Part shown: positions 1 to 64,000 of the stretch, in pieces
Layout of the letters: every line of letters begins with the position of its first letter
How positions within the stretch are numbered: position 1 is the stretch's first letter
Origin: Azotobacter chroococcum
GTDB lineage: Bacteria; Pseudomonadota; Gammaproteobacteria; Pseudomonadales; Pseudomonadaceae
Length of the DNA: 64,000 bases
Direction of reading: 5' to 3'
Assembly (NCBI RefSeq): GCF_004339665.1
Contig: NZ_SMMU01000010.1
Location: 62,001-126,000, forward strand
Position numbers and translations under genes: made by a program
The notes under the pieces: generated by a model
What the model saw: only the letters and a program-made list of their open reading frames with translations
What the model was told of the DNA's origin: nothing
The model's database searches: none

Positions 1-666
1 GCCGACCGGATGGTCGTTCTTCGAGCCGAACAGCCAGACCTGCCAGCCGGCGCGCAGCTTGGCCTCGGCCACGGCGGCGTAGTGCTCGGCCGGCCAGCGC
101 TTGGCCTCGCCGAACTCGGCGCCGGGACAGAGCGCCAGCAGCGGCCGGCCGAGCCTCAGGCCGAACTTCTGCAACGCCGCCGCACGGCTCTGCGGCTCGA
201 TGCGCAGGGCCGGCCGTGGATAGGGTTGCGGCAGTTCGGCACCGGGCTCGAAGGCGAGCGCCATGAAGCGCTCGATCATCAGCGGGTAGCGCGCCTTGTC
301 CAGCCGGCGGATGTCGTTGAGCAGGACGTAACGCATCTCGCCGCGCCAGCCGGTGCGCTCGGGGATGCCGGCGAAGAACGGCACCAGCGCCGACTTCAGC
401 GAGTTGGGCAACAGGATCGCCTGGTCGTACTGCCCGGCCAGGGACTTGCCGATGCGGCGGCGGCCGGCGAGGTCGAGCACACCATGGCCGAACGGAAAGC
501 TCAGCGCGCGGCGCACCTCGGGCATGCGTTCGAGGATCGGCCGGCTCCACTCAGGCGCCAACACGTCGATTTCGCAGTCGGGATGGCGCTGCTTCAGGCA
601 GACGAACAGGGTCTGCGCCATCACCATGTCGCCGACCCAGCTGGGACCGATGATCAGGATATTCAT
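1..666 (-). CDS. waaF: ADP-heptose:LPS heptosyltransferase II, 3' end cut by window
   Basis: Transfers the second L-glycero-D-manno-heptose onto the lipopolysaccharide inner core on the cytoplasmic face of the inner membrane (GT-B fold, glycosyltransferase family 9). The visible 222 residues begin MNILIIGPSWVGDMVMAQTL, the typical WaaF N-terminus with the glycine-rich acceptor-side loop, and reach the PGAEFGEAKRWP segment (residues 181-192) that opens the ADP-heptose-binding half. The family is about 345 residues, so roughly the last third lies outside the window. It is downstream of ilvE on the same strand, separated by a hairpin-rich spacer. Identification is secure; only the C-terminus is unseen. 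Confidence 0.95.
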   Translation of the reverse strand, partial: MNILIIGPSWVGDMVMAQTLFVCLKQRHPDCEIDVLAPEWSRPILERMPEVRRALSFPFGHGVLDLAGRRRIGKSLAGQYDQAILLPNSLKSALVPFFAGIPERTGWRGEMRYVLLNDIRRLDKARYPLMIERFMALAFEPGAELPQPYPRPALRIEPQSRAAALQKFGLRLGRPLLALCPGAEFGEAKRWPAEHYAAVAEAKLRAGWQVWLFGSKNDHPVG

Positions 667-693
667 AAACTGGAAGCCAGAAGCGGAAAGATC

Positions 694-812
694 CGTAGGG
701 TGGGTTAGCCGCGACAGCGGCGTAACCCACCGTCGATGTCCGCAGAACTACTCATTGGCCGGCCCCCTGGGCCGGATGGTGGGTTAGGGTCTTCGACCCA
801 ACCCACCCTACG
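694..812. repeat. Tandem hairpins of a GTAGGGTGGGTT-type intergenic repeat
   Basis: The waaF-ilvE spacer is built from inverted repeats. CGTAGGGTGGGTT (694-706) is repeated exactly inverted at 800-812. Nested inside are two smaller hairpins: GGTGGGTTA 699-707 with TAACCCACC 723-731, and GGTGGGTT 778-785 with AACCCACC 800-807, the latter closed by GGGTC-TTC-GACCC. Related sequences occur at 10121-10138, 26575-26654 and 56167-56202. Such elements are common between genes in pseudomonads; a role in mRNA 3'-end protection or termination after ilvE is inference. Confidence 0.75.
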
Positions 813-830
813 CCTGCAGCCTGCCGCCGG

Positions 831-1754
831 TTACTTGACCAGGGTACGCCACTCGGGATGGGCATCGGTCTTGCCGGTGACCAGATCGAAGTAGGCGCGC
901 TGCAGCTTCTCGGTGAGTGGGCCGCGGCGGCCGATGCCGATCTGCCGGCCGTCCACTTCGCGGATCGGCGTGACTTCGGCGGCGGTGCCGGTGAAGAAGG
1001 CCTCGTCGGCGATGTACACCTCGTCGCGGGTGATGCGCTTCTCGACGATCTCGACGCCCATCTCGCGGGCCAGGGTCAGCACCGTGTTGCGGGTAATGCC
1101 GTTCAGGCAGGCGGTGACTTCGGGGGTGTAGATCACGCCGTCCTTGACGATGAAGATGTTCTCCCCCGAACCCTCGGCCACGTAGCCTTCCGGATCGAGC
1201 AGCAGGGCCTCGTCGGCGCCGCCGGAGATCGCCTCCTGCAGGGCCAGCATGGAGTTGACGTAGGCGCCGCTGGACTTGGCGCGGGTCATGGTGATGTTCA
1301 CGTGATGGCGGGTGAAGGAACTGGTGCGGATCTTGATGCCCTGCTCCAGCGCGTCCTCGCCCATGTAGGCGCCCCAGTGCCAGGCGGCGACGATGACGCG
1401 GACCTTCAGACCGCTGGCGCGCAGGCCCATGCCTTCCGAGCCGTAGAAGGCCAGCGGGCGGATGTAGGCGCTGTCCAGCTTGTTCTCGCGCACTGCGGCG
1501 CGGGTCGCCTCGTTGATCTCGTCCCTGGTGAAGGGAATCTTCATGCCCATGATGTGCGCCGAGTCGAACAGGCGGTCGGTGTGCGCCTGCAGACGGAAGA
1601 TCGCCGTGCCCTGCGGGGTGTTGTAGGCACGCACGCCCTCGAACACGCCCATCCCGTAGTGCAGGCTGTGGGTCAGCACATGGGTGGTCGCGTCGCGCCA
1701 CTGCACCAGTTCGCCGTCGTACCAGATCACACCATCACGGTCGGCCATCGACAT
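831..1754 (-). CDS. ilvE: Branched-chain amino acid aminotransferase
   Basis: Fold-type IV pyridoxal-phosphate enzyme that interconverts Ile, Leu and Val with their 2-oxo acids using glutamate/2-oxoglutarate. The protein is 307 residues, the usual length. The PLP lysine is Lys160 in TMTRAKSSGAY, and the glycine-rich EGSGENIF and FFTGTAAEVTP segments that bind cofactor and substrate are present. I start at the ATG giving MSMADRDGVIWYDG because it matches the family start and has GAGGAG about ten bases upstream; an in-frame codon six residues earlier is less likely. It lies between glnE (upstream) and waaF (downstream) on the same strand, as in P. aeruginosa. Confidence 0.96.
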   Translation of the reverse strand: MSMADRDGVIWYDGELVQWRDATTHVLTHSLHYGMGVFEGVRAYNTPQGTAIFRLQAHTDRLFDSAHIMGMKIPFTRDEINEATRAAVRENKLDSAYIRPLAFYGSEGMGLRASGLKVRVIVAAWHWGAYMGEDALEQGIKIRTSSFTRHHVNITMTRAKSSGAYVNSMLALQEAISGGADEALLLDPEGYVAEGSGENIFIVKDGVIYTPEVTACLNGITRNTVLTLAREMGVEIVEKRITRDEVYIADEAFFTGTAAEVTPIREVDGRQIGIGRRGPLTEKLQRAYFDLVTGKTDAHPEWRTLVK

Positions 1755-1855
1755 AATTAGCCTGCTCCTCAAGAGAATACGCTACGTAATACACACCAGA
1801 CCGGGCGGCGCCCCGCGCCACCCCTATATTCGGCAGGCCCCCGCAGGCGCCCCGC

Positions 1856-4798
1856 TCAGCTCAATCCCAGCTCCCGCCAGATCCGCATCACCGCTCGACG
1901 TTCGTCCTGGAACTGATCGCCGCCCACCACGCCCGGCTGCTTCTGCAGGGCCAGTCGGTGGGCGGCGGCGCGATAGGCCTTGTAGGCCTCCTGCAGCAGG
2001 CGAACCTCGTCGCAGGGCAGCAGGCCGGCCTGCGCGAGGCCGTCCAGAATCCGGATGTTGTCGGTGTAGCGCAACAGCTCGGGATGCTGGTGCGACCAGG
2101 CGAGGGCCGCATATTGCACCATAAATTCGATATCGACGATACCGCCGGCATCCTGCTTGAGATTGAAGGGGACCACCGCCTCGAAGGCGTTTTCCGCCGT
2201 GCCGGCGGCCGTGCTCGAGGTGCCGAGGTTGGCGCGCATCTTCGCGCGCATCTCGCCGACCTCGCGGCGCAGGTTGTCCAGCTCGCGCGGACGGGCCAGC
2301 ACCTGGGCGCGCACCTGCGCGAAGGCGGCGGCCAGCCGCGGGCTGCCGACCAGCACCCGGGCGCGCACCAGCGCCTGATGCTCCCAGGTCCAGGCCTCAT
2401 GCTCCTGGTAGCGCTGGAAGGCGCCGAGCGAACTGACCAGAAGCCCTGCGTTGCCGCTCGGGCGCAGGCGCATGTCCACCTCGTAGAGCTGCCCGGACGG
2501 CGTCTGCGCGGTGAGCAGGTGGACGATGCGCTGGCCCAGGCGGGTGAAGAACTGCGCGCCGTCGATCGGCTTGGCGCCGTCGGTCTCGGCCTGCGGGTCG
2601 CCGTCGTGGATGAACACCAGGTCCAGGTCCGAGCCGTGGCCCAGTTCGATGCCGCCGACCTTGCCGTAGCCGACGATGATGAAATCCAGGTCGCAAGGGC
2701 TGCCGTCGCAGCGCCTGGGGTTGCCATGGCGGGCGACCATCTGCCGCCAGGCGAGCGTGAGCACCTGGTCGAGGATCGCCTCGGCCAGCCAGGTCAGGTA
2801 GTCGCTGACCTTCATCAAGGGCAGGGTGCCGGCGATCTCCGAGGCGGCGACGCGCAACCGGTGGGCCAGCTTGAAGTGGCGCAGCGCCTCCATCTGCTGC
2901 TCCAGGTCGTCCTCGGGAATGCGCAAGAGCAGCGCGTTCAGCTCGGCCGCCAGCTCTGCCTCCTGCGGCGGGCTGTACAGGCGCTCCTCGTTGAGCAGTT
3001 GGTCGAGCAGCAGCGGGAAGCGGGTGATCTGCTCGGCGACCCACGGGCTGGCGGCGCAGAGGGCGAGCAGGCGCTGCAGGGCGCCGGGGTTTTCGGTGAG
3101 CAGCACCAGATAGGCGGAGCGCCGCGCCACCGCCTCGACCAGCGGCAGCACCCGCTCCAGCACCAGATCGGGGTCATCCTGCTCCACCGCCAGGGCCAGC
3201 AGCTGCGGGATGAAGGCATCGAGGCGCTCGCGGCCGAGGCGCTGCATGCTGCGCACCTGAGTGCCGCCGCGCAGCGCCGCGAGGCGCTGGCAGACCTGTT
3301 GCGGATCGGCGAAGCCGGCCTCGGACAACTGCCGGCAGGCCGACGCCTCGTCCCCGGCGCTCTCCCACAACGGCAGCCACTGGGTGTCGACCGGCCGCTC
3401 CTCGGGCGCCTCGTCCTCGCCGGGCGCGGCGATCACCTGGCGGAAGTGCCAGTCGACCCGCTCGCGCCAGTGCGCTAGCCGCTCGAGGAACGCCTCCCAG
3501 TCGGCGCAGCCGAGCATGCAGGCGACCCGCGCCCGGTCGAGCTCGTTGTCGGGGAGCATCTGCGTCTGGCGGTCGGCGATGGCCTGCAGGGCGTGCTCGG
3601 TATAGCGCAGGAACTCGTAGCCCTCGCGCAGCTCGGCCACCACCGCCGGCGGCAGGTAGCCCTGTCCCTGGAGGGTCGCCAGCACCTTCAGCAGCGGCCG
3701 CTGCTGCAGGCTGCGGTCGCGGCCGCCATGGATCAGCTGGAACACCTGGGCGACGAACTCCACCTCGCGGATGCCGCCGGCGCCCAGCTTGACGTTGTCC
3801 GCCATGCCCTTGCGGCGCACTTCCTGGCGGATCAGTTGCTTCATGTCGCGCAGCGCCTCGATGGCGGAGAAGTCCAGGTAACGCCGGTAGACGAACGGCC
3901 GCAGCATCTCCAGCAACTGGCGCCCGGCCTCGCGGTCGCCGCCGACCACTCGCGCCTTGATCATCGCGTAGCGCTCCCAGTCGCGTCCCTGATCCTGGTA
4001 GTACTGCTCCATGGCGTTGAAGCTGTAGACCAGCGGTCCGCTGGAGCCGTAGGGGCGCAGGCGCATGTCGACGCGGAAGGCCTGGCCGTCCACGGTGATG
4101 GCATCCAGCGCCTTGATCAGCTTCTGGCCGAGACGGACGAAGAACTCCTGGTTGTCCAGGCTGCGCCGCTCTCCTTCCGTCTCGCCGCCCTCGGGGTAGG
4201 CGAAGATCAGGTCGATGTCCGAGGACAGGTTCAGCTCGCCGGCGCCCAGTTTGCCCATGCCGAGCACCACCAGCTGCTGCGGCAGCCGGGAGCGGCGCCC
4301 GAGCGGCGTGCCGAACTGCGCGCAGAGCCGCACGTGCAGCCACTGACAGGCCAGGTCGATGCAGGCGTCGGCGAGCTCGGAGAGGTCGCGGCAGGTCTCG
4401 ATCAGATCCGCCTGGCGGCTGATGTCGCGCCAGACGATGCGCAGCTGCTGGCGGTTGCGGAAGCGCCGCAGCCGCCGGCCCAGCTCCTCCTCGTCTCCGC
4501 ACTCGGCAAGCAGCGCGGCGAGCTGCCCGCGCAGCTCGTCCGGCGCCAGGGAGCGCTCGAGGGTGCCGCCGTCGGCCAGTTGCAGGAGCATCGCCGGATC
4601 GCGCAGCGCCTGCCCGGCGACGAACTCGCTGTTCGCGCAGACCCGCGCGAAGGCCGCGCGCCGCGCCGGCGGCCACTCGGCAAAAGGCGTCGCCGGGCCG
4701 TCGCCGAGCGCACCGGCGGCCGGCTCGAACGCCGCCAGGGCGCGGTCGGCCAGGGTTTCCAGCGAAGGGGGAAGGGCGACTAGCGTAGGTAGGCTCAT
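1856..4798 (-). CDS. glnE: Bifunctional glutamine synthetase adenylyltransferase/deadenylase
   Basis: Adds and removes AMP on a glutamine synthetase tyrosine in response to PII, setting nitrogen assimilation. At 980 residues it has the full family length. Two nucleotidyltransferase halves are visible: the N-terminal deadenylase with GMGKLGAGELNLSSDIDLIF (residues 180-199, metal-binding Asp194 and Asp196), and the C-terminal adenylyltransferase with GYGKVGGIELGHGSDLDL near residues 703-720. The start at MSLPTLVALPPS has AGGAAA upstream; the open frame runs 68 codons further without family similarity. It is transcribed divergently from aceE across a 230-base spacer. Confidence 0.97.
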   Translation of the reverse strand: MSLPTLVALPPSLETLADRALAAFEPAAGALGDGPATPFAEWPPARRAAFARVCANSEFVAGQALRDPAMLLQLADGGTLERSLAPDELRGQLAALLAECGDEEELGRRLRRFRNRQQLRIVWRDISRQADLIETCRDLSELADACIDLACQWLHVRLCAQFGTPLGRRSRLPQQLVVLGMGKLGAGELNLSSDIDLIFAYPEGGETEGERRSLDNQEFFVRLGQKLIKALDAITVDGQAFRVDMRLRPYGSSGPLVYSFNAMEQYYQDQGRDWERYAMIKARVVGGDREAGRQLLEMLRPFVYRRYLDFSAIEALRDMKQLIRQEVRRKGMADNVKLGAGGIREVEFVAQVFQLIHGGRDRSLQQRPLLKVLATLQGQGYLPPAVVAELREGYEFLRYTEHALQAIADRQTQMLPDNELDRARVACMLGCADWEAFLERLAHWRERVDWHFRQVIAAPGEDEAPEERPVDTQWLPLWESAGDEASACRQLSEAGFADPQQVCQRLAALRGGTQVRSMQRLGRERLDAFIPQLLALAVEQDDPDLVLERVLPLVEAVARRSAYLVLLTENPGALQRLLALCAASPWVAEQITRFPLLLDQLLNEERLYSPPQEAELAAELNALLLRIPEDDLEQQMEALRHFKLAHRLRVAASEIAGTLPLMKVSDYLTWLAEAILDQVLTLAWRQMVARHGNPRRCDGSPCDLDFIIVGYGKVGGIELGHGSDLDLVFIHDGDPQAETDGAKPIDGAQFFTRLGQRIVHLLTAQTPSGQLYEVDMRLRPSGNAGLLVSSLGAFQRYQEHEAWTWEHQALVRARVLVGSPRLAAAFAQVRAQVLARPRELDNLRREVGEMRAKMRANLGTSSTAAGTAENAFEAVVPFNLKQDAGGIVDIEFMVQYAALAWSHQHPELLRYTDNIRILDGLAQAGLLPCDEVRLLQEAYKAYRAAAHRLALQKQPGVVGGDQFQDERRAVMRIWRELGLS

Positions 4799-4902
4799 GC
4801 TTGTTTCCTGTCTCGACCGGGCCTGTCCGCAAGCGGCTCGAGTCCCGGCCCGCGGGGTAATTTTACAAAAATCCTTGGGAGGGGGCTGAAAGCGCCATTG
4901 TT

Positions 4903-4919
4903 TTGTAGTAAAACTACAA
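4903..4919. promoter_or_regulatory. Palindrome matching the HexR operator, upstream of aceE
   Basis: TTGTAGTAAAACTACAA is a perfect 6-bp inverted repeat around TAAAA in the glnE/aceE divergent spacer, 110 bases before the aceE start. Its core TGTAGTAAAACTACA fits the HexR box I remember from proteobacteria (TGTARTWWWAYTACA). HexR senses the Entner-Doudoroff intermediate KDPG and controls central carbon genes. The match is seen; the regulator assignment is inference, and the site could equally serve glnE or another regulator. Confidence 0.5.
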
Positions 4920-5028
4920 GACAGTCGGATCACCCGCCGACCACTAACAACAATCCCGCCGCCGCCCATAAGGCCGGCCGCGCATCCAGGCTCCCGACTC
5001 AAGGAAGCCTTCCGCTATGGAGCAAGAC

Positions 5029-7677
<2,649 letters not shown>

Positions 7678-7688
7678 GGAGAACCATC

Positions 7689-9320
7689 GTGAGCGAAATC
7701 ATCCGCGTACCCGATATCGGCGGCGATGGGGAAGTCATCGAGCTGCTGGTCAAGGTCGGCGACCTCATCGAGGTCGAGCAGGGGCTGGTGGTGCTGGAGT
7801 CCGCCAAGGCCAGCATGGAAGTTCCCAGCCCCAGGGCCGGCAAGGTCAAGAGCGTGAGCGTCAAGCTGGGCGACAAGCTCAAGGAAGGCGACGCGATCAT
7901 CGAGCTGGAAGCCGCCGCCGGTGCCGCCGCACCGGCTGCCGCACCCGCCGAGCCGACCCCCGCTGCCGAAGCCCCGGCCCCGGCTGCCGCGGCCCCGGCC
8001 GCCCCCGCGCCGGCGGCTCCGGCTGCCGCCGTCAGCCAGGAGATCCGGGTTCCCGACATCGGCTCGTCCGGCAAGGCGAAGGTCATCGAGCTGCTGGTCA
8101 AGGCCGGCGACGAGGTCCAGGCCGAGCAGTCGCTGATCGTGCTGGAATCGGACAAGGCCAGCATGGAGATCCCCTCCCCGGCCGCCGGCCTGGTGGAGAG
8201 CGTCTCCATCGCGCTGAACGACGAAGTCGGCACCGGCGACCTGATCCTGGTCCTGCGCGCCGCCGGCGCTGCAGCGGCTCCGGCTCCGGCCGCCGCGGCG
8301 CCCGCCCCCGCGGCAGCCCCGGCCCAGCCGGCCGTCGCAGCTGCCGCTCCGGCGGCCGCTGCTGCCCCGGCCGCGGCGCCGGTCGGCGCGCCGACCCGCA
8401 ACGGCGCCAAGGTGCATGCCGGTCCGGCCGTGCGCCAGCTGGCCCGCGAGTTCGGCGTCGAGCTGGCGGCGGTGAACGCCACCGGCCCGCGCGGTCGCGT
8501 CCTCAAGGAGGACGTGCAGGTCTACGTCAAGGCGATGATGCAGAAGGCCAAGGAGGCGCCGGCTGCCGGTGCCACCGGCGGCGCCGGCATCCCGCCGATT
8601 CCGCCGGTCGACTTCGCCAAGTACGGCGAGGTGGAAGAGGTGGCGATGAGCCGCCTGATGCAGATCGGCGCCGCCAACCTGCACCGCAGCTGGCTGAACG
8701 TGCCGCACGTGACCCAGTTCGACTCGGCCGACATCACCGATCTGGAAGCCTTCCGCGTCGCGCAGAAGGCCGTCGCCGAGAAGGCCGGGGTCAAGCTGAC
8801 CGTGCTGCCGCTGCTGCTCAAGGCCTGCGCCTACCTGCTCAGGGAGCTGCCGGAGTTCAACAGCTCCCTGGCCCCGGGCGGCCAGGCGGTGATCCGCAAG
8901 AAGTACGTGCACATCGGCTTCGCCGTGGACACCCCGGACGGCCTGCTGGTCCCGGTGATCCGCAACGTCGACCAGAAGAGCCTGCTGCAGCTGGCCGCCG
9001 AGGCCGCCGAACTGGCGGAGAAGGCGCGCACCAAGAAGCTCGGCGCCGACGCCATGCAGGGCGCCTGCTTCACCATCTCCAGCCTCGGCCACATCGGCGG
9101 CACCGGCTTCACGCCGATCGTCAACGCACCGGAAGTGGCGATCCTCGGCGTGTCCAAGGCCAGCATGCAGCCGGTATGGGACGGCAAGGCCTTCCAGCCG
9201 CGCCTGATGCTGCCGCTGTCGCTGTCCTACGACCACCGGGTGATCAACGGCGCCGCCGCGGCACGCTTCACCAAGCGTCTCGGCGACGTGCTGGCGGATA
9301 TCCGCTCGATGCTGCTGTGA
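7689..9320 (+). CDS. aceF: Pyruvate dehydrogenase E2, dihydrolipoamide acetyltransferase
   Basis: Core of the pyruvate dehydrogenase complex; passes acetyl groups from lipoyl-lysine to CoA. GTG start behind GAGGAGAACC; 543 residues. Domains in order: lipoyl domain 1 (1-75, lipoyl Lys40 in ESAKASME), an Ala/Pro linker, lipoyl domain 2 (118-195, Lys156 in ESDKASME), a second Ala/Pro linker, the peripheral-subunit-binding domain (about 242-280), and the catalytic domain with YDHRVING (His516, Asn520). Two lipoyl domains match P. aeruginosa rather than the three of A. vinelandii. In domain 1 the usual Asp before the lipoyl Lys is Ala. No lpd gene follows; a double terminator closes the operon. 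Confidence 0.97.
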
Positions 9321-9327
9321 GCTTCCC

Positions 9328-9361
9328 TTAAAGAGCGAGCCGAACCCGGCACGCTCTTTAA
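9328..9361 (+). terminator. First hairpin after aceF
   Basis: TTAAAGAGCG (9328-9337) pairs perfectly with CGCTCTTTAA (9352-9361) around a 14-base loop, starting eight bases after the aceF stop. It lacks a long T-run, so it is probably an mRNA 3'-end hairpin backing up the stronger terminator just behind it. Confidence 0.6.
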
Positions 9362-9366
9362 TCTTC

Positions 9367-9396
9367 AGCCCCGCCCTTGTGGCGGGGCTTTTTTAT
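9367..9396 (+). terminator. Rho-independent terminator of aceEF
   Basis: AGCCCCGCC (9367-9375), loop CTTGT, GGCGGGGCT (9381-9389), then a run of six T residues. This is a textbook intrinsic terminator 47 bases after the aceF stop, and it separates the pdh operon from msrA. Confidence 0.93.
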
Positions 9397-9447
9397 TTCC
9401 GCGCTAGGATAGTCGGCGAAGCCTCGTCGAACTCCAAGGAGAACCCC

Positions 9448-10098
9448 ATGGTGCTGCGCTCGCAGATTCTCGCCCACCAGCTGGCCCTGCCCGATCCCGC
9501 CCAGGCGCTGCCCGGACGCGCCGAAGCCATGCCGGTGCCGGCGGCCCACCACGTCAACGGCCATCCCCTGACGCCGCCCTTCCCGGCCGGGCTGCAGCAG
9601 GCGCTGTTCGGCCTCGGCTGCTTCTGGGGCGCCGAGCGGCGCTTCTGGCAGCAGCCGGGGGTGTGGAGCACGGCGGTCGGCTATGCCGGCGGCTTCACGC
9701 CGAATCCGACCTACGAGGAGGTCTGCTCCGGCCTGACCGGGCACACCGAGGTGGTGCTGGTGGTGTTCAATCCGCAGGAAACCGATTACCGGACGCTGCT
9801 GAAGACCTTCTGGGAAATCCACAATCCGACCCAGGGCATGCGCCAGGGCGGCGACATCGGCACCCAATACCGCTCGGCGATCTACTGCTTCGACGCCGCC
9901 CAGCGCGCCGCCGCCGAGGCCAGCCGCGAGCGCTTCCAGGCAGAGCTGGCGAAGGCCGGCTACGGCCCGGTCACCACGGAGATCGCCGACGCCCCGCCGT
10001 TCTACTACGCCGAGGACTATCACCAGCAGTACCTGGCAAAGAACCCCGGCGGCTACTGCGGGCTGGGTGGCACCGGCGTCTGCCTGCCGCCGGCCTGA
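9448..10098 (+). CDS. msrA: Peptide-methionine (S)-S-oxide reductase
   Basis: Repairs methionine-S-sulfoxide in proteins using thioredoxin. It has 216 residues with the [11 protein letters not shown] active site (nucleophile Cys58) and a C-terminal [15 protein letters not shown] tail holding two candidate resolving cysteines (Cys204, Cys212), as in the three-cysteine MsrA group. The ATG is preceded by AAGGAGAA at good spacing; a longer in-frame extension upstream runs through the aceF terminator and is rejected. It is monocistronic and convergent with rlmJ. Confidence 0.96.
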
Positions 10099-10120
10099 AA
10101 CCGGCAGTTGCAGAGCAACG

Positions 10121-10138
10121 GCGGGTTGCACCCTACGG
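10121..10138. repeat. Partial copy of the GTAGGGTG repeat at the rlmJ stop codon
   Basis: Read on the minus strand the sequence is CCGTAGGGTGCAACCCGC, related to the CGTAGGGTGGGTT unit near 694. The rlmJ TAG stop (10133-10135 on the plus strand as cta) lies inside the unit, so the repeat appears to supply the stop codon. This is a single degenerate copy, so membership in the family is probable, not certain. Confidence 0.45.
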
Positions 10139-11026
10139 CTTGTAGCGCTTGCGTCCGGCCGCCGGAGCGGCCGGTTTGGCGGCGAACGGCTGCTCCTCGA
10201 TCAGCCAGTCCAGCCGCCAATCGCCCCGGCTCTGCGCCAGGCGCCCGGCCAGCCAGGGCAAGAGCTGGCGCAGTTCCTCCTCCAGCCCCCACGGCGGGTT
10301 GGCGATCGCCAGGCCCGAGCCATTCAGACGCTGCGCCTCATCGGCCGGATGCACGTAGAGTTCGGCACGCAGCATCGTGGGCGCACCGCTCTTCTGCAGG
10401 TCCTGATAGAAGCGTTTGAGCTGACGCAGGTCCTTGATCGGATACCAGATCGCCACCACCGTCTGGCGCATCCGGCCGATGGCCTCCTGCAGCGCCTGGG
10501 CGCAGCGCTCCGGCTCGTCGGCCTGCTCGAAGGGTGGGTCGATCAGCAGCAGGGCGCGCTTCTCCGCCACCGGCAGCAGGGCCCGCGGGACATGCCAGCC
10601 CTCGCCCAGGTGCACCGCGACGCGCCGGTCGCCGGCCATGTTCTCCTTGAGCAGACGGCCGTCCTCGGGGTGCTTCTCGTTGAGCAGCAGGCGATCCTGC
10701 GGGCGGCTCAGGCGGCGCGCCAGCTCGGGCGAGCCTGGATAGTGGCGCAGCCTGCCGTCCGCGTTCAGCTCGCGCACCACGCGCAGGTAGTCGGCGGCCG
10801 GCGCGGGCAGGTCCGCGGCGCCCCACAGGCGGGCGATGCCCTCCAGCCACTCGCCGGTGCGGCTGGCGGCATCGCCCTGCAGATCGTAGAGGCCGACGCC
10901 GGCATGGCTGTCGAGGTAGGCGAAGGGGGCCTCCTTGCGCGCCAACAGGGCGATCAGGCGGGCCAGGGCCAAGTGTTTCAGGACGTCGGCGTGGTTGCCG
11001 GCATGGAAGGCGTGACGGTAGTTCAT
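10133..11026 (-). CDS. rlmJ: 23S rRNA (adenine(2030)-N6)-methyltransferase
   Basis: SAM-dependent enzyme that methylates N6 of A2030 in 23S rRNA. The 297 residues open with MNYRHAFHAGNHADVLKH, the conserved RlmJ N-terminus, followed by the SAM site around YLDSHAGVGLYD. The catalytic DPPF is at residues 163-166 and an NPPW at 243-246. The last dozen residues (Lys/Arg/Ala/Pro rich) extend beyond the E. coli protein and end in a stop codon that overlaps an intergenic repeat. GGAGCCC lies upstream of the ATG. It stands alone between convergent msrA and a LysR gene on the same strand. Confidence 0.95.
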   Translation of the reverse strand: MNYRHAFHAGNHADVLKHLALARLIALLARKEAPFAYLDSHAGVGLYDLQGDAASRTGEWLEGIARLWGAADLPAPAADYLRVVRELNADGRLRHYPGSPELARRLSRPQDRLLLNEKHPEDGRLLKENMAGDRRVAVHLGEGWHVPRALLPVAEKRALLLIDPPFEQADEPERCAQALQEAIGRMRQTVVAIWYPIKDLRQLKRFYQDLQKSGAPTMLRAELYVHPADEAQRLNGSGLAIANPPWGLEEELRQLLPWLAGRLAQSRGDWRLDWLIEEQPFAAKPAAPAAGRKRYKP

Positions 11027-11074
11027 GGCAAAGGGGCTCCTCGGGCCGCACAGTTTACCCGCTTGCCGGCCGCC

Positions 11075-11950
11075 TCATGCAGTCGCCTGCAGCAGTTCGA
11101 GCAGGCGCTCCAGCGCCCCGTGCACCGGCGCATCGCGACGGCGCACCAGCAGCGTCGGCGCCGCCGCCAGGTCGGCCTCGATCGGCTGCCAGCGCACCAG
11201 CCGCCCGCGCGGATGCAGCTCCAGCAGGCTGCGCGGCAGCAGGCCGATGCCCATGCCGGCGGCGGCGCCGCCGAGGATCGCGTCGATCGAGCCATAGCTC
11301 TGCCGCGCGCCGATCTGCAGGCGGTGGCGCTCGCTCCAGCGCTCCAGGCGCTCGCGGTAGTGACAGCCGCTGGGAAAGCCGAGCAGGGTCACCGGCGCCT
11401 GCGCCAGGGACTCCAGGGTCTGTCCTTCCGGCAGCACCAGGACCAGCTCCTCGTGCCACAACACTTCGCCGCGCAGCCGCGGGTCCTCGTAGGGACCGCC
11501 GATCAGCGCGGCGTCCAGCCGGCCGGCGAGCACCTCGCCGAGCAGATGACCGCTGGTGCCGGTCACCAGGCTCAGGTCGAGCCGCGGCGCCTCCCGGTGG
11601 AAGGCCGCCAGCACCTCCGGCAGGCGCACGGCGGCGGTGGTTTCCATCGAGCCCAGGCGCAGCTCGCCGGCCCAGAGATCCTCCTGAACACTGCTCCAGG
11701 CCGCCCGGCAGAGCTGTTCCAGCCGCTCGGCATGGGGCAGCAGGCGGGTTCCCGCCGGAGTCAGGCGCAGGCGCTGGGCCTGGCGCTGGAACAGCGCGAC
11801 GCCGAGCTGCGCCTCCAATTGGCGCAGCCGCGCGGAGACGTTCGACGGCACGCAGTGCAGCTGCTGGGCCGCGCCAATCAGCGAGCCCGCGCGACTGACC
11901 GCGAGAAAGTGGCGCAGCAGTTGGGGATTGAGCCGTTCCCAGGAGGACAT
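11075..11950 (-). CDS. LysR-family transcriptional regulator of the adjacent MFS/tautomerase genes
   Basis: 291 residues: N-terminal winged helix-turn-helix (about residues 6-65, LLRHFLAVSRAGSLIGAAQQ) and a C-terminal periplasmic-binding-protein-like effector domain. The ATG is chosen over a GTG two codons upstream because GAGG lies five bases before it. It is divergent from the MFS transporter at 12060, the classic LysR arrangement in which the regulator controls its neighbour and itself; an inverted repeat in the 109-base spacer is a candidate operator. The effector cannot be told from sequence. Confidence 0.85.
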   Translation of the reverse strand: MSSWERLNPQLLRHFLAVSRAGSLIGAAQQLHCVPSNVSARLRQLEAQLGVALFQRQAQRLRLTPAGTRLLPHAERLEQLCRAAWSSVQEDLWAGELRLGSMETTAAVRLPEVLAAFHREAPRLDLSLVTGTSGHLLGEVLAGRLDAALIGGPYEDPRLRGEVLWHEELVLVLPEGQTLESLAQAPVTLLGFPSGCHYRERLERWSERHRLQIGARQSYGSIDAILGGAAAGMGIGLLPRSLLELHPRGRLVRWQPIEADLAAAPTLLVRRRDAPVHGALERLLELLQATA

Positions 11951-11971
11951 GGACACCTCGACAACACAAAA

Positions 11972-12000
11972 AGTGAAAACTGGCTTCAGTATTTTTCACT
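11972..12000. promoter_or_regulatory. Inverted repeat between LysR and MFS genes, candidate operator
   Basis: AGTGAAAA (11972-11979) and TTTTCACT (11993-12000) form a perfect 8-bp dyad with a 13-base spacer in the middle of the divergent promoter region. LysR regulators bind such dyads (T-N11-A type sites). The dyad is seen; binding is inferred. Confidence 0.5.
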
Positions 12001-12059
12001 GGCAGTCACATCCGGACAATCGCTAAGGTAGCCAAAAAACCACGGAAGGCGCCTTGCCC

Positions 12060-13265
12060 ATGGCTACTCAGCCCCGTCAGATCCTCCTCGCCCTGCTCGG
12101 CGGTAGCGCCGCGCTGGTGGTGGTGCACGCCCTCGGCCGCTTCGCCTTCACCCCGCTGCTGCCGCACTTTCTCGCCGACGGCCTGATCGATCTGCAGCAG
12201 GGCTCGCAGCTGGCGACCTGGAACTACGTCGGTTACCTGCTCGGCGCCCTGCTCGCCCTGGTCCTCCACGCCCCGGCGCGGCTGCGTCCCGGCCTGTTCC
12301 TGGCCCTGCTGCTGAACGCCCTGCTGACTCTGGCGCAATGCTTCGCCAGCGACTACGCGCTGCTGCTGGTCCTGCGCCTGGCCAACGGCATCAGCAACGG
12401 CGTGGTGTTCGTCCTCGCCCCGGCGCTGGTCCTCGAATGGCTGGCCAGCCGGCAGCGCGCCGGGCTGAGCGGCCTGGTCTACCTCGGCTTCGCCGCCGGC
12501 CTGCTGCTCTCCAACGGCCTGGCCAACTGGCCGGCCGCCTCGCTCGCCGGCGCGCAGCGCTGGCTGCCGATGGCCGCCCTGGCCGTGCCGCTGGCCCTGC
12601 TCGGCGCCTGGCTGCTGGCCCGCCTGCAGCTGCCGCCCCGCCCGGCGAGCGGCACGGGAAAAGGCACAGCACCCGCCACGGCGCTGTTCGACCGGGCCAG
12701 CACGCCGCTGTTTCTCGCCTACGCCGGCGCCGGTCTCGGCTACATCCTGCCGATGACCTTCCTGCCGACCCTGGCCCGCGAGCAGTTGCCGGCCGGCGAT
12801 CCGCTGCTCGAAGGCGCCTGGCGCTGGACCGCGCTGGCCTGCCTGCTGTCGATCCCGCTGTGGAACCACCTCGGCGCGCGCCTCGGCGACCGCCGCGCGC
12901 TGCTCGCCAGCTACGCCCTGCAGGCCCTCGGCGCCGCCGCCCCGCTGCTCTGGCCGGGGGCGACCGGCGTGCTGCTCTGCGCCCTGCTGGTGGGTGGGAC
13001 CTTCGTCGGCAGCGTGCTGCTGACCCAGCGCCTGGCCCGCAGTCTGCAACCGCACCAGGGACCGCGCCTGTCCGCCGCGCTGATCGCCCTGTACGGCGGC
13101 GCCCAGCTGCTCGGCCCCTGGCTCGCCGGACTCTGGGTCGGCCAGGGCGGCAGCCTGACCCAGAGTTTCGCCCTCGGCGCCGGCGCCCTGCTCTGGGCGC
13201 TCGCCTGGACCTGGCTGATTCCCGTCCACTTTCTGCACAAGGAAATCCAGCAATGCCCTACGTGA
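12060..13265 (+). CDS. MFS transporter, YbfB/YjiJ-like
   Basis: Integral membrane protein of 401 residues, about twelve hydrophobic segments in two halves, resembling the YbfB/YjiJ branch of the major facilitator superfamily. The ATG gives [19 protein letters not shown]; a TTG two codons earlier is the alternative, with GGAAGG upstream of both. The substrate is unknown. The last codons overlap the start of a tautomerase gene by 13 bases, so the two are co-translated, and a LysR gene is divergent. In P. aeruginosa I remember an acyl-CoA dehydrogenase gene at this place, so the module looks like a lineage-specific insertion. Confidence 0.85.
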
Positions 13266-13468
13266 ACATCAAGATCACCCGCGAAGGCGCAACCGCCGAA
13301 CAGAAACGCCAGCTCATCGAAGGCGCCACCCGGCTGCTGGTCGAGGTGCTGGGCAAGAACCCGGCGACCACCGTGGTGGTGATCGACGAGGTGGATACCG
13401 ACAACTGGGGCATCGGCGGCGTCCCGGTCACCGAGCGCCGGCGCAGCGAGGGACAGCCGCCGCAATAA
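13253..13468 (+). CDS. 4-oxalocrotonate tautomerase-family protein
   Basis: 71 residues beginning [12 protein letters not shown]. Pro2 becomes the N-terminal catalytic base after Met removal, as in the 4-OT family (about 62 residues; this one has a short C-terminal tail). The start lies inside the 3' end of the MFS gene. The family converts enols to ketones in aromatic or other catabolic routes, but no catabolic genes are adjacent, so the real substrate is unknown. Possibly the transporter exports or imports a compound that the tautomerase acts on; that is inference. Confidence 0.85.
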
Positions 13469-13608
13469 CTCCGAACGGCGCGCCGGCCGGCCCTGTCGAC
13501 AGGCCGCCGGCGCATGCCGCAGAGCGGCCTCCCAGCCCCTGCCCGAGAGGCTCTGAGGCAGCCGAACAAAGGCCCTCCCCGCTCTTCCGAAAGCGCCGAA
13601 CATATCCT

Positions 13609-13638
13609 TTGACAGCCGGGCAAGGCAGCGGTTTTAAT
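13609..13638 (+). promoter_or_regulatory. Sigma-70-like promoter for the NhaP2-type antiporter gene
   Basis: TTGACA (13609-13614) and TTTAAT (13633-13638) with an 18-base spacer, about 60 bases before the TTG start. The 230-base gap 13469-13698 otherwise shows nothing recognisable. Confidence 0.5.
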
Positions 13639-13698
13639 CCGTTGGCACGCCCAATGCATATGCGTGGGTCCTTCCGCCGGCCGACCAGGAGACCCGAT

Positions 13699-15447
13699 TT
13701 GGATGCCGCCACCATCAACACCCTGTTCCTGATCGGCGCGCTGCTGGTGGGCTCCAGCATCCTGCTCAGTTCCCTGTCCACGCGGCTCGGCATCCCGATC
13801 CTGGTGATCTTCCTCGGCGTGGGCATGCTCGCCGGGATCGACGGCATCGGCGGTATCGTCTTCGACGATTATTCCCTGGCCTTCCTGGTCAGCAACCTGG
13901 CCCTGGCGATCATCCTCCTCGACGGCGGCATGCGCACCCGCGTCGCCACCTTCCGCGTGGCGCTCTGGCCGGCAATGTCGCTGGCCACCCTGGGGGTGGC
14001 GGTCACCTCCGGGCTGACCGGACTGGCCGCCGCCTGGTTGTTCGACCTCAGCCTGCTGCAGGGCCTGCTGATCGGCGCCATCGTCGGCTCCACCGATGCC
14101 GCGGTGGTGTTCAACCTGCTCAACGGCAAGGGCCTCAACGAGCGGGTCGGCGCCACCCTGGAAATCGAATCGGGCAGCAACGACCCGATGGCGGTGTTCC
14201 TAACCGTGACGCTGATCGACATGCTCGCCTCCGGCCAGACCGGCTCCGGCTGGGGCGTGCTGGTCAGCCTGCTGCAGCAGTTCGGCATCGGCATCGCCCT
14301 CGGCCTGGCCGGCGGCTGGCTGCTGCTGAAAACGATCAATCGTCTGGATGTGGCCGACGGCCTCTATCCGCTGCTGGCGGTCAGCGGCGGCATCATGATC
14401 TACGCCCTCGCCGGCGCGATCGGTGGCAGCGGCATCCTCGCCGTCTACGTCTGCGGGCTGCTGATGGGCAACCGGCCGATCCGCAACCGCCACGGCATCC
14501 TGCACATGTTCGACGGCCTGGCCTGGATCAGCCAGATCGGCATGTTCCTGGTCCTCGGCCTGCTGCTCACCCCCAGCGACCTGCTGCCCATCGCCCTGCC
14601 GGCGCTGGGCCTGTCGCTGTGGATGATCCTCGTCGCCCGCCCGCTGTCGGTGTTCCTCGGCCTGCTGCCGTTTCCCAACTTCCACCTGCGCGAGCGGCTG
14701 TTCATCTCCTGGGTCGGCCTGCGCGGCGCGGTGCCGGTGATCCTCGCGGTCTTCCCGCTGATGGCCGGGCTGCCCCAGGCGAACCTGTACTTCAACGTGG
14801 CCTTCTTCATCGTGCTGGTGTCGCTGCTGCTGCAGGGCACCACCCTCGGCTGGGCGGCGCGCAAGGCCCGGGTCGAGGTGCCGCCCTCGCCCACGCCGAT
14901 CTCGCGGACCGGCCTGCAGATCCACCCCACCAGCCAGTGGGAGCTGTTCATCTATCGCCTGAGCGCCAACAAGTGGTGCATCGGCGCCGCCCTGCGCGAC
15001 CTGAAGATGCCCGACGGCACGCGCATCGCCGCGCTGTTCCGCGGCCGGCAGCTGCTCCACCCGTCCGGCAGCACCCGCCTGGAGGTTGGCGACCTGCTCT
15101 GCGTGATCGGTCACGAGGAGGACCTGCCGAGTCTCGGCAAGCTGTTCAGCCAGCCGCCGCAGCGCGGCCAGGACCTGCGCTTCTTCGGCGACTTCGTGCT
15201 CGAGGGCGAGGCCGAGCTGGGCGCCCTGGCGGCGCTCTACGGCCTGAAGCTCGACGGCATCGACGGCCAGCAGTCGCTCGGCCGCTTCATCGCCGGGCTG
15301 ATCGGCGGCCATCCGGTGGTCGGCGACCACGTGGAATGGAACGGCATGACCTGGACCGTGGCGGCCATGGAGGGCGACCGGGTGTGCAAGGTCGGCCTGA
15401 AGTTCCCCGAGGACGGCAGCCGTTCGGGACCGGCCCTGTTCCTCTGA
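13699..15447 (+). CDS. nhaP2: K+/H+ (Na+/H+) antiporter, NhaP2/CvrA type
   Basis: Inner-membrane cation/proton antiporter of the CPA1 group; the E. coli relative is needed for volume regulation at low osmolarity. 582 residues: about twelve hydrophobic segments up to residue 395, with the conserved STDAAVVF and [10 protein letters not shown] transport motifs, then a cytoplasmic TrkA_C nucleotide-binding domain (about 405-490) and a C-terminal CorC/HlyC-type domain. The TTG start is chosen because it gives (M)[17 protein letters not shown] as in relatives and has AGGAGA six bases upstream; 30 upstream in-frame codons are non-homologous. The downstream mechanosensitive channel gene also suits osmotic defence. 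Confidence 0.9.
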
Positions 15448-15529
15448 GAGGCGAGCTCGTCGGACGGGCGTGCGAAAAAGGCATCGTTTGCTACACTGGG
15501 GCCTTTTTCAGCCGAAAGACCCAGACGCC

Positions 15530-18500
15530 ATGACTGTTTCGCGTTCCCTGTTCAGCGTTCTTCTTCTCGCGCTCTGCCTCCAGATTCCCGGCCTGCAGGC
15601 CGCCGAGCCGCCCAGCCGCAAGGCCGTGCAGACCAGCCTGGAAGGGCTGGCCGAGCGCAAGCTGCCGGAGGCCGAACAGGCCGCCGTCAAGCAGCAGCTC
15701 GAGCAGACCCTGATCCAGCTCGATCTCCTCCAGGAGAGCGGGCAGGCGATGACCGAACTCAAGCGCCAGCTGGCCGCCGCGCCGCAGCAGACCAAGGCCG
15801 CCCAGCGCGAGCTGGCCAGCCTCAAGGAAGCCGCGCAGAAGCCGGTGAGCCCGCCGAACGGCAATACCCCGCTGCCGCGGCTGATGGACCAGCTGACCGC
15901 CCGCAACGCCCAGCTGGCCGAATGGCAGCAGGCGCTGAACGACGCCAACAGCCTGCTGGTCAGCTCGCAGACCCGCCCAGAGCGGGCGCAGACGGAAATC
16001 GCCGCCAACCAGGCCCGCACCCTGGAAATCAACGCCCTGCTCAAGAGCGGCAAGCAGGACGGCAAGGCGCTAAGCGCGGAAGGCCGCGGCCTGCTGGAGG
16101 CCGAGCTGGCCGCCCTGGAAGCCAAGACCGCGCTGCGCCGCCAGGAGCTCGCCGGCAACAGCCAGCTGCTGGAGCTGGGCGCCAGCCAGCGCGACCTGCT
16201 GCAGGAGCGCATCCAGCGCCTGACGCAGGAGATCGCCGCCATGCAGGCGGTGATCAACGAAAAACGCCTGGCGATGTCCGAGGAAACCTTCGCCGCGCTC
16301 TCCCGCGATGCCAGCGCGGCCGGCTCCGACAGCCTGCTGGCCAAGGAAACCGCCGCCAACCTGAAGCTGTCCGACACCCTGCTGCGCACCACCGACCAGC
16401 TCAACGAGCGCACCCGGCAGAACCTGGAAACCAAGCATACCCTGGACAGCCTCGTCCAGAACGAGCAGGCCCTTGAGGAGCAGATCGAGGTCCTGCGCGG
16501 CAGTCTGCTGCTGGCCAAGATCCTCCTCCAGCAGAAGCTCGCCCTGCCCCAGGTGCAGACCAACGGCCGTCTCACCGACGAGATCGGCGACATCCGTCTC
16601 TCCCAGTTCGAACTCGGCCAGACGCGCAGCGACATCGGCAATCCGTCCGCCTATGTCGACCGCCTGCTGGCCAAGCAGACGGCAGAAGGGGAAGCGCCGG
16701 CCGATCCGGCGCTGCGCAGCGCCCTGCTGGAACTGGTGAACAGCCGCAGCGAGCTGATCGATCGTCTCGACCGCGAACTCAACGCCCTGCTCAACGAGGC
16801 GATCACCCTGCAGCTGAACCAGAAGCAGCTGCTCGATACCGCGAAAAAGATGGCGGCCACCCTGGAAGAGCAGCTGTTCTGGATTCCCAGCAACAAGCCG
16901 CTCGACCTGGACTGGCTGAAGACCGCCCCGCAGCGTCTCCAGGAGCAGATCGCCGACACCTCGTGGACGACCATTCTCAAGGATCTGGGCACCGGCCTGA
17001 TCCAGCGGCCGTTGATCTTCCTGCCGCTGCTGCTGCTGATCGGCGTGCTGGTCTGGCAGCGCGGCGCCATCACCCGCAAGCTCGACACGCTGCACGCCGA
17101 CATCGGCCACTACCGCCGCGACAGCCAGCGGCATACCCCCAAGGCACTGCTCCTCAACCTGCTGCTGGCCCTGCCCGGCACCCTGTTCCTCGCCCTCGGT
17201 GGCTACACCCTGCAGATGGACGCCCGCGGCCAGAATCCCTACCTCGGGGCCGCGCTGAACGACATGGCGCTGGCCTGGCTGGTGCTCTACGGCACCTACA
17301 AGATCCTTGCCGAAGGCGGCGTCGCCGAACTGCACTTCGGCTGGCCGCGACCGCAGGTCGCCTTCCTGCGCCGGCAGATCCGCCACTTCACCCTGGTCGT
17401 GCTGGCCCTGGTCGGGGTGATCGGCTTCGCTCGCAACCAGCCGGGCGCCCTGGACAACGACGTGCTCGGCATCCTCGTGCTGCTCTCCGGCTACGCGCTG
17501 CTGGCCTGGATGCTCGGCAAGCTCCTGCTGCGCGGCCCGGAAAAGGACAAACCCTCGTTCCTCAACCTGCTGGTCGGCATCCTGTTCACCCTGCTGCCGG
17601 TCGGCCTGATCGTCGGCCTGGCACTCGGCTACTACTACACCGCCCTGCGCCTCGGCGATCGTCTGGTCGAAAGCCTCTATGTGCTGCTGGTCTGGGTCGT
17701 CGCGGAAGCCACTCTGGTGCGCGGCCTGGCGGTGGCGGCACGCCGCCTGGCCTACCAGCGCGCGCTGGCCAAGCGGCAGGCCGCCGCGGCGGACGGCGCC
17801 GAGAGCGGCGAAGCGGTGGAGGAGCCGGCGCTGGATATCGAGCAGGTCAACCAGCAGTCGCTGCGGCTGATCCGCCTGACCCTGTTCGGCCTGCTGCTCG
17901 GCGTCCTGTATTGGGTCTGGGCCGACCTGATCACGGTGGTCGACTACCTGGACAACGTCACCCTCTACGAATTCACCAGCGGAAGCGGCGCGACCGCCAG
18001 CCTGGTGCCGATCAGCCTGCGCGACGTCCTCGCCGCCCTGCTGATCGCCGCCCTCACCGTGGTCCTCGCCCGCAACCTGCCGGGCCTGCTGGAAATGCTC
18101 ATCCTGTCGCGGCTGAACCTGGGCCAGGGCAGCGCCTATGCCACCACCACCCTGCTCAACTACGTGATCTTCGGCTTCGGCATCGTCAGCGCCCTGTCCA
18201 CCCTCGGGGTCAGCTGGGACAAGCTGCAGTGGCTGGTCGCCGCGCTCTCGGTGGGCATCGGCTTCGGCATGCAGGAGATCATCGCCAACTTCATCTCCGG
18301 CCTGATCATCCTCTTCGAGCGCCCGGTGCGCATCGGCGACCTGGTCACCGTCGGCGGCGTCAGCGGCTCGGTGAGCAAGATCCGCATCCGCGCCACCCAC
18401 ATCATCGACGCCGACCGCAAGGTGGTGATCGTCCCGAACAAGACCTTCATCACCAGCCAGCTGACCAACTGGACCCTGGCCGACACCGTCACCCGCCTGG

Positions 18501-18886
18501 TGCTCAAGGTCGGCGTCGGCTACGGCTCGAACCTGGACCGGGTGCGCGAACTGCTCTACCAGGCCGCCAACGAGAACCCGCGGGTACTGCGCGAGCCGCC
18601 GCCGCTGGTGCTGTTCCAGACCTTCGGCGAGAGCACCCTGGACCACGACCTGATCATCCACGTGCGCGAACTGGCCGACCGCGGCCGCGCCACCGACGAG
18701 ATCAACCGGCGCATCGACGAACTGTTCCGCGAGCACCACATCGACATCGCCTTCCGTCAGGTCGAGGTGTTCGTCAAGAACCCCAAGGGCCAGGAGCAGC
18801 TGCTCGAGAGCGGCGAACTCCAGGCCGCCCTCGGCGCCGCGGCCGTCAAACCCAGCGCCCCGCCCGCGGCGGGCGGGCAGGCCTGA
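15530..18886 (+). CDS. mscK: Large mechanosensitive channel, MscK/MscM (KefA) type
   Basis: Releases solutes on hypo-osmotic shock. 1118 residues: a signal peptide (MTVSRSLFSVLLLALCLQ, cut near AADP-like LQAAEP), a long periplasmic coiled-coil domain (about 30-480), an eight- to nine-segment membrane region (about 500-900), and the MscS pore module with GIGFGMQEIIANFISG (about residues 910-930) plus the MscS beta and C-terminal domains. The start is the ATG that opens the signal peptide; the frame is open 20 codons further without similarity. The protein could be the K+-regulated MscK or the MscM/YjeP branch; the length fits both. It follows the antiporter gene by 82 bases. Confidence 0.92.
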   Translation: MTVSRSLFSVLLLALCLQIPGLQAAEPPSRKAVQTSLEGLAERKLPEAEQAAVKQQLEQTLIQLDLLQESGQAMTELKRQLAAAPQQTKAAQRELASLKEAAQKPVSPPNGNTPLPRLMDQLTARNAQLAEWQQALNDANSLLVSSQTRPERAQTEIAANQARTLEINALLKSGKQDGKALSAEGRGLLEAELAALEAKTALRRQELAGNSQLLELGASQRDLLQERIQRLTQEIAAMQAVINEKRLAMSEETFAALSRDASAAGSDSLLAKETAANLKLSDTLLRTTDQLNERTRQNLETKHTLDSLVQNEQALEEQIEVLRGSLLLAKILLQQKLALPQVQTNGRLTDEIGDIRLSQFELGQTRSDIGNPSAYVDRLLAKQTAEGEAPADPALRSALLELVNSRSELIDRLDRELNALLNEAITLQLNQKQLLDTAKKMAATLEEQLFWIPSNKPLDLDWLKTAPQRLQEQIADTSWTTILKDLGTGLIQRPLIFLPLLLLIGVLVWQRGAITRKLDTLHADIGHYRRDSQRHTPKALLLNLLLALPGTLFLALGGYTLQMDARGQNPYLGAALNDMALAWLVLYGTYKILAEGGVAELHFGWPRPQVAFLRRQIRHFTLVVLALVGVIGFARNQPGALDNDVLGILVLLSGYALLAWMLGKLLLRGPEKDKPSFLNLLVGILFTLLPVGLIVGLALGYYYTALRLGDRLVESLYVLLVWVVAEATLVRGLAVAARRLAYQRALAKRQAAAADGAESGEAVEEPALDIEQVNQQSLRLIRLTLFGLLLGVLYWVWADLITVVDYLDNVTLYEFTSGSGATASLVPISLRDVLAALLIAALTVVLARNLPGLLEMLILSRLNLGQGSAYATTTLLNYVIFGFGIVSALSTLGVSWDKLQWLVAALSVGIGFGMQEIIANFISGLIILFERPVRIGDLVTVGGVSGSVSKIRIRATHIIDADRKVVIVPNKTFITSQLTNWTLADTVTRLVLKVGVGYGSNLDRVRELLYQAANENPRVLREPPPLVLFQTFGESTLDHDLIIHVRELADRGRATDEINRRIDELFREHHIDIAFRQVEVFVKNPKGQEQLLESGELQAALGAAAVKPSAPPAAGGQA

Positions 18887-18930
18887 CTCCGACGGCGGGC
18901 GAGCGTGTTATGGTGGGTTCTCCCAGGTAG

Positions 18931-20409
<1,479 letters not shown>

Positions 20410-20419
20410 GCCGACGAAC

Positions 20420-20746
20420 TCAGCCCTGCCCCAACCTGCGCAGCGCCTCCAGACGGAAGGCGATGTCCTGCTCCAGTTCGGCCAGCTGGCGCTGCAGGCG
20501 CAGGCGGGTGGCCTCGTCGTCGGCCGCCGCCAGGCTGGCGCGCAGGCTGGCACGCAGCCGAAACAGCTCCACTTCCGCGGGCGGCACCCCGGCGCTTTTC
20601 ATGACCTGGAAGGCCATGCGCAACCCGGGCGGGGTCTGCAGCCAGGCTTCATCGATCTCCAGCGGCTTGCCCGTTCCGCCGCGCAACTGACCGGCGGCGA
20701 TCGCCCAGGCCAGTTGGCGGCCGATTTCATCATCCAGTGCTTTCAT
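20420..20746 (-). CDS. DUF1992 (DnaJC28-like conserved) domain protein
   Basis: 108 residues beginning MKALDDEIGRQLAWAIAAGQ. The pattern with a GxGKPLEIDE motif and a following PPGLRMAFQVMKSAGVPP segment is the DUF1992 signature, also found in the human DnaJ-homologue subfamily C member 28, but no J domain is present. The C-terminal half is a charged helix likely to form a coiled coil. The start is the ATG behind AGGAGA; eight upstream in-frame codons are excluded. Cellular role unknown. Confidence 0.8.
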   Translation of the reverse strand: MKALDDEIGRQLAWAIAAGQLRGGTGKPLEIDEAWLQTPPGLRMAFQVMKSAGVPPAEVELFRLRASLRASLAAADDEATRLRLQRQLAELEQDIAFRLEALRRLGQG

Positions 20747-20937
20747 GACGTCTCCTGCCGGACGTGGCACAAAAATTTAGAATGCCGCACGCCGGACAAG
20801 GCAGACAATCAGGCGCATTTAATCCTATTTGGCATATAAACCTTCTCAAACATTCTTAGACTATCTAAAAAAAGCCGCTTATCTTTGCGGCGGCCTCGCT
20901 TTTGCCTGTTCTACAACCCACTGTCAGGCGCAACTGC

Positions 20938-21915
20938 ATGAAAATCCGCGATCTCGATCTCAGCCCAAGTCTGCTCAACGCGGAGCACCAGGCACTGGGA
21001 TTACCTCCCGTAGAAGACTTCGTTTCGCACCCGGACAACCACCCCGTCCTGCGCGCAGCCATGTGGACGGCCGCGCTGATCTTGGCCGGGCTGGTGGTAT
21101 TTCTCACCTGGCGCCTGTTCTTCGGCGACAACGGCGGCATCACTGGTCTGGAGATCATCGAGCAGACCCTGGCCAGCCCGACCTTCTGGAGCGCCGTTGC
21201 CGTTGGCTTCTTCGCGCAAATAATCGATGGCGCGCTGGGCATGGCTTACGGCATCACGGCCACTACCTTCCTGCTCAGTGCCGGCGCCTCGCCGGCAGCG
21301 GCCAGCGCCAGCGTACACATCGCCGAGGTGTTCACCACCGGGCTATCCGGTATCGCTCACGTCAAGCTGGGCAACGTCAACAAGTCGCTGTTTCTGCGTC
21401 TCTTGTTGCCAGGGATCATCGGCGCAGTACTCGGCGCGGTGCTGATCACCCAGTTCGACGGCAAGGTGCTCAAGCCTTTCATTTCCGCCTACCTGCTGCT
21501 GATGGGCCTGTACATCCTGAGCAAGGCGTACCGCCATGTGATCCAGCGCAAGGCGCCCAAGCATGTGGCTAAGCTGGCCCTGTTCGGTGGCTTCGTCGAT
21601 GCCGCCGGCGGCGGCGGCTGGGGTCCGGTGGTCACCAGCAGCCTGCTCGGTTCCGGCAGCGACCCGCGCACCACCATTGGTTCGGTCAACTTCGCCGAGT
21701 TCTTCCTAACCCTTTCCAGCGCCACCTCGTTCATCCTGCTGGCCGGGCAGCCGGATACCTGGAAGCTGGTCGCCGGCCTGGTGTTCGGCGGCCTGTTCGC
21801 CTCCCCCTTCGCCGCCATGCTGTGCAAAAAGCTGTCGGCCCGAACCCTGCTGACCATCGTTGGCTGCCTGATCACCCTGATCAGCGCTTACAACATCTAT
21901 ATCGGCCTGGCCTGA
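20938..21915 (+). CDS. TauE/SafE (TSUP) family membrane permease, probable sulfite/organosulfur exporter
   Basis: 325 residues. A soluble N-terminus (about 1-40) precedes eight or so hydrophobic segments. The paired TSUP repeats are visible as GFFAQIIDGALGMAYG (near residue 88) and GFVDAAGGGGWGPV (near residue 220), the signature of TauE/SafE transporters of sulfite, sulfonates and related anions. The ATG gives MKIRDLDLSPSLLNAEHQALG. Its coding sequence and the 190-base leader are visibly richer in A+T than the neighbours. It stands alone between convergent/parallel unrelated genes; the exact substrate is unknown. Confidence 0.85.
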   Translation: MKIRDLDLSPSLLNAEHQALGLPPVEDFVSHPDNHPVLRAAMWTAALILAGLVVFLTWRLFFGDNGGITGLEIIEQTLASPTFWSAVAVGFFAQIIDGALGMAYGITATTFLLSAGASPAAASASVHIAEVFTTGLSGIAHVKLGNVNKSLFLRLLLPGIIGAVLGAVLITQFDGKVLKPFISAYLLLMGLYILSKAYRHVIQRKAPKHVAKLALFGGFVDAAGGGGWGPVVTSSLLGSGSDPRTTIGSVNFAEFFLTLSSATSFILLAGQPDTWKLVAGLVFGGLFASPFAAMLCKKLSARTLLTIVGCLITLISAYNIYIGLA

Positions 21916-22018
21916 GGCACGGAGCCCCTCCGCTGCCACCGGGTCCGCTCGGCAGCAGCCTCCCTTGATTTCCCCGCCCGCGGCTCCAGATAGGGAACGA
22001 ACGCCTCCGGAGCCCGCC

Positions 22019-22453
22019 ATGATCGAAGCCCTGCTGATCCCCTGCCCGCATTGCCACAGCCTCAACCGCCTCCCCGCCGCGCGCCTGGGCGAAGCGCCGC
22101 GCTGCGGACGCTGCAAGAGCCCCGTGCTGCCCGGCAGCCCCTTCGCCGTCGACGCCGCCGGCTTCGCCGCCCAGCTCAGGGGCGACCTGCCGCTGCTGCT
22201 GGATGTCTGGGCCGACTGGTGCGGGCCGTGCAAGGCCTTCGCGCCGGTCTTCGAGCAGGCCGCCCGGGAACTGAGCGGACGGGTGCGCCTGGCCAAGCTG
22301 GACAGCGAGGCCGAGCCGCAGCTGGCCGGACAGCTGGGGATCCGCTCGATTCCCAGCCTGATCCTGTTCCGGGACGGCCGCGAAGTGGCCCGCCAGAGCG
22401 GCGCCCTGCCGCTGCCGCAGCTGCTCGCCTGGCTGCGCCAGCAGGGCGTCTGA
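22019..22453 (+). CDS. trxC: Thioredoxin 2 (zinc-finger thioredoxin)
   Basis: 144 residues. An N-terminal zinc-binding hook CPHC (9-12) and CGRC (29-32) is followed by a thioredoxin fold with active site WCGPC (67-71) and cis-proline loop RSIPSLILF. TrxC reduces protein disulfides in the cytoplasm and is often induced by oxidative stress. The ATG follows GGAG at six bases; the 18 in-frame upstream codons lack similarity. The uspA-like gene follows on the same strand, so both may respond to stress. Confidence 0.93.
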   Translation: MIEALLIPCPHCHSLNRLPAARLGEAPRCGRCKSPVLPGSPFAVDAAGFAAQLRGDLPLLLDVWADWCGPCKAFAPVFEQAARELSGRVRLAKLDSEAEPQLAGQLGIRSIPSLILFRDGREVARQSGALPLPQLLAWLRQQGV

Positions 22454-22554
22454 AGCATCGCCAGCGTCACATCACGGCGGCGGCGGGCTTGCCGCAGGTC
22501 AAGGTCCCGCCCCCGGCTTGCCGCCAGACTGAGCCCCCTTCAGGAGGAAGCGCC

Positions 22555-23370
22555 ATGGTCAAGCACATTCTGATCGCCCACGATCTCAGCCCGGAAGCCG
22601 ATATCGCCCTGCGTCGCGCCATCCAGCTGGCCGGCCAACTGCGAGCGCGCCTGACCCTGCTGCACGTGGCCTCCAGCCAGCCCTCGCCGGCCCTGCTGGC
22701 CCGGCTGCGCAGCGCCGAGGAACGGACCCTGGCCACCCATCTGCAGGGCCAGCCGCCACTCGACGTGCAACTGCGCCTGGAGGTGGGGCCCCACCCCGCC
22801 GAACTCATCCTGCAGTACATCAGCCTCGGCAACTGCGATCTGCTGGTGCTCGGCAGCCACCATCGGCAGCCGACGCTGGGCTTCGCCGGCAGCGTCCAGG
22901 AACGCATCCTCGAGGCCAGCCCGACTCCCGTGCTGGTGGCGGTCGATCCGGCCGGCGCGCCCTACGCGCACGCCCTCGCCGCCATCGACTTCTCCCCCTG
23001 CGCCAGCCGCGCCCTGCGCGCCGCCTGGCAGCTGCTGCCGCCCGGCGCACAGCTCAAGGCCCTGCACGTGCAGGAGGTCGCCACCATCCGTGCCGCGGAC
23101 AATCCGGACGAGCGCGCCTTCCAGCAGTCGCTCTTCGAGCGCTTCATCGGCGCCGAATTCACCGCCCTGCCGCCGCGCGCCGTGCAGTTCGGCCACGACT
23201 TCCAGAGCGGCGAGCGCCAAGCCTGCCTGGATGCCGCGCTCGCCGACCAGGCCACGCAGCTGCTCGCCCTCGGCGGACACAGCCGCGACGCGCTGAGCGA
23301 GCGGCTGCTCGGCAGCCTGACCCGTCACTACCTAGACAACCCGCCCTGCGACCTGCTGGTGGTGCGTTAG
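22555..23370 (+). CDS. Universal stress protein with two Usp domains
   Basis: 271 residues; two UspA folds in tandem (about 1-140 and 141-271), each opening with a hydrophobic strand (MVKHILIAHDLS; HALAAIDFS). The ATP-binding G-x2-G-x9-G pattern is suggested by GSHHRQPTLGFAGSVQERIL in the first domain and GGHSRDALSERLLGSLT in the second. The ribosome-binding site CAGGAGGAA is strong. It is the tandem-Usp type common in pseudomonads, convergent with the ParA gene; the entire 26-base gap between the two stops is a repeat element. Confidence 0.9.
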   Translation: MVKHILIAHDLSPEADIALRRAIQLAGQLRARLTLLHVASSQPSPALLARLRSAEERTLATHLQGQPPLDVQLRLEVGPHPAELILQYISLGNCDLLVLGSHHRQPTLGFAGSVQERILEASPTPVLVAVDPAGAPYAHALAAIDFSPCASRALRAAWQLLPPGAQLKALHVQEVATIRAADNPDERAFQQSLFERFIGAEFTALPPRAVQFGHDFQSGERQACLDAALADQATQLLALGGHSRDALSERLLGSLTRHYLDNPPCDLLVVR

Positions 23371-23393
23371 GGCCTGTTGACACTACTCCGCGA
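23368..23393. repeat. Short repeat, copy 1 (fills the uspA/parA convergent gap)
   Basis: TAGGGCCTGTTGACACTA continues with CTCCGCGA. It starts at the TAG stop of the Usp gene and reaches to within four bases of the parA stop. A second copy at 62628-62655 differs by two substitutions and a two-base insertion and also starts at a stop codon between convergent genes. It could be an IS end or MITE remnant, or a REP-like element. Confidence 0.65.
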
Positions 23394-23396
23394 CAG

Positions 23397-24167
23397 TCAG
23401 TCGGCCGCCTCCAGCAGGTCGTGCAGCGCGACGAACTGTCGGGTCAGCTTGTGTCGCGGGTCGAGGTGGATCAGCGGCGTGCAGGCCTGGTGCGACTCGC
23501 GCATCTTCACCGAGCTGCCGAGGTACACCGGCAGCAGCGGCAGCGCCTCGGCGATCAGCTCGTCGAGCATGCGTTGCGGCAGCGCCGCCTGCGGCAGGAA
23601 CTGGTTGACCACGATGCCCTCGACCTGCAGATCCTCGTTGTGGTCCTCGCGCAGCTCGTCGATCTCGGCGAGCAGGCCGTACAGCGCCTGGCGCGAGAAG
23701 CTGTCGCAGTCGAAGGGAATCAGCACGCGGTCGGCGGCGATCAGCGCGGAAACCGTGTAGAAATTCAGCGCCGGCGGGGTGTCCAGATAGATCCGCTCGT
23801 AATCCTCGGCCAGCTCGTCGAGCAGTTTGCGCAGGCGGGTGATCTTGTGCTTGGCCTCCAGCTTGGGCTGCAGGCTGGCCAGCTCGGCCGAGGCGGTGAT
23901 CAGGTCGAGGTTGGCGAAGGGCGTCTCGGTCACCTTGACCTTCGGCCGTTTGCCCACCCCGCCGGCGAGGACCTGCTTGAAGAAGTCGGCGATGCCCAGC
24001 GGAATGGCCTCGCCGCAGAGTCCGCTGAGGTAGTGGGTGGAGTTGGCCTGGCTGTCTAGATCGACCAGCAGGGTGCGATAGCCTTCCGCCGCGCTCACCG
24101 CCGCCAGGTTGCAGGCGATGCTCGACTTGCCGACGCCGCCCTTCTGATTGAACACCACGCGCCGCAT
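23397..24167 (-). CDS. ParA/MinD-type ATPase, orphan (no ParB)
   Basis: 256 residues with the deviant Walker A KGGVGKSS (9-16), the [11 protein letters not shown] switch and the [10 protein letters not shown] Walker B region, as in ParA/Soj ATPases that position DNA or protein cargo. The ATG is preceded by AAGGAGG. No ParB, MinE or chemotaxis/flagellar gene adjoins, so this is not the chromosomal parAB pair, which in Pseudomonas sits near the origin. An orthologue occupies the same place in P. aeruginosa (from memory). Cargo unknown. Confidence 0.88.
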
Positions 24168-24236
24168 ACCGCTCCCTCCTTCCGGCCTGTTCGCTGCAGA
24201 CTCCGCATTTAACCCCATTTCCGCACGCGCGTGCGC

Positions 24237-25160
24237 CTATCCCTTGGTGGCCTCCCGCAGCGCCTGCGCCTCGCGCGCCTCCCGCTCGAGCAGCTCGGCG
24301 AAGCGCCGGACCAGCGGCGAGTCCTCATTCCGCCGGCGCACCAGCCACACCGCGGTAGTGGCGCCGGGATCGAGCAAGGTGCGGCAGACCACCCCGTCGA
24401 TGCGCATGCGGCTGAACGAGGCCGGCAGCACGGTGACGCCCAGGCCGGTGGCCACCAGGCCGATCAGGGTCATGGCCTCGCTGGCCTCCTGGACGATGCG
24501 CGGTACGAAGCCGGCGGCTCGCGCCAGCTCGAGCAACTGGTCGTAGAGCCCGGTGCCGAAGCTGCGCGGGAAGAACACGAAGGGCTCCTCGCCCAACGCT
24601 GCCAGAGGCACCCCGTCGGCGCCGCCGGCCAGCGGATGGCCGACCGGCAGGACCACCACCAACGGCTCGGCGAACAGCTCCAGGGCCACCAGCTCCTCCG
24701 GCAGGGGCGCCAGCGGGCGCAGCACCCCGACCTGCAGCCGGCCCTCGTGGACCGCTTCGGCAACCCCGCGGCTGCTCAGCTCGCGCAGGTCCAGGTGCAC
24801 CTCCGGACAGGCCTGGCGAAAAGCGCGGATCGCCCGTGGAATGGTCGAGGTGAAGGGCGCCGAGGACGTGAAGCCGACCTTCAGCTCGCCCAGCTCGCCG
24901 CACTGGGCGCGCCGGGCCACGGCGACCGCCTGCTCCAGCTGGGCCAGCACCTGGCGCGCCTCGGGCAGGAACAGCCGGCCGACCTCGCTGAGCGCCACCC
25001 GGCGGTTGGTGCGCTCGAACAGGCGCACGCCAAGCTCCTCTTCCAGTGCCTGGATCTGCTGGCTCAGGGGCGGCTGGGAAATGCCCAGCTGTTCGGCGGC
25101 ACGGCCGAAGTGCAGCTCCTCGGCGACGGCGATGAAGTAGCGCAGGTGGCGGAGTTCCAT
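24237..25160 (-). CDS. LysR-family regulator, divergent from an MFS gene
   Basis: 307 residues: N-terminal winged helix-turn-helix with ELRHLRYFIAVAEELHFGRA (about 2-60), then an effector-binding domain that resembles the BenM/CatM/CbnR group. Start at the ATG giving MELRHLRYF; seven upstream codons excluded. It faces the MFS exporter gene at 25292 across a 131-base AT-rich spacer with a CAATATATTG palindrome, which suggests control of that transporter. Effector unknown. Confidence 0.87.
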   Translation of the reverse strand: MELRHLRYFIAVAEELHFGRAAEQLGISQPPLSQQIQALEEELGVRLFERTNRRVALSEVGRLFLPEARQVLAQLEQAVAVARRAQCGELGELKVGFTSSAPFTSTIPRAIRAFRQACPEVHLDLRELSSRGVAEAVHEGRLQVGVLRPLAPLPEELVALELFAEPLVVVLPVGHPLAGGADGVPLAALGEEPFVFFPRSFGTGLYDQLLELARAAGFVPRIVQEASEAMTLIGLVATGLGVTVLPASFSRMRIDGVVCRTLLDPGATTAVWLVRRRNEDSPLVRRFAELLEREAREAQALREATKG

Positions 25161-25201
25161 GGCGGCCCCATTGATTCGCAAGACATATCAAACCAGTCGA
25201 A

Positions 25202-25211
25202 CAATATATTG
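25202..25211. promoter_or_regulatory. CAATATATTG palindrome between LysR and MFS genes
   Basis: A 10-bp perfect palindrome in the AT-rich divergent spacer. It is placed where a LysR operator or overlapping promoter would be expected; the length is short, so it may be chance. Confidence 0.3.
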
Positions 25212-25291
25212 GAATCGAGAATATCGCCTCACCTATCCTGAGCGGCATCCCGCCGGACCGCCGGCCGGCCATCGCCCGCACCGAGGTCGAG

Positions 25292-26533
25292 ATGAACACC
25301 CTTGCCGCCCAGCCCGTACCCGCCTGCAGCGCAGCCGCTCCCCTGATCGAAAAGGGCACGGCGCAATTCCGCCGCACCAACTGGGCGCTGTTCGCCGGCG
25401 GCTTCGCTACCTTCGCCCTGCTCTACTGCGTGCAGCCGATGCTGCCGGTGCTTTCCGCCGCCTTCGCCCTGAGTGCGGCGCAGAGCAGTCTGGCGCTGTC
25501 GATCTCGACCATCACCCTGGCCGTCGGCCTGCTGCTCACCGGCCCGCTGTCCGACGCCATCGGCCGCAAGCCGGTGATGGTCGCGGCGCTCTGCGCGGCG
25601 GCGCTGTTCACCCTGCTCGGTCCGCTGATGCCCGGCTGGCATGCCCTGCTCCTGATGCGCGCACTGGTCGGCCTGTCGCTCAGCGGCCTGGTGGCGGTGG
25701 CGATGTCCTACCTCAGCGAGGAGATCCACCCCCAGCATCTGGGCCTGGCCATGGGCCTGTACATCTCCGGCAACGCCTTGGGCGGGATGAGCGGCCGGCT
25801 GGTCAGCGGCGTGCTGCTGGACTTCTTCTCCTGGCAGGCGGCGCTGGCCGCCCTCGGCGCTCTGGCGCTGCTCGTGGCACTGGCGTTCTGGCGCCTGCTG
25901 CCGGATTCGCGGCATTTCCGCGCGACGCCGCTGAGCTTCGCCAACCTGGCCCACGGCCTGCGCCTGCACCTCTCCGACCGCGGCCTGCCCTGGCTGTTTC
26001 TCGAGGCCTTCCTGCTGATGGGCGGCTTCGTCACCCTGTTCAACTACATTGGCTACCGCCTGCTCGAGCCGCCCTACAACCTCAGCATGAGCCTGCTCGG
26101 CACGCTCTCGGTGGTCTACCTGTCGGGCACCTACAGCTCGACCCAGGCCGGACTGCTGGCCGACCGCCTGGGCCGCCACCGGGTGTTCTGGCCGGCGATC
26201 CTGCTGATGCTCGGCGGCGTGCTGCTGACCCTGTGCGCCCCGCTGGGGCTGATCCTGGCCGGCATGCTGCTGTTCGCCTTCGGCTTCTTCGCCGCCCACT
26301 CGCTGGCCAGCAGCTGGGTCGGCCGCCGCGCCCTGCAGGCCCGCGGCCAGGCCTCGTCGCTGTACCTGTTCAGCTACTACGTGGGTTCCAGCGTGGCCGG
26401 CACGGCGGGCGGCTACTTCTGGCAGCACGGCGGCTGGACGGGCGTCGGCCTGTTCATCGCCGCGCTGCTCAGCCTGGCCCTGGGGGTGGCCCTGCATCTG
26501 TCGCGCCTGCCGCCGAAGCAGCCCAGCGCCTGA
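25292..26533 (+). CDS. MFS transporter, YnfM-like
   Basis: 413 residues, twelve predicted membrane segments, with the MFS motif GPLSDAIGRKPVM between segments 2 and 3 and a second LLADRLGRHRVF between 8 and 9. It resembles YnfM and arabinose-type efflux permeases. The start ATG follows a modest GAGG-like sequence and begins MNTLAAQPVPACSAA. It is the probable target of the divergent LysR regulator; substrate unknown. Confidence 0.88.
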   Translation: MNTLAAQPVPACSAAAPLIEKGTAQFRRTNWALFAGGFATFALLYCVQPMLPVLSAAFALSAAQSSLALSISTITLAVGLLLTGPLSDAIGRKPVMVAALCAAALFTLLGPLMPGWHALLLMRALVGLSLSGLVAVAMSYLSEEIHPQHLGLAMGLYISGNALGGMSGRLVSGVLLDFFSWQAALAALGALALLVALAFWRLLPDSRHFRATPLSFANLAHGLRLHLSDRGLPWLFLEAFLLMGGFVTLFNYIGYRLLEPPYNLSMSLLGTLSVVYLSGTYSSTQAGLLADRLGRHRVFWPAILLMLGGVLLTLCAPLGLILAGMLLFAFGFFAAHSLASSWVGRRALQARGQASSLYLFSYYVGSSVAGTAGGYFWQHGGWTGVGLFIAALLSLALGVALHLSRLPPKQPSA

Positions 26534-26543
26534 GACAGGCCTT

Positions 26544-26565
26544 GCCCGGCAGCGCACAGCCGGGC
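26544..26565 (+). terminator. Hairpin after the MFS gene
   Basis: GCCCGGC (26544-26550) pairs with GCCGGGC (26559-26565) around an 8-base loop, ten bases after the MFS stop. No T-run follows, so it is a weak terminator or an mRNA 3'-end structure. Confidence 0.4.
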
Positions 26566-26574
26566 TGGCCTGAG

Positions 26575-26654
26575 AGGGTGGAAAACGCGCGCAGCGCTTT
26601 TCCGTCTGGGGCACCGATGGCGGGAAAGGCCTGCGGCCGTTTCCCAGCCTACGG
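26575..26654. repeat. GTAGG/AGGGTGGAAA-type repeat between MFS and hemE
   Basis: AGGGTGGAAAACGCGCGCAG (26575 on) with the partial complement CGCTTTTCC near 26595-26603, then GCGGGAAAGGCC / GGCCGTTTCCC and CCTACGG up to 26654. It resembles the hairpin at 56167-56202 and the CGTAGGGTGG units near 694. Two imperfect units seem to be joined. Confidence 0.5.
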
Positions 26655-26663
26655 AAAGATGGC

Positions 26664-27731
26664 TCAGCGGTGATACTGCGCCGACAGCTCGTGCACCGCC
26701 TCGAAGAAGGCGCCGGCATGGGCCGGGTCGACCTCGGGGGTGATGCCATGGCCGAGGTTGAACACATGCCCCGTGCCTTCGCCGTAGCTGGCGAGAATGC
26801 GCGCCACCTCGGCGCGGATCGCCGCCGGGTTGGCATAGAGCACGCTCGGGTCCATGTTGCCCTGCAGGGCGACCCTGTCGCCGACGCGGGCGCGGGCGCT
26901 GCCGATGTCGCAGGTCCAGTCCAGGCCCAGCGCCTCGGCGCCGCTCTCGGCCATGGCCTCCAGCCACAGACCGCCGCCCTTGGTGAAGAGGATCACCGGC
27001 ACGCGCCGGCCTTCGTGCTCGCGGAGCAGGCCGTCGATGATCCTTTTCATGTAGGCCAGGGAGAACTCCTGGTAAGCCGCCGACGACAGGCTGCCGCCCC
27101 AGGAGTCGAAGATCTGCACCGCCTGGGCGCCGGCCAGGATCTGTCCGTTGAGATAGCTGGTGACCGCCCGGGCCAGCTTGTCGAGCAGGAGGTGCATGGC
27201 CTGCGGGTTGTCGTAGAGCATCGCCTTGGACTTGCGGAAGTCCTTGCTGGAGCCACCCTCGACCATGTAGGTGGCCAGGGTCCAGGGGCTGCCGGAGAAG
27301 CCGATCAGCGGCACCCGGCCGTTCAGCTCGCGGCGGATGGTGCGCACCGCCTCCATCACGTAGCCGAGATCCTGCTCGGGATCGGGCACCGGCAGGGCCT
27401 CGATGTCCGCCAGGCTGGAGACCACCTTGCGAAAGCGCGGCCCCTCGCCGCTTTCGAAGTACAGGCCCTGGCCCATGGCGTCGGGAATCGTGAGGATGTC
27501 GGAGAAGAGGATCGCCGCATCCAGCTGCGGATAGCGGTCCAGGGGCTGCAGGGTCACCTCGCAGGCCAGCGCGGGGTTCATGCACAGACTCATGAAGTCG
27601 CCCGCCTTGGCCCGGGTCGCCCGGTATTCCGGCAGGTAGCGGCCGGCCTGGCGCATCATCCACACCGGGGTGACGTCGACGGGTTGCTTGAGCAGGGCGC
27701 GGAGGAAGCGGTCGTTCTTCAGGACAGTCAT
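26664..27731 (-). CDS. hemE: Uroporphyrinogen decarboxylase
   Basis: Converts uroporphyrinogen III to coproporphyrinogen III by four decarboxylations, in the heme pathway. 355 residues with both family signatures: [11 protein letters not shown] near the N-terminus and [18 protein letters not shown]. The start gives [19 protein letters not shown]; 17 upstream codons excluded. It lies downstream of gltD with a terminator in between, so it probably has its own promoter in the 111-base spacer. Confidence 0.97.
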
Positions 27732-27782
27732 GGCAGGGTTCCAGCGAGAGAGTGCCGGGCATTTTCGCAAAGCCCAACGCAA

Positions 27783-27806
27783 AAGGCACGGCGGGTGCCG
27801 TGCCTT
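27783..27806 (-). terminator. Intrinsic terminator after gltD
   Basis: AAGGCACGGC (27783-27792), loop GGGT, GCCGTGCCTT (27797-27806): a perfect 10-bp stem. On the minus strand, the direction of gltD, the stem is followed by TTTTGCG, giving a short U-tract. It isolates gltBD from hemE. Confidence 0.85.
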
Positions 27807-27842
27807 CTTGCTGCCCGATGCCTGCGGCGTGCCGCGGCCGTC

Positions 27843-29291
<1,449 letters not shown>

Positions 29292-29330
29292 TCAAGCTGC
29301 AGCTGCAAGACACATCAGGATGAGCCGGCA

Positions 29331-29353
29331 AGCCTCGCGCCTTGCGCGAGGCT
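29331..29353 (-). other. Intercistronic hairpin between gltB and gltD
   Basis: AGCCTCGCGC (29331-29340), loop CTT, GCGCGAGGCT (29344-29353): a perfect 10-bp stem in the 106-base gltB-gltD spacer, 15 bases after the gltB stop. No T-run, so it more likely stabilises the gltB 3' end or reduces gltD expression than terminates; inference. Confidence 0.6.
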
Positions 29354-29367
29354 GCGGCCGAAGCTGC

Positions 29368-33813
<4,446 letters not shown>

Positions 33814-33907
33814 AGACACTCTCACCGGGCAGATTCTTTGCTTTCAAACAGTGCCTGCCTGCGCGACCGAGATCAGCCTCGCCGCCGGGCAGACAAAAAG
33901 GGCGACC

Positions 33908-33936
33908 ATTGTCGCACACCCGACTACACACCACAA
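33908..33936 (-). promoter_or_regulatory. Sigma-70-like promoter for gltBD
   Basis: On the minus strand, TTGTGG (33931-33936) and GACAAT (33908-33913) stand 17 bases apart, about 95 bases before the gltB ATG. Moderate matches with ideal spacing; not tested. Confidence 0.4.
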
Positions 33937-34011
33937 ACGTCCGAGTCGTTTTCTCGTAGCAGGGTGTCGCGATCTTGAAAGATAAATCGAACCTGTCGTG
34001 TTAGAGCGATA

Positions 34012-35649
34012 TCAGCGCACGCCGGCCTCCTGCTGAATGCTGGCGAAGGTACGCGGCCAGGGCTTGCTCGACTGTACCGCCGCCGGCAGAGTCTTGATCG
34101 CCGCCTGCGCCTCGGCGCGACTGGCGAAACTGCCGTAGGTGACCACGAACAGCGGCTGCCCCTGATGCAGCTTGCGGAAATAGCGGTAACCTGCCCCCTG
34201 GGCACGCACGAAGGCCCTCGCACTGCTTTCCGAGCGCGTGCCCAGTACCTGCAGGGTGTAGCGCGAAGCAGCCTGAACGGCGGCAGCCGGCTGAGGCGCC
34301 GGTTTTGGCGCAACCTGAGAAGGCGGGGTCGCCGGGGCCGGCTTCGCGGCGACCGGCGCAGCAGAAGCGGCCGGAGCCGGGACTGGCGCGACGGGCTTCG
34401 CCACAACCCGAGGCGCAGGAGCAGGCTGTGCGGGGGGCGAGACCGGCTTCGCGACGGCGGCTGGCGACTGAACCGCAGGCTTGGGCTGGGGTGCCGGCGC
34501 CGACTGCACCACCGCAGGCGCCCTGAGCGCAGGCTTCGGCGCCGGCGCTGACGGCGCGACCGGAGCCTGCGTGCTCGGCGCAAGCGCGGCAGTGGTGGTG
34601 GCCGCCACGACCGCAGCCGGACCGGCAATCCCGACATCCGCGACGTCCGCCTCGCTCGCCGCCTGGGCCAGCGGCTCGCGCAGCACCGGCTGGATTTCGT
34701 CCGCCACGGACTGCGAGGGCACAACATCAGCCGGCTCGGCAGCCGGAGCGCTCGGCGCCTCCGCCAGCGACTGCTGCGCCACAACCGGCGCCTCGTCTTC
34801 CGCTCCACCGCGCACGAACCAGGCCGCAGCCACGGCCACGGCGACCACCGCCAGGGCCAACAGATGCTTCTTCGGCAGGATCAGGCCCGGCGAGTCGTCG
34901 TCCTCGGCGTATCCGGACTGCATCTCTTCATGCAGCAGCTCACGGGCGAGCCGGTTGACTTCTCCCGGCCAGCCACCGGACTCGTGGTGAATCGCCTCGA
35001 TCTGCTCGTCGCTGAACACCCCGATATCGCTGCCCGCCCCCTCCAGACGCAGCGCCAGATATTCGCGCGTGTCATTCAGCGCATAGGGATTCAGCCGCAG
35101 CACATGGAAGCGCTCCTCGCCGTCAGCCAGAGACTGCAGGCGCGCCACCAGTTCCGGCTCGCCGAACAGGAACACGTGGGGCCGCCCCATGGCCGTGCCT
35201 GCAGCCAGGGCCAGCAGGGCATCGAGGGCGGCCGTTTCCAGCAACTCCGCATCGTCCACCAGAAGGTAGAGCTCCTGGCCCGTGGCAGCCAGTTGCTCGA
35301 CCTGGCCCAGGATCGATTGCTCGTCCGCATGCCCCAGCCCCAGCCCAAGGGCGATCTGCCGCAGCAAACCATCGACCCGCGCCGAGGCCCGTGCGGAAAC
35401 CACGACGCACAGCACCGACTGCTTGTTGCTGCTGGCCACCAGAGCCTGCCGCAAAAGCGTCTTGCCACTGCCCAGCGGCCCGCTGACCACCAGCAGCAAG
35501 CGACTGTAGCGGGCAAGGTGATGCAGTTGGCCAAGCACCTGCTTGCGCTGTGCCGGGAAGAACTTGAAACCCGGCGTTCGCGGCGCAAAGGGGTCGTGAC
35601 TGAATTGGTAGTAGGTCAGGAGAGCTTCATCTGCATGCAAACTGGTCAT
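34012..35649 (-). CDS. damX: DamX-like protein: AAA ATPase, transmembrane segment and SPOR domain
   Basis: 545 residues. Residues 1-250 are an ExeA/AAA-type ATPase with P-loop GPLGSGKT (57-64) and Walker B LLVDDAE near 130. One membrane segment follows (about 260-280), then a long Ala/Pro-rich periplasmic stretch (about 285-460), and a C-terminal SPOR domain (about 462-545, opening YTLQVLGTRSESSARAF). SPOR domains bind denuded glycan at division sites. It sits directly after aroB with a 7-base gap, like E. coli aroK-aroB-damX. The dam gene of E. coli is absent and gltB takes its place. Confidence 0.85.
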   Translation of the reverse strand: MTSLHADEALLTYYQFSHDPFAPRTPGFKFFPAQRKQVLGQLHHLARYSRLLLVVSGPLGSGKTLLRQALVASSNKQSVLCVVVSARASARVDGLLRQIALGLGLGHADEQSILGQVEQLAATGQELYLLVDDAELLETAALDALLALAAGTAMGRPHVFLFGEPELVARLQSLADGEERFHVLRLNPYALNDTREYLALRLEGAGSDIGVFSDEQIEAIHHESGGWPGEVNRLARELLHEEMQSGYAEDDDSPGLILPKKHLLALAVVAVAVAAAWFVRGGAEDEAPVVAQQSLAEAPSAPAAEPADVVPSQSVADEIQPVLREPLAQAASEADVADVGIAGPAAVVAATTTAALAPSTQAPVAPSAPAPKPALRAPAVVQSAPAPQPKPAVQSPAAVAKPVSPPAQPAPAPRVVAKPVAPVPAPAASAAPVAAKPAPATPPSQVAPKPAPQPAAAVQAASRYTLQVLGTRSESSARAFVRAQGAGYRYFRKLHQGQPLFVVTYGSFASRAEAQAAIKTLPAAVQSSKPWPRTFASIQQEAGVR

Positions 35650-35656
35650 GGCTTTC

Positions 35657-36760
35657 TCAGTGACTGGTCTGTTCCATCAGCATCCGGTAGTCGGTATCCA
35701 GGGTAGCCTGCAAGGCCTCACGCGGGAAATCTCCAGTTACCACCGCCTCGCCCAGGCGCTTGAGCAGCACCAGCCGCAGCTGGCCGCCCAGCACCTTCTT
35801 GTCGACGGCCATGTGCCTGAGGAAATCATCTGCGGTCATTTCCGCCGGCGGCTCCACGGGCAGCCCTGCCCGCTGCAGCAGGCGGATGCTGCGATCGCGT
35901 CCGGCCTCGTCGATCCAACCGAGGCGCCGGGACATCTCCAGAGCCATGACGGTGCCCGCAGCCACGGCCTCGCCATGCAGCCAGGAACCGTAGCCCATGT
36001 GGGTTTCGATGGCATGACCGAAGGTGTGTCCCAGGTTCAGGGTGGCACGCACTCCCGTTTCGCGCTCGTCGGCGCCGACCACCTGCGCCTTGGCCGCACA
36101 GGAGCGGGCAATGGCCTCAGTCAGGGCCGCCGCATCCAGCGCACGAAGCGCCTCCATGTGCGCCTCCAGCCAGCCCAGGAAGGGCTCGTCGCAGATCAGG
36201 CCGTACTTGATCACCTCGGCCAGCCCGGCAGACAACTCCCGCGCCGGCAGGGTAGCCAGGGTGGAGGTGTCGATCACCACGGCTTTCGGCTGATAGAAGG
36301 CGCCGATCATGTTCTTGCCCAGCGGGTGGTTGATGCCGGTCTTGCCCCCCACGGAGGAATCCACCTGGGACAGCAGGGTGGTCGGAATCTGGATGAAGTC
36401 GACCCCTCGCTGGTAGCAGGCGGCAGCAAATCCGGCCATGTCGCCGATGACCCCGCCGCCCAGGGCAATGAGGGTGGTACGCCGGTCGTGCCGCGCCTTG
36501 AGCAGGCCGTCGAAAATCTTCTGCAGGGTTTCCCAGTTTTTGAAGGCCTCGCCATCCGGCAGCACGATGGGGGTCAGATCGCAGCCGGACAGCACCCGCG
36601 CCAGCTTGTCCAGATAGAGTGGCGCGACGGTCTCGTTGGTGACTATCGCCACCTGGCGGCCGGCCAGGTGCGGAACGATGCATTCCGCCCGACCGAGCAG
36701 ATCGGCTCCAATATAGATGGGATAGCTGCGCTCGCCGAGATCAACCTGTAACGTCTGCAT
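35657..36760 (-). CDS. aroB: 3-dehydroquinate synthase
   Basis: Second shikimate-pathway enzyme, NAD- and metal-dependent, turns DAHP into 3-dehydroquinate. 367 residues, family length, from [18 protein letters not shown]. The glycine-rich [14 protein letters not shown] and the [18 protein letters not shown] motif are present, as is the metal-binding [11 protein letters not shown]. It lies between aroK (51 bases upstream) and the damX-like gene, in the conserved pilQ-aroK-aroB-damX order. Confidence 0.97.
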
Positions 36761-36811
36761 GAAAGCCCCCGCTTTGGAAAGGGCGCTAGGATAGCGCAGT
36801 TGCGTGCGGCT

Positions 36812-37330
36812 TTACCGCGGCGGCAGTGTGTGCAGGCGATCGAGAATTTCTTCCACGACCATGCGCGGCGGACGCTCGTCGGTTTCCACCACCAGATCGG
36901 CAATCTCCCGGTACAAGGGGTCCCGGACGAGCATCAGATCGCTCAGCACGCGCCCCGGATCGGCGGAGCGCAGCAGCGGACGGTTGCGGTCGCGGGACGT
37001 GCGCTCCAGTTGCTGGGCAACCGAGGCATGCAGGTAGACGATTCGCCCGCCCGCGCGCAGGGCGACGCGATTCTCGGGGCGCAGCACGGCACCGCCGCCC
37101 GTGGCGAGCACGATGCCGTCATTGGCGCAAAGCTCTCCGATCATCGCCTGCTCGCGCTCGCGAAAGCCCGCCTCCCCTTCCACGTCGAAGATCCAGGGAA
37201 TGTCGGCGCCGGTACGCTGCTCGATTTCCTTGTCGGAATCCTTGAACGTCAACCGCAATTCTTTGGCAAGCAAACGCCCGATGGTGCTCTTGCCCGAGCC
37301 CATCGGGCCCACGAGGATCACATTTCGCAC
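36812..37330 (-). CDS. aroK: Shikimate kinase
   Basis: Phosphorylates shikimate with ATP. 172 residues; P-loop GPMGSGKST (8-16), [11 protein letters not shown] substrate loop and [15 protein letters not shown] start gives (M)[10 protein letters not shown], matching relatives; an internal ATG lies too close to the P-loop. The start is four bases after the pilQ stop, so aroK is probably read through from the pil operon as well as from its own signals. Confidence 0.95.
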
Positions 37331-37334
37331 TGAC

Positions 37335-39506
37335 TCAACGACTCACCGCAATAGCCTGGTTGTTAAGAATACGCGGAGTCAGGAAAACAAGCAGCTCGGA
37401 TTTGCTGTCGGCGACCACGTCGCGGCGGAACAGACGTCCGATGAACGGCAGGTCGCCGAGGAAGGGCACCTTGTCCACGGACTTGGCCTGGGTATTGGAG
37501 AAGACTCCGCCGATCACGATGGTTTCGCCATCGCCGATCAGCACCTTGGCGTTGACCTCGTTCTTGTTGATCGGCGGCACTCCGCCTATCGCCTTGGAGA
37601 AGTCCGCCTGATCCTTGGTCACCTTCACCTCCATGATGATGCGGTTGTCGGGGGTGATCTGCGGCGTCACCTCCAGCGACAGCGCCGCCTCCTTGAAGGA
37701 GGTGCTGGTCGCTCCGCTGGAGCTGGCCTCCTGGTAGGGGATCTCCTCGCCGGTCAGAATCTTCGCCGTCTCCTTGTCCGAAGTGAGAACCTTGGGCTGG
37801 GAAATGACCTCTCCATTGCCGGTCTTTTCCATGGCCGACAGTTGAAGGTCGAGAATCAGGTGGTCGGAAACGAAGCCGATGCCGAGACCCGATGTACTGT
37901 TCGCCACGCCCATGTCGACGAAGGGGACCGGCGCCACGCCATCCTCCAGCGTGAAGTTGCCGACCTGATCGGTCCCGGGCAGAAACACCTGCCCGTCATC
38001 GACGGATTGCGCACCATCCTTGCCATACAGGCTCCACTGGTCGTTCACGAAGCTGCCGCCCCAGCGAACCCCCAGGCTCTTGTCGTAATCGACATTGGCC
38101 TCGACGATGCGTGCCTCGATCATCACCTGGCGCACCGGAATGTCCAGCTGGGCGACGATCCGTCGCAGCTCGTCCAGACGCTCCTGGGTCTGGTAGGCGA
38201 TGATGTTGTTGGTCCGCTCGTCGACGGTGATGGAACCGCGCTGCTCTTCACCCTCTTCGCCGCTGGTGACCGACTGGAATAGCTTGGCGATATCCGCTGC
38301 CTTGGCGTAGTTCACCTGGACCAGCTCGCGGCGCAGGGGAGCCAGCTCGGCGATCTGCTGCTGCGCCTCCAGCTCCTGACGCTCGCGCGCCGCGATTTCG
38401 TCGGCCGGCGCCACCAGCAGGACATTGCCGACCTTGCGCTTGTCCAGCCCCTTGGTCTTGAGCACCAGATCGAGCGCCTGGTCCCAGGGCACATTCTGCA
38501 GGCGCAGGGTGATATTGCCCTGCACGGTGTCGCTGGCCACCAGGTTGAGGTTGGTGAAGTCGGCGATCAGCTGCAGGACCGAGCGGACATCGATATCCTG
38601 GAAGTTCAGCGACAGCTTCTCGCCGGTATAGGCGAAGCGGTCGGCATTGCGCTTGGCGACATTTTCCTGGGTCAGCGGCTTGACGCTGACGGTCAGGCGG
38701 TTGTCGGTCTGGTAGACCAGATAGTCGTACATGCCGGTCGGCTCGATCAGAATGCTGGCCTTGCCACCCTCACTCGAAGCACTCACGAACTGCACGGGCG
38801 TAGCGAAATCCTTGACATCCAGACGTGCCCGCAGGGATTCCGGCAACTGCGCACCCGGGAAGTCCAGGCGAATCCTGCCACCCTGCTCCTGGATATCGGG
38901 ATTCATGCCCGGACTCGACAGATCGATGATAACGTTGCCTTCGCCCTGCTCGCCGCGCTGGAAGTCGATGCCCTGGACGGTCTTGCCGGCCGGCGCATAG
39001 GGCTTGACCAACGGAGCCGGAGCCGCCGTGGCGACCGGTGACGGCGCAGTGCCGGCCTGCTGGGGCGCGGCGGCCGACTCGCCGATCACCACATAGAGGT
39101 TGTTGCCTTCGGCTCGCGTGCTATAGGGCGACAGGCTCGCCAGGTTGACGATCATCCGGGTGCGGCCGCCCGCCTCGACCAGGGTGACGCTGCGGGCATT
39201 GCCGACGCCCAGCTCGCGATACCGGGTCCCCAGCTTGTTGGCTACACCGGGCAGATCCAGGGCGATCCGGGCCGGCTGCTCGATGGTATAGCCGCGCGGC
39301 GCCGGCACGGGCTCGTCGAAGGACAACTTGAGCTCGACCCGATCGCCAGGCAGGGCGGCCACATCCAGAGCCTTGAGGTCGGCCGCCAACAATTCCGGCG
39401 ACAGCAGGGCAGCCAGGACTGAAATACCAAGACGCGAAAGGGTGCTGTTCATTGACTGGTTCCGTAATGCAGACCGGGAATTTTTCTTCATGCTGGATGC
39501 GCCCAT
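37335..39506 (-). CDS. pilQ: Type IV pilus secretin
   Basis: Outer-membrane channel through which type IV pili and, in many species, natural-transformation machinery pass. 723 residues with this start: signal peptide, two AMIN domains (peptidoglycan binding, within about 45-290), secretin N0/N1 domains, and the secretin core ending in [17 protein letters not shown]. The start is uncertain. An ATG that overlaps the pilP stop (TGATG) has AAGGAG eight bases upstream; the P. aeruginosa-like start [17 protein letters not shown] is 18 residues further in (39452, 705 residues) with a weaker GGAA. Last gene of pilMNOPQ. Confidence 0.95.
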
Positions 39507-40030
39507 CACGAGCGCTCCTTCAAAGTGAGACTGCGCGGACGCTCCAGCCAGCCGCCTTCGCCATCAGGAACGATTTCCACGACATCGATGGAGGCCTCGT
39601 TGATCTTGACGATGCGACCATGGTTGCGCCCCAGATAGTCGCCCACCTTCACCCGATGGACAGCGCCCGCCCCGCGCATCAGGGCCTGCACGCCCTCCCC
39701 GTTGGAGAGCGTGCCGACCATCTCGAAGACTTCGATGTTGAAGCCCTCGAGATACTGCCTGACCCGCTTCTCATCCGGACGGATGTCCTTCGAGCCCCTC
39801 TGCTGGGTGGCCAGGTCGATTTTCACCGGTGGCTGGAATGGGCTGCGCATGGCTGCCGCACTGTAGGTGAAGGCCTCGTAGGGCTGAAACTCCGGCAGCG
39901 GCTCGATCGTTCCCTTGGGCCGCGCACGAACCTCGTCCATATAGATCTGCAAATCCTGAAACTCATTACCGACATTGCAACCGGAAAGTCCGACAAGGGC
40001 CGCAATGCAAATCAGACGGGCGCCCCTCAT
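39506..40030 (-). CDS. pilP: Type IV pilus inner-membrane lipoprotein
   Basis: 174 residues. A lipoprotein signal peptide ends at LSGC (lipid-bearing Cys18). The rest is a flexible linker and a C-terminal beta-sandwich (VKVGDYLGRNHGRIVKI) that contacts the PilQ N0 domain, linking the inner-membrane PilN/PilO subcomplex to the secretin. Its start overlaps the pilO stop by four bases, and its stop touches the pilQ start. Confidence 0.95.
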   Translation of the reverse strand: MRGARLICIAALVGLSGCNVGNEFQDLQIYMDEVRARPKGTIEPLPEFQPYEAFTYSAAAMRSPFQPPVKIDLATQQRGSKDIRPDEKRVRQYLEGFNIEVFEMVGTLSNGEGVQALMRGAGAVHRVKVGDYLGRNHGRIVKINEASIDVVEIVPDGEGGWLERPRSLTLKERS

Positions 40031-40650
40031 TTCTGCAGTCCCTTGTCGTTATAGCGATAAGTCTTGGCCAGTATTTTCATGCGCAACTTCGTGTTGTCTC
40101 CCGAGGCCACGGGTTTTATTTCGAAGTCATGCAATGTGACTATTCGCGGAAGACTGGCAACTCCGCTGACAAAAGTGGCCAGATCGTGATAACTGCCCAC
40201 TACAGATATTTGTATCGGCAATTCGATATAGAACTGCTGGGCAACTTCCTGGAGAAGTTTGATCTCCTCGAACTCCAGTCCACTGCCCAAGCCGGTACGG
40301 GTGATGTCCTCGAGCAGTCCCGGCACCTCGGTATCGCTCGGCAGCTGTCGCAACAGGACACCGAAGGAGGTTTCCATCTCCGCCATCTGCCGCCTGTAGG
40401 CCTCCAGGTTCGCCGCCTGGAAGGCCTTGGTGGCGAACTGCTGCTTCAGGGTGCCCTCTTCGCCACGCACCCGCTCGAGCTGTTCCTGCAAATCCTTGAG
40501 ATGGAAGTTGTAGCCCAATGCCAGAACGCCGATCAGCAGCAGCAGACAGGTGATGACCTTCACTGGTGCCGGCCACGATCCGAGGTTATTCAGATCCAGG
40601 TCGGACAGGTCGATCTTGCGCAAACTTTCCAGGGACTCGGACAGATTCAT
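40027..40650 (-). CDS. pilO: Type IV pilus alignment protein PilO
   Basis: 207 residues: short cytoplasmic N-terminus (1-30), one membrane segment (VKVITCLLLLIGVLALGY, about 30-48), periplasmic coiled coil (50-100) and a ferredoxin-like domain with FYIELPIQISVVGSYHDLA. It forms a heterodimer with PilN and binds PilP. Four-base overlaps with both pilN and pilP point to translational coupling. Confidence 0.95.
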   Translation of the reverse strand: MNLSESLESLRKIDLSDLDLNNLGSWPAPVKVITCLLLLIGVLALGYNFHLKDLQEQLERVRGEEGTLKQQFATKAFQAANLEAYRRQMAEMETSFGVLLRQLPSDTEVPGLLEDITRTGLGSGLEFEEIKLLQEVAQQFYIELPIQISVVGSYHDLATFVSGVASLPRIVTLHDFEIKPVASGDNTKLRMKILAKTYRYNDKGLQK

Positions 40651-41303
40651 TTCCGCGCTCCTTCTTTCTTCTGCGCACCTTTCGAATCAGCCGCCGAGCC
40701 ACGAACAGTGGCAGCTCCGGTTTGCGCGCCCCCTGTGCCCTGCGCCTCATCCTCCTGTCCCGGCCGCACCTGCTGGACGGTCAACTGGAATACGTTGGCC
40801 TGATCCAGGGCGCCGGCCGTCACGGCCTTCACGGCCGTCAGGTTCGGCGCCTCGAGCCATTCGGAGCCATCCAGATTGCGCATCAGGTTCGAGACGCGGT
40901 TGTTGGATTCGGCCGCCCCCTCGATAGCGATGTTCTTGCCGGTCATCTTCAGGGAGGTGAAATACACGCCATCGGGCAAGGTGCGAACCAACTGATCGAA
41001 GACCCGACCGATGATCGGCCGATTGCCCTGCAGGTCCTGAATGATCTTCATCCGCTCCAGCAATTGCTGGCGACGGGTCTTGAGTTCGCTGATCTCCTTG
41101 ATCCGCGCATCGAGCACGGCGATCTCCTTGCGAATGAAATCGTTGCGCACACGTTGCGCCTCGATGCTCGCATTCAGGTATCGGTCCCCCAGGAAAACCA
41201 GGCCGCCAGCAGCCAGCAATACCGCCCCCAGCGTGACCAGAAAACGCTGGCGACGCTCCTCGCGAAGCTGCTCGCGCCAGGGTAGAAGGTTGATCCGCGC
41301 CAT
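40647..41303 (-). CDS. pilN: Type IV pilus alignment protein PilN
   Basis: 218 residues. The N-terminus MARINLLPWREQLREERR is the conserved peptide that binds PilM. A membrane segment (about 21-40), a coiled coil and a ferredoxin-like domain follow. The last 40 residues are a hydrophilic Gly/Ala/Lys-rich tail. The pilN ATG follows the pilM stop directly; its stop overlaps pilO. Confidence 0.95.
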   Translation of the reverse strand: MARINLLPWREQLREERRQRFLVTLGAVLLAAGGLVFLGDRYLNASIEAQRVRNDFIRKEIAVLDARIKEISELKTRRQQLLERMKIIQDLQGNRPIIGRVFDQLVRTLPDGVYFTSLKMTGKNIAIEGAAESNNRVSNLMRNLDGSEWLEAPNLTAVKAVTAGALDQANVFQLTVQQVRPGQEDEAQGTGGAQTGAATVRGSAADSKGAQKKEGARK

Positions 41304-42402
<1,099 letters not shown>

Positions 42403-42474
42403 CAATTTATGTAATGGCGCATTAGATAACAGGCTTGACAGAAGCGTAAATGGCTACCCAGCAGAAAAACCGCA

Positions 42475-42480
42475 TATAAT
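42475..42480 (+). promoter_or_regulatory. Consensus -10 box for ponA
   Basis: TATAAT 72 bases before the ponA ATG. The -35 region at 17-18 bases upstream (around TGGCTA) is poor, so the promoter may rely on an activator or on the strong -10. Confidence 0.4.
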
Positions 42481-42551
42481 GTGACCAGCTTTTCGCTTTT
42501 CGCCTTGCCTGAAAATCCGTCCCTCTTTCATCTGGAAACCCCGCGGCCTTG

Positions 42552-45014
42552 ATGCGTTTGCTTAAATTCTTCGGCTGGACTTTCGTCGCCACTTTCAGCA
42601 GCCTGCTGCTCGGTCTGAGCGGAGCCTTCCTCTATCTGGGACCCAGCCTTCCGTCGGCCGAATCGCTGCGCACCATCCAGTTGCAGATCCCCCTGCGGAT
42701 ATACAGCAGCGATGCCAAGCTGATTGCGGAGTTTGGCGAAATGCGCCGCACCCCCATCCGCTATGCAGACATTCCCCCGGACTTCATCCATGCCCTGCTG
42801 GCTGCGGAGGACGATAACTTCGCCAGCCATTATGGCGTTGACCTTGCCAGCCTAATGCGCGCTGCCACGCAATTATTGAGCAGCGGGCATATTCAGACCG
42901 GGGGCAGCACCATCACCATGCAGGTGGCGAAGAATTTCTTCCTGACCAGCGAGCGGAGCTTCTCGCGCAAGGCCAACGAAATCCTTCTTGCCCTGCAGAT
43001 CGAACGGGAACTCAGCAAGGAGGAGATCCTCGAGCTCTATGTCAACAAGATCTACCTCGGTAACCGCGCCTATGGCATCGAGGCCGCAGCCCAGGTCTAT
43101 TACGGCAAGCCCATCCGCGAACTGAGTCTGGCGCAGCTGGCGATGATCGCCGGCCTGCCGAAAGCCCCGTCGCGCTTCAACCCGCTGGCCAATCCGGCAC
43201 GCAGCAAGGAGCGGCGCGACTGGATCCTCGGGCGCATGCACAAGCTCGGGCACATCGACGAGGCCCGCTACCAGCAGGCCCTCGCCGAGCCTGCGGAAGC
43301 CAGCTATCACGTAGCCACTCCCGAGCTGAATGCGCCCTACATCGCCGAAATGGCCCGCGCCGAACTGGTCGGCCGCTATGGCAGCGATGCCTATACCGAA
43401 GGATTTCGGGTCACCACCACGGTTCCCAGCGACCTGCAGGAGACAGCCAGCATGGCCGTGCGCCAGGGGCTGCTCGACTACGACCGGCGCCATGGCTACC
43501 GCGGCCCCGAGGCTCGACTGCCCGGCACGAACAGGGACGCCTGGCTGGAGGAGCTGAACAAGCGGCGCATCATCAACAACCTCGAGCCCGCCGTCGTCAC
43601 CCAGATCGGCAGCAGCGCCATCCATGTCCTGACGCGCAGCGGCAACGAAGAAAAAGTGAGCTGGGAGAGCATGAGCTGGGCTCGCCCCTTCATCAGCGCC
43701 GACAGCCAGGGCCCCAAACCGCAGCAGCCGGGCCAGGTGGTCAAGATCGGCGACCTGATCCGCGTCCAGCGCCAGGAGGACGGCAGCCTCGCCTTCAGCC
43801 AGATCCCCGCCGCCCAGAGCGCCCTGGTTTCCCTGGATCCGCGGGACGGAGCCATACGCGCCCTGGTGGGCGGCTTCTCCTTCGAGCAGAGCCACTACAA
43901 CCGTGCCGCCCAGGCCAAACGGCAGCCTGGCTCGAGCTTCAAGCCCTTCATCTACAGCGCGGCGCTGGATCGCGGCTTTACCGCCGCCAGCCTGATCAAC
44001 GACGCACCGATCGTCTTCGTCGATCCATATCTGGACACGGTCTGGCGCCCGAAGAACGACACCAACACCTTCCTCGGCCCGATCCGCATACGCGAGGCCC
44101 TGTACAAGTCGCGCAACCTGGTGTCGATTCGCCTGCTGCAAAGCACGGGCATCGACTATACCCTCGACTACATCGGCCGCTTCGGCTTCGACAAGCGGGA
44201 CCTGCCGCGCAACCTGTCCCTGGCGCTCGGCACGGCCAACCTGACCCCGCTGGAAATCGCCGGCGGCTGGAGTACCTTCGCCAACGGCGGTTACCGCACC
44301 CAGCCTTACCTGATCGAGCGCATCGAAGATCGCGACGGCAAGCTCCTCTATCAGGCCAATCCGCCCCGCGTGCCGGGAGAGCAGCCGGCACCCGGCGCCT
44401 TCGTCAATACGTCGGCCGCCACCGAGGACTCAATACCAGACACCACCAGCGGCGACCTTCCGGAGAATGCCCAGCCGACGCCAGCCAGCCAGCCTCCCGT
44501 AGCGCCCGAGCCGATTGCCGCCGAGCGCATCGTCGATGCCCGCACCACCTACATCATGACCAGCATGCTGCAGGATGTGATCAAGCGCGGCACGGCCCGT
44601 CGCGCCCTGGAAATGGGGCGCAGCGACCTGGCCGGCAAGACCGGGACCACCAACGAATCCAAGGACAGCTGGTTCTCCGGCTACAACGCCGACTACGTCA
44701 CCACCGTCTGGGCCGGCTTCGACCAGCCGGAAAGCCTGGGCAGCCACGAATACGGCAGCACCGTGGCCCTGCCGATCTGGATGGGCTTCATGTCTGCCGC
44801 CCTGAAGGACAAACCGCCCCACCTGCAGGCCGAACCCGAAGGATTGCTGACCCTGCGCATCAACCCAAGCAGCGGCCGCATCGCCTCACCCGGCACCCCC
44901 GGAGCCTTCTTCGAGCTGTTCAAGAACGAGGCTCCGCCTCCCATGGCCAGCGAGGAGGAGTCCAGCCAAGGCAGCCTGGCGAAAGATTCCGCTCCGCCGA
45001 TCGACCTGTTCTGA
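42552..45014 (+). CDS. ponA: Penicillin-binding protein 1A, bifunctional peptidoglycan synthase
   Basis: 820 residues, class A PBP. N-terminal membrane anchor (about 5-28), glycosyltransferase domain with catalytic Glu86 in AAEDDNFASHYG and GGSTITMQVAKN, an OB-like domain, then the transpeptidase with SSFK (Ser461, Lys464) and KTGTTN from residue 696. It polymerises and crosslinks the cell wall. The ATG has only a weak ribosome-binding site. Divergent from pilM, as in P. aeruginosa; a bidirectional terminator separates it from maeB. Confidence 0.97.
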   Translation: MRLLKFFGWTFVATFSSLLLGLSGAFLYLGPSLPSAESLRTIQLQIPLRIYSSDAKLIAEFGEMRRTPIRYADIPPDFIHALLAAEDDNFASHYGVDLASLMRAATQLLSSGHIQTGGSTITMQVAKNFFLTSERSFSRKANEILLALQIERELSKEEILELYVNKIYLGNRAYGIEAAAQVYYGKPIRELSLAQLAMIAGLPKAPSRFNPLANPARSKERRDWILGRMHKLGHIDEARYQQALAEPAEASYHVATPELNAPYIAEMARAELVGRYGSDAYTEGFRVTTTVPSDLQETASMAVRQGLLDYDRRHGYRGPEARLPGTNRDAWLEELNKRRIINNLEPAVVTQIGSSAIHVLTRSGNEEKVSWESMSWARPFISADSQGPKPQQPGQVVKIGDLIRVQRQEDGSLAFSQIPAAQSALVSLDPRDGAIRALVGGFSFEQSHYNRAAQAKRQPGSSFKPFIYSAALDRGFTAASLINDAPIVFVDPYLDTVWRPKNDTNTFLGPIRIREALYKSRNLVSIRLLQSTGIDYTLDYIGRFGFDKRDLPRNLSLALGTANLTPLEIAGGWSTFANGGYRTQPYLIERIEDRDGKLLYQANPPRVPGEQPAPGAFVNTSAATEDSIPDTTSGDLPENAQPTPASQPPVAPEPIAAERIVDARTTYIMTSMLQDVIKRGTARRALEMGRSDLAGKTGTTNESKDSWFSGYNADYVTTVWAGFDQPESLGSHEYGSTVALPIWMGFMSAALKDKPPHLQAEPEGLLTLRINPSSGRIASPGTPGAFFELFKNEAPPPMASEEESSQGSLAKDSAPPIDLF

Positions 45015-45022
45015 GTCCAATA

Positions 45023-45057
45023 AAAAAGGAACCCCGCTCGAGGCGGGGTTCCTTTTT
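45023..45057. terminator. Bidirectional terminator between ponA and maeB
   Basis: AAAAAGGAACCCCGC (45023-45037), loop TCGAG, GCGGGGTTCCTTTTT (45043-45057): a perfect 15-bp stem with A-run and T-run on either side, eight bases after the ponA stop and 17 bases past the maeB stop. It serves both convergent genes. Confidence 0.95.
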
Positions 45058-45074
45058 GTTGAGAGAATTGCGGA

Positions 45075-46343
45075 TCAGCCGCTGAACACCGCATCCACCG
45101 ACTGCAGCGGGTAGTGCTTCGGATAGGGCAGGGAGGCCACGCCGCTCTCGATGGCGGCCCTGGCCACGGCGTCGGACACCAGCGTGATCAGCCGCGGGTC
45201 CATGGGCTTCGGAATGATGTATTCGCGACCGAACTCCAGGCCGGAGACCCCGTAGGCCTCGCAGACTTCCTTGGGCACCGGCAGCCTGGCCAGCTCGCGC
45301 AGGGCGTGGGCCGCAGCGATCTTCATCTCCTCGTTGATGCGGGTGGCGCGCACGTCCAAGGCGCCGCGGAAGATGAAGGGAAAGCCCAGCACATTGTTGA
45401 CCTGGTTCGGGTAGTCGGAGCGACCGGTGGCCATGATCACGTCGCTGCGCGTGGCATGCGCCAGTTCCGGCTTGATCTCCGGGTCCGGGTTGGAACAGGC
45501 GAAGACGATCGGGTTCGGCGCCATGCGCAGCAGGTCTTCCGGGCTCAGCAGATTGGCGCCGGACAGGCCGACGAAGACGTCGGCGCCGTCGAGGGCGTCG
45601 GCCAGGGTGCGCTTGTCGGTTTCGTGGGCGAACACCGCCTTGTACTGGTTCAGATCGTCGCGCCCGGAATGGATGACCCCCTGACGGTCGATCATGTGGA
45701 TGTTCTCCACCTTGGCGCCCAGGCTGACCAGCAGGCGCATGCAGGAAATGGCCGCGGCACCGGCACCGAGACAGGCGATCCTGGCAGTCGGCAGGCTCTT
45801 GCCGGCGATTTCCAGTGCATTGAGCATGCCGGCCGCGGTGACGATGGCGGTGCCGTGCTGGTCGTCATGGAAAACCGGGATGTCGCACTGTTCGATCAGG
45901 GCCCGCTCGATCTCAAAGCATTCGGGCGCCTTGATGTCCTCCAGATTGATGCCACCGAAGGTGATGGAAATGCGCTTGACGGTATCGATGAAGGCCTGCG
46001 GGCTCTCCGCGTCGACCTCGATGTCGAACACGTCGACGCCGGCGAAGCGCTTGAACAGCACGCCCTTGCCTTCCATGACCGGCTTGGAGGCCAGCGGGCC
46101 AAGATTGCCCAGGCCGAGGATCGCGGTACCGTCGGAAATGACGGCGACCAGGTTCCCCTTGCCGGTGTAGGTGTAGGCCAGTTCGGGATCGCGGGCGATT
46201 TCCCGTACCGGCTCGGCAACGCCGGGGCTGTAGGCCAGCGACAGGTCGCGGGCGGTTTGGGTGGGTTTGGTCAGTTCCACGCTCAGCTTTCCGGGGCGCG
46301 GATGAGCGTGGTATTCGAGGGCGGCGGTTTTGAGATCGGACAT
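45075..46343 (-). CDS. maeB: NADP-type malic enzyme, short form
   Basis: Oxidative decarboxylation of malate to pyruvate. 422 residues: the malic-enzyme N-domain (YSPGVAEP, GNLVAVISDGTAILGLGN, KRFAGVDVFDIEV) and the NAD(P) domain with GAGAAAISCMRLL. The phosphotransacetylase-like extension of E. coli MaeB (about 760 residues) is absent, as in Pseudomonas. Start MSDLKTAALEYHAHP, with GGAAA upstream; 26 upstream codons excluded. The 100-base upstream region 46344-46443 is AT-rich and holds its promoter region; no clear boxes. Confidence 0.95.
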   Translation of the reverse strand: MSDLKTAALEYHAHPRPGKLSVELTKPTQTARDLSLAYSPGVAEPVREIARDPELAYTYTGKGNLVAVISDGTAILGLGNLGPLASKPVMEGKGVLFKRFAGVDVFDIEVDAESPQAFIDTVKRISITFGGINLEDIKAPECFEIERALIEQCDIPVFHDDQHGTAIVTAAGMLNALEIAGKSLPTARIACLGAGAAAISCMRLLVSLGAKVENIHMIDRQGVIHSGRDDLNQYKAVFAHETDKRTLADALDGADVFVGLSGANLLSPEDLLRMAPNPIVFACSNPDPEIKPELAHATRSDVIMATGRSDYPNQVNNVLGFPFIFRGALDVRATRINEEMKIAAAHALRELARLPVPKEVCEAYGVSGLEFGREYIIPKPMDPRLITLVSDAVARAAIESGVASLPYPKHYPLQSVDAVFSG

Positions 46344-46443
46344 ATTTATAGTTTCCATTTTTATTATGTTGCGACTTGCAGGATGAGCATACGGCAAGAC
46401 GACGAGTACCAACAATAGCACTCAACGCCGCATGTCAAGGCCT

Positions 46444-47877
46444 CTAATATAAGACTTTCAGCCACTCTCCCGGACGTGGCTCAAGGTCCGGATAAAGATT
46501 GTTCAATAGCCGCAAGCGCATCACGGATGCCTCCGCCACCCCGCTGGCCTGACTGAATCCGGCCAGCCGCTGCCCCTCGCCGACCCGCACCCGGCGCAAC
46601 CGCAACGGCTGGGCCAGCTTCCGTTCGGTGTCCTGCAGCGGCCGGAAACTCCCAATCACCCGCAGAAAGTCAGCATCCGCCGCCCCCAGGCCGGACTTGC
46701 CCTTGAGCGCCGCCACGAACAGGAAGGCCTGGCGCTCCCGGTACAGGACCGCGACCCGCCGGGCTGGGGTACCGGGCATGAGGCCGGTATACCCCTGCAG
46801 CCCCTGCTGGCGCAGGGGGCTGCCCTCGAGCAGACGGCGATCGCCGATGCGCTGCTGCAGGAACGCCTCCGGCGCCAGCTGCGGATCGACGGGCTCCATG
46901 GTCATGGCGATCAGCCCCTGGCGATCCGGCATCAGCCCGACCAGCGCATCCGGCCGATTGAGCAGCGCCCAGCCCTGCGGAAAGCTCAGGGTGAAGTCCA
47001 GCGGGCCGTGATAGAAGGCCTGTCCGCGGACCACCCCCGAGGCCTCCGAATCGCCGAAGGGCAGGCCCTCGATCTGCTCGAGAAAGCCCTCCCGATTCAC
47101 CTCCTGGCGCACCGCGACCAGCCCCCGCGCAGACCCGACCACCTCATGCAGGCGCCGATCATTGTCCGGATGGCTGTCGAAGAGTCCGTGATAACCCGAC
47201 TCCGGCTGCGGCTCGCCGCGCTGGGCGGCCTCCTGGCGGGCAAAGTCCTCCTGGTTCTTCAAGAGCCGGACCACCGCGATCATTGCCTCGGGATCGTAGC
47301 CGGCCCGCGCCAGATACTGCGCGCCGAGGCCATCGGCCTCCAGTTCCATGTCCCGCCCGTAGCCGCGTACCAGGGCACTGCCGAGCATGCTGGTCAGATC
47401 GCCCGCCGCGCCCACCCCGGTACCGATGGCGATGACCTGGCTGACGATGCTCCAGGCGCTCGCCTGGCTCTGCTGGCGCACCCCGTGGCGCGCCGTGACA
47501 TGCCCGACCTCGTGACCGAGCACCGCCGCCAGCTCAGCCTCCGAATTGAGGTAGGCCAGCAGGCCGCGATGGATGTAGACATAGCCGCTGGGCAAGGCGA
47601 AGGCGTTCAGATCCGGCGAGTCGAGCACGGTGAAGCGGTAATCCAGGGCGCTGCGGTGACTGTAGCGGGCGACCCGCTCGCCGACCTGCTGCACATAGTC
47701 CTGCAGCCGCTCGTCGGCATAGCGCGGATATTGCTCGAGGACCTGCGGGTGGAGGCGACGACCGATCTCCAGTTCCTGACGCTCGCTCAGCATGACGAAA
47801 TCGCTGCGCCCACTGACCGGATTGGTCGCGCAACCTGCCAGCAACCCCAGCAGCAACAGGACCAGACATGGCTTCAT
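46444..47877 (-). CDS. M48-family metalloprotease lipoprotein
   Basis: 477 residues. A lipoprotein signal ends at LLAGC (Cys16), so it is periplasmic and membrane-anchored. The zinc site is HEVGH (122-126) with the third ligand Glu180 in MELEADGLG, as in BepA/LoiP-type peptidases that act in outer-membrane quality control. After the peptidase domain (to about residue 260) comes a long C-terminal region ending in a LysM-like segment (RVRVGEGQRLAGFSQASG). Its ATG overlaps the nuclease stop by four bases (ATGA), so it is coupled to that gene. Substrate unknown. Confidence 0.9.
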   Translation of the reverse strand: MKPCLVLLLLGLLAGCATNPVSGRSDFVMLSERQELEIGRRLHPQVLEQYPRYADERLQDYVQQVGERVARYSHRSALDYRFTVLDSPDLNAFALPSGYVYIHRGLLAYLNSEAELAAVLGHEVGHVTARHGVRQQSQASAWSIVSQVIAIGTGVGAAGDLTSMLGSALVRGYGRDMELEADGLGAQYLARAGYDPEAMIAVVRLLKNQEDFARQEAAQRGEPQPESGYHGLFDSHPDNDRRLHEVVGSARGLVAVRQEVNREGFLEQIEGLPFGDSEASGVVRGQAFYHGPLDFTLSFPQGWALLNRPDALVGLMPDRQGLIAMTMEPVDPQLAPEAFLQQRIGDRRLLEGSPLRQQGLQGYTGLMPGTPARRVAVLYRERQAFLFVAALKGKSGLGAADADFLRVIGSFRPLQDTERKLAQPLRLRRVRVGEGQRLAGFSQASGVAEASVMRLRLLNNLYPDLEPRPGEWLKVLY

Positions 47878-48674
47878 GGCGGCACCTCGAGCATCAGCGG
47901 ATGGGTCAGCGGCAGCATCCAGCGCATCTGCCCCCCGTCCATGCGCTCGCGGCGGGAGTGGTCGACCACCCAGCCGCGCGCCTCGATGTGCCGTCCCGGC
48001 AGGCGCTGCAGAGCGGGCAGGTCGAACAGGCCGAGCCGTTCCGGCTCGATGCGCAGGACCAGCGGCCCGTCCAGCTCGATCCACAGACCGCCGCGATTGC
48101 GCTCGACCCCGCTCACCCGCGCGCGGATCAGGGCAAAGCCGCCACGCTGCAACTGCTCCGGCGTCTTCCAGGCCGGGCGCCGCCAGAGCCCCTCCCGGGC
48201 CGCCCGCGCGTGGCGCTCGGCCTCCTGCAGACAGCCCGCCAGCGCCACGTTCGGCGTCATCGCCACCTGATAGCCTAGCCCCTCGGCAAGCAGCTGCGCC
48301 TCCCAGTTGCGCCCGCGCCCGTCATAGGCATGGGCCAGGGTGCGTCCATAGCGATCCTTGGCCTGAGTCCCCGGCTGCAGGCCGACCCACCTGTCGTTGG
48401 CTGTCACCAGTTGCCGCAGGCGCTCGCGCGCCGCCTCGGCAAAAGGCTCGGCAGGCCGCCCCCGGCGTTCGCGCTCCGGCGTATTGAGGCCGATCAGCCG
48501 CACGCGGCGACCGTCGGCGAGGCGCAGGGTATCGCCGTCCAGCACCTGCTCCACGCGAGCGGTCGACAGTTTGCCCGGTGCCGGACAGAACGCCTGGGCC
48601 GGAAATCCCCAGACGACGGAAACGAAAAAGGCGCCCGCGAGGGGCGCCTTTTTCAGCAGCTCGAAACAGTCCAT
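47874..48674 (-). CDS. Secreted thermonuclease (SNase-like) family protein
   Basis: 266 residues. Signal peptide with cleavage near PAQAFC (about residue 28), then a staphylococcal-nuclease fold: VEQVLDGDTLRLADGRRVRLIGLNTPE (two segments, DGDT at 46-49) and DRYGRTLAHAY, carrying the usual Asp, Arg and Glu active-site residues. The C-terminal 100 residues look like an added OB-type domain. The codons for residues 8-17 coincide with a perfect intrinsic-terminator hairpin, presumably that of rpmE 24 bases upstream. The next gene (M48 peptidase) overlaps by four bases. Confidence 0.88.
   Translation of the reverse strand: MDCFELLKKAPLAGAFFVSVVWGFPAQAFCPAPGKLSTARVEQVLDGDTLRLADGRRVRLIGLNTPERERRGRPAEPFAEAARERLRQLVTANDRWVGLQPGTQAKDRYGRTLAHAYDGRGRNWEAQLLAEGLGYQVAMTPNVALAGCLQEAERHARAAREGLWRRPAWKTPEQLQRGGFALIRARVSGVERNRGGLWIELDGPLVLRIEPERLGLFDLPALQRLPGRHIEARGWVVDHSRRERMDGGQMRWMLPLTHPLMLEVPP
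48625..48653 (-). terminator. Terminator hairpin inside the nuclease signal-peptide codons
   Basis: AAAAAGGCGCCC (48625-48636), loop GCGAG, GGGCGCCTTTTT (48642-48653): a perfect 12-bp stem, symmetrical, so on the minus strand it also ends in a run of T residues. It begins 44 bases after the rpmE stop, the right place for an rpmE terminator, yet lies within codons 8-17 of the downstream gene (KKAPLAGAFF). Confidence 0.8.
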
Positions 48675-48697
48675 CAGGCCGTCCTGGCCATCGGCGC

Positions 48698-48910
48698 TTA
48701 CTTGGCGCCGAACACACCGAAACGCTGCTTGAAGCGGTCGATACGGCCGCCGGTGTCGAGCACCTTCTGCTTGCCGGTATAGAACGGATGGCACTCGGAG
48801 CACACGTCGATGCTGAGGTTCTTGCCCAGGGTGGAGCGGGTCTTGATCACGTTCCCGCAGCTGCAGGTCGCCTCGATCTCGACGTAATTCGGATGGATAT
48901 CGGCTTTCAT
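48698..48910 (-). CDS. rpmE: 50S ribosomal protein L31, zinc-binding form
   Basis: 70 residues. Zinc ligands Cys16, Cys18, Cys37 and Cys40 mark the C+ form, used when zinc is available; a C- paralogue (ykgM type) is not in this window. [20 protein letters not shown] is the typical start. Divergent from priA, as in many gammaproteobacteria. Confidence 0.97.
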
Positions 48911-49084
48911 GGAAAAGTCCTCGACTCTGGCGTACCGCCACCCGACCCTATGTCAGGCACCGTACGGAAACAGGCGGCGGATGATACCAGAGCACTGCCC
49001 TGATGCAAGCGCGCAAAGCCGGCTGGTCGCCGTACCGATCTCGTTGCCTGCTAAGATCGCTGCTCCCCGCCAAGGACTGCCCGC

Positions 49085-51304
<2,220 letters not shown>

Positions 51305-51455
51305 GACACGAACTCTGGCGCCAGCCGGCCTGTCGATCGGCACGGCCGCCGCCCGGACTCGCACCGGTTGGCAAGCCCGCCCCTGCCGCGGATAATGCCC
51401 GGTTTTCACAACCCGCCTTCCCGGTGCAGCGCCCCTCCGCGGCCACGAGCAGACC

Positions 51456-53195
51456 ATGAAAGACACGATTCGCCAGCTGATCCAGCAAGCCCTGACCCGC
51501 CTGACCGATGACGGCGTGCTCCCCGCGGGCCTGACGCCGGCGATCCAGGTGGAAAACAGCAAGGACAAGAGCCACGGCGACTTCGCCAGCAACATCGCCA
51601 TGATGCTGGCCAAGCCGGCCGGGCTGAAGCCGCGCGAGCTGGCCGAGAAGCTGATCGCCGCGTTGCCGGCCAGTGCCTCGATCAGCAAGGTGGAAATCGC
51701 CGGCCCGGGCTTTCTCAACTTCTTCCAGAACAGCGATGCCCTGGCCCAGCGCCTGCAGCGGGCGCTGGCCGACGAGCGCCTCGGCGTGCGCAAGCACGGC
51801 GACCTGCAGCGCGTGGTGGTCGACCTCTCCTCGCCCAATCTGGCCAAGGAGATGCACGTCGGCCACCTGCGCTCGACCATCATCGGCGACGCCGTGGCGC
51901 GGGTGCTGGAGTTCCTCGGCGACACCGTGATCCGCCAGAACCACGTCGGCGACTGGGGCACCCAGTTCGGCATGCTGCTGGCCCACCTGGAGGAGAACCC
52001 GGCCTCCGCCGAGAGCGAGCTGGCCGACCTCGAACAGTTCTACCGCGCCGCGAAGAAGCGCTTCGACGAGTCCGAGGCCTTCGCCGACCGCGCCCGCGAA
52101 CTGGTGGTCAAGCTGCAGGCCGGCGATGCGGAATGCCTGCGCCTGTGGCAGCGCTTCAACGAGGTCTCCCTGTCGCACTGCCAGGAAGTCTACGAGCGCC
52201 TCGGCGTGCGCCTGAGCGCGGACGACATCCGCGGCGAGAGCGCCTACAACGACGAACTGCCGGGCATCGTCCAGGCCCTGCGCGACAAGGGTCTGCTGAC
52301 CGCGAGCGACGGCGCCCAGTGCGTGTTCCTCGACGAATTCAAGAATGCCGAGGGCAACCCGCTGCCGGTGATCGTGCAGAAGGCCGGCGGCGGCTATCTG
52401 TACGCCACCACCGACCTCGCCGCGATGCGCTACCGCAGCAAGGTGCTCGAGGCCGACCGCGTGCTCTACTTCGTCGACCAGCGCCAGGCCCTGCACTTCC
52501 AGATGGCCTTCGCGGTGGCGCGCCGCGCCGGCTTCGTGCACGAGGGCACGGACCTCGAGCACATGGGCTTCGGCACCATGAACGGCGCCGACGGCCGCCC
52601 GTTCAAGACCCGCGACGGCGGCACGGTGAAGCTGATCGACCTGCTCGACGAGGCCGAACAGCGCGCCTACGCTCTGGTCAAGGGCAAGAACCCTGACCTG
52701 CCCGAGGACGAGTTGCGCAGCATCGCCCGCGCGGTCGGCATCGGCGCGGTGAAGTACGCCGACCTGTCCAAGCACCGCACCAGCGACTACAGCTTCAACT
52801 TCGAGCTGATGCTGAGCTTCGAGGGCAACACCGCGCCCTACCTGCTCTACGCCTACACCCGCGTGGCCAGCGTGTTCCGCAAGCTGGGCAAGGGCTTCGC
52901 CGAGATCGACGGCAGCCTGGTCCTCGAGGCCGACCAGGAGCAGGCACTGGCCGCCCGGCTGGCGCAGTTCGGCGAGGTGCTCGGCAACGTCGCCGAGAAG
53001 GGTCTGCCGCACCTGCTCTGCGCCTACCTCTATGATCTGGCCGGGCTGTTCTCCAGCTTCTACGAGAACTGCCCGATCCTCGCTGCCGACACCCCGGCCC
53101 GCCAGCAGAGCCGTCTGCTGCTGGCCGCGCTGACCGGCCGCACTCTCCGGCAGGGCCTGGAACTGCTCGGCCTGGAAACCCTGGAACGCATGTAA
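51456..53195 (+). CDS. argS: Arginyl-tRNA synthetase
   Basis: Class I aminoacyl-tRNA synthetase. 579 residues: N-terminal Add-1 domain ([17 protein letters not shown]), HIGH-type motif [16 protein letters not shown], and the C-terminal anticodon-binding DALR domain ending ...LGLETLERM. The canonical KMSK is not evident, which is normal for many ArgRS. The ribosome-binding site is weak. The 151-base gap after priA holds no gene. Confidence 0.97.
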
Positions 53196-53217
53196 GTAAA
53201 GGGACTTACCCACCAGC

Positions 53218-54069
53218 ATGGCAAAGAACACTGCCCCCAAGCGCGGCGCCAGCCGCACCCCGCCGCCGCACCGGCGAGAGATACCGAGCTGGCTCTGGCT
53301 GGCCTGCGGCCTGGCCGTCGGCGGCTTCGCGATGTTTCTGACCAAGCTCGAGCCCGGCAGCGACGCGATCAAGCGCGACACTGCCGAGCAGTCGCCGAGC
53401 AAGGCGGCGCCGCAGCAGCCGAACAAGCCGAAGTACGACTTCTACACCCTCTTGCCGGAATCGGAGGTCGTGGTACCGCCGACGGCACAACAACAGCCAC
53501 CACAAGCGCAGCCGCAGAGGCCGCCGGAACAGCCGCCAGCCCAGTCGGTGCCACAGCTGCCCCCGGCACAGCAACAGGCACAGCCACCGCAGCAAACGCA
53601 GCAGCAGCAGCAGCAGCAGCAGCAGCTTCCGCCGGCACAGCCGACGCAGCCAGCAGCGCAGCAGCAGGCAGCACAGGCAAAGCCGCCGGCACAGCGCCCG
53701 GCTCAGCAAGCTCAGCAGCCCAAGCTGACGCCGGCCCAGGACGCCGCCCGCGCCGAAGCCCTGCTCAACGGCCGCACACCGCCCGCCGTCACCGCCAAGC
53801 CGCCGGCCCTGGCCAAGCCCGCGCCGGCCACCCACTACTATCTGCAGGCCGGCTCGTTCCGCAGCAAGGCCGACGCGGACGATGCCCGGGCGCGCATCGC
53901 CCTGCTCGGCCAGAGCGTGCGCGTCGAGGTCGGCACCGTGCGCGGCGAAACCTGGCACCGCGTGGTGGCCGGCCCCTTCACCAACCGCCAGCAGCTGGAG
54001 CAGGCGCAGAAGCAGCTGGCCGGCGACGGTTTTCGCAACCTGCTGCCCCAGCAGCGCCAGACGCGCTGA
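53218..54069 (+). CDS. ftsN: SPOR-domain cell-division protein, FtsN-like
   Basis: 283 residues, bitopic. Short basic cytoplasmic N-terminus, membrane segment (WLWLACGLAVGGFAMFL, about 25-41), then a Pro/Gln-rich periplasmic linker (about 60-200) and a C-terminal SPOR domain (about 205-280, opening YYLQAGSFRSKADADDA). The linker contains nine consecutive glutamines encoded by nine identical CAG codons. Position between argS and hslV, as in E. coli, supports the FtsN identity; sequence identity in the linker would not help. FtsN triggers septal peptidoglycan synthesis. Confidence 0.82.
   Translation: MAKNTAPKRGASRTPPPHRREIPSWLWLACGLAVGGFAMFLTKLEPGSDAIKRDTAEQSPSKAAPQQPNKPKYDFYTLLPESEVVVPPTAQQQPPQAQPQRPPEQPPAQSVPQLPPAQQQAQPPQQTQQQQQQQQQLPPAQPTQPAAQQQAAQAKPPAQRPAQQAQQPKLTPAQDAARAEALLNGRTPPAVTAKPPALAKPAPATHYYLQAGSFRSKADADDARARIALLGQSVRVEVGTVRGETWHRVVAGPFTNRQQLEQAQKQLAGDGFRNLLPQQRQTR
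53599..53625 (+). repeat. (CAG)9 microsatellite in ftsN
   Basis: Nine perfect CAG triplets in frame, encoding nine Gln residues within an already Gln/Pro-rich linker. Slippage would change linker length by whole residues without breaking the frame. Confidence 0.95.
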
Positions 54070-54181
54070 ACGCCCGGCCGGCTGCCCACCGCGGCCGGCC
54101 CCTCGCCGTTGAAATCTCCCCGCCGTCACCCCATATAGGCTCCACTCGGGCATTTTCGCCCCGCAGCGTGGAGAGACTCCC

Positions 54182-54709
54182 TTGACCACCATCGTTTCAG
54201 TCCGCCGCCAAGGCAAAGTCGTCATGGGCGGCGACGGCCAGGTTTCCCTCGGCAACACCGTGATGAAGGGCAACGCGAAGAAGGTCCGCCGCCTCTATCA
54301 CGGCCAGGTGCTGGCCGGGTTCGCCGGCGCCACCGCGGACGCCTTCACCCTCTTCGAGCGCTTCGAGGGGCAGCTGGAAAAACACCAGGGGCATCTGGTC
54401 CGCGCCGCCGTCGAGCTGGCCAAGGACTGGCGCACCGACCGCACGCTGAGCCGCCTGGAAGCCATGCTGGCGGTGGCCAACAAGGACGCCTCGCTGATCA
54501 TCACCGGCAACGGCGATGTGGTCGAACCAGAGGAAAGCCTGATCGCCATGGGTTCCGGCGGCCCCTACGCCCAGGCCGCGGCAAAGGCACTGCTGCTGCA
54601 CACCGACCTGTCCGCCCGCGAGGTCGCCGAGACCGCACTGAACATTGCCGGCAGCATCTGCGTCTTCACCAACCAGAACCTGACCATCGAGGAGCTGGAC
54701 CTCGACTGA
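54182..54709 (+). CDS. hslV: ATP-dependent protease subunit HslV
   Basis: Proteasome-like peptidase, two hexamers capped by HslU. 175 residues from a TTG start behind GGAGAG; after Met removal Thr2 (TTIVSVRR) is the catalytic nucleophile. The [14 protein letters not shown] motif and Lys of the KVRRL segment are conserved. The next gene hslU follows in the same direction, so hslVU is an operon, often heat-shock controlled; I see no sigma-32 box I would trust. Confidence 0.97.
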
Positions 54710-54810
54710 GTGTCCGCCGCCCCTCCGGCCGCAGCCTCGCGGCCGTCGAACAGAACGCCGTGGCGAGGGGTCCCAGACCCGACGCCCTCCGCATGAAGCG
54801 AGCCCTACCC

Positions 54811-56151
54811 ATGTCCATGACGCCCCGCGAAATCGTCCACGAACTCAACCGCCACATCGTCGGCCAGGACGACGCCAAACGCGCCGTCGCCATCGCCCTG
54901 CGCAACCGCTGGCGGCGCATGCAGCTGCCGGCCGAGCTGCGCGCCGAGGTGACGCCGAAGAACATCCTGATGATCGGCCCGACCGGCGTCGGCAAGACCG
55001 AGATCGCCCGCCGGCTGGCCAAGCTGGCCAACGCGCCCTTCATCAAGGTCGAGGCGACCAAGTTCACCGAGGTCGGCTACGTCGGCCGCGACGTCGAGTC
55101 GATCGTCCGCGATCTGGCCGATGCCGCGCTGAAGATGCTGCGCGAGCAGGAGGTGAACAAGATGCGCTTCCGCGCCGAGGACGCCGCCGAGGAGCGCATC
55201 CTCGACGCCCTGCTGCCGCCGGCACGCCAGGGGTTCGGCGACGAGCCGGTGACGCGCGAGGACTCCAACACCCGCCAGCTGTTCCGCAAGCGCCTGCGCG
55301 AGGGCCAGCTGGACGACAAGGAAATCGACATCGAGATCGCCGAAGCGCCCGGCGGCGTGGAGATCATGGCCCCGCCCGGCATGGAGGAGATGACCAGCCA
55401 GCTGCAGAACCTGTTCTCCAGCATGGGCAAGGGCAAGAAGAAGAGCCACAAGCTGAAGGTCAAGGATGCGCTCAAGCTGGTCCGCGACGAGGAGGCGGCC
55501 CGCCTGGTCAACGAGGAGGAGCTGAAGGCCCGCGCCCTGGAGGCAGTCGAGCAGAATGGCATCGTCTTCATCGACGAGATCGACAAGGTGGCCAAGCGTG
55601 CCAACGTCGGCGGCGCCGATGTCTCCCGCGAGGGCGTGCAGCGCGACCTGCTGCCGCTGATCGAGGGCTGCACGGTGAACACCAAGCTCGGCATGGTCAA
55701 GACCGACCACATCCTGTTCATCGCCTCCGGCGCCTTCCACCTCGCCAAGCCCAGCGACCTGGTGCCGGAGCTGCAGGGCCGTCTGCCGATCCGCGTCGAA
55801 CTCAAGGCGCTGACTCCGGAGGACTTCGAGCGCATCCTCACCGAGCCCCACGCCTCCCTGACCGAACAGTACAGCGAACTGCTGAAGACCGAAGGGCTGG
55901 ACATCGAATTCACCGCGGATGGCATCAAGCGCATCGCCGAGATCGCCTGGCAGGTCAACGAGAAGACCGAGAACATCGGCGCGCGCCGCCTGCATACCCT
56001 GCTCGAACGCCTGCTGGAGGAGGTTTCCTTCAGCGCCGCCGACCTGGCCGCCGATCACAGCGGCCGGCCGATCGTGATCGACGCCGCCTACGTCAACAGC
56101 CACCTCGGCGAACTGGCCCAGGACGAGGATCTGTCGCGCTATATCCTGTAA
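54811..56151 (+). CDS. hslU: ATP-dependent unfoldase HslU
   Basis: AAA+ ClpY unfoldase of HslVU. 446 residues. Walker [10 protein letters not shown], the I-domain (about 110-240), Walker [10 protein letters not shown], sensor regions and the C-terminal tail ending SRYIL that docks into HslV. The start [13 protein letters not shown] is supported by the family; 17 upstream in-frame codons are excluded. The 101-base gap after hslV contains no visible gene. Confidence 0.97.
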
Positions 56152-56166
56152 GCGATCCCCGCCGTC

Positions 56167-56202
56167 GCAGGGTGGAAAACCGCGCAGCGCTTTCCACCCT
56201 GC
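56167..56202. repeat. GCAGGGTGGAAA hairpin repeat after hslU
   Basis: GCAGGGTGGAAA (56167-56178) and TTTCCACCCTGC (56191-56202) are exact inverses around a 12-base loop, 15 bases after the hslU stop. Same family as the elements near 694, 10121 and 26575. Possibly an mRNA 3'-end stabiliser for hslVU. Confidence 0.75.
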
Positions 56203-56234
56203 AGCTCGCCGCCTCACCCTGCGGAGTTCCACCG

Positions 56235-56609
56235 ATGCGCCTGCCCACCGCCATCAAGCTGCACAAGGCCTCGAAGACCCTCGAGCTGCACTACGGTCCC
56301 GACGAGCAGTACCGCCTCGACGCCGAGTTCCTCCGCGTGCACTCGCCCTCGGCGGAAGTGCGCGGCCACGGCCATCCCGTGCTGCAGCACGGCAAGCTCG
56401 GCGTCGGCCTGAGCGGCGTCGAGCCGGTCGGCCAGTACGCCCTCAAGCTGATCTTCGACGACGGCCACGACAGCGGCCTCTACAGCTGGGACTATCTCTA
56501 CCAGCTGGCCCGCGACCACGACCGCCTGTGGCTCGAGTACCTGGCCGAACTGGAGCGCGCCGGCAAGTCCCGCGACCCGGACGAGTCGGTGGTCCGGCTG
56601 ATGCTCTGA
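56235..56609 (+). CDS. DUF971 (GBBH-like N-terminal domain) protein
   Basis: 124 residues. It matches DUF971, the zinc-binding domain also found at the N-terminus of gamma-butyrobetaine hydroxylases; the [15 protein letters not shown] segment and [20 protein letters not shown] are characteristic. In eukaryotes and some bacteria this domain occurs in Fe-S cluster proteins. ATG behind GGAG at eight bases. In Pseudomonas it follows hslU and precedes the pha operon, which is missing here. Confidence 0.85.
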
Positions 56610-56678
56610 GGCGGGCCGCGGCCGTCCCGCGCCGACTTCGGCGCCTCGACTGCATGGAAACAATCGAGCGCAGGCAGC

Positions 56679-56730
56679 AGGGGGTGTTGACGTTTTGGCG
56701 TGAGCCTATGCCAAAACGTCAACACCCCCT
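56679..56730. repeat. Perfect 21-bp inverted repeat upstream of ubiE
   Basis: The left arm 56679-56699 (AGGGGGTGTTGACGTTTTGG plus C) and the right arm 56710-56730 are exact reverse complements around a 10-base loop (GTGAGCCTAT). It lies 34 bases before ubiE and abuts a TAGAAT that could be the ubiE -10 box (56730-56735). No T-run, so not a typical terminator. Confidence 0.9.
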
Positions 56731-56764
56731 AGAATGGCCGGCACATTTTTCCGGTGCCAGCGAC

Positions 56765-57535
56765 ATGAACGATCCGCGCAAGGGCCGCGAGGCCGAACCC
56801 ACCACCCATTTCGGTTACCAGAACGTCCCGGAAAGCCAGAAGGCGCAGAAGGTCGCCGAGGTGTTCCACTCGGTGGCCGCCAAGTACGACCTGATGAACG
56901 ACGTGCTCTCCGGCGGCCTGCACCGCCTGTGGAAGCGCTTCACCATCGAGTTGTCCGGCGTGCGCCGGGGCAACCGGGTGCTGGACATCGCCGGCGGCAC
57001 CGGCGACCTGACCCGGCAGTTCTCCCGCCTGGTCGGCGAGAGCGGCGAAGTGGTGCTGGCCGACATCAACTCCTCGATGCTCAAGGTCGGCCGCGACCGC
57101 CTGCTCGACAAGGGCGTGGCCGGCAACGTGCGCTTCGTCCAGGCCGACGCCGAGAAGCTGCCGTTCCCCGACAACCACTTCGACGTGGTCACCATCGCCT
57201 TCGGCCTGCGCAACGTCACCCACAAGGAAGACGCCCTGCGCTCCATGCTGCGGGTGCTGAAGCCGGGCGGCCGCCTGCTGGTGCTGGAGTTCTCCAAACC
57301 GTCCAACGCCCTGCTCGGCAAGGCCTACGACGCCTACTCCTTCGCCTTCATGCCGCTGGCCGGCAAGCTGATCACCAACGACGCCGACAGCTACCGCTAC
57401 CTGGCCGAGTCGATCCGCATGCACCCGAACCAGGAAACCCTCAAGGGCATGATGGTCGAGGCCGGCTTCGAGCGCGTCACCTACCACAACATGACCGGCG
57501 GCATCGTCGCCCTGCACCGCGGTCTCAAGCCCTGA
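56765..57535 (+). CDS. ubiE: Ubiquinone/menaquinone C-methyltransferase
   Basis: SAM-dependent C-methylation of the benzoquinol ring in ubiquinone synthesis. 256 residues, family length. The SAM motif [10 protein letters not shown] and the [18 protein letters not shown] end are typical. The ATG gives [19 protein letters not shown]; the ribosome-binding site is weak. First of the ubiE-ubiJ-ubiB run; the ubiJ start shares a base with the stop. Confidence 0.97.
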
Positions 57536-58158
57536 TGCTCGGCACGGCCCTGCTCGCGAGTGCGGAGCACGCACTCAACCGCCTGCTGCGCCTGGACGGC
57601 ACCGCCCAGCCACGCCTGGCGCGGCTGGGCGGCCGCGTGATTGCGGTGCGCTGCACGGCGCCCGAGCTGGCCCTCCATATCCTGCCGAACGCCGACGGCC
57701 TGCGTCTGGCCAGCCACTGGCAGGGCGAGGCCGACTGCACCCTGCACGCGCCCGCCGCGAGCCTGCTGCGCCTGGCCGCCAGCCGGCAGAAGACCGCCAT
57801 CCTGCACAGTCCCGAGGTCCGCCTGGAAGGCGACAGCGCCAGCCTGCTGGCGCTCGCCGAGATCCTCGAGGATCTCGAGCTGGACTGGGAATACGAACTG
57901 TCGCGCTGGCTCGGCCCGGTGGCCACCCAGCTGTTCGCCGGCAGCCTGCAACACGCTACGCGCTGGAGCGGCCAGAGCCTGGCCAGCCTGCGCCAAGACC
58001 TGGCCGACTACCTCGGCGAAGAGTCGAGCACCCTGGTCGGCCGCCACGAAGCCGAGGCCCGCTTCGCCGAAGTCGACGACCTCAGGCTGGCCCTGGACCG
58101 CCTCGAGGCGCGCCTTGCCCGCCTCGCCCACCCACAGGAACCCCGCGACAACGCATGA
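57535..58158 (+). CDS. ubiJ: Ubiquinone biosynthesis accessory factor UbiJ
   Basis: 207 residues with an SCP2 lipid-binding domain (about 15-115, [20 protein letters not shown]) and a C-terminal coiled coil (about 165-200). UbiJ organises the soluble Ubi metabolon and carries the quinone intermediates. Its ATG overlaps the ubiE TGA (TGATG) and its end overlaps ubiB by four bases, as in E. coli ubiE-ubiJ-ubiB. Confidence 0.93.
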
Positions 58159-59762
58159 AGCTCCTCGCCGTCCGCCGCCTGCTGCGCATCCAAAGCGTCG
58201 TCGTCCGCTATCGCCTCGACGACCTGCTGTTCGACCTGCCACTGCTGCCCTGGTGGCTGCGTGCGCTCGGCTACTGCCTGCCATGGCGCTGGTTTCCCCG
58301 CGCGCCGAGCGACCAGCCGCGCGGCGTCCGGCTGCGCCTCGCGCTGCAGGACCTCGGGCCGATCTTCATCAAGTTCGGGCAGATCCTGTCGACCCGCCGC
58401 GATCTGCTGCCGCCGGACATCGCCGACGAGCTGGTCTGGCTGCAGGACCGCGTGCCGCCCTTCGATCCGCAGCAGTCCGTGGCGCTGATCGAGGAACAGC
58501 TCGGCGCCCGGGTCGACGAGGTGTTCGCCCGCTTCGACAGCGAGCCGCTAGCCTCGGCCTCGGTCGCTCAGGTGCATGCGGCGCAGCTGAAGAGCGGCGA
58601 GGAGGTGGTGGTCAAGGTGGTCCGCCCGGGCCTCAGGGCGGTGATCCGCCAGGACCTGGCCTGGCTCTACCTGTTCGCCCGGATGGCCGAGGGCGCCTCC
58701 ACCGAAGCCCGCCGCCTGCATCTGGTGGACGTGGTCGGCGACTACGAGAAGACCATCTACGACGAACTCGACCTGCTCCGCGAGGCGGCCAACGCCAGCC
58801 AGCTCAAGCGCAATTTCGAGGGCTCGCCGCTGCTCTACGTACCGCAGGTGCACTGGGAGTGGTGCCGGCCCAAGGTGCTGGTGATGGAGCGCATCTACGG
58901 CGTGCCGGTGACCGACCTGTCCGCCCTCGTCGATCAGGGCACCGACCTCAAGCTGCTCGCCGAGCGCGGCGTGGAGATCTTCTTCACCCAGGTGTTCCGC
59001 GACAGCTTCTTCCATGCCGACATGCATCCCGGCAACATCTTCGTCAGCACCCGCCAGCCCTGGGACCCGCAGTACATCGCCATCGACTGCGGCATCGTCG
59101 GCAGCCTGACGCCGCAGGACCAGGACTACCTGGCGCGCAACCTGCTGGCCTTCTTCAAGCGCGACTACCGCAAGGTCGCGCAGCTGCACATCGACTCCGG
59201 CTGGGTGCCGGCCGACACCCAGGTCAACGAATTCGAGGCGGCGATCCGCACCGTCTGCGAGCCGATCTTCGAGAAGCCCTTGAAGGACATCTCCTTCGGC
59301 CAACTGCTGCTGCGCCTGTTCCAGACCGCCCGGCGCTTCAACATGGAGGTCCAGCCGCAGCTGGTGCTGCTGCAGAAGACCCTGCTCAACATCGAGGGGC
59401 TCGGCCGCCAGCTCTATCCGGAGCTGGACCTGTGGACCACCGCCAAGCCCTTCCTCGAGCGCTGGATGCGCAAGCGCATGAGCCCGAAGGCCATGCTCGA
59501 CAATCTGCAGGGCCAACTGGAGCAGCTGCCGCATCTGGCGCAGATGACCCGCGCGGCGCTGGAAGGCATGGCCCGGCCGGCGCACGGCGCCCCGTCGCCC
59601 CGCGACCGGCACATCCTGCGCCTGCTCGGCGCTGCCCTGCTGGCCGGCGGCGTGCTGCTCGCCAGCCAGGCGCCGCTGAACGCCGCGGATGCCTGGCCGG
59701 GCTGGCTGATGCTCGCCAGCGGCCTCTATCTGCTGGTACGCCGCCAGCGCTTCCCCGACTGA
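58155..59762 (+). CDS. ubiB: Ubiquinone biosynthesis kinase-like protein UbiB
   Basis: Atypical kinase (ADCK/COQ8 group) needed for ubiquinone synthesis. 535 residues. KxGQ motif in [11 protein letters not shown], the Ala-rich nucleotide loop ASASVAQVH, the catalytic DMHPGN, and IDCGIVG in place of DFG. Two C-terminal membrane segments (about 487-505 and 512-528) anchor it. Coupled to ubiJ. Confidence 0.97.
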
Positions 59763-59773
59763 CCCGGTTGTCG

Positions 59774-59789
59774 CGACGCCCGTGCGTCG
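59774..59789 (+). other. Small hairpin before hisI
   Basis: CGACGC (59774-59779), loop CCGT, GCGTCG (59784-59789) between the ubiB stop and the hisI ribosome-binding site. A 6-bp stem without T-run; role unknown. Confidence 0.35.
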
Positions 59790-59801
59790 AACGGAGTGGA
59801 T

Positions 59802-60203
59802 ATGAAAGACTGGCTGGACGAGATTCACTGGAACGCCGATGGCCTGGTACCGGCCATCGCCCAGGATCACAAGACCGGGCGCATCCTGATGATGGCCTGG
59901 ATGAACCGCGAGTCCCTGGCCCTGACCGTCCGGGAAAATCGCGCCATCTACTGGTCACGCTCGCGTGGTAAGCTCTGGCGCAAAGGCGAGGAATCGGGCC
60001 ACGTGCAGAAGGTGCACGAAGTGCGCCTGGACTGCGACGCCGACGTGATCGTCCTGCAGGTCGAGCAGCTCGGCGGCATCGCCTGCCACACCGGCCGTGA
60101 AAGCTGCTTCTACCGCGTTTTCGAAGACGGCGCCTGGAAGGTCGTCGAGCCGATCCTCAAGGACCCCGACGCCATCTACCATGCAGGACACCGTCATGAG
60201 TGA
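59802..60203 (+). CDS. hisI: Phosphoribosyl-AMP cyclohydrolase
   Basis: Third step of histidine synthesis, zinc and Mg dependent. 133 residues with [18 protein letters not shown] and [11 protein letters not shown], the metal-binding cysteines and aspartates. ATG behind CGGAGT; a GTG two codons upstream is unlikely. The gene is not fused to hisE (in E. coli they form one protein); the two overlap by eight bases. Confidence 0.96.
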
Positions 60204-60528
60204 CACCCTCAACCAGCTGGCCGAAGTGCTCGAGGCGCGCAAGAACGCCGCCCCGGACAGCTCCTACGTGGCCAGCCTGTACCACAAGGGCCTGAACAAG
60301 ATCCTCGAGAAGGTCGGCGAGGAGTCGGTGGAAACCATCCTCGCCGCCAAGGACGCCGCCGCCAGCGGCGACTGCAGCGAGCTGATCTACGAGACCGCCG
60401 ACCTCTGGTTCCACAGCCTGGTCATGCTCGCCGCCCTCGGCCAGCATCCCCAGGCGGTGCTCGACGAACTGGAGCGGCGCTTCGGGCTGTCCGGGCATGC
60501 GGAAAAGGCCGCACGGCCGAAGTCCTGA
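60196..60528 (+). CDS. hisE: Phosphoribosyl-ATP pyrophosphatase
   Basis: Second step of histidine synthesis, all-alpha MazG-like fold. 110 residues: [20 protein letters not shown] and [17 protein letters not shown] hold the metal-binding Glu/Asp residues. The ATG is inside the 3' end of hisI, behind AGGA; another in-frame ATG lies five codons earlier. hisIE separates ubiB from tatA, the Pseudomonas arrangement. Confidence 0.95.
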
Positions 60529-60578
60529 ACACGGCCGGGACACGGCAATTTCTTCACGTCTTTACGGAGCGAACCATC

Positions 60579-60812
60579 ATGGGTTTTGGCGGTATCAGCA
60601 TCTGGCAACTTCTGATCATCCTGCTCATCGTCGTCATGCTGTTCGGCACCAAGCGCCTGAAGAGCCTTGGCTCGGACCTGGGCGATGCGATCAAGGGCTT
60701 CCGCAAGTCGATGGATAACGAGGAGAACAAGGCGCCGCCCGTCGAAGAGCAGAAAGGCCAGACCATCGAGGCCCAGGCCCGCAAGGTCGAGGAACCGGCC
60801 AGGAAAGACTGA
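60579..60812 (+). CDS. tatA: Sec-independent protein translocase TatA
   Basis: Pore-forming Tat subunit. 77 residues: [20 protein letters not shown] membrane helix, the [14 protein letters not shown] amphipathic helix, and an acidic tail. ATG behind CGGAGCG. First of tatABC. Confidence 0.96.
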
Positions 60813-60814
60813 GC

Positions 60815-61156
60815 ATGTTCGACATCGGCTTCAGCGAACTCCTGCTGGTCGGCCTGGTCGCCCTGCTGGTGCTCGGCCCCGAGCGCCTGCCGGTCGCCGC
60901 GCGCATGGCCGGGCTGTGGATCGGCCGCCTGAAACGCAGCTTCAATACCCTCAAGACGGAAGTGGAGCGCGAGATCGGCGCCGACGAGATTCGCCGCCAG
61001 CTGCATAACGAGCGAATCCTCGAGCTGGAACGGGAGATGAAGCAGAGCCTGCAGCCGCCAGCGCCGAGCGCGCTGGACGAGACCGCGGCCAGCCCTGCGA
61101 CGCCCCCTCAGCCGGCCGCCCCTGCCGCCCACTCCGACAAGACGCCCAGCCCATGA
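60815..61156 (+). CDS. tatB: Sec-independent protein translocase TatB
   Basis: Substrate receptor with TatC. 113 residues. The helix [20 protein letters not shown] is followed by [12 protein letters not shown] (conserved hinge) and an amphipathic helix; the tail is Pro/Ala-rich. The Glu in GFSELLL and the GPERLP hinge distinguish TatB from TatA. Two bases after tatA; overlaps tatC by four. Confidence 0.96.
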
Positions 61157-61926
61157 CAGCCCGACCGGACAGCGACCAGGACATGCCCCTGGTCGCGCAC
61201 CTGACCGAGCTGCGCTCGCGCCTGCTGCGCAGCGTGGCGGCAGTGCTGCTGATCTTCGCCGCACTCTTCTACTTCGCCCAGGACATCTACGCCCTGGTCT
61301 CGGCGCCCCTGCGCGCCTACCTGCCGGAAGGCGCGACCATGATCGCCACCGGCGTGGCCTCGCCGTTCCTCGCGCCGTTCAAGCTGACCCTGATGGTCTC
61401 GCTGTTCCTCGCCATGCCGGTGGTCCTCCACCAGGTCTGGGGCTTCATCGCGCCGGGACTGTACCAGCACGAGAAACGCATCGCCGTGCCGCTGATGGCC
61501 TCCAGCGTGCTGCTCTTCTATGCCGGCATGGCCTTCGCCTACTTCGTGGTCTTCCCGATCATGTTCGGCTTCTTCGCCAGCGTGACCCCGGAAGGCGTGG
61601 CGATGATGACCGACATCGGCCAGTACCTGGACTTCGTGCTCACCCTGTTCTTCGCCTTCGGCGTGGCCTTCGAGGTGCCGGTGGCGACCTTCCTGCTGAT
61701 CTGGGTGGGCATCGTCGACGTGGCCAGCCTGCGCAACAGTCGCCCCTACGTGATCGTCGGCTGCTTCGTGGTCGGCATGCTCCTCACCCCGCCGGACGTG
61801 TTCTCCCAGACCCTGCTCGCCGTGCCCATGTGGCTGCTGTTCGAGATCGGCGTGTTCTTCGGCGCGCGCATCCGCCGCCAGGAGCACGAAGAGCCGGCCG
61901 AAGCCGACGGCCCGTCGCAACCGTGA
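61153..61926 (+). CDS. tatC: Sec-independent protein translocase TatC
   Basis: Binds twin-arginine signal peptides. 257 residues with six membrane segments; [12 protein letters not shown] at the N-terminus and the conserved [10 protein letters not shown] near the end. Overlaps tatB and rsmE by four bases each, so tatABC-rsmE is one transcript. Confidence 0.97.
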
Positions 61927-62630
61927 ACCTGCTGCTGCTCGACGACGCCGACTTCGTCGCCGCCGACCGGGCGATCCTGCGCGACCGCCGCCTGCGCCAC
62001 CTGCAGGAAGTGCACCGCGCCGAGGCCGGCGACGGCCTGCGCATCGGCCGTCTGGGCGGGGCCATGGGCGAAGGCCGACTGCTGCGCCTGGAAGCGGCGG
62101 AGGCCGAACTGCAGGTGACCTTCGACCGGGAACCGCCGGCCAAGCTGCCCTTGACCCTGCTGCTCGCCCTGCCCCGGCCGAAGATGCTCAGGCGCGTGCT
62201 GCAGACCGTCGCCGCCATGGGCGTGCCGCGGCTGGTGCTGCTCAACAGCTACCGGGTGGAGAAGAGCTTCTGGCAGACCCCCTTCCTCGAGCCCGCAGCG
62301 ATCCGCGAACAGCTGATCCTCGGCCTGGAGCAGGCACGCGACACCGTGCTGCCGGAAGTGCTGGTCGAAAAGCGCTTCAAGCCCTTCGTCGAGGACCGCC
62401 TGCCGCAGCTCGCCGCCGGCACCCTCGGCCTGCTCGGCCATCCCGGCGACTTCCCGCCCTGCCCGCGCGCCGTCGAACGACCGGTGACCCTGGCCATCGG
62501 CCCGGAGGGCGGCTGGATTCCCTACGAGGTGGACAAGCTGCAGGCCGCCGGCCTCGCCCCGGTGCAGTTGGGCGAGCGCATCCTGCGCGTGGAAACCGCG
62601 GTAACTGCGCTGCTCGCACGTCTGTTCTAG
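61923..62630 (+). CDS. rsmE: 16S rRNA (uracil(1498)-N3)-methyltransferase
   Basis: SPOUT methyltransferase. 235 residues from a GTG overlapping the tatC TGA (GTGA). The knotted SAM site is [15 protein letters not shown] and [18 protein letters not shown]-terminal PUA-like domain (about 1-70). The last gene of the plus-strand run; its TAG is the first triplet of a short repeat. Confidence 0.95.
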
Positions 62631-62655
62631 GGCCTGTTAACGCTATTCTCCGCGA
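62628..62655. repeat. Short repeat, copy 2 (rsmE/opgH convergent gap)
   Basis: TAGGGCCTGTTAACGCTATT continues with CTCCGCGA. It starts at the rsmE stop codon and matches copy 1 at 23368-23393 apart from two substitutions and two inserted bases. Both copies sit between convergent genes. Confidence 0.65.
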
Positions 62656-62690
62656 GCCGCGTTGCCGCGCAACCCGTAGGGACAGGCCGT

Positions 62691-62712
62691 GGCGGGCGCA
62701 TGAGCGCCCGCC
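62691..62712. terminator. Hairpin between rsmE and opgH
   Basis: GGCGGGCGC (62691-62699), loop ATGA, GCGCCCGCC (62704-62712): perfect 9-bp stem eight bases past the opgH stop. No long T-run on either strand, so termination may be partial or Rho-assisted. Confidence 0.55.
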
Positions 62713-62719
62713 GCTCCCC

Positions 62720-64000
62720 CTAGCCGGCCAGCAGCACCCCGTCGGCCGCCGGTTTCGCCTCGCTGCTCGGCGCGGCCTGGGGCCGGCCACTGCTGCGGTA
62801 CAGGCCGCCCAGCGAGCGCCGCCAGGGCGCCAGCCAGTTCTCCCAGCCCTCCTCCCACAGCTGCCGGTGCAGGCGCGCCAGGACCACCGGATCACCGAGC
62901 AGGGCCAGCCGTGCCCGCTCGTCGAGCCGCTCGGGGCCGACGGCCAGGGCATGGGTCACGCGCTCCGCGCGCAGCCGCTCGATCGCCAGCGACTGGCCGT
63001 GGCGTGCCGTGGCCATGGCGCAGGCCAGGGCATTGCCCAGCGGATCGACCACCGCCCGCACGAAGGCGCCGTCCTGCGCGCGCCGGCGGTTCTCCCGGGT
63101 GTAGCGCTCGGTGGCGCGCAGCTCGGCCGGGGCGGCGTGCTCCTCGGGGATCAGGAACAGCTTCAGCGCGCGCAGACCCCGGCCCAAACCGACCCGGCTG
63201 GAAATCACCGACACCGGAATGGACAACATCAGGGCGCCGACGATCGGCGCCAGCCACCAGAGGAAGCGCGGGTTCAGCCAGGCCACCAGCAGTGCCCAGA
63301 CGAGGCCGAGCAGGGTCTGCACGCCATGCCGGCGCAGCGCCTCGCCCCAGGAGGTGGAGCCGTCGTCGCGGCGCGGCGACTTCCACTGCACCGAGCGGCC
63401 GAGGAAGGCGCCGACCACGAAGCAGCTGTGGAAGAACATCCGCACCGGCGTCAGCAGGATGGAGCAGCCCATCTCCAGCAGCACGCTCAGGGTCACCCGG
63501 ATCGCTCCGCCATAGGCGTCGGCGCCCTTGACCCAGACCAGCGCCAGGCTGAGCAGCTTGGGCAGCAGCAGCATGGCCAGGGTGCTGTAGAACAGCAGCA
63601 TGGCCTCCTGGGGATACCAGGGCATCCAGACCGGGAACGGCCCCGAGGCACTGGCGGCATCCTGCGGCATCAGTAGGTGGTGCGCCGCCATCAGCGCGGT
63701 GGAGAGCAGCAGGAAGGCGAACCACAGCGGTGCCGACAGGTAGGACATCACCCCGGTGAGAAACACCGCGCGATGTACCGGATGTATGCCGCGGACCAGG
63801 AACAGGCGGAAGTTCATCAGGTTGCCGTGGCACCAGCGGCGGTCGCGCTTGAGCTCGTCGAGCAGGTTCGGCGGCAGCTCCTCGTAGCTGCCCGGCAGGT
63901 CGTGGGCGACCCACACGCCCCAGCCGGCGCGGCGCATCAGCGCGGCCTCGACGAAGTCGTGGGAGAGGATCGCCCCGGCGAACACCCCGCGTCCCGGCAG
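62720..64000 (-). CDS. opgH: Osmoregulated periplasmic glucan glucosyltransferase, 5' part outside window
   Basis: Inner-membrane glycosyltransferase that makes and extrudes the OPG glucan backbone from UDP-glucose. 426 C-terminal residues are visible (family about 850). The frame enters from the right edge with [14 protein letters not shown] and the (Q/K)RxRRW-like [14 protein letters not shown], the end of the GT2 catalytic core, followed by several membrane segments and a long cytoplasmic tail. The start, and opgG expected upstream, lie beyond the window. Confidence 0.93.

Follow-up and report, generated by a model that had tools for sequence, protein, structure and literature searches.

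An intrinsic-terminator-type hairpin behind rpmE that is written into the signal-peptide codons of a nuclease gene in Azotobacter chroococcum and its relatives

In a stretch of 64,000 nucleotides of Azotobacter chroococcum (NCBI RefSeq assembly GCF_004339665.1, contig NZ_SMMU01000010.1, positions 62,001 to 126,000; hereafter the window, numbered from its first letter) we found a hairpin of the intrinsic-terminator type that stands directly behind the ribosomal protein gene rpmE and, at the same time, within the open reading frame (ORF) of a nuclease, where its letters encode the core of a predicted signal peptide. The reading that we hold with good confidence is that this hairpin is the intrinsic terminator of rpmE with the nuclease frame running through it, i.e., that read-through would be obligatory for the full-length nuclease. 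The situation provides a clean natural example of the same letters being subject to two codes, as a folding terminator and as a readable signal peptide.

Anatomy of the locus and of the hairpin

The genes concerned are on the minus strand. The rpmE gene (48698 to 48910) codes for ribosomal protein L31, of 70 amino acids (Pfam PF01197, E 1.9e-32), and its stop codon is followed after 23 nt by the ATG (at 48674) of the nuclease, with a Shine-Dalgarno-like AGGA (48682 to 48685) located 7 nt 5' of this ATG. The nuclease ORF (47874 to 48674) has 266 amino acids and carries an SNase domain at residues 57–165 (PF00565, E 1.2e-17), the 64.8 bits obtained against a curated cut-off of 21 placing it in the SNase family; the two NCBIfam equivalogs that it matched were both under their cut-offs. 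Its stop codon shares the four bases ATGA (47874–47877) with the ATG of an M48 metalloprotease gene (46444 to 47877; PF01435, E 1.4e-39). Such a stop/start overlap is the usual pattern in translational coupling, and it means that the protease gene is also located downstream of the hairpin. A match to the nuclease at E ≤ 0.001 was found in 40 of the 57 genomes searched. We take PA5048 to be its locus tag in Pseudomonas aeruginosa, and a search for “PA5048” in the open-access literature gave no match.

The first residues of the nuclease, MDCFELLKKAPLAGAFFVSVVWGFPAQA (48591 to 48674), have the architecture of a predicted Sec signal peptide (basic n-region, hydrophobic h-region, small residues at −3 and −1), judged from motif and hydropathy: the A.A motif is found in 59 of 73 homologues, and the best 10-residue hydropathy mean is at least 1.87 in all 73. 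A sigma-70 scan, in itself weak evidence, gave no promoter-like site near the nuclease start. Over this start there is also a mini-ORF, ATGGCCAGGACGGCCTGATG (five codons, ATGGCCAGGACGGCCTGA; 48672–48691, minus strand), whose TGA overlaps the nuclease ATG (TGATG); it was seen by eye in loci L001, L002 and L118, is absent from L036 and is probably due to chance.

On the sense (minus) strand the hairpin reads GAAAAAGGCGCCC-CUCGC-GGGCGCCUUUUUC and lies 44 nt downstream of rpmE. The plus strand has AAAAAGGCGCCC-GCGAG-GGGCGCCTTTTT at 48625–48653, i.e., a perfect stem of 12 bp (7 G-C and 5 A-T) with a loop of 5 nt (48637–48641), and on the minus strand one more G-C pair (48654/48624) extends the stem to 13 bp (48624 to 48654). 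It encodes exactly residues 8–17 of the nuclease, KKAPLAGAFF, with the codons AAA AAG GCG CCC CTC GCG GGC GCC TTT TTC. The A-tract (48649 to 48653) corresponds to the AAA AA(G) of Lys8-Lys9 and pairs with the U-tract (48625 to 48629), whose five U are the TTT of Phe16 plus the first two letters of the TTC of Phe17. The original prediction, that a 12-bp perfect stem covers residues 8–17 just behind rpmE, with the A-run becoming Lys codons and the T-run Phe codons of a predicted signal peptide, was thus read correctly from sequence and translation. Across the 30 bases position i pairs with position 30-i, so that third codon positions stand opposite third positions, the register that leaves most freedom for paired silent change.

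RNA folding gave the 13-bp stem as both the minimum free energy and the centroid structure. As to what is expected of an intrinsic terminator, the stem is GC-rich and well formed (13 bp with a loop of 5, where at least 5–7 pairs and a short loop are looked for), a U-tract of 5 U is found on its 3' side, and the position is behind a gene. A consensus terminator scan of the window did not list the site, because it looks for a T-run that follows the stem, and the T-run of this hairpin is itself paired, with the A-run. At the hairpin position no Rfam family reached the gathering threshold; elsewhere in the window, at 42528–42821 on the minus strand, RF02812 (asponA, anti ponA RNA) scored 148.3 bits against a gathering score of 113. 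The window sequence alone is moderately unusual (96 nt, z −1.79, with 7 of 200 shuffles folding equally well). What raises the hairpin above chance is the comparative tests, namely the pairing in relatives and the terminator score against synonymous recodings.

Pairing and codon choice among relatives

The sample consisted of 123 loci (80 rpmE loci, 30 nuclease loci and 13 further stretches), including three without an rpmE match and five repeats. In 28 distinct rpmE loci there was no same-strand nuclease match in the fetched stretch (L116 was left out of this set because the nuclease is present), and 24 of them had a terminator-like hairpin, located 9–45 nt past the rpmE stop in 23 cases and at 82 nt in one. 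Such a hairpin therefore belongs to rpmE, independently of the nuclease. Where rpmE and the nuclease occur together (86 distinct loci), the hairpin was found by the RNA criterion alone in 81, the nuclease frame was open through it in 80, and an ATG, GTG or TTG was located upstream in frame in 75. The RNA-criterion scan found no hairpin in L030, L036, L097, L112 and L115; a stem was nonetheless seen in L036, by a laxer scan in L030 and L097 and, with mismatches, only by eye in L112 and L115. The hairpin precedes the nuclease ORF in L096, while in L107 and L117 there is no start upstream of it, the likely start being downstream and the hairpin probably untranslated. In L116 (G049) and L117 (G041) a GTG at the end of the U-tract could start the nuclease, so that the hairpin would touch the gene and not enter it, a possible alternative arrangement.

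An in-frame core was shared by 76 distinct loci, those left from the 123 after setting aside the three without rpmE, the 28 without a same-strand nuclease, L116, 11 on the basis of the motif (a repeat among them) and four repeats. Judged by record title or group code they are mostly Pseudomonadaceae, with L029 and L113 belonging to other families of the order. Counted from the rpmE stop, the offset takes all three phases (59, 12 and 5 loci), and the nuclease frame has therefore not been inherited from rpmE. Over the 62 distinct rows that these loci provide, 99.1% of the 806 cells were paired. Two-sided changes were detected at 7 of the 13 pairs, in a total of 27 cells compared to a mean of 2.5 after shuffling, so that the stem turned out to be preserved by compensatory changes in relatives, which had been proposed as a check. 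As reference, none of 500 shuffles was as high on four measures and one was on a fifth, and when the partner was shifted by 1–3 columns the pairing fell to 47–74%.

Some of the paired changes are silent on both sides, as in the replacement of Lys AAG by AAA, accompanied in 6 of 6 cases by Ala GCC to GCT. Others involve the peptide: Gly changes to Ser (AGC) only with Leu (CTN) opposite (5 of 5 loci), Leu being also found opposite GGC in five loci as a U·G wobble pair, and in L061 K to R (AGG) came together with F to L (CTT), both amino acids being altered. Mapped onto a tree built from the mature nuclease (73 of the 76 rows, the three short-ORF rows being left out), the paired changes correspond to about 3, 4, 3–4 and 1 events, never in the opposite direction. 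When independent pairs were compared no single site was significant, there being too few pairs per site. In about half of the pairings at the Leu/Ser site the partner was the same. Judged from these alignments, the pairing of the stem is under selection in the relatives.

The constraint goes beyond the peptide. For each locus we generated synonymous recodings with its own codon usage, and scored terminators with the d'Aubenton Carafa formula. The score was positive in 76 of 76 loci versus a mean of 7.2% of the recodings (p < 0.01 in 71 of 76). Over the same loci the observed stems had a mean of 12.9 pairs, against 9.8 of 13 under recoding, and an energy of −21.3 against −12.3 kcal/mol. Against the same null, pair count alone reached p < 0.05 in 69 of 76 loci and p < 0.01 in only 14, energy alone p < 0.05 in 63 and p < 0.01 in 23, and energy and T-run taken jointly p < 0.01 in all 76.

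The codons point in the same direction. GCG was present in 76 of 76 loci, and the first Phe codon was TTT in 74 of 76, versus 22.5% of the Phe codons elsewhere in these loci. Fourteen loci have a G opposite the third letter of this Phe codon and 13 of them retain TTT although TTC pairs better and is commoner, indicating that the U-run is held for more than pairing; shorter U-runs are found in L061 (4) and L065 (3). Codon identity at conserved residues was 1.0 for GCG (first Ala), GGC (Gly) and the TTT of the first Phe, while the same residues elsewhere in the nuclease gene averaged 0.40, 0.41 and 0.49 (the value for Phe coming from one column). It was 0.85 for the second Lys and the second Ala, 0.69 for the first Lys and 0.50 for the second Phe, and the loop codon L5 of the same signal peptide varies freely (0.28). 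At the level of residues, mean identity was 0.81 over the ten core residues, 0.31 over the next 11 and 0.53 in the mature part. With these values the signal-peptide core looks conserved for the sake of the RNA, and the overlap would account for a near-constant part, among relatives, of an element that normally evolves fast.

Start codons, decaying genes and more distant loci

The nuclease start of the window is located 21 nt before the A-run, outside the stem. Among the relatives the best-scored start (73 of 76 loci) varies from 3 nt, i.e., directly at the A-run, to 39 nt before it; it abuts the A-run in 10 of 76 loci, and some ATG, GTG or TTG does so in 20 of 76. A Shine-Dalgarno match of at least 4 was found at only 31 of the 73 best starts. 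In 41 of the 76 loci some start codon (ATG in 13) is located within 12 codons after the core, and a later start may be used there. The window has none in that interval, the only usual start between the hairpin and the DGDT motif being a GTG near residue 41.

Three loci (L022 and the Pseudomonas oryzihabitans L045 and L048) are without ATG, GTG or TTG upstream in the nuclease frame, and possibly use a CTG start or carry a decaying gene. They have CTG where a GTG abuts the A-run in the similar L021, and an out-of-frame ATG mini-ORF whose TGA overlaps that CTG codon; in L048 the nuclease frame is in addition interrupted by a stop. Two relatives within Azotobacter are cases of loss. In Azotobacter vinelandii CA (L036) the nuclease is a relic, 52 codons from the core on, in which the stem is kept with a broken U-run (TTC TTC) and one A-U pair now G-C, the terminator score being only 8.1. 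In the Azotobacter genome G002 (L118) the nuclease is degenerate, 95 codons from the core on, with hairpin and U-run intact. Both retain rpmE, the hairpin stem and the signal-peptide codons, and as far as these sequences tell the hairpin-nuclease pair is coming apart in them. A further record of the genus (G003) has the sequence of A. vinelandii CA over the first 250 bases behind rpmE.

To the level of the order, a nuclease match at E ≤ 0.001 was present in 84 of 194 genomes. Among the matches listed we fetched 60 nuclease places from other families, leaving out places already in the sample, those in the family of the window, matches that were weak or second in their genome, and G086, G087 and G119. 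An rpmE match was located upstream in 57 of the 60, three being without it. Together with 11 earlier outgroups, which include four named records outside the family (Cellvibrio, Microbulbifer, Marinifaba and Oceanisphaera), these give 68 cases, kin loci being all counted without thinning and the scan extending as far as the DGDT motif. Of the 68, 47 had a strong hairpin located in frame with the nuclease; in 38 of the 47 a usual start follows the rpmE stop ahead of the hairpin, and in the other 9 there is none in that interval. In 19 of the 68 the scan gave no strong hairpin, and in 2 the hairpin comes before the ORF. Compared to synonymous recodings, 46 of the 47 in-frame hairpins had p < 0.05 and 40 had p < 0.01. 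They occupy all three codon registers (33, 11 and 3), the rarest being that of L107, L117 and L205. Many of the peptides resemble KKALxxSAFF and others differ (LKTPRARALGVFF, KKAPGQLWLGVFV, CKKNARSYMGRAFFLA, QKKRQVFLALFLF). The overlap has been kept in many distant relatives, frequently with a different hairpin.

Read-through, its alternatives and known systems

The anatomy, the frame, the conservation, the compensatory changes, the synonymous constraint and the breadth described above are the basis of the explanation that we prefer; that the hairpin terminates, how strongly it does so and that read-through makes the nuclease are what we infer from them. Transcripts from the rpmE promoter would mostly end at 48625–48629. 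When translated, A-tract, stem and U-tract would become the basic n-region and the start of the hydrophobic h-region, so that the same 30 bases would be under two constraints, the RNA having to pair and to end in U and the frame having to give K-K-A-x-x-x-G/S-A-F-F. As the hairpin comes after the start codon of the nuclease, any full-length nuclease mRNA has passed the hairpin, whatever the promoter; each one would be a read-through product, as probably would most of the mRNA of the ATGA-coupled M48 protease. Expression would be set by the leakiness of the terminator, as a low fraction of the passing transcription. For the same reason a promoter within rpmE is no bypass, and one behind the hairpin yields at best a protein without signal peptide. 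The original prediction had the nuclease arise by read-through or from an internal promoter; read-through fits, and the internal promoter has to be dropped, the hairpin being inside the ORF after the start codon.

It had also been proposed that the hairpin acts as a translation-sensitive switch, in which a ribosome starting the nuclease, or running on from rpmE, melts the hairpin and permits read-through. The window start 21 nt before the A-run with its AGGA, and the 20 loci where some start codon adjoins the A-run, are what one would expect of it, but the signs of a tuned switch are missing. RNAalifold on 34 of the 76 loci, from the last codons of rpmE into the mature nuclease, found the hairpin as the only structure. 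Pairing of the 5' arm with upstream RNA was below that of shuffled sequences (mean cost 3.7 versus 5.2 kcal/mol) and above its own null in 16 of 76 loci, and the distance from best start to hairpin spans 3–39 nt. In addition, the polymerase would need only about 50 nt from exposing the start site to clearing the U-tract, which would leave little time for initiation. We consider such a switch unlikely and not supported by these comparisons, although some effect of the ribosome is still conceivable. Slightly less probable yet is that the hairpin persists mainly because of a function in the nuclease mRNA, as an initiation gate, RNA protection or membrane mark, with termination being secondary. 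The 10 loci in which the best-scored start abuts the A-run, and is therefore at the base of the stem, would suit this role; in the window, however, the start is outside the stem, the same kind of hairpin is found in 24 of 28 rpmE loci without a following nuclease, and the U-run persists where a C would give better pairing, with TTT in 13 of the 14 loci that have G opposite.

Coincidence, i.e., a KKA...GAFF signal peptide that folds by chance in a GC-rich genome, is very improbable and we judge it refuted at the level of sequence. The peptide by itself does give about 9.8 of 13 pairs under synonymous recoding, but the 12.9 observed, the joint energy and T-run values in all 76 loci, the two-sided changes, and the recurrence of such an overlap with different hairpins, peptides and registers speak against it.

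Beyond the explanation of the hairpin as an rpmE terminator that has to be read through, we put forward tentatively a wider reading, which may well not hold. The overlap itself would be under selection across many members of the order. Lying within the signal peptide, the rpmE terminator would act as a fixed divider of expression and link a small output of the nuclease, which is periplasmic and potentially harmful, and of the coupled protease to ribosome synthesis; hairpin sequence and codon register would turn over while the overlap stays. Since poly-A is translated as Lys and poly-U as Phe whatever the frame, terminators with an A-tract and a U-tract would be ready-made signal-peptide cores, and so a route to export signals for genes located behind terminators, which is a testable idea.

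The pattern AAAAAG-N14-24-CTTTTT occurs at 21 places in this genome. When the frames were inspected by eye, only the rpmE-nuclease hairpin resembled the signal peptide of a gene that could be recognised. The case that comes nearest to it (MKKPPRGGFFVAAGG..., at L127) is situated between convergent genes, antisense to an ORF that we take to be lipoyl-synthase-like, and is probably not a gene; we do not claim a genome-wide habit. In a crude check of the argument from the code on 19 other distinct hairpins of the pattern, 107 of 114 frames were open, and 83 of 114 had K or R in the first three residues and a hydrophobic one among the final three, and were free of acidic residues beyond residue 3. 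Two identical terminator-like hairpins of 27 bases are located 1.2 kb apart (G000:C2:126184-126210 and 127371-127397; L125 and L126).

Intrinsic (Rho-independent) terminators are usually sought behind stop codons. The present hairpin resembles them in its GC-rich perfect stem, 5-nt loop, U-tract, A-tract in front and position directly behind a gene, and differs in being inside the ORF of the next gene and translated. Looking behind stop codons is also the usual practice according to PMC8355165. Methods that seek terminators only between genes would miss a case like this one, in which read-through would be obligatory for a gene whatever its promoter. Attenuators, as described in PMC2965389, are located between promoter and first start codon and work by alternative folds. 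Like these 5'-UTR terminators, the hairpin is ahead of most of the gene and would control the amount of transcription; unlike them it is past the start codon (inside the ORF in the window and in the 75 of 86 loci that have a usual start before it), belongs to the preceding gene and shows no conserved alternative fold, no antiterminator or conserved sensing structure having been found in the fold of 34 loci or in the 5'-arm accessibility of 76. In the main texts of two studies that mapped 3' ends, in E. coli (PMC7815308) and P. aeruginosa (PMC8297930), such ends are reported inside ORFs and 5' regions and some are ascribed to intrinsic termination, to which the candidate site inside the nuclease ORF can be likened; “rpmE” and “signal peptide” are absent from those main texts. 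Among the matches listed from the open-access literature we found no description of a terminator with signal-peptide codons, although this does not prove that none has been published. Terminators, attenuators and ORF-internal 3' ends are already known, and so are hydrophobic segments from T-rich DNA, since in yeast, as described in PMC7005711, translated T-rich non-coding DNA gives hydrophobic segments. There the ORFs arise de novo, while here the source is a bacterial terminator, the A-tract gives the basic n-region as well, and the RNA has apparently kept its own role.
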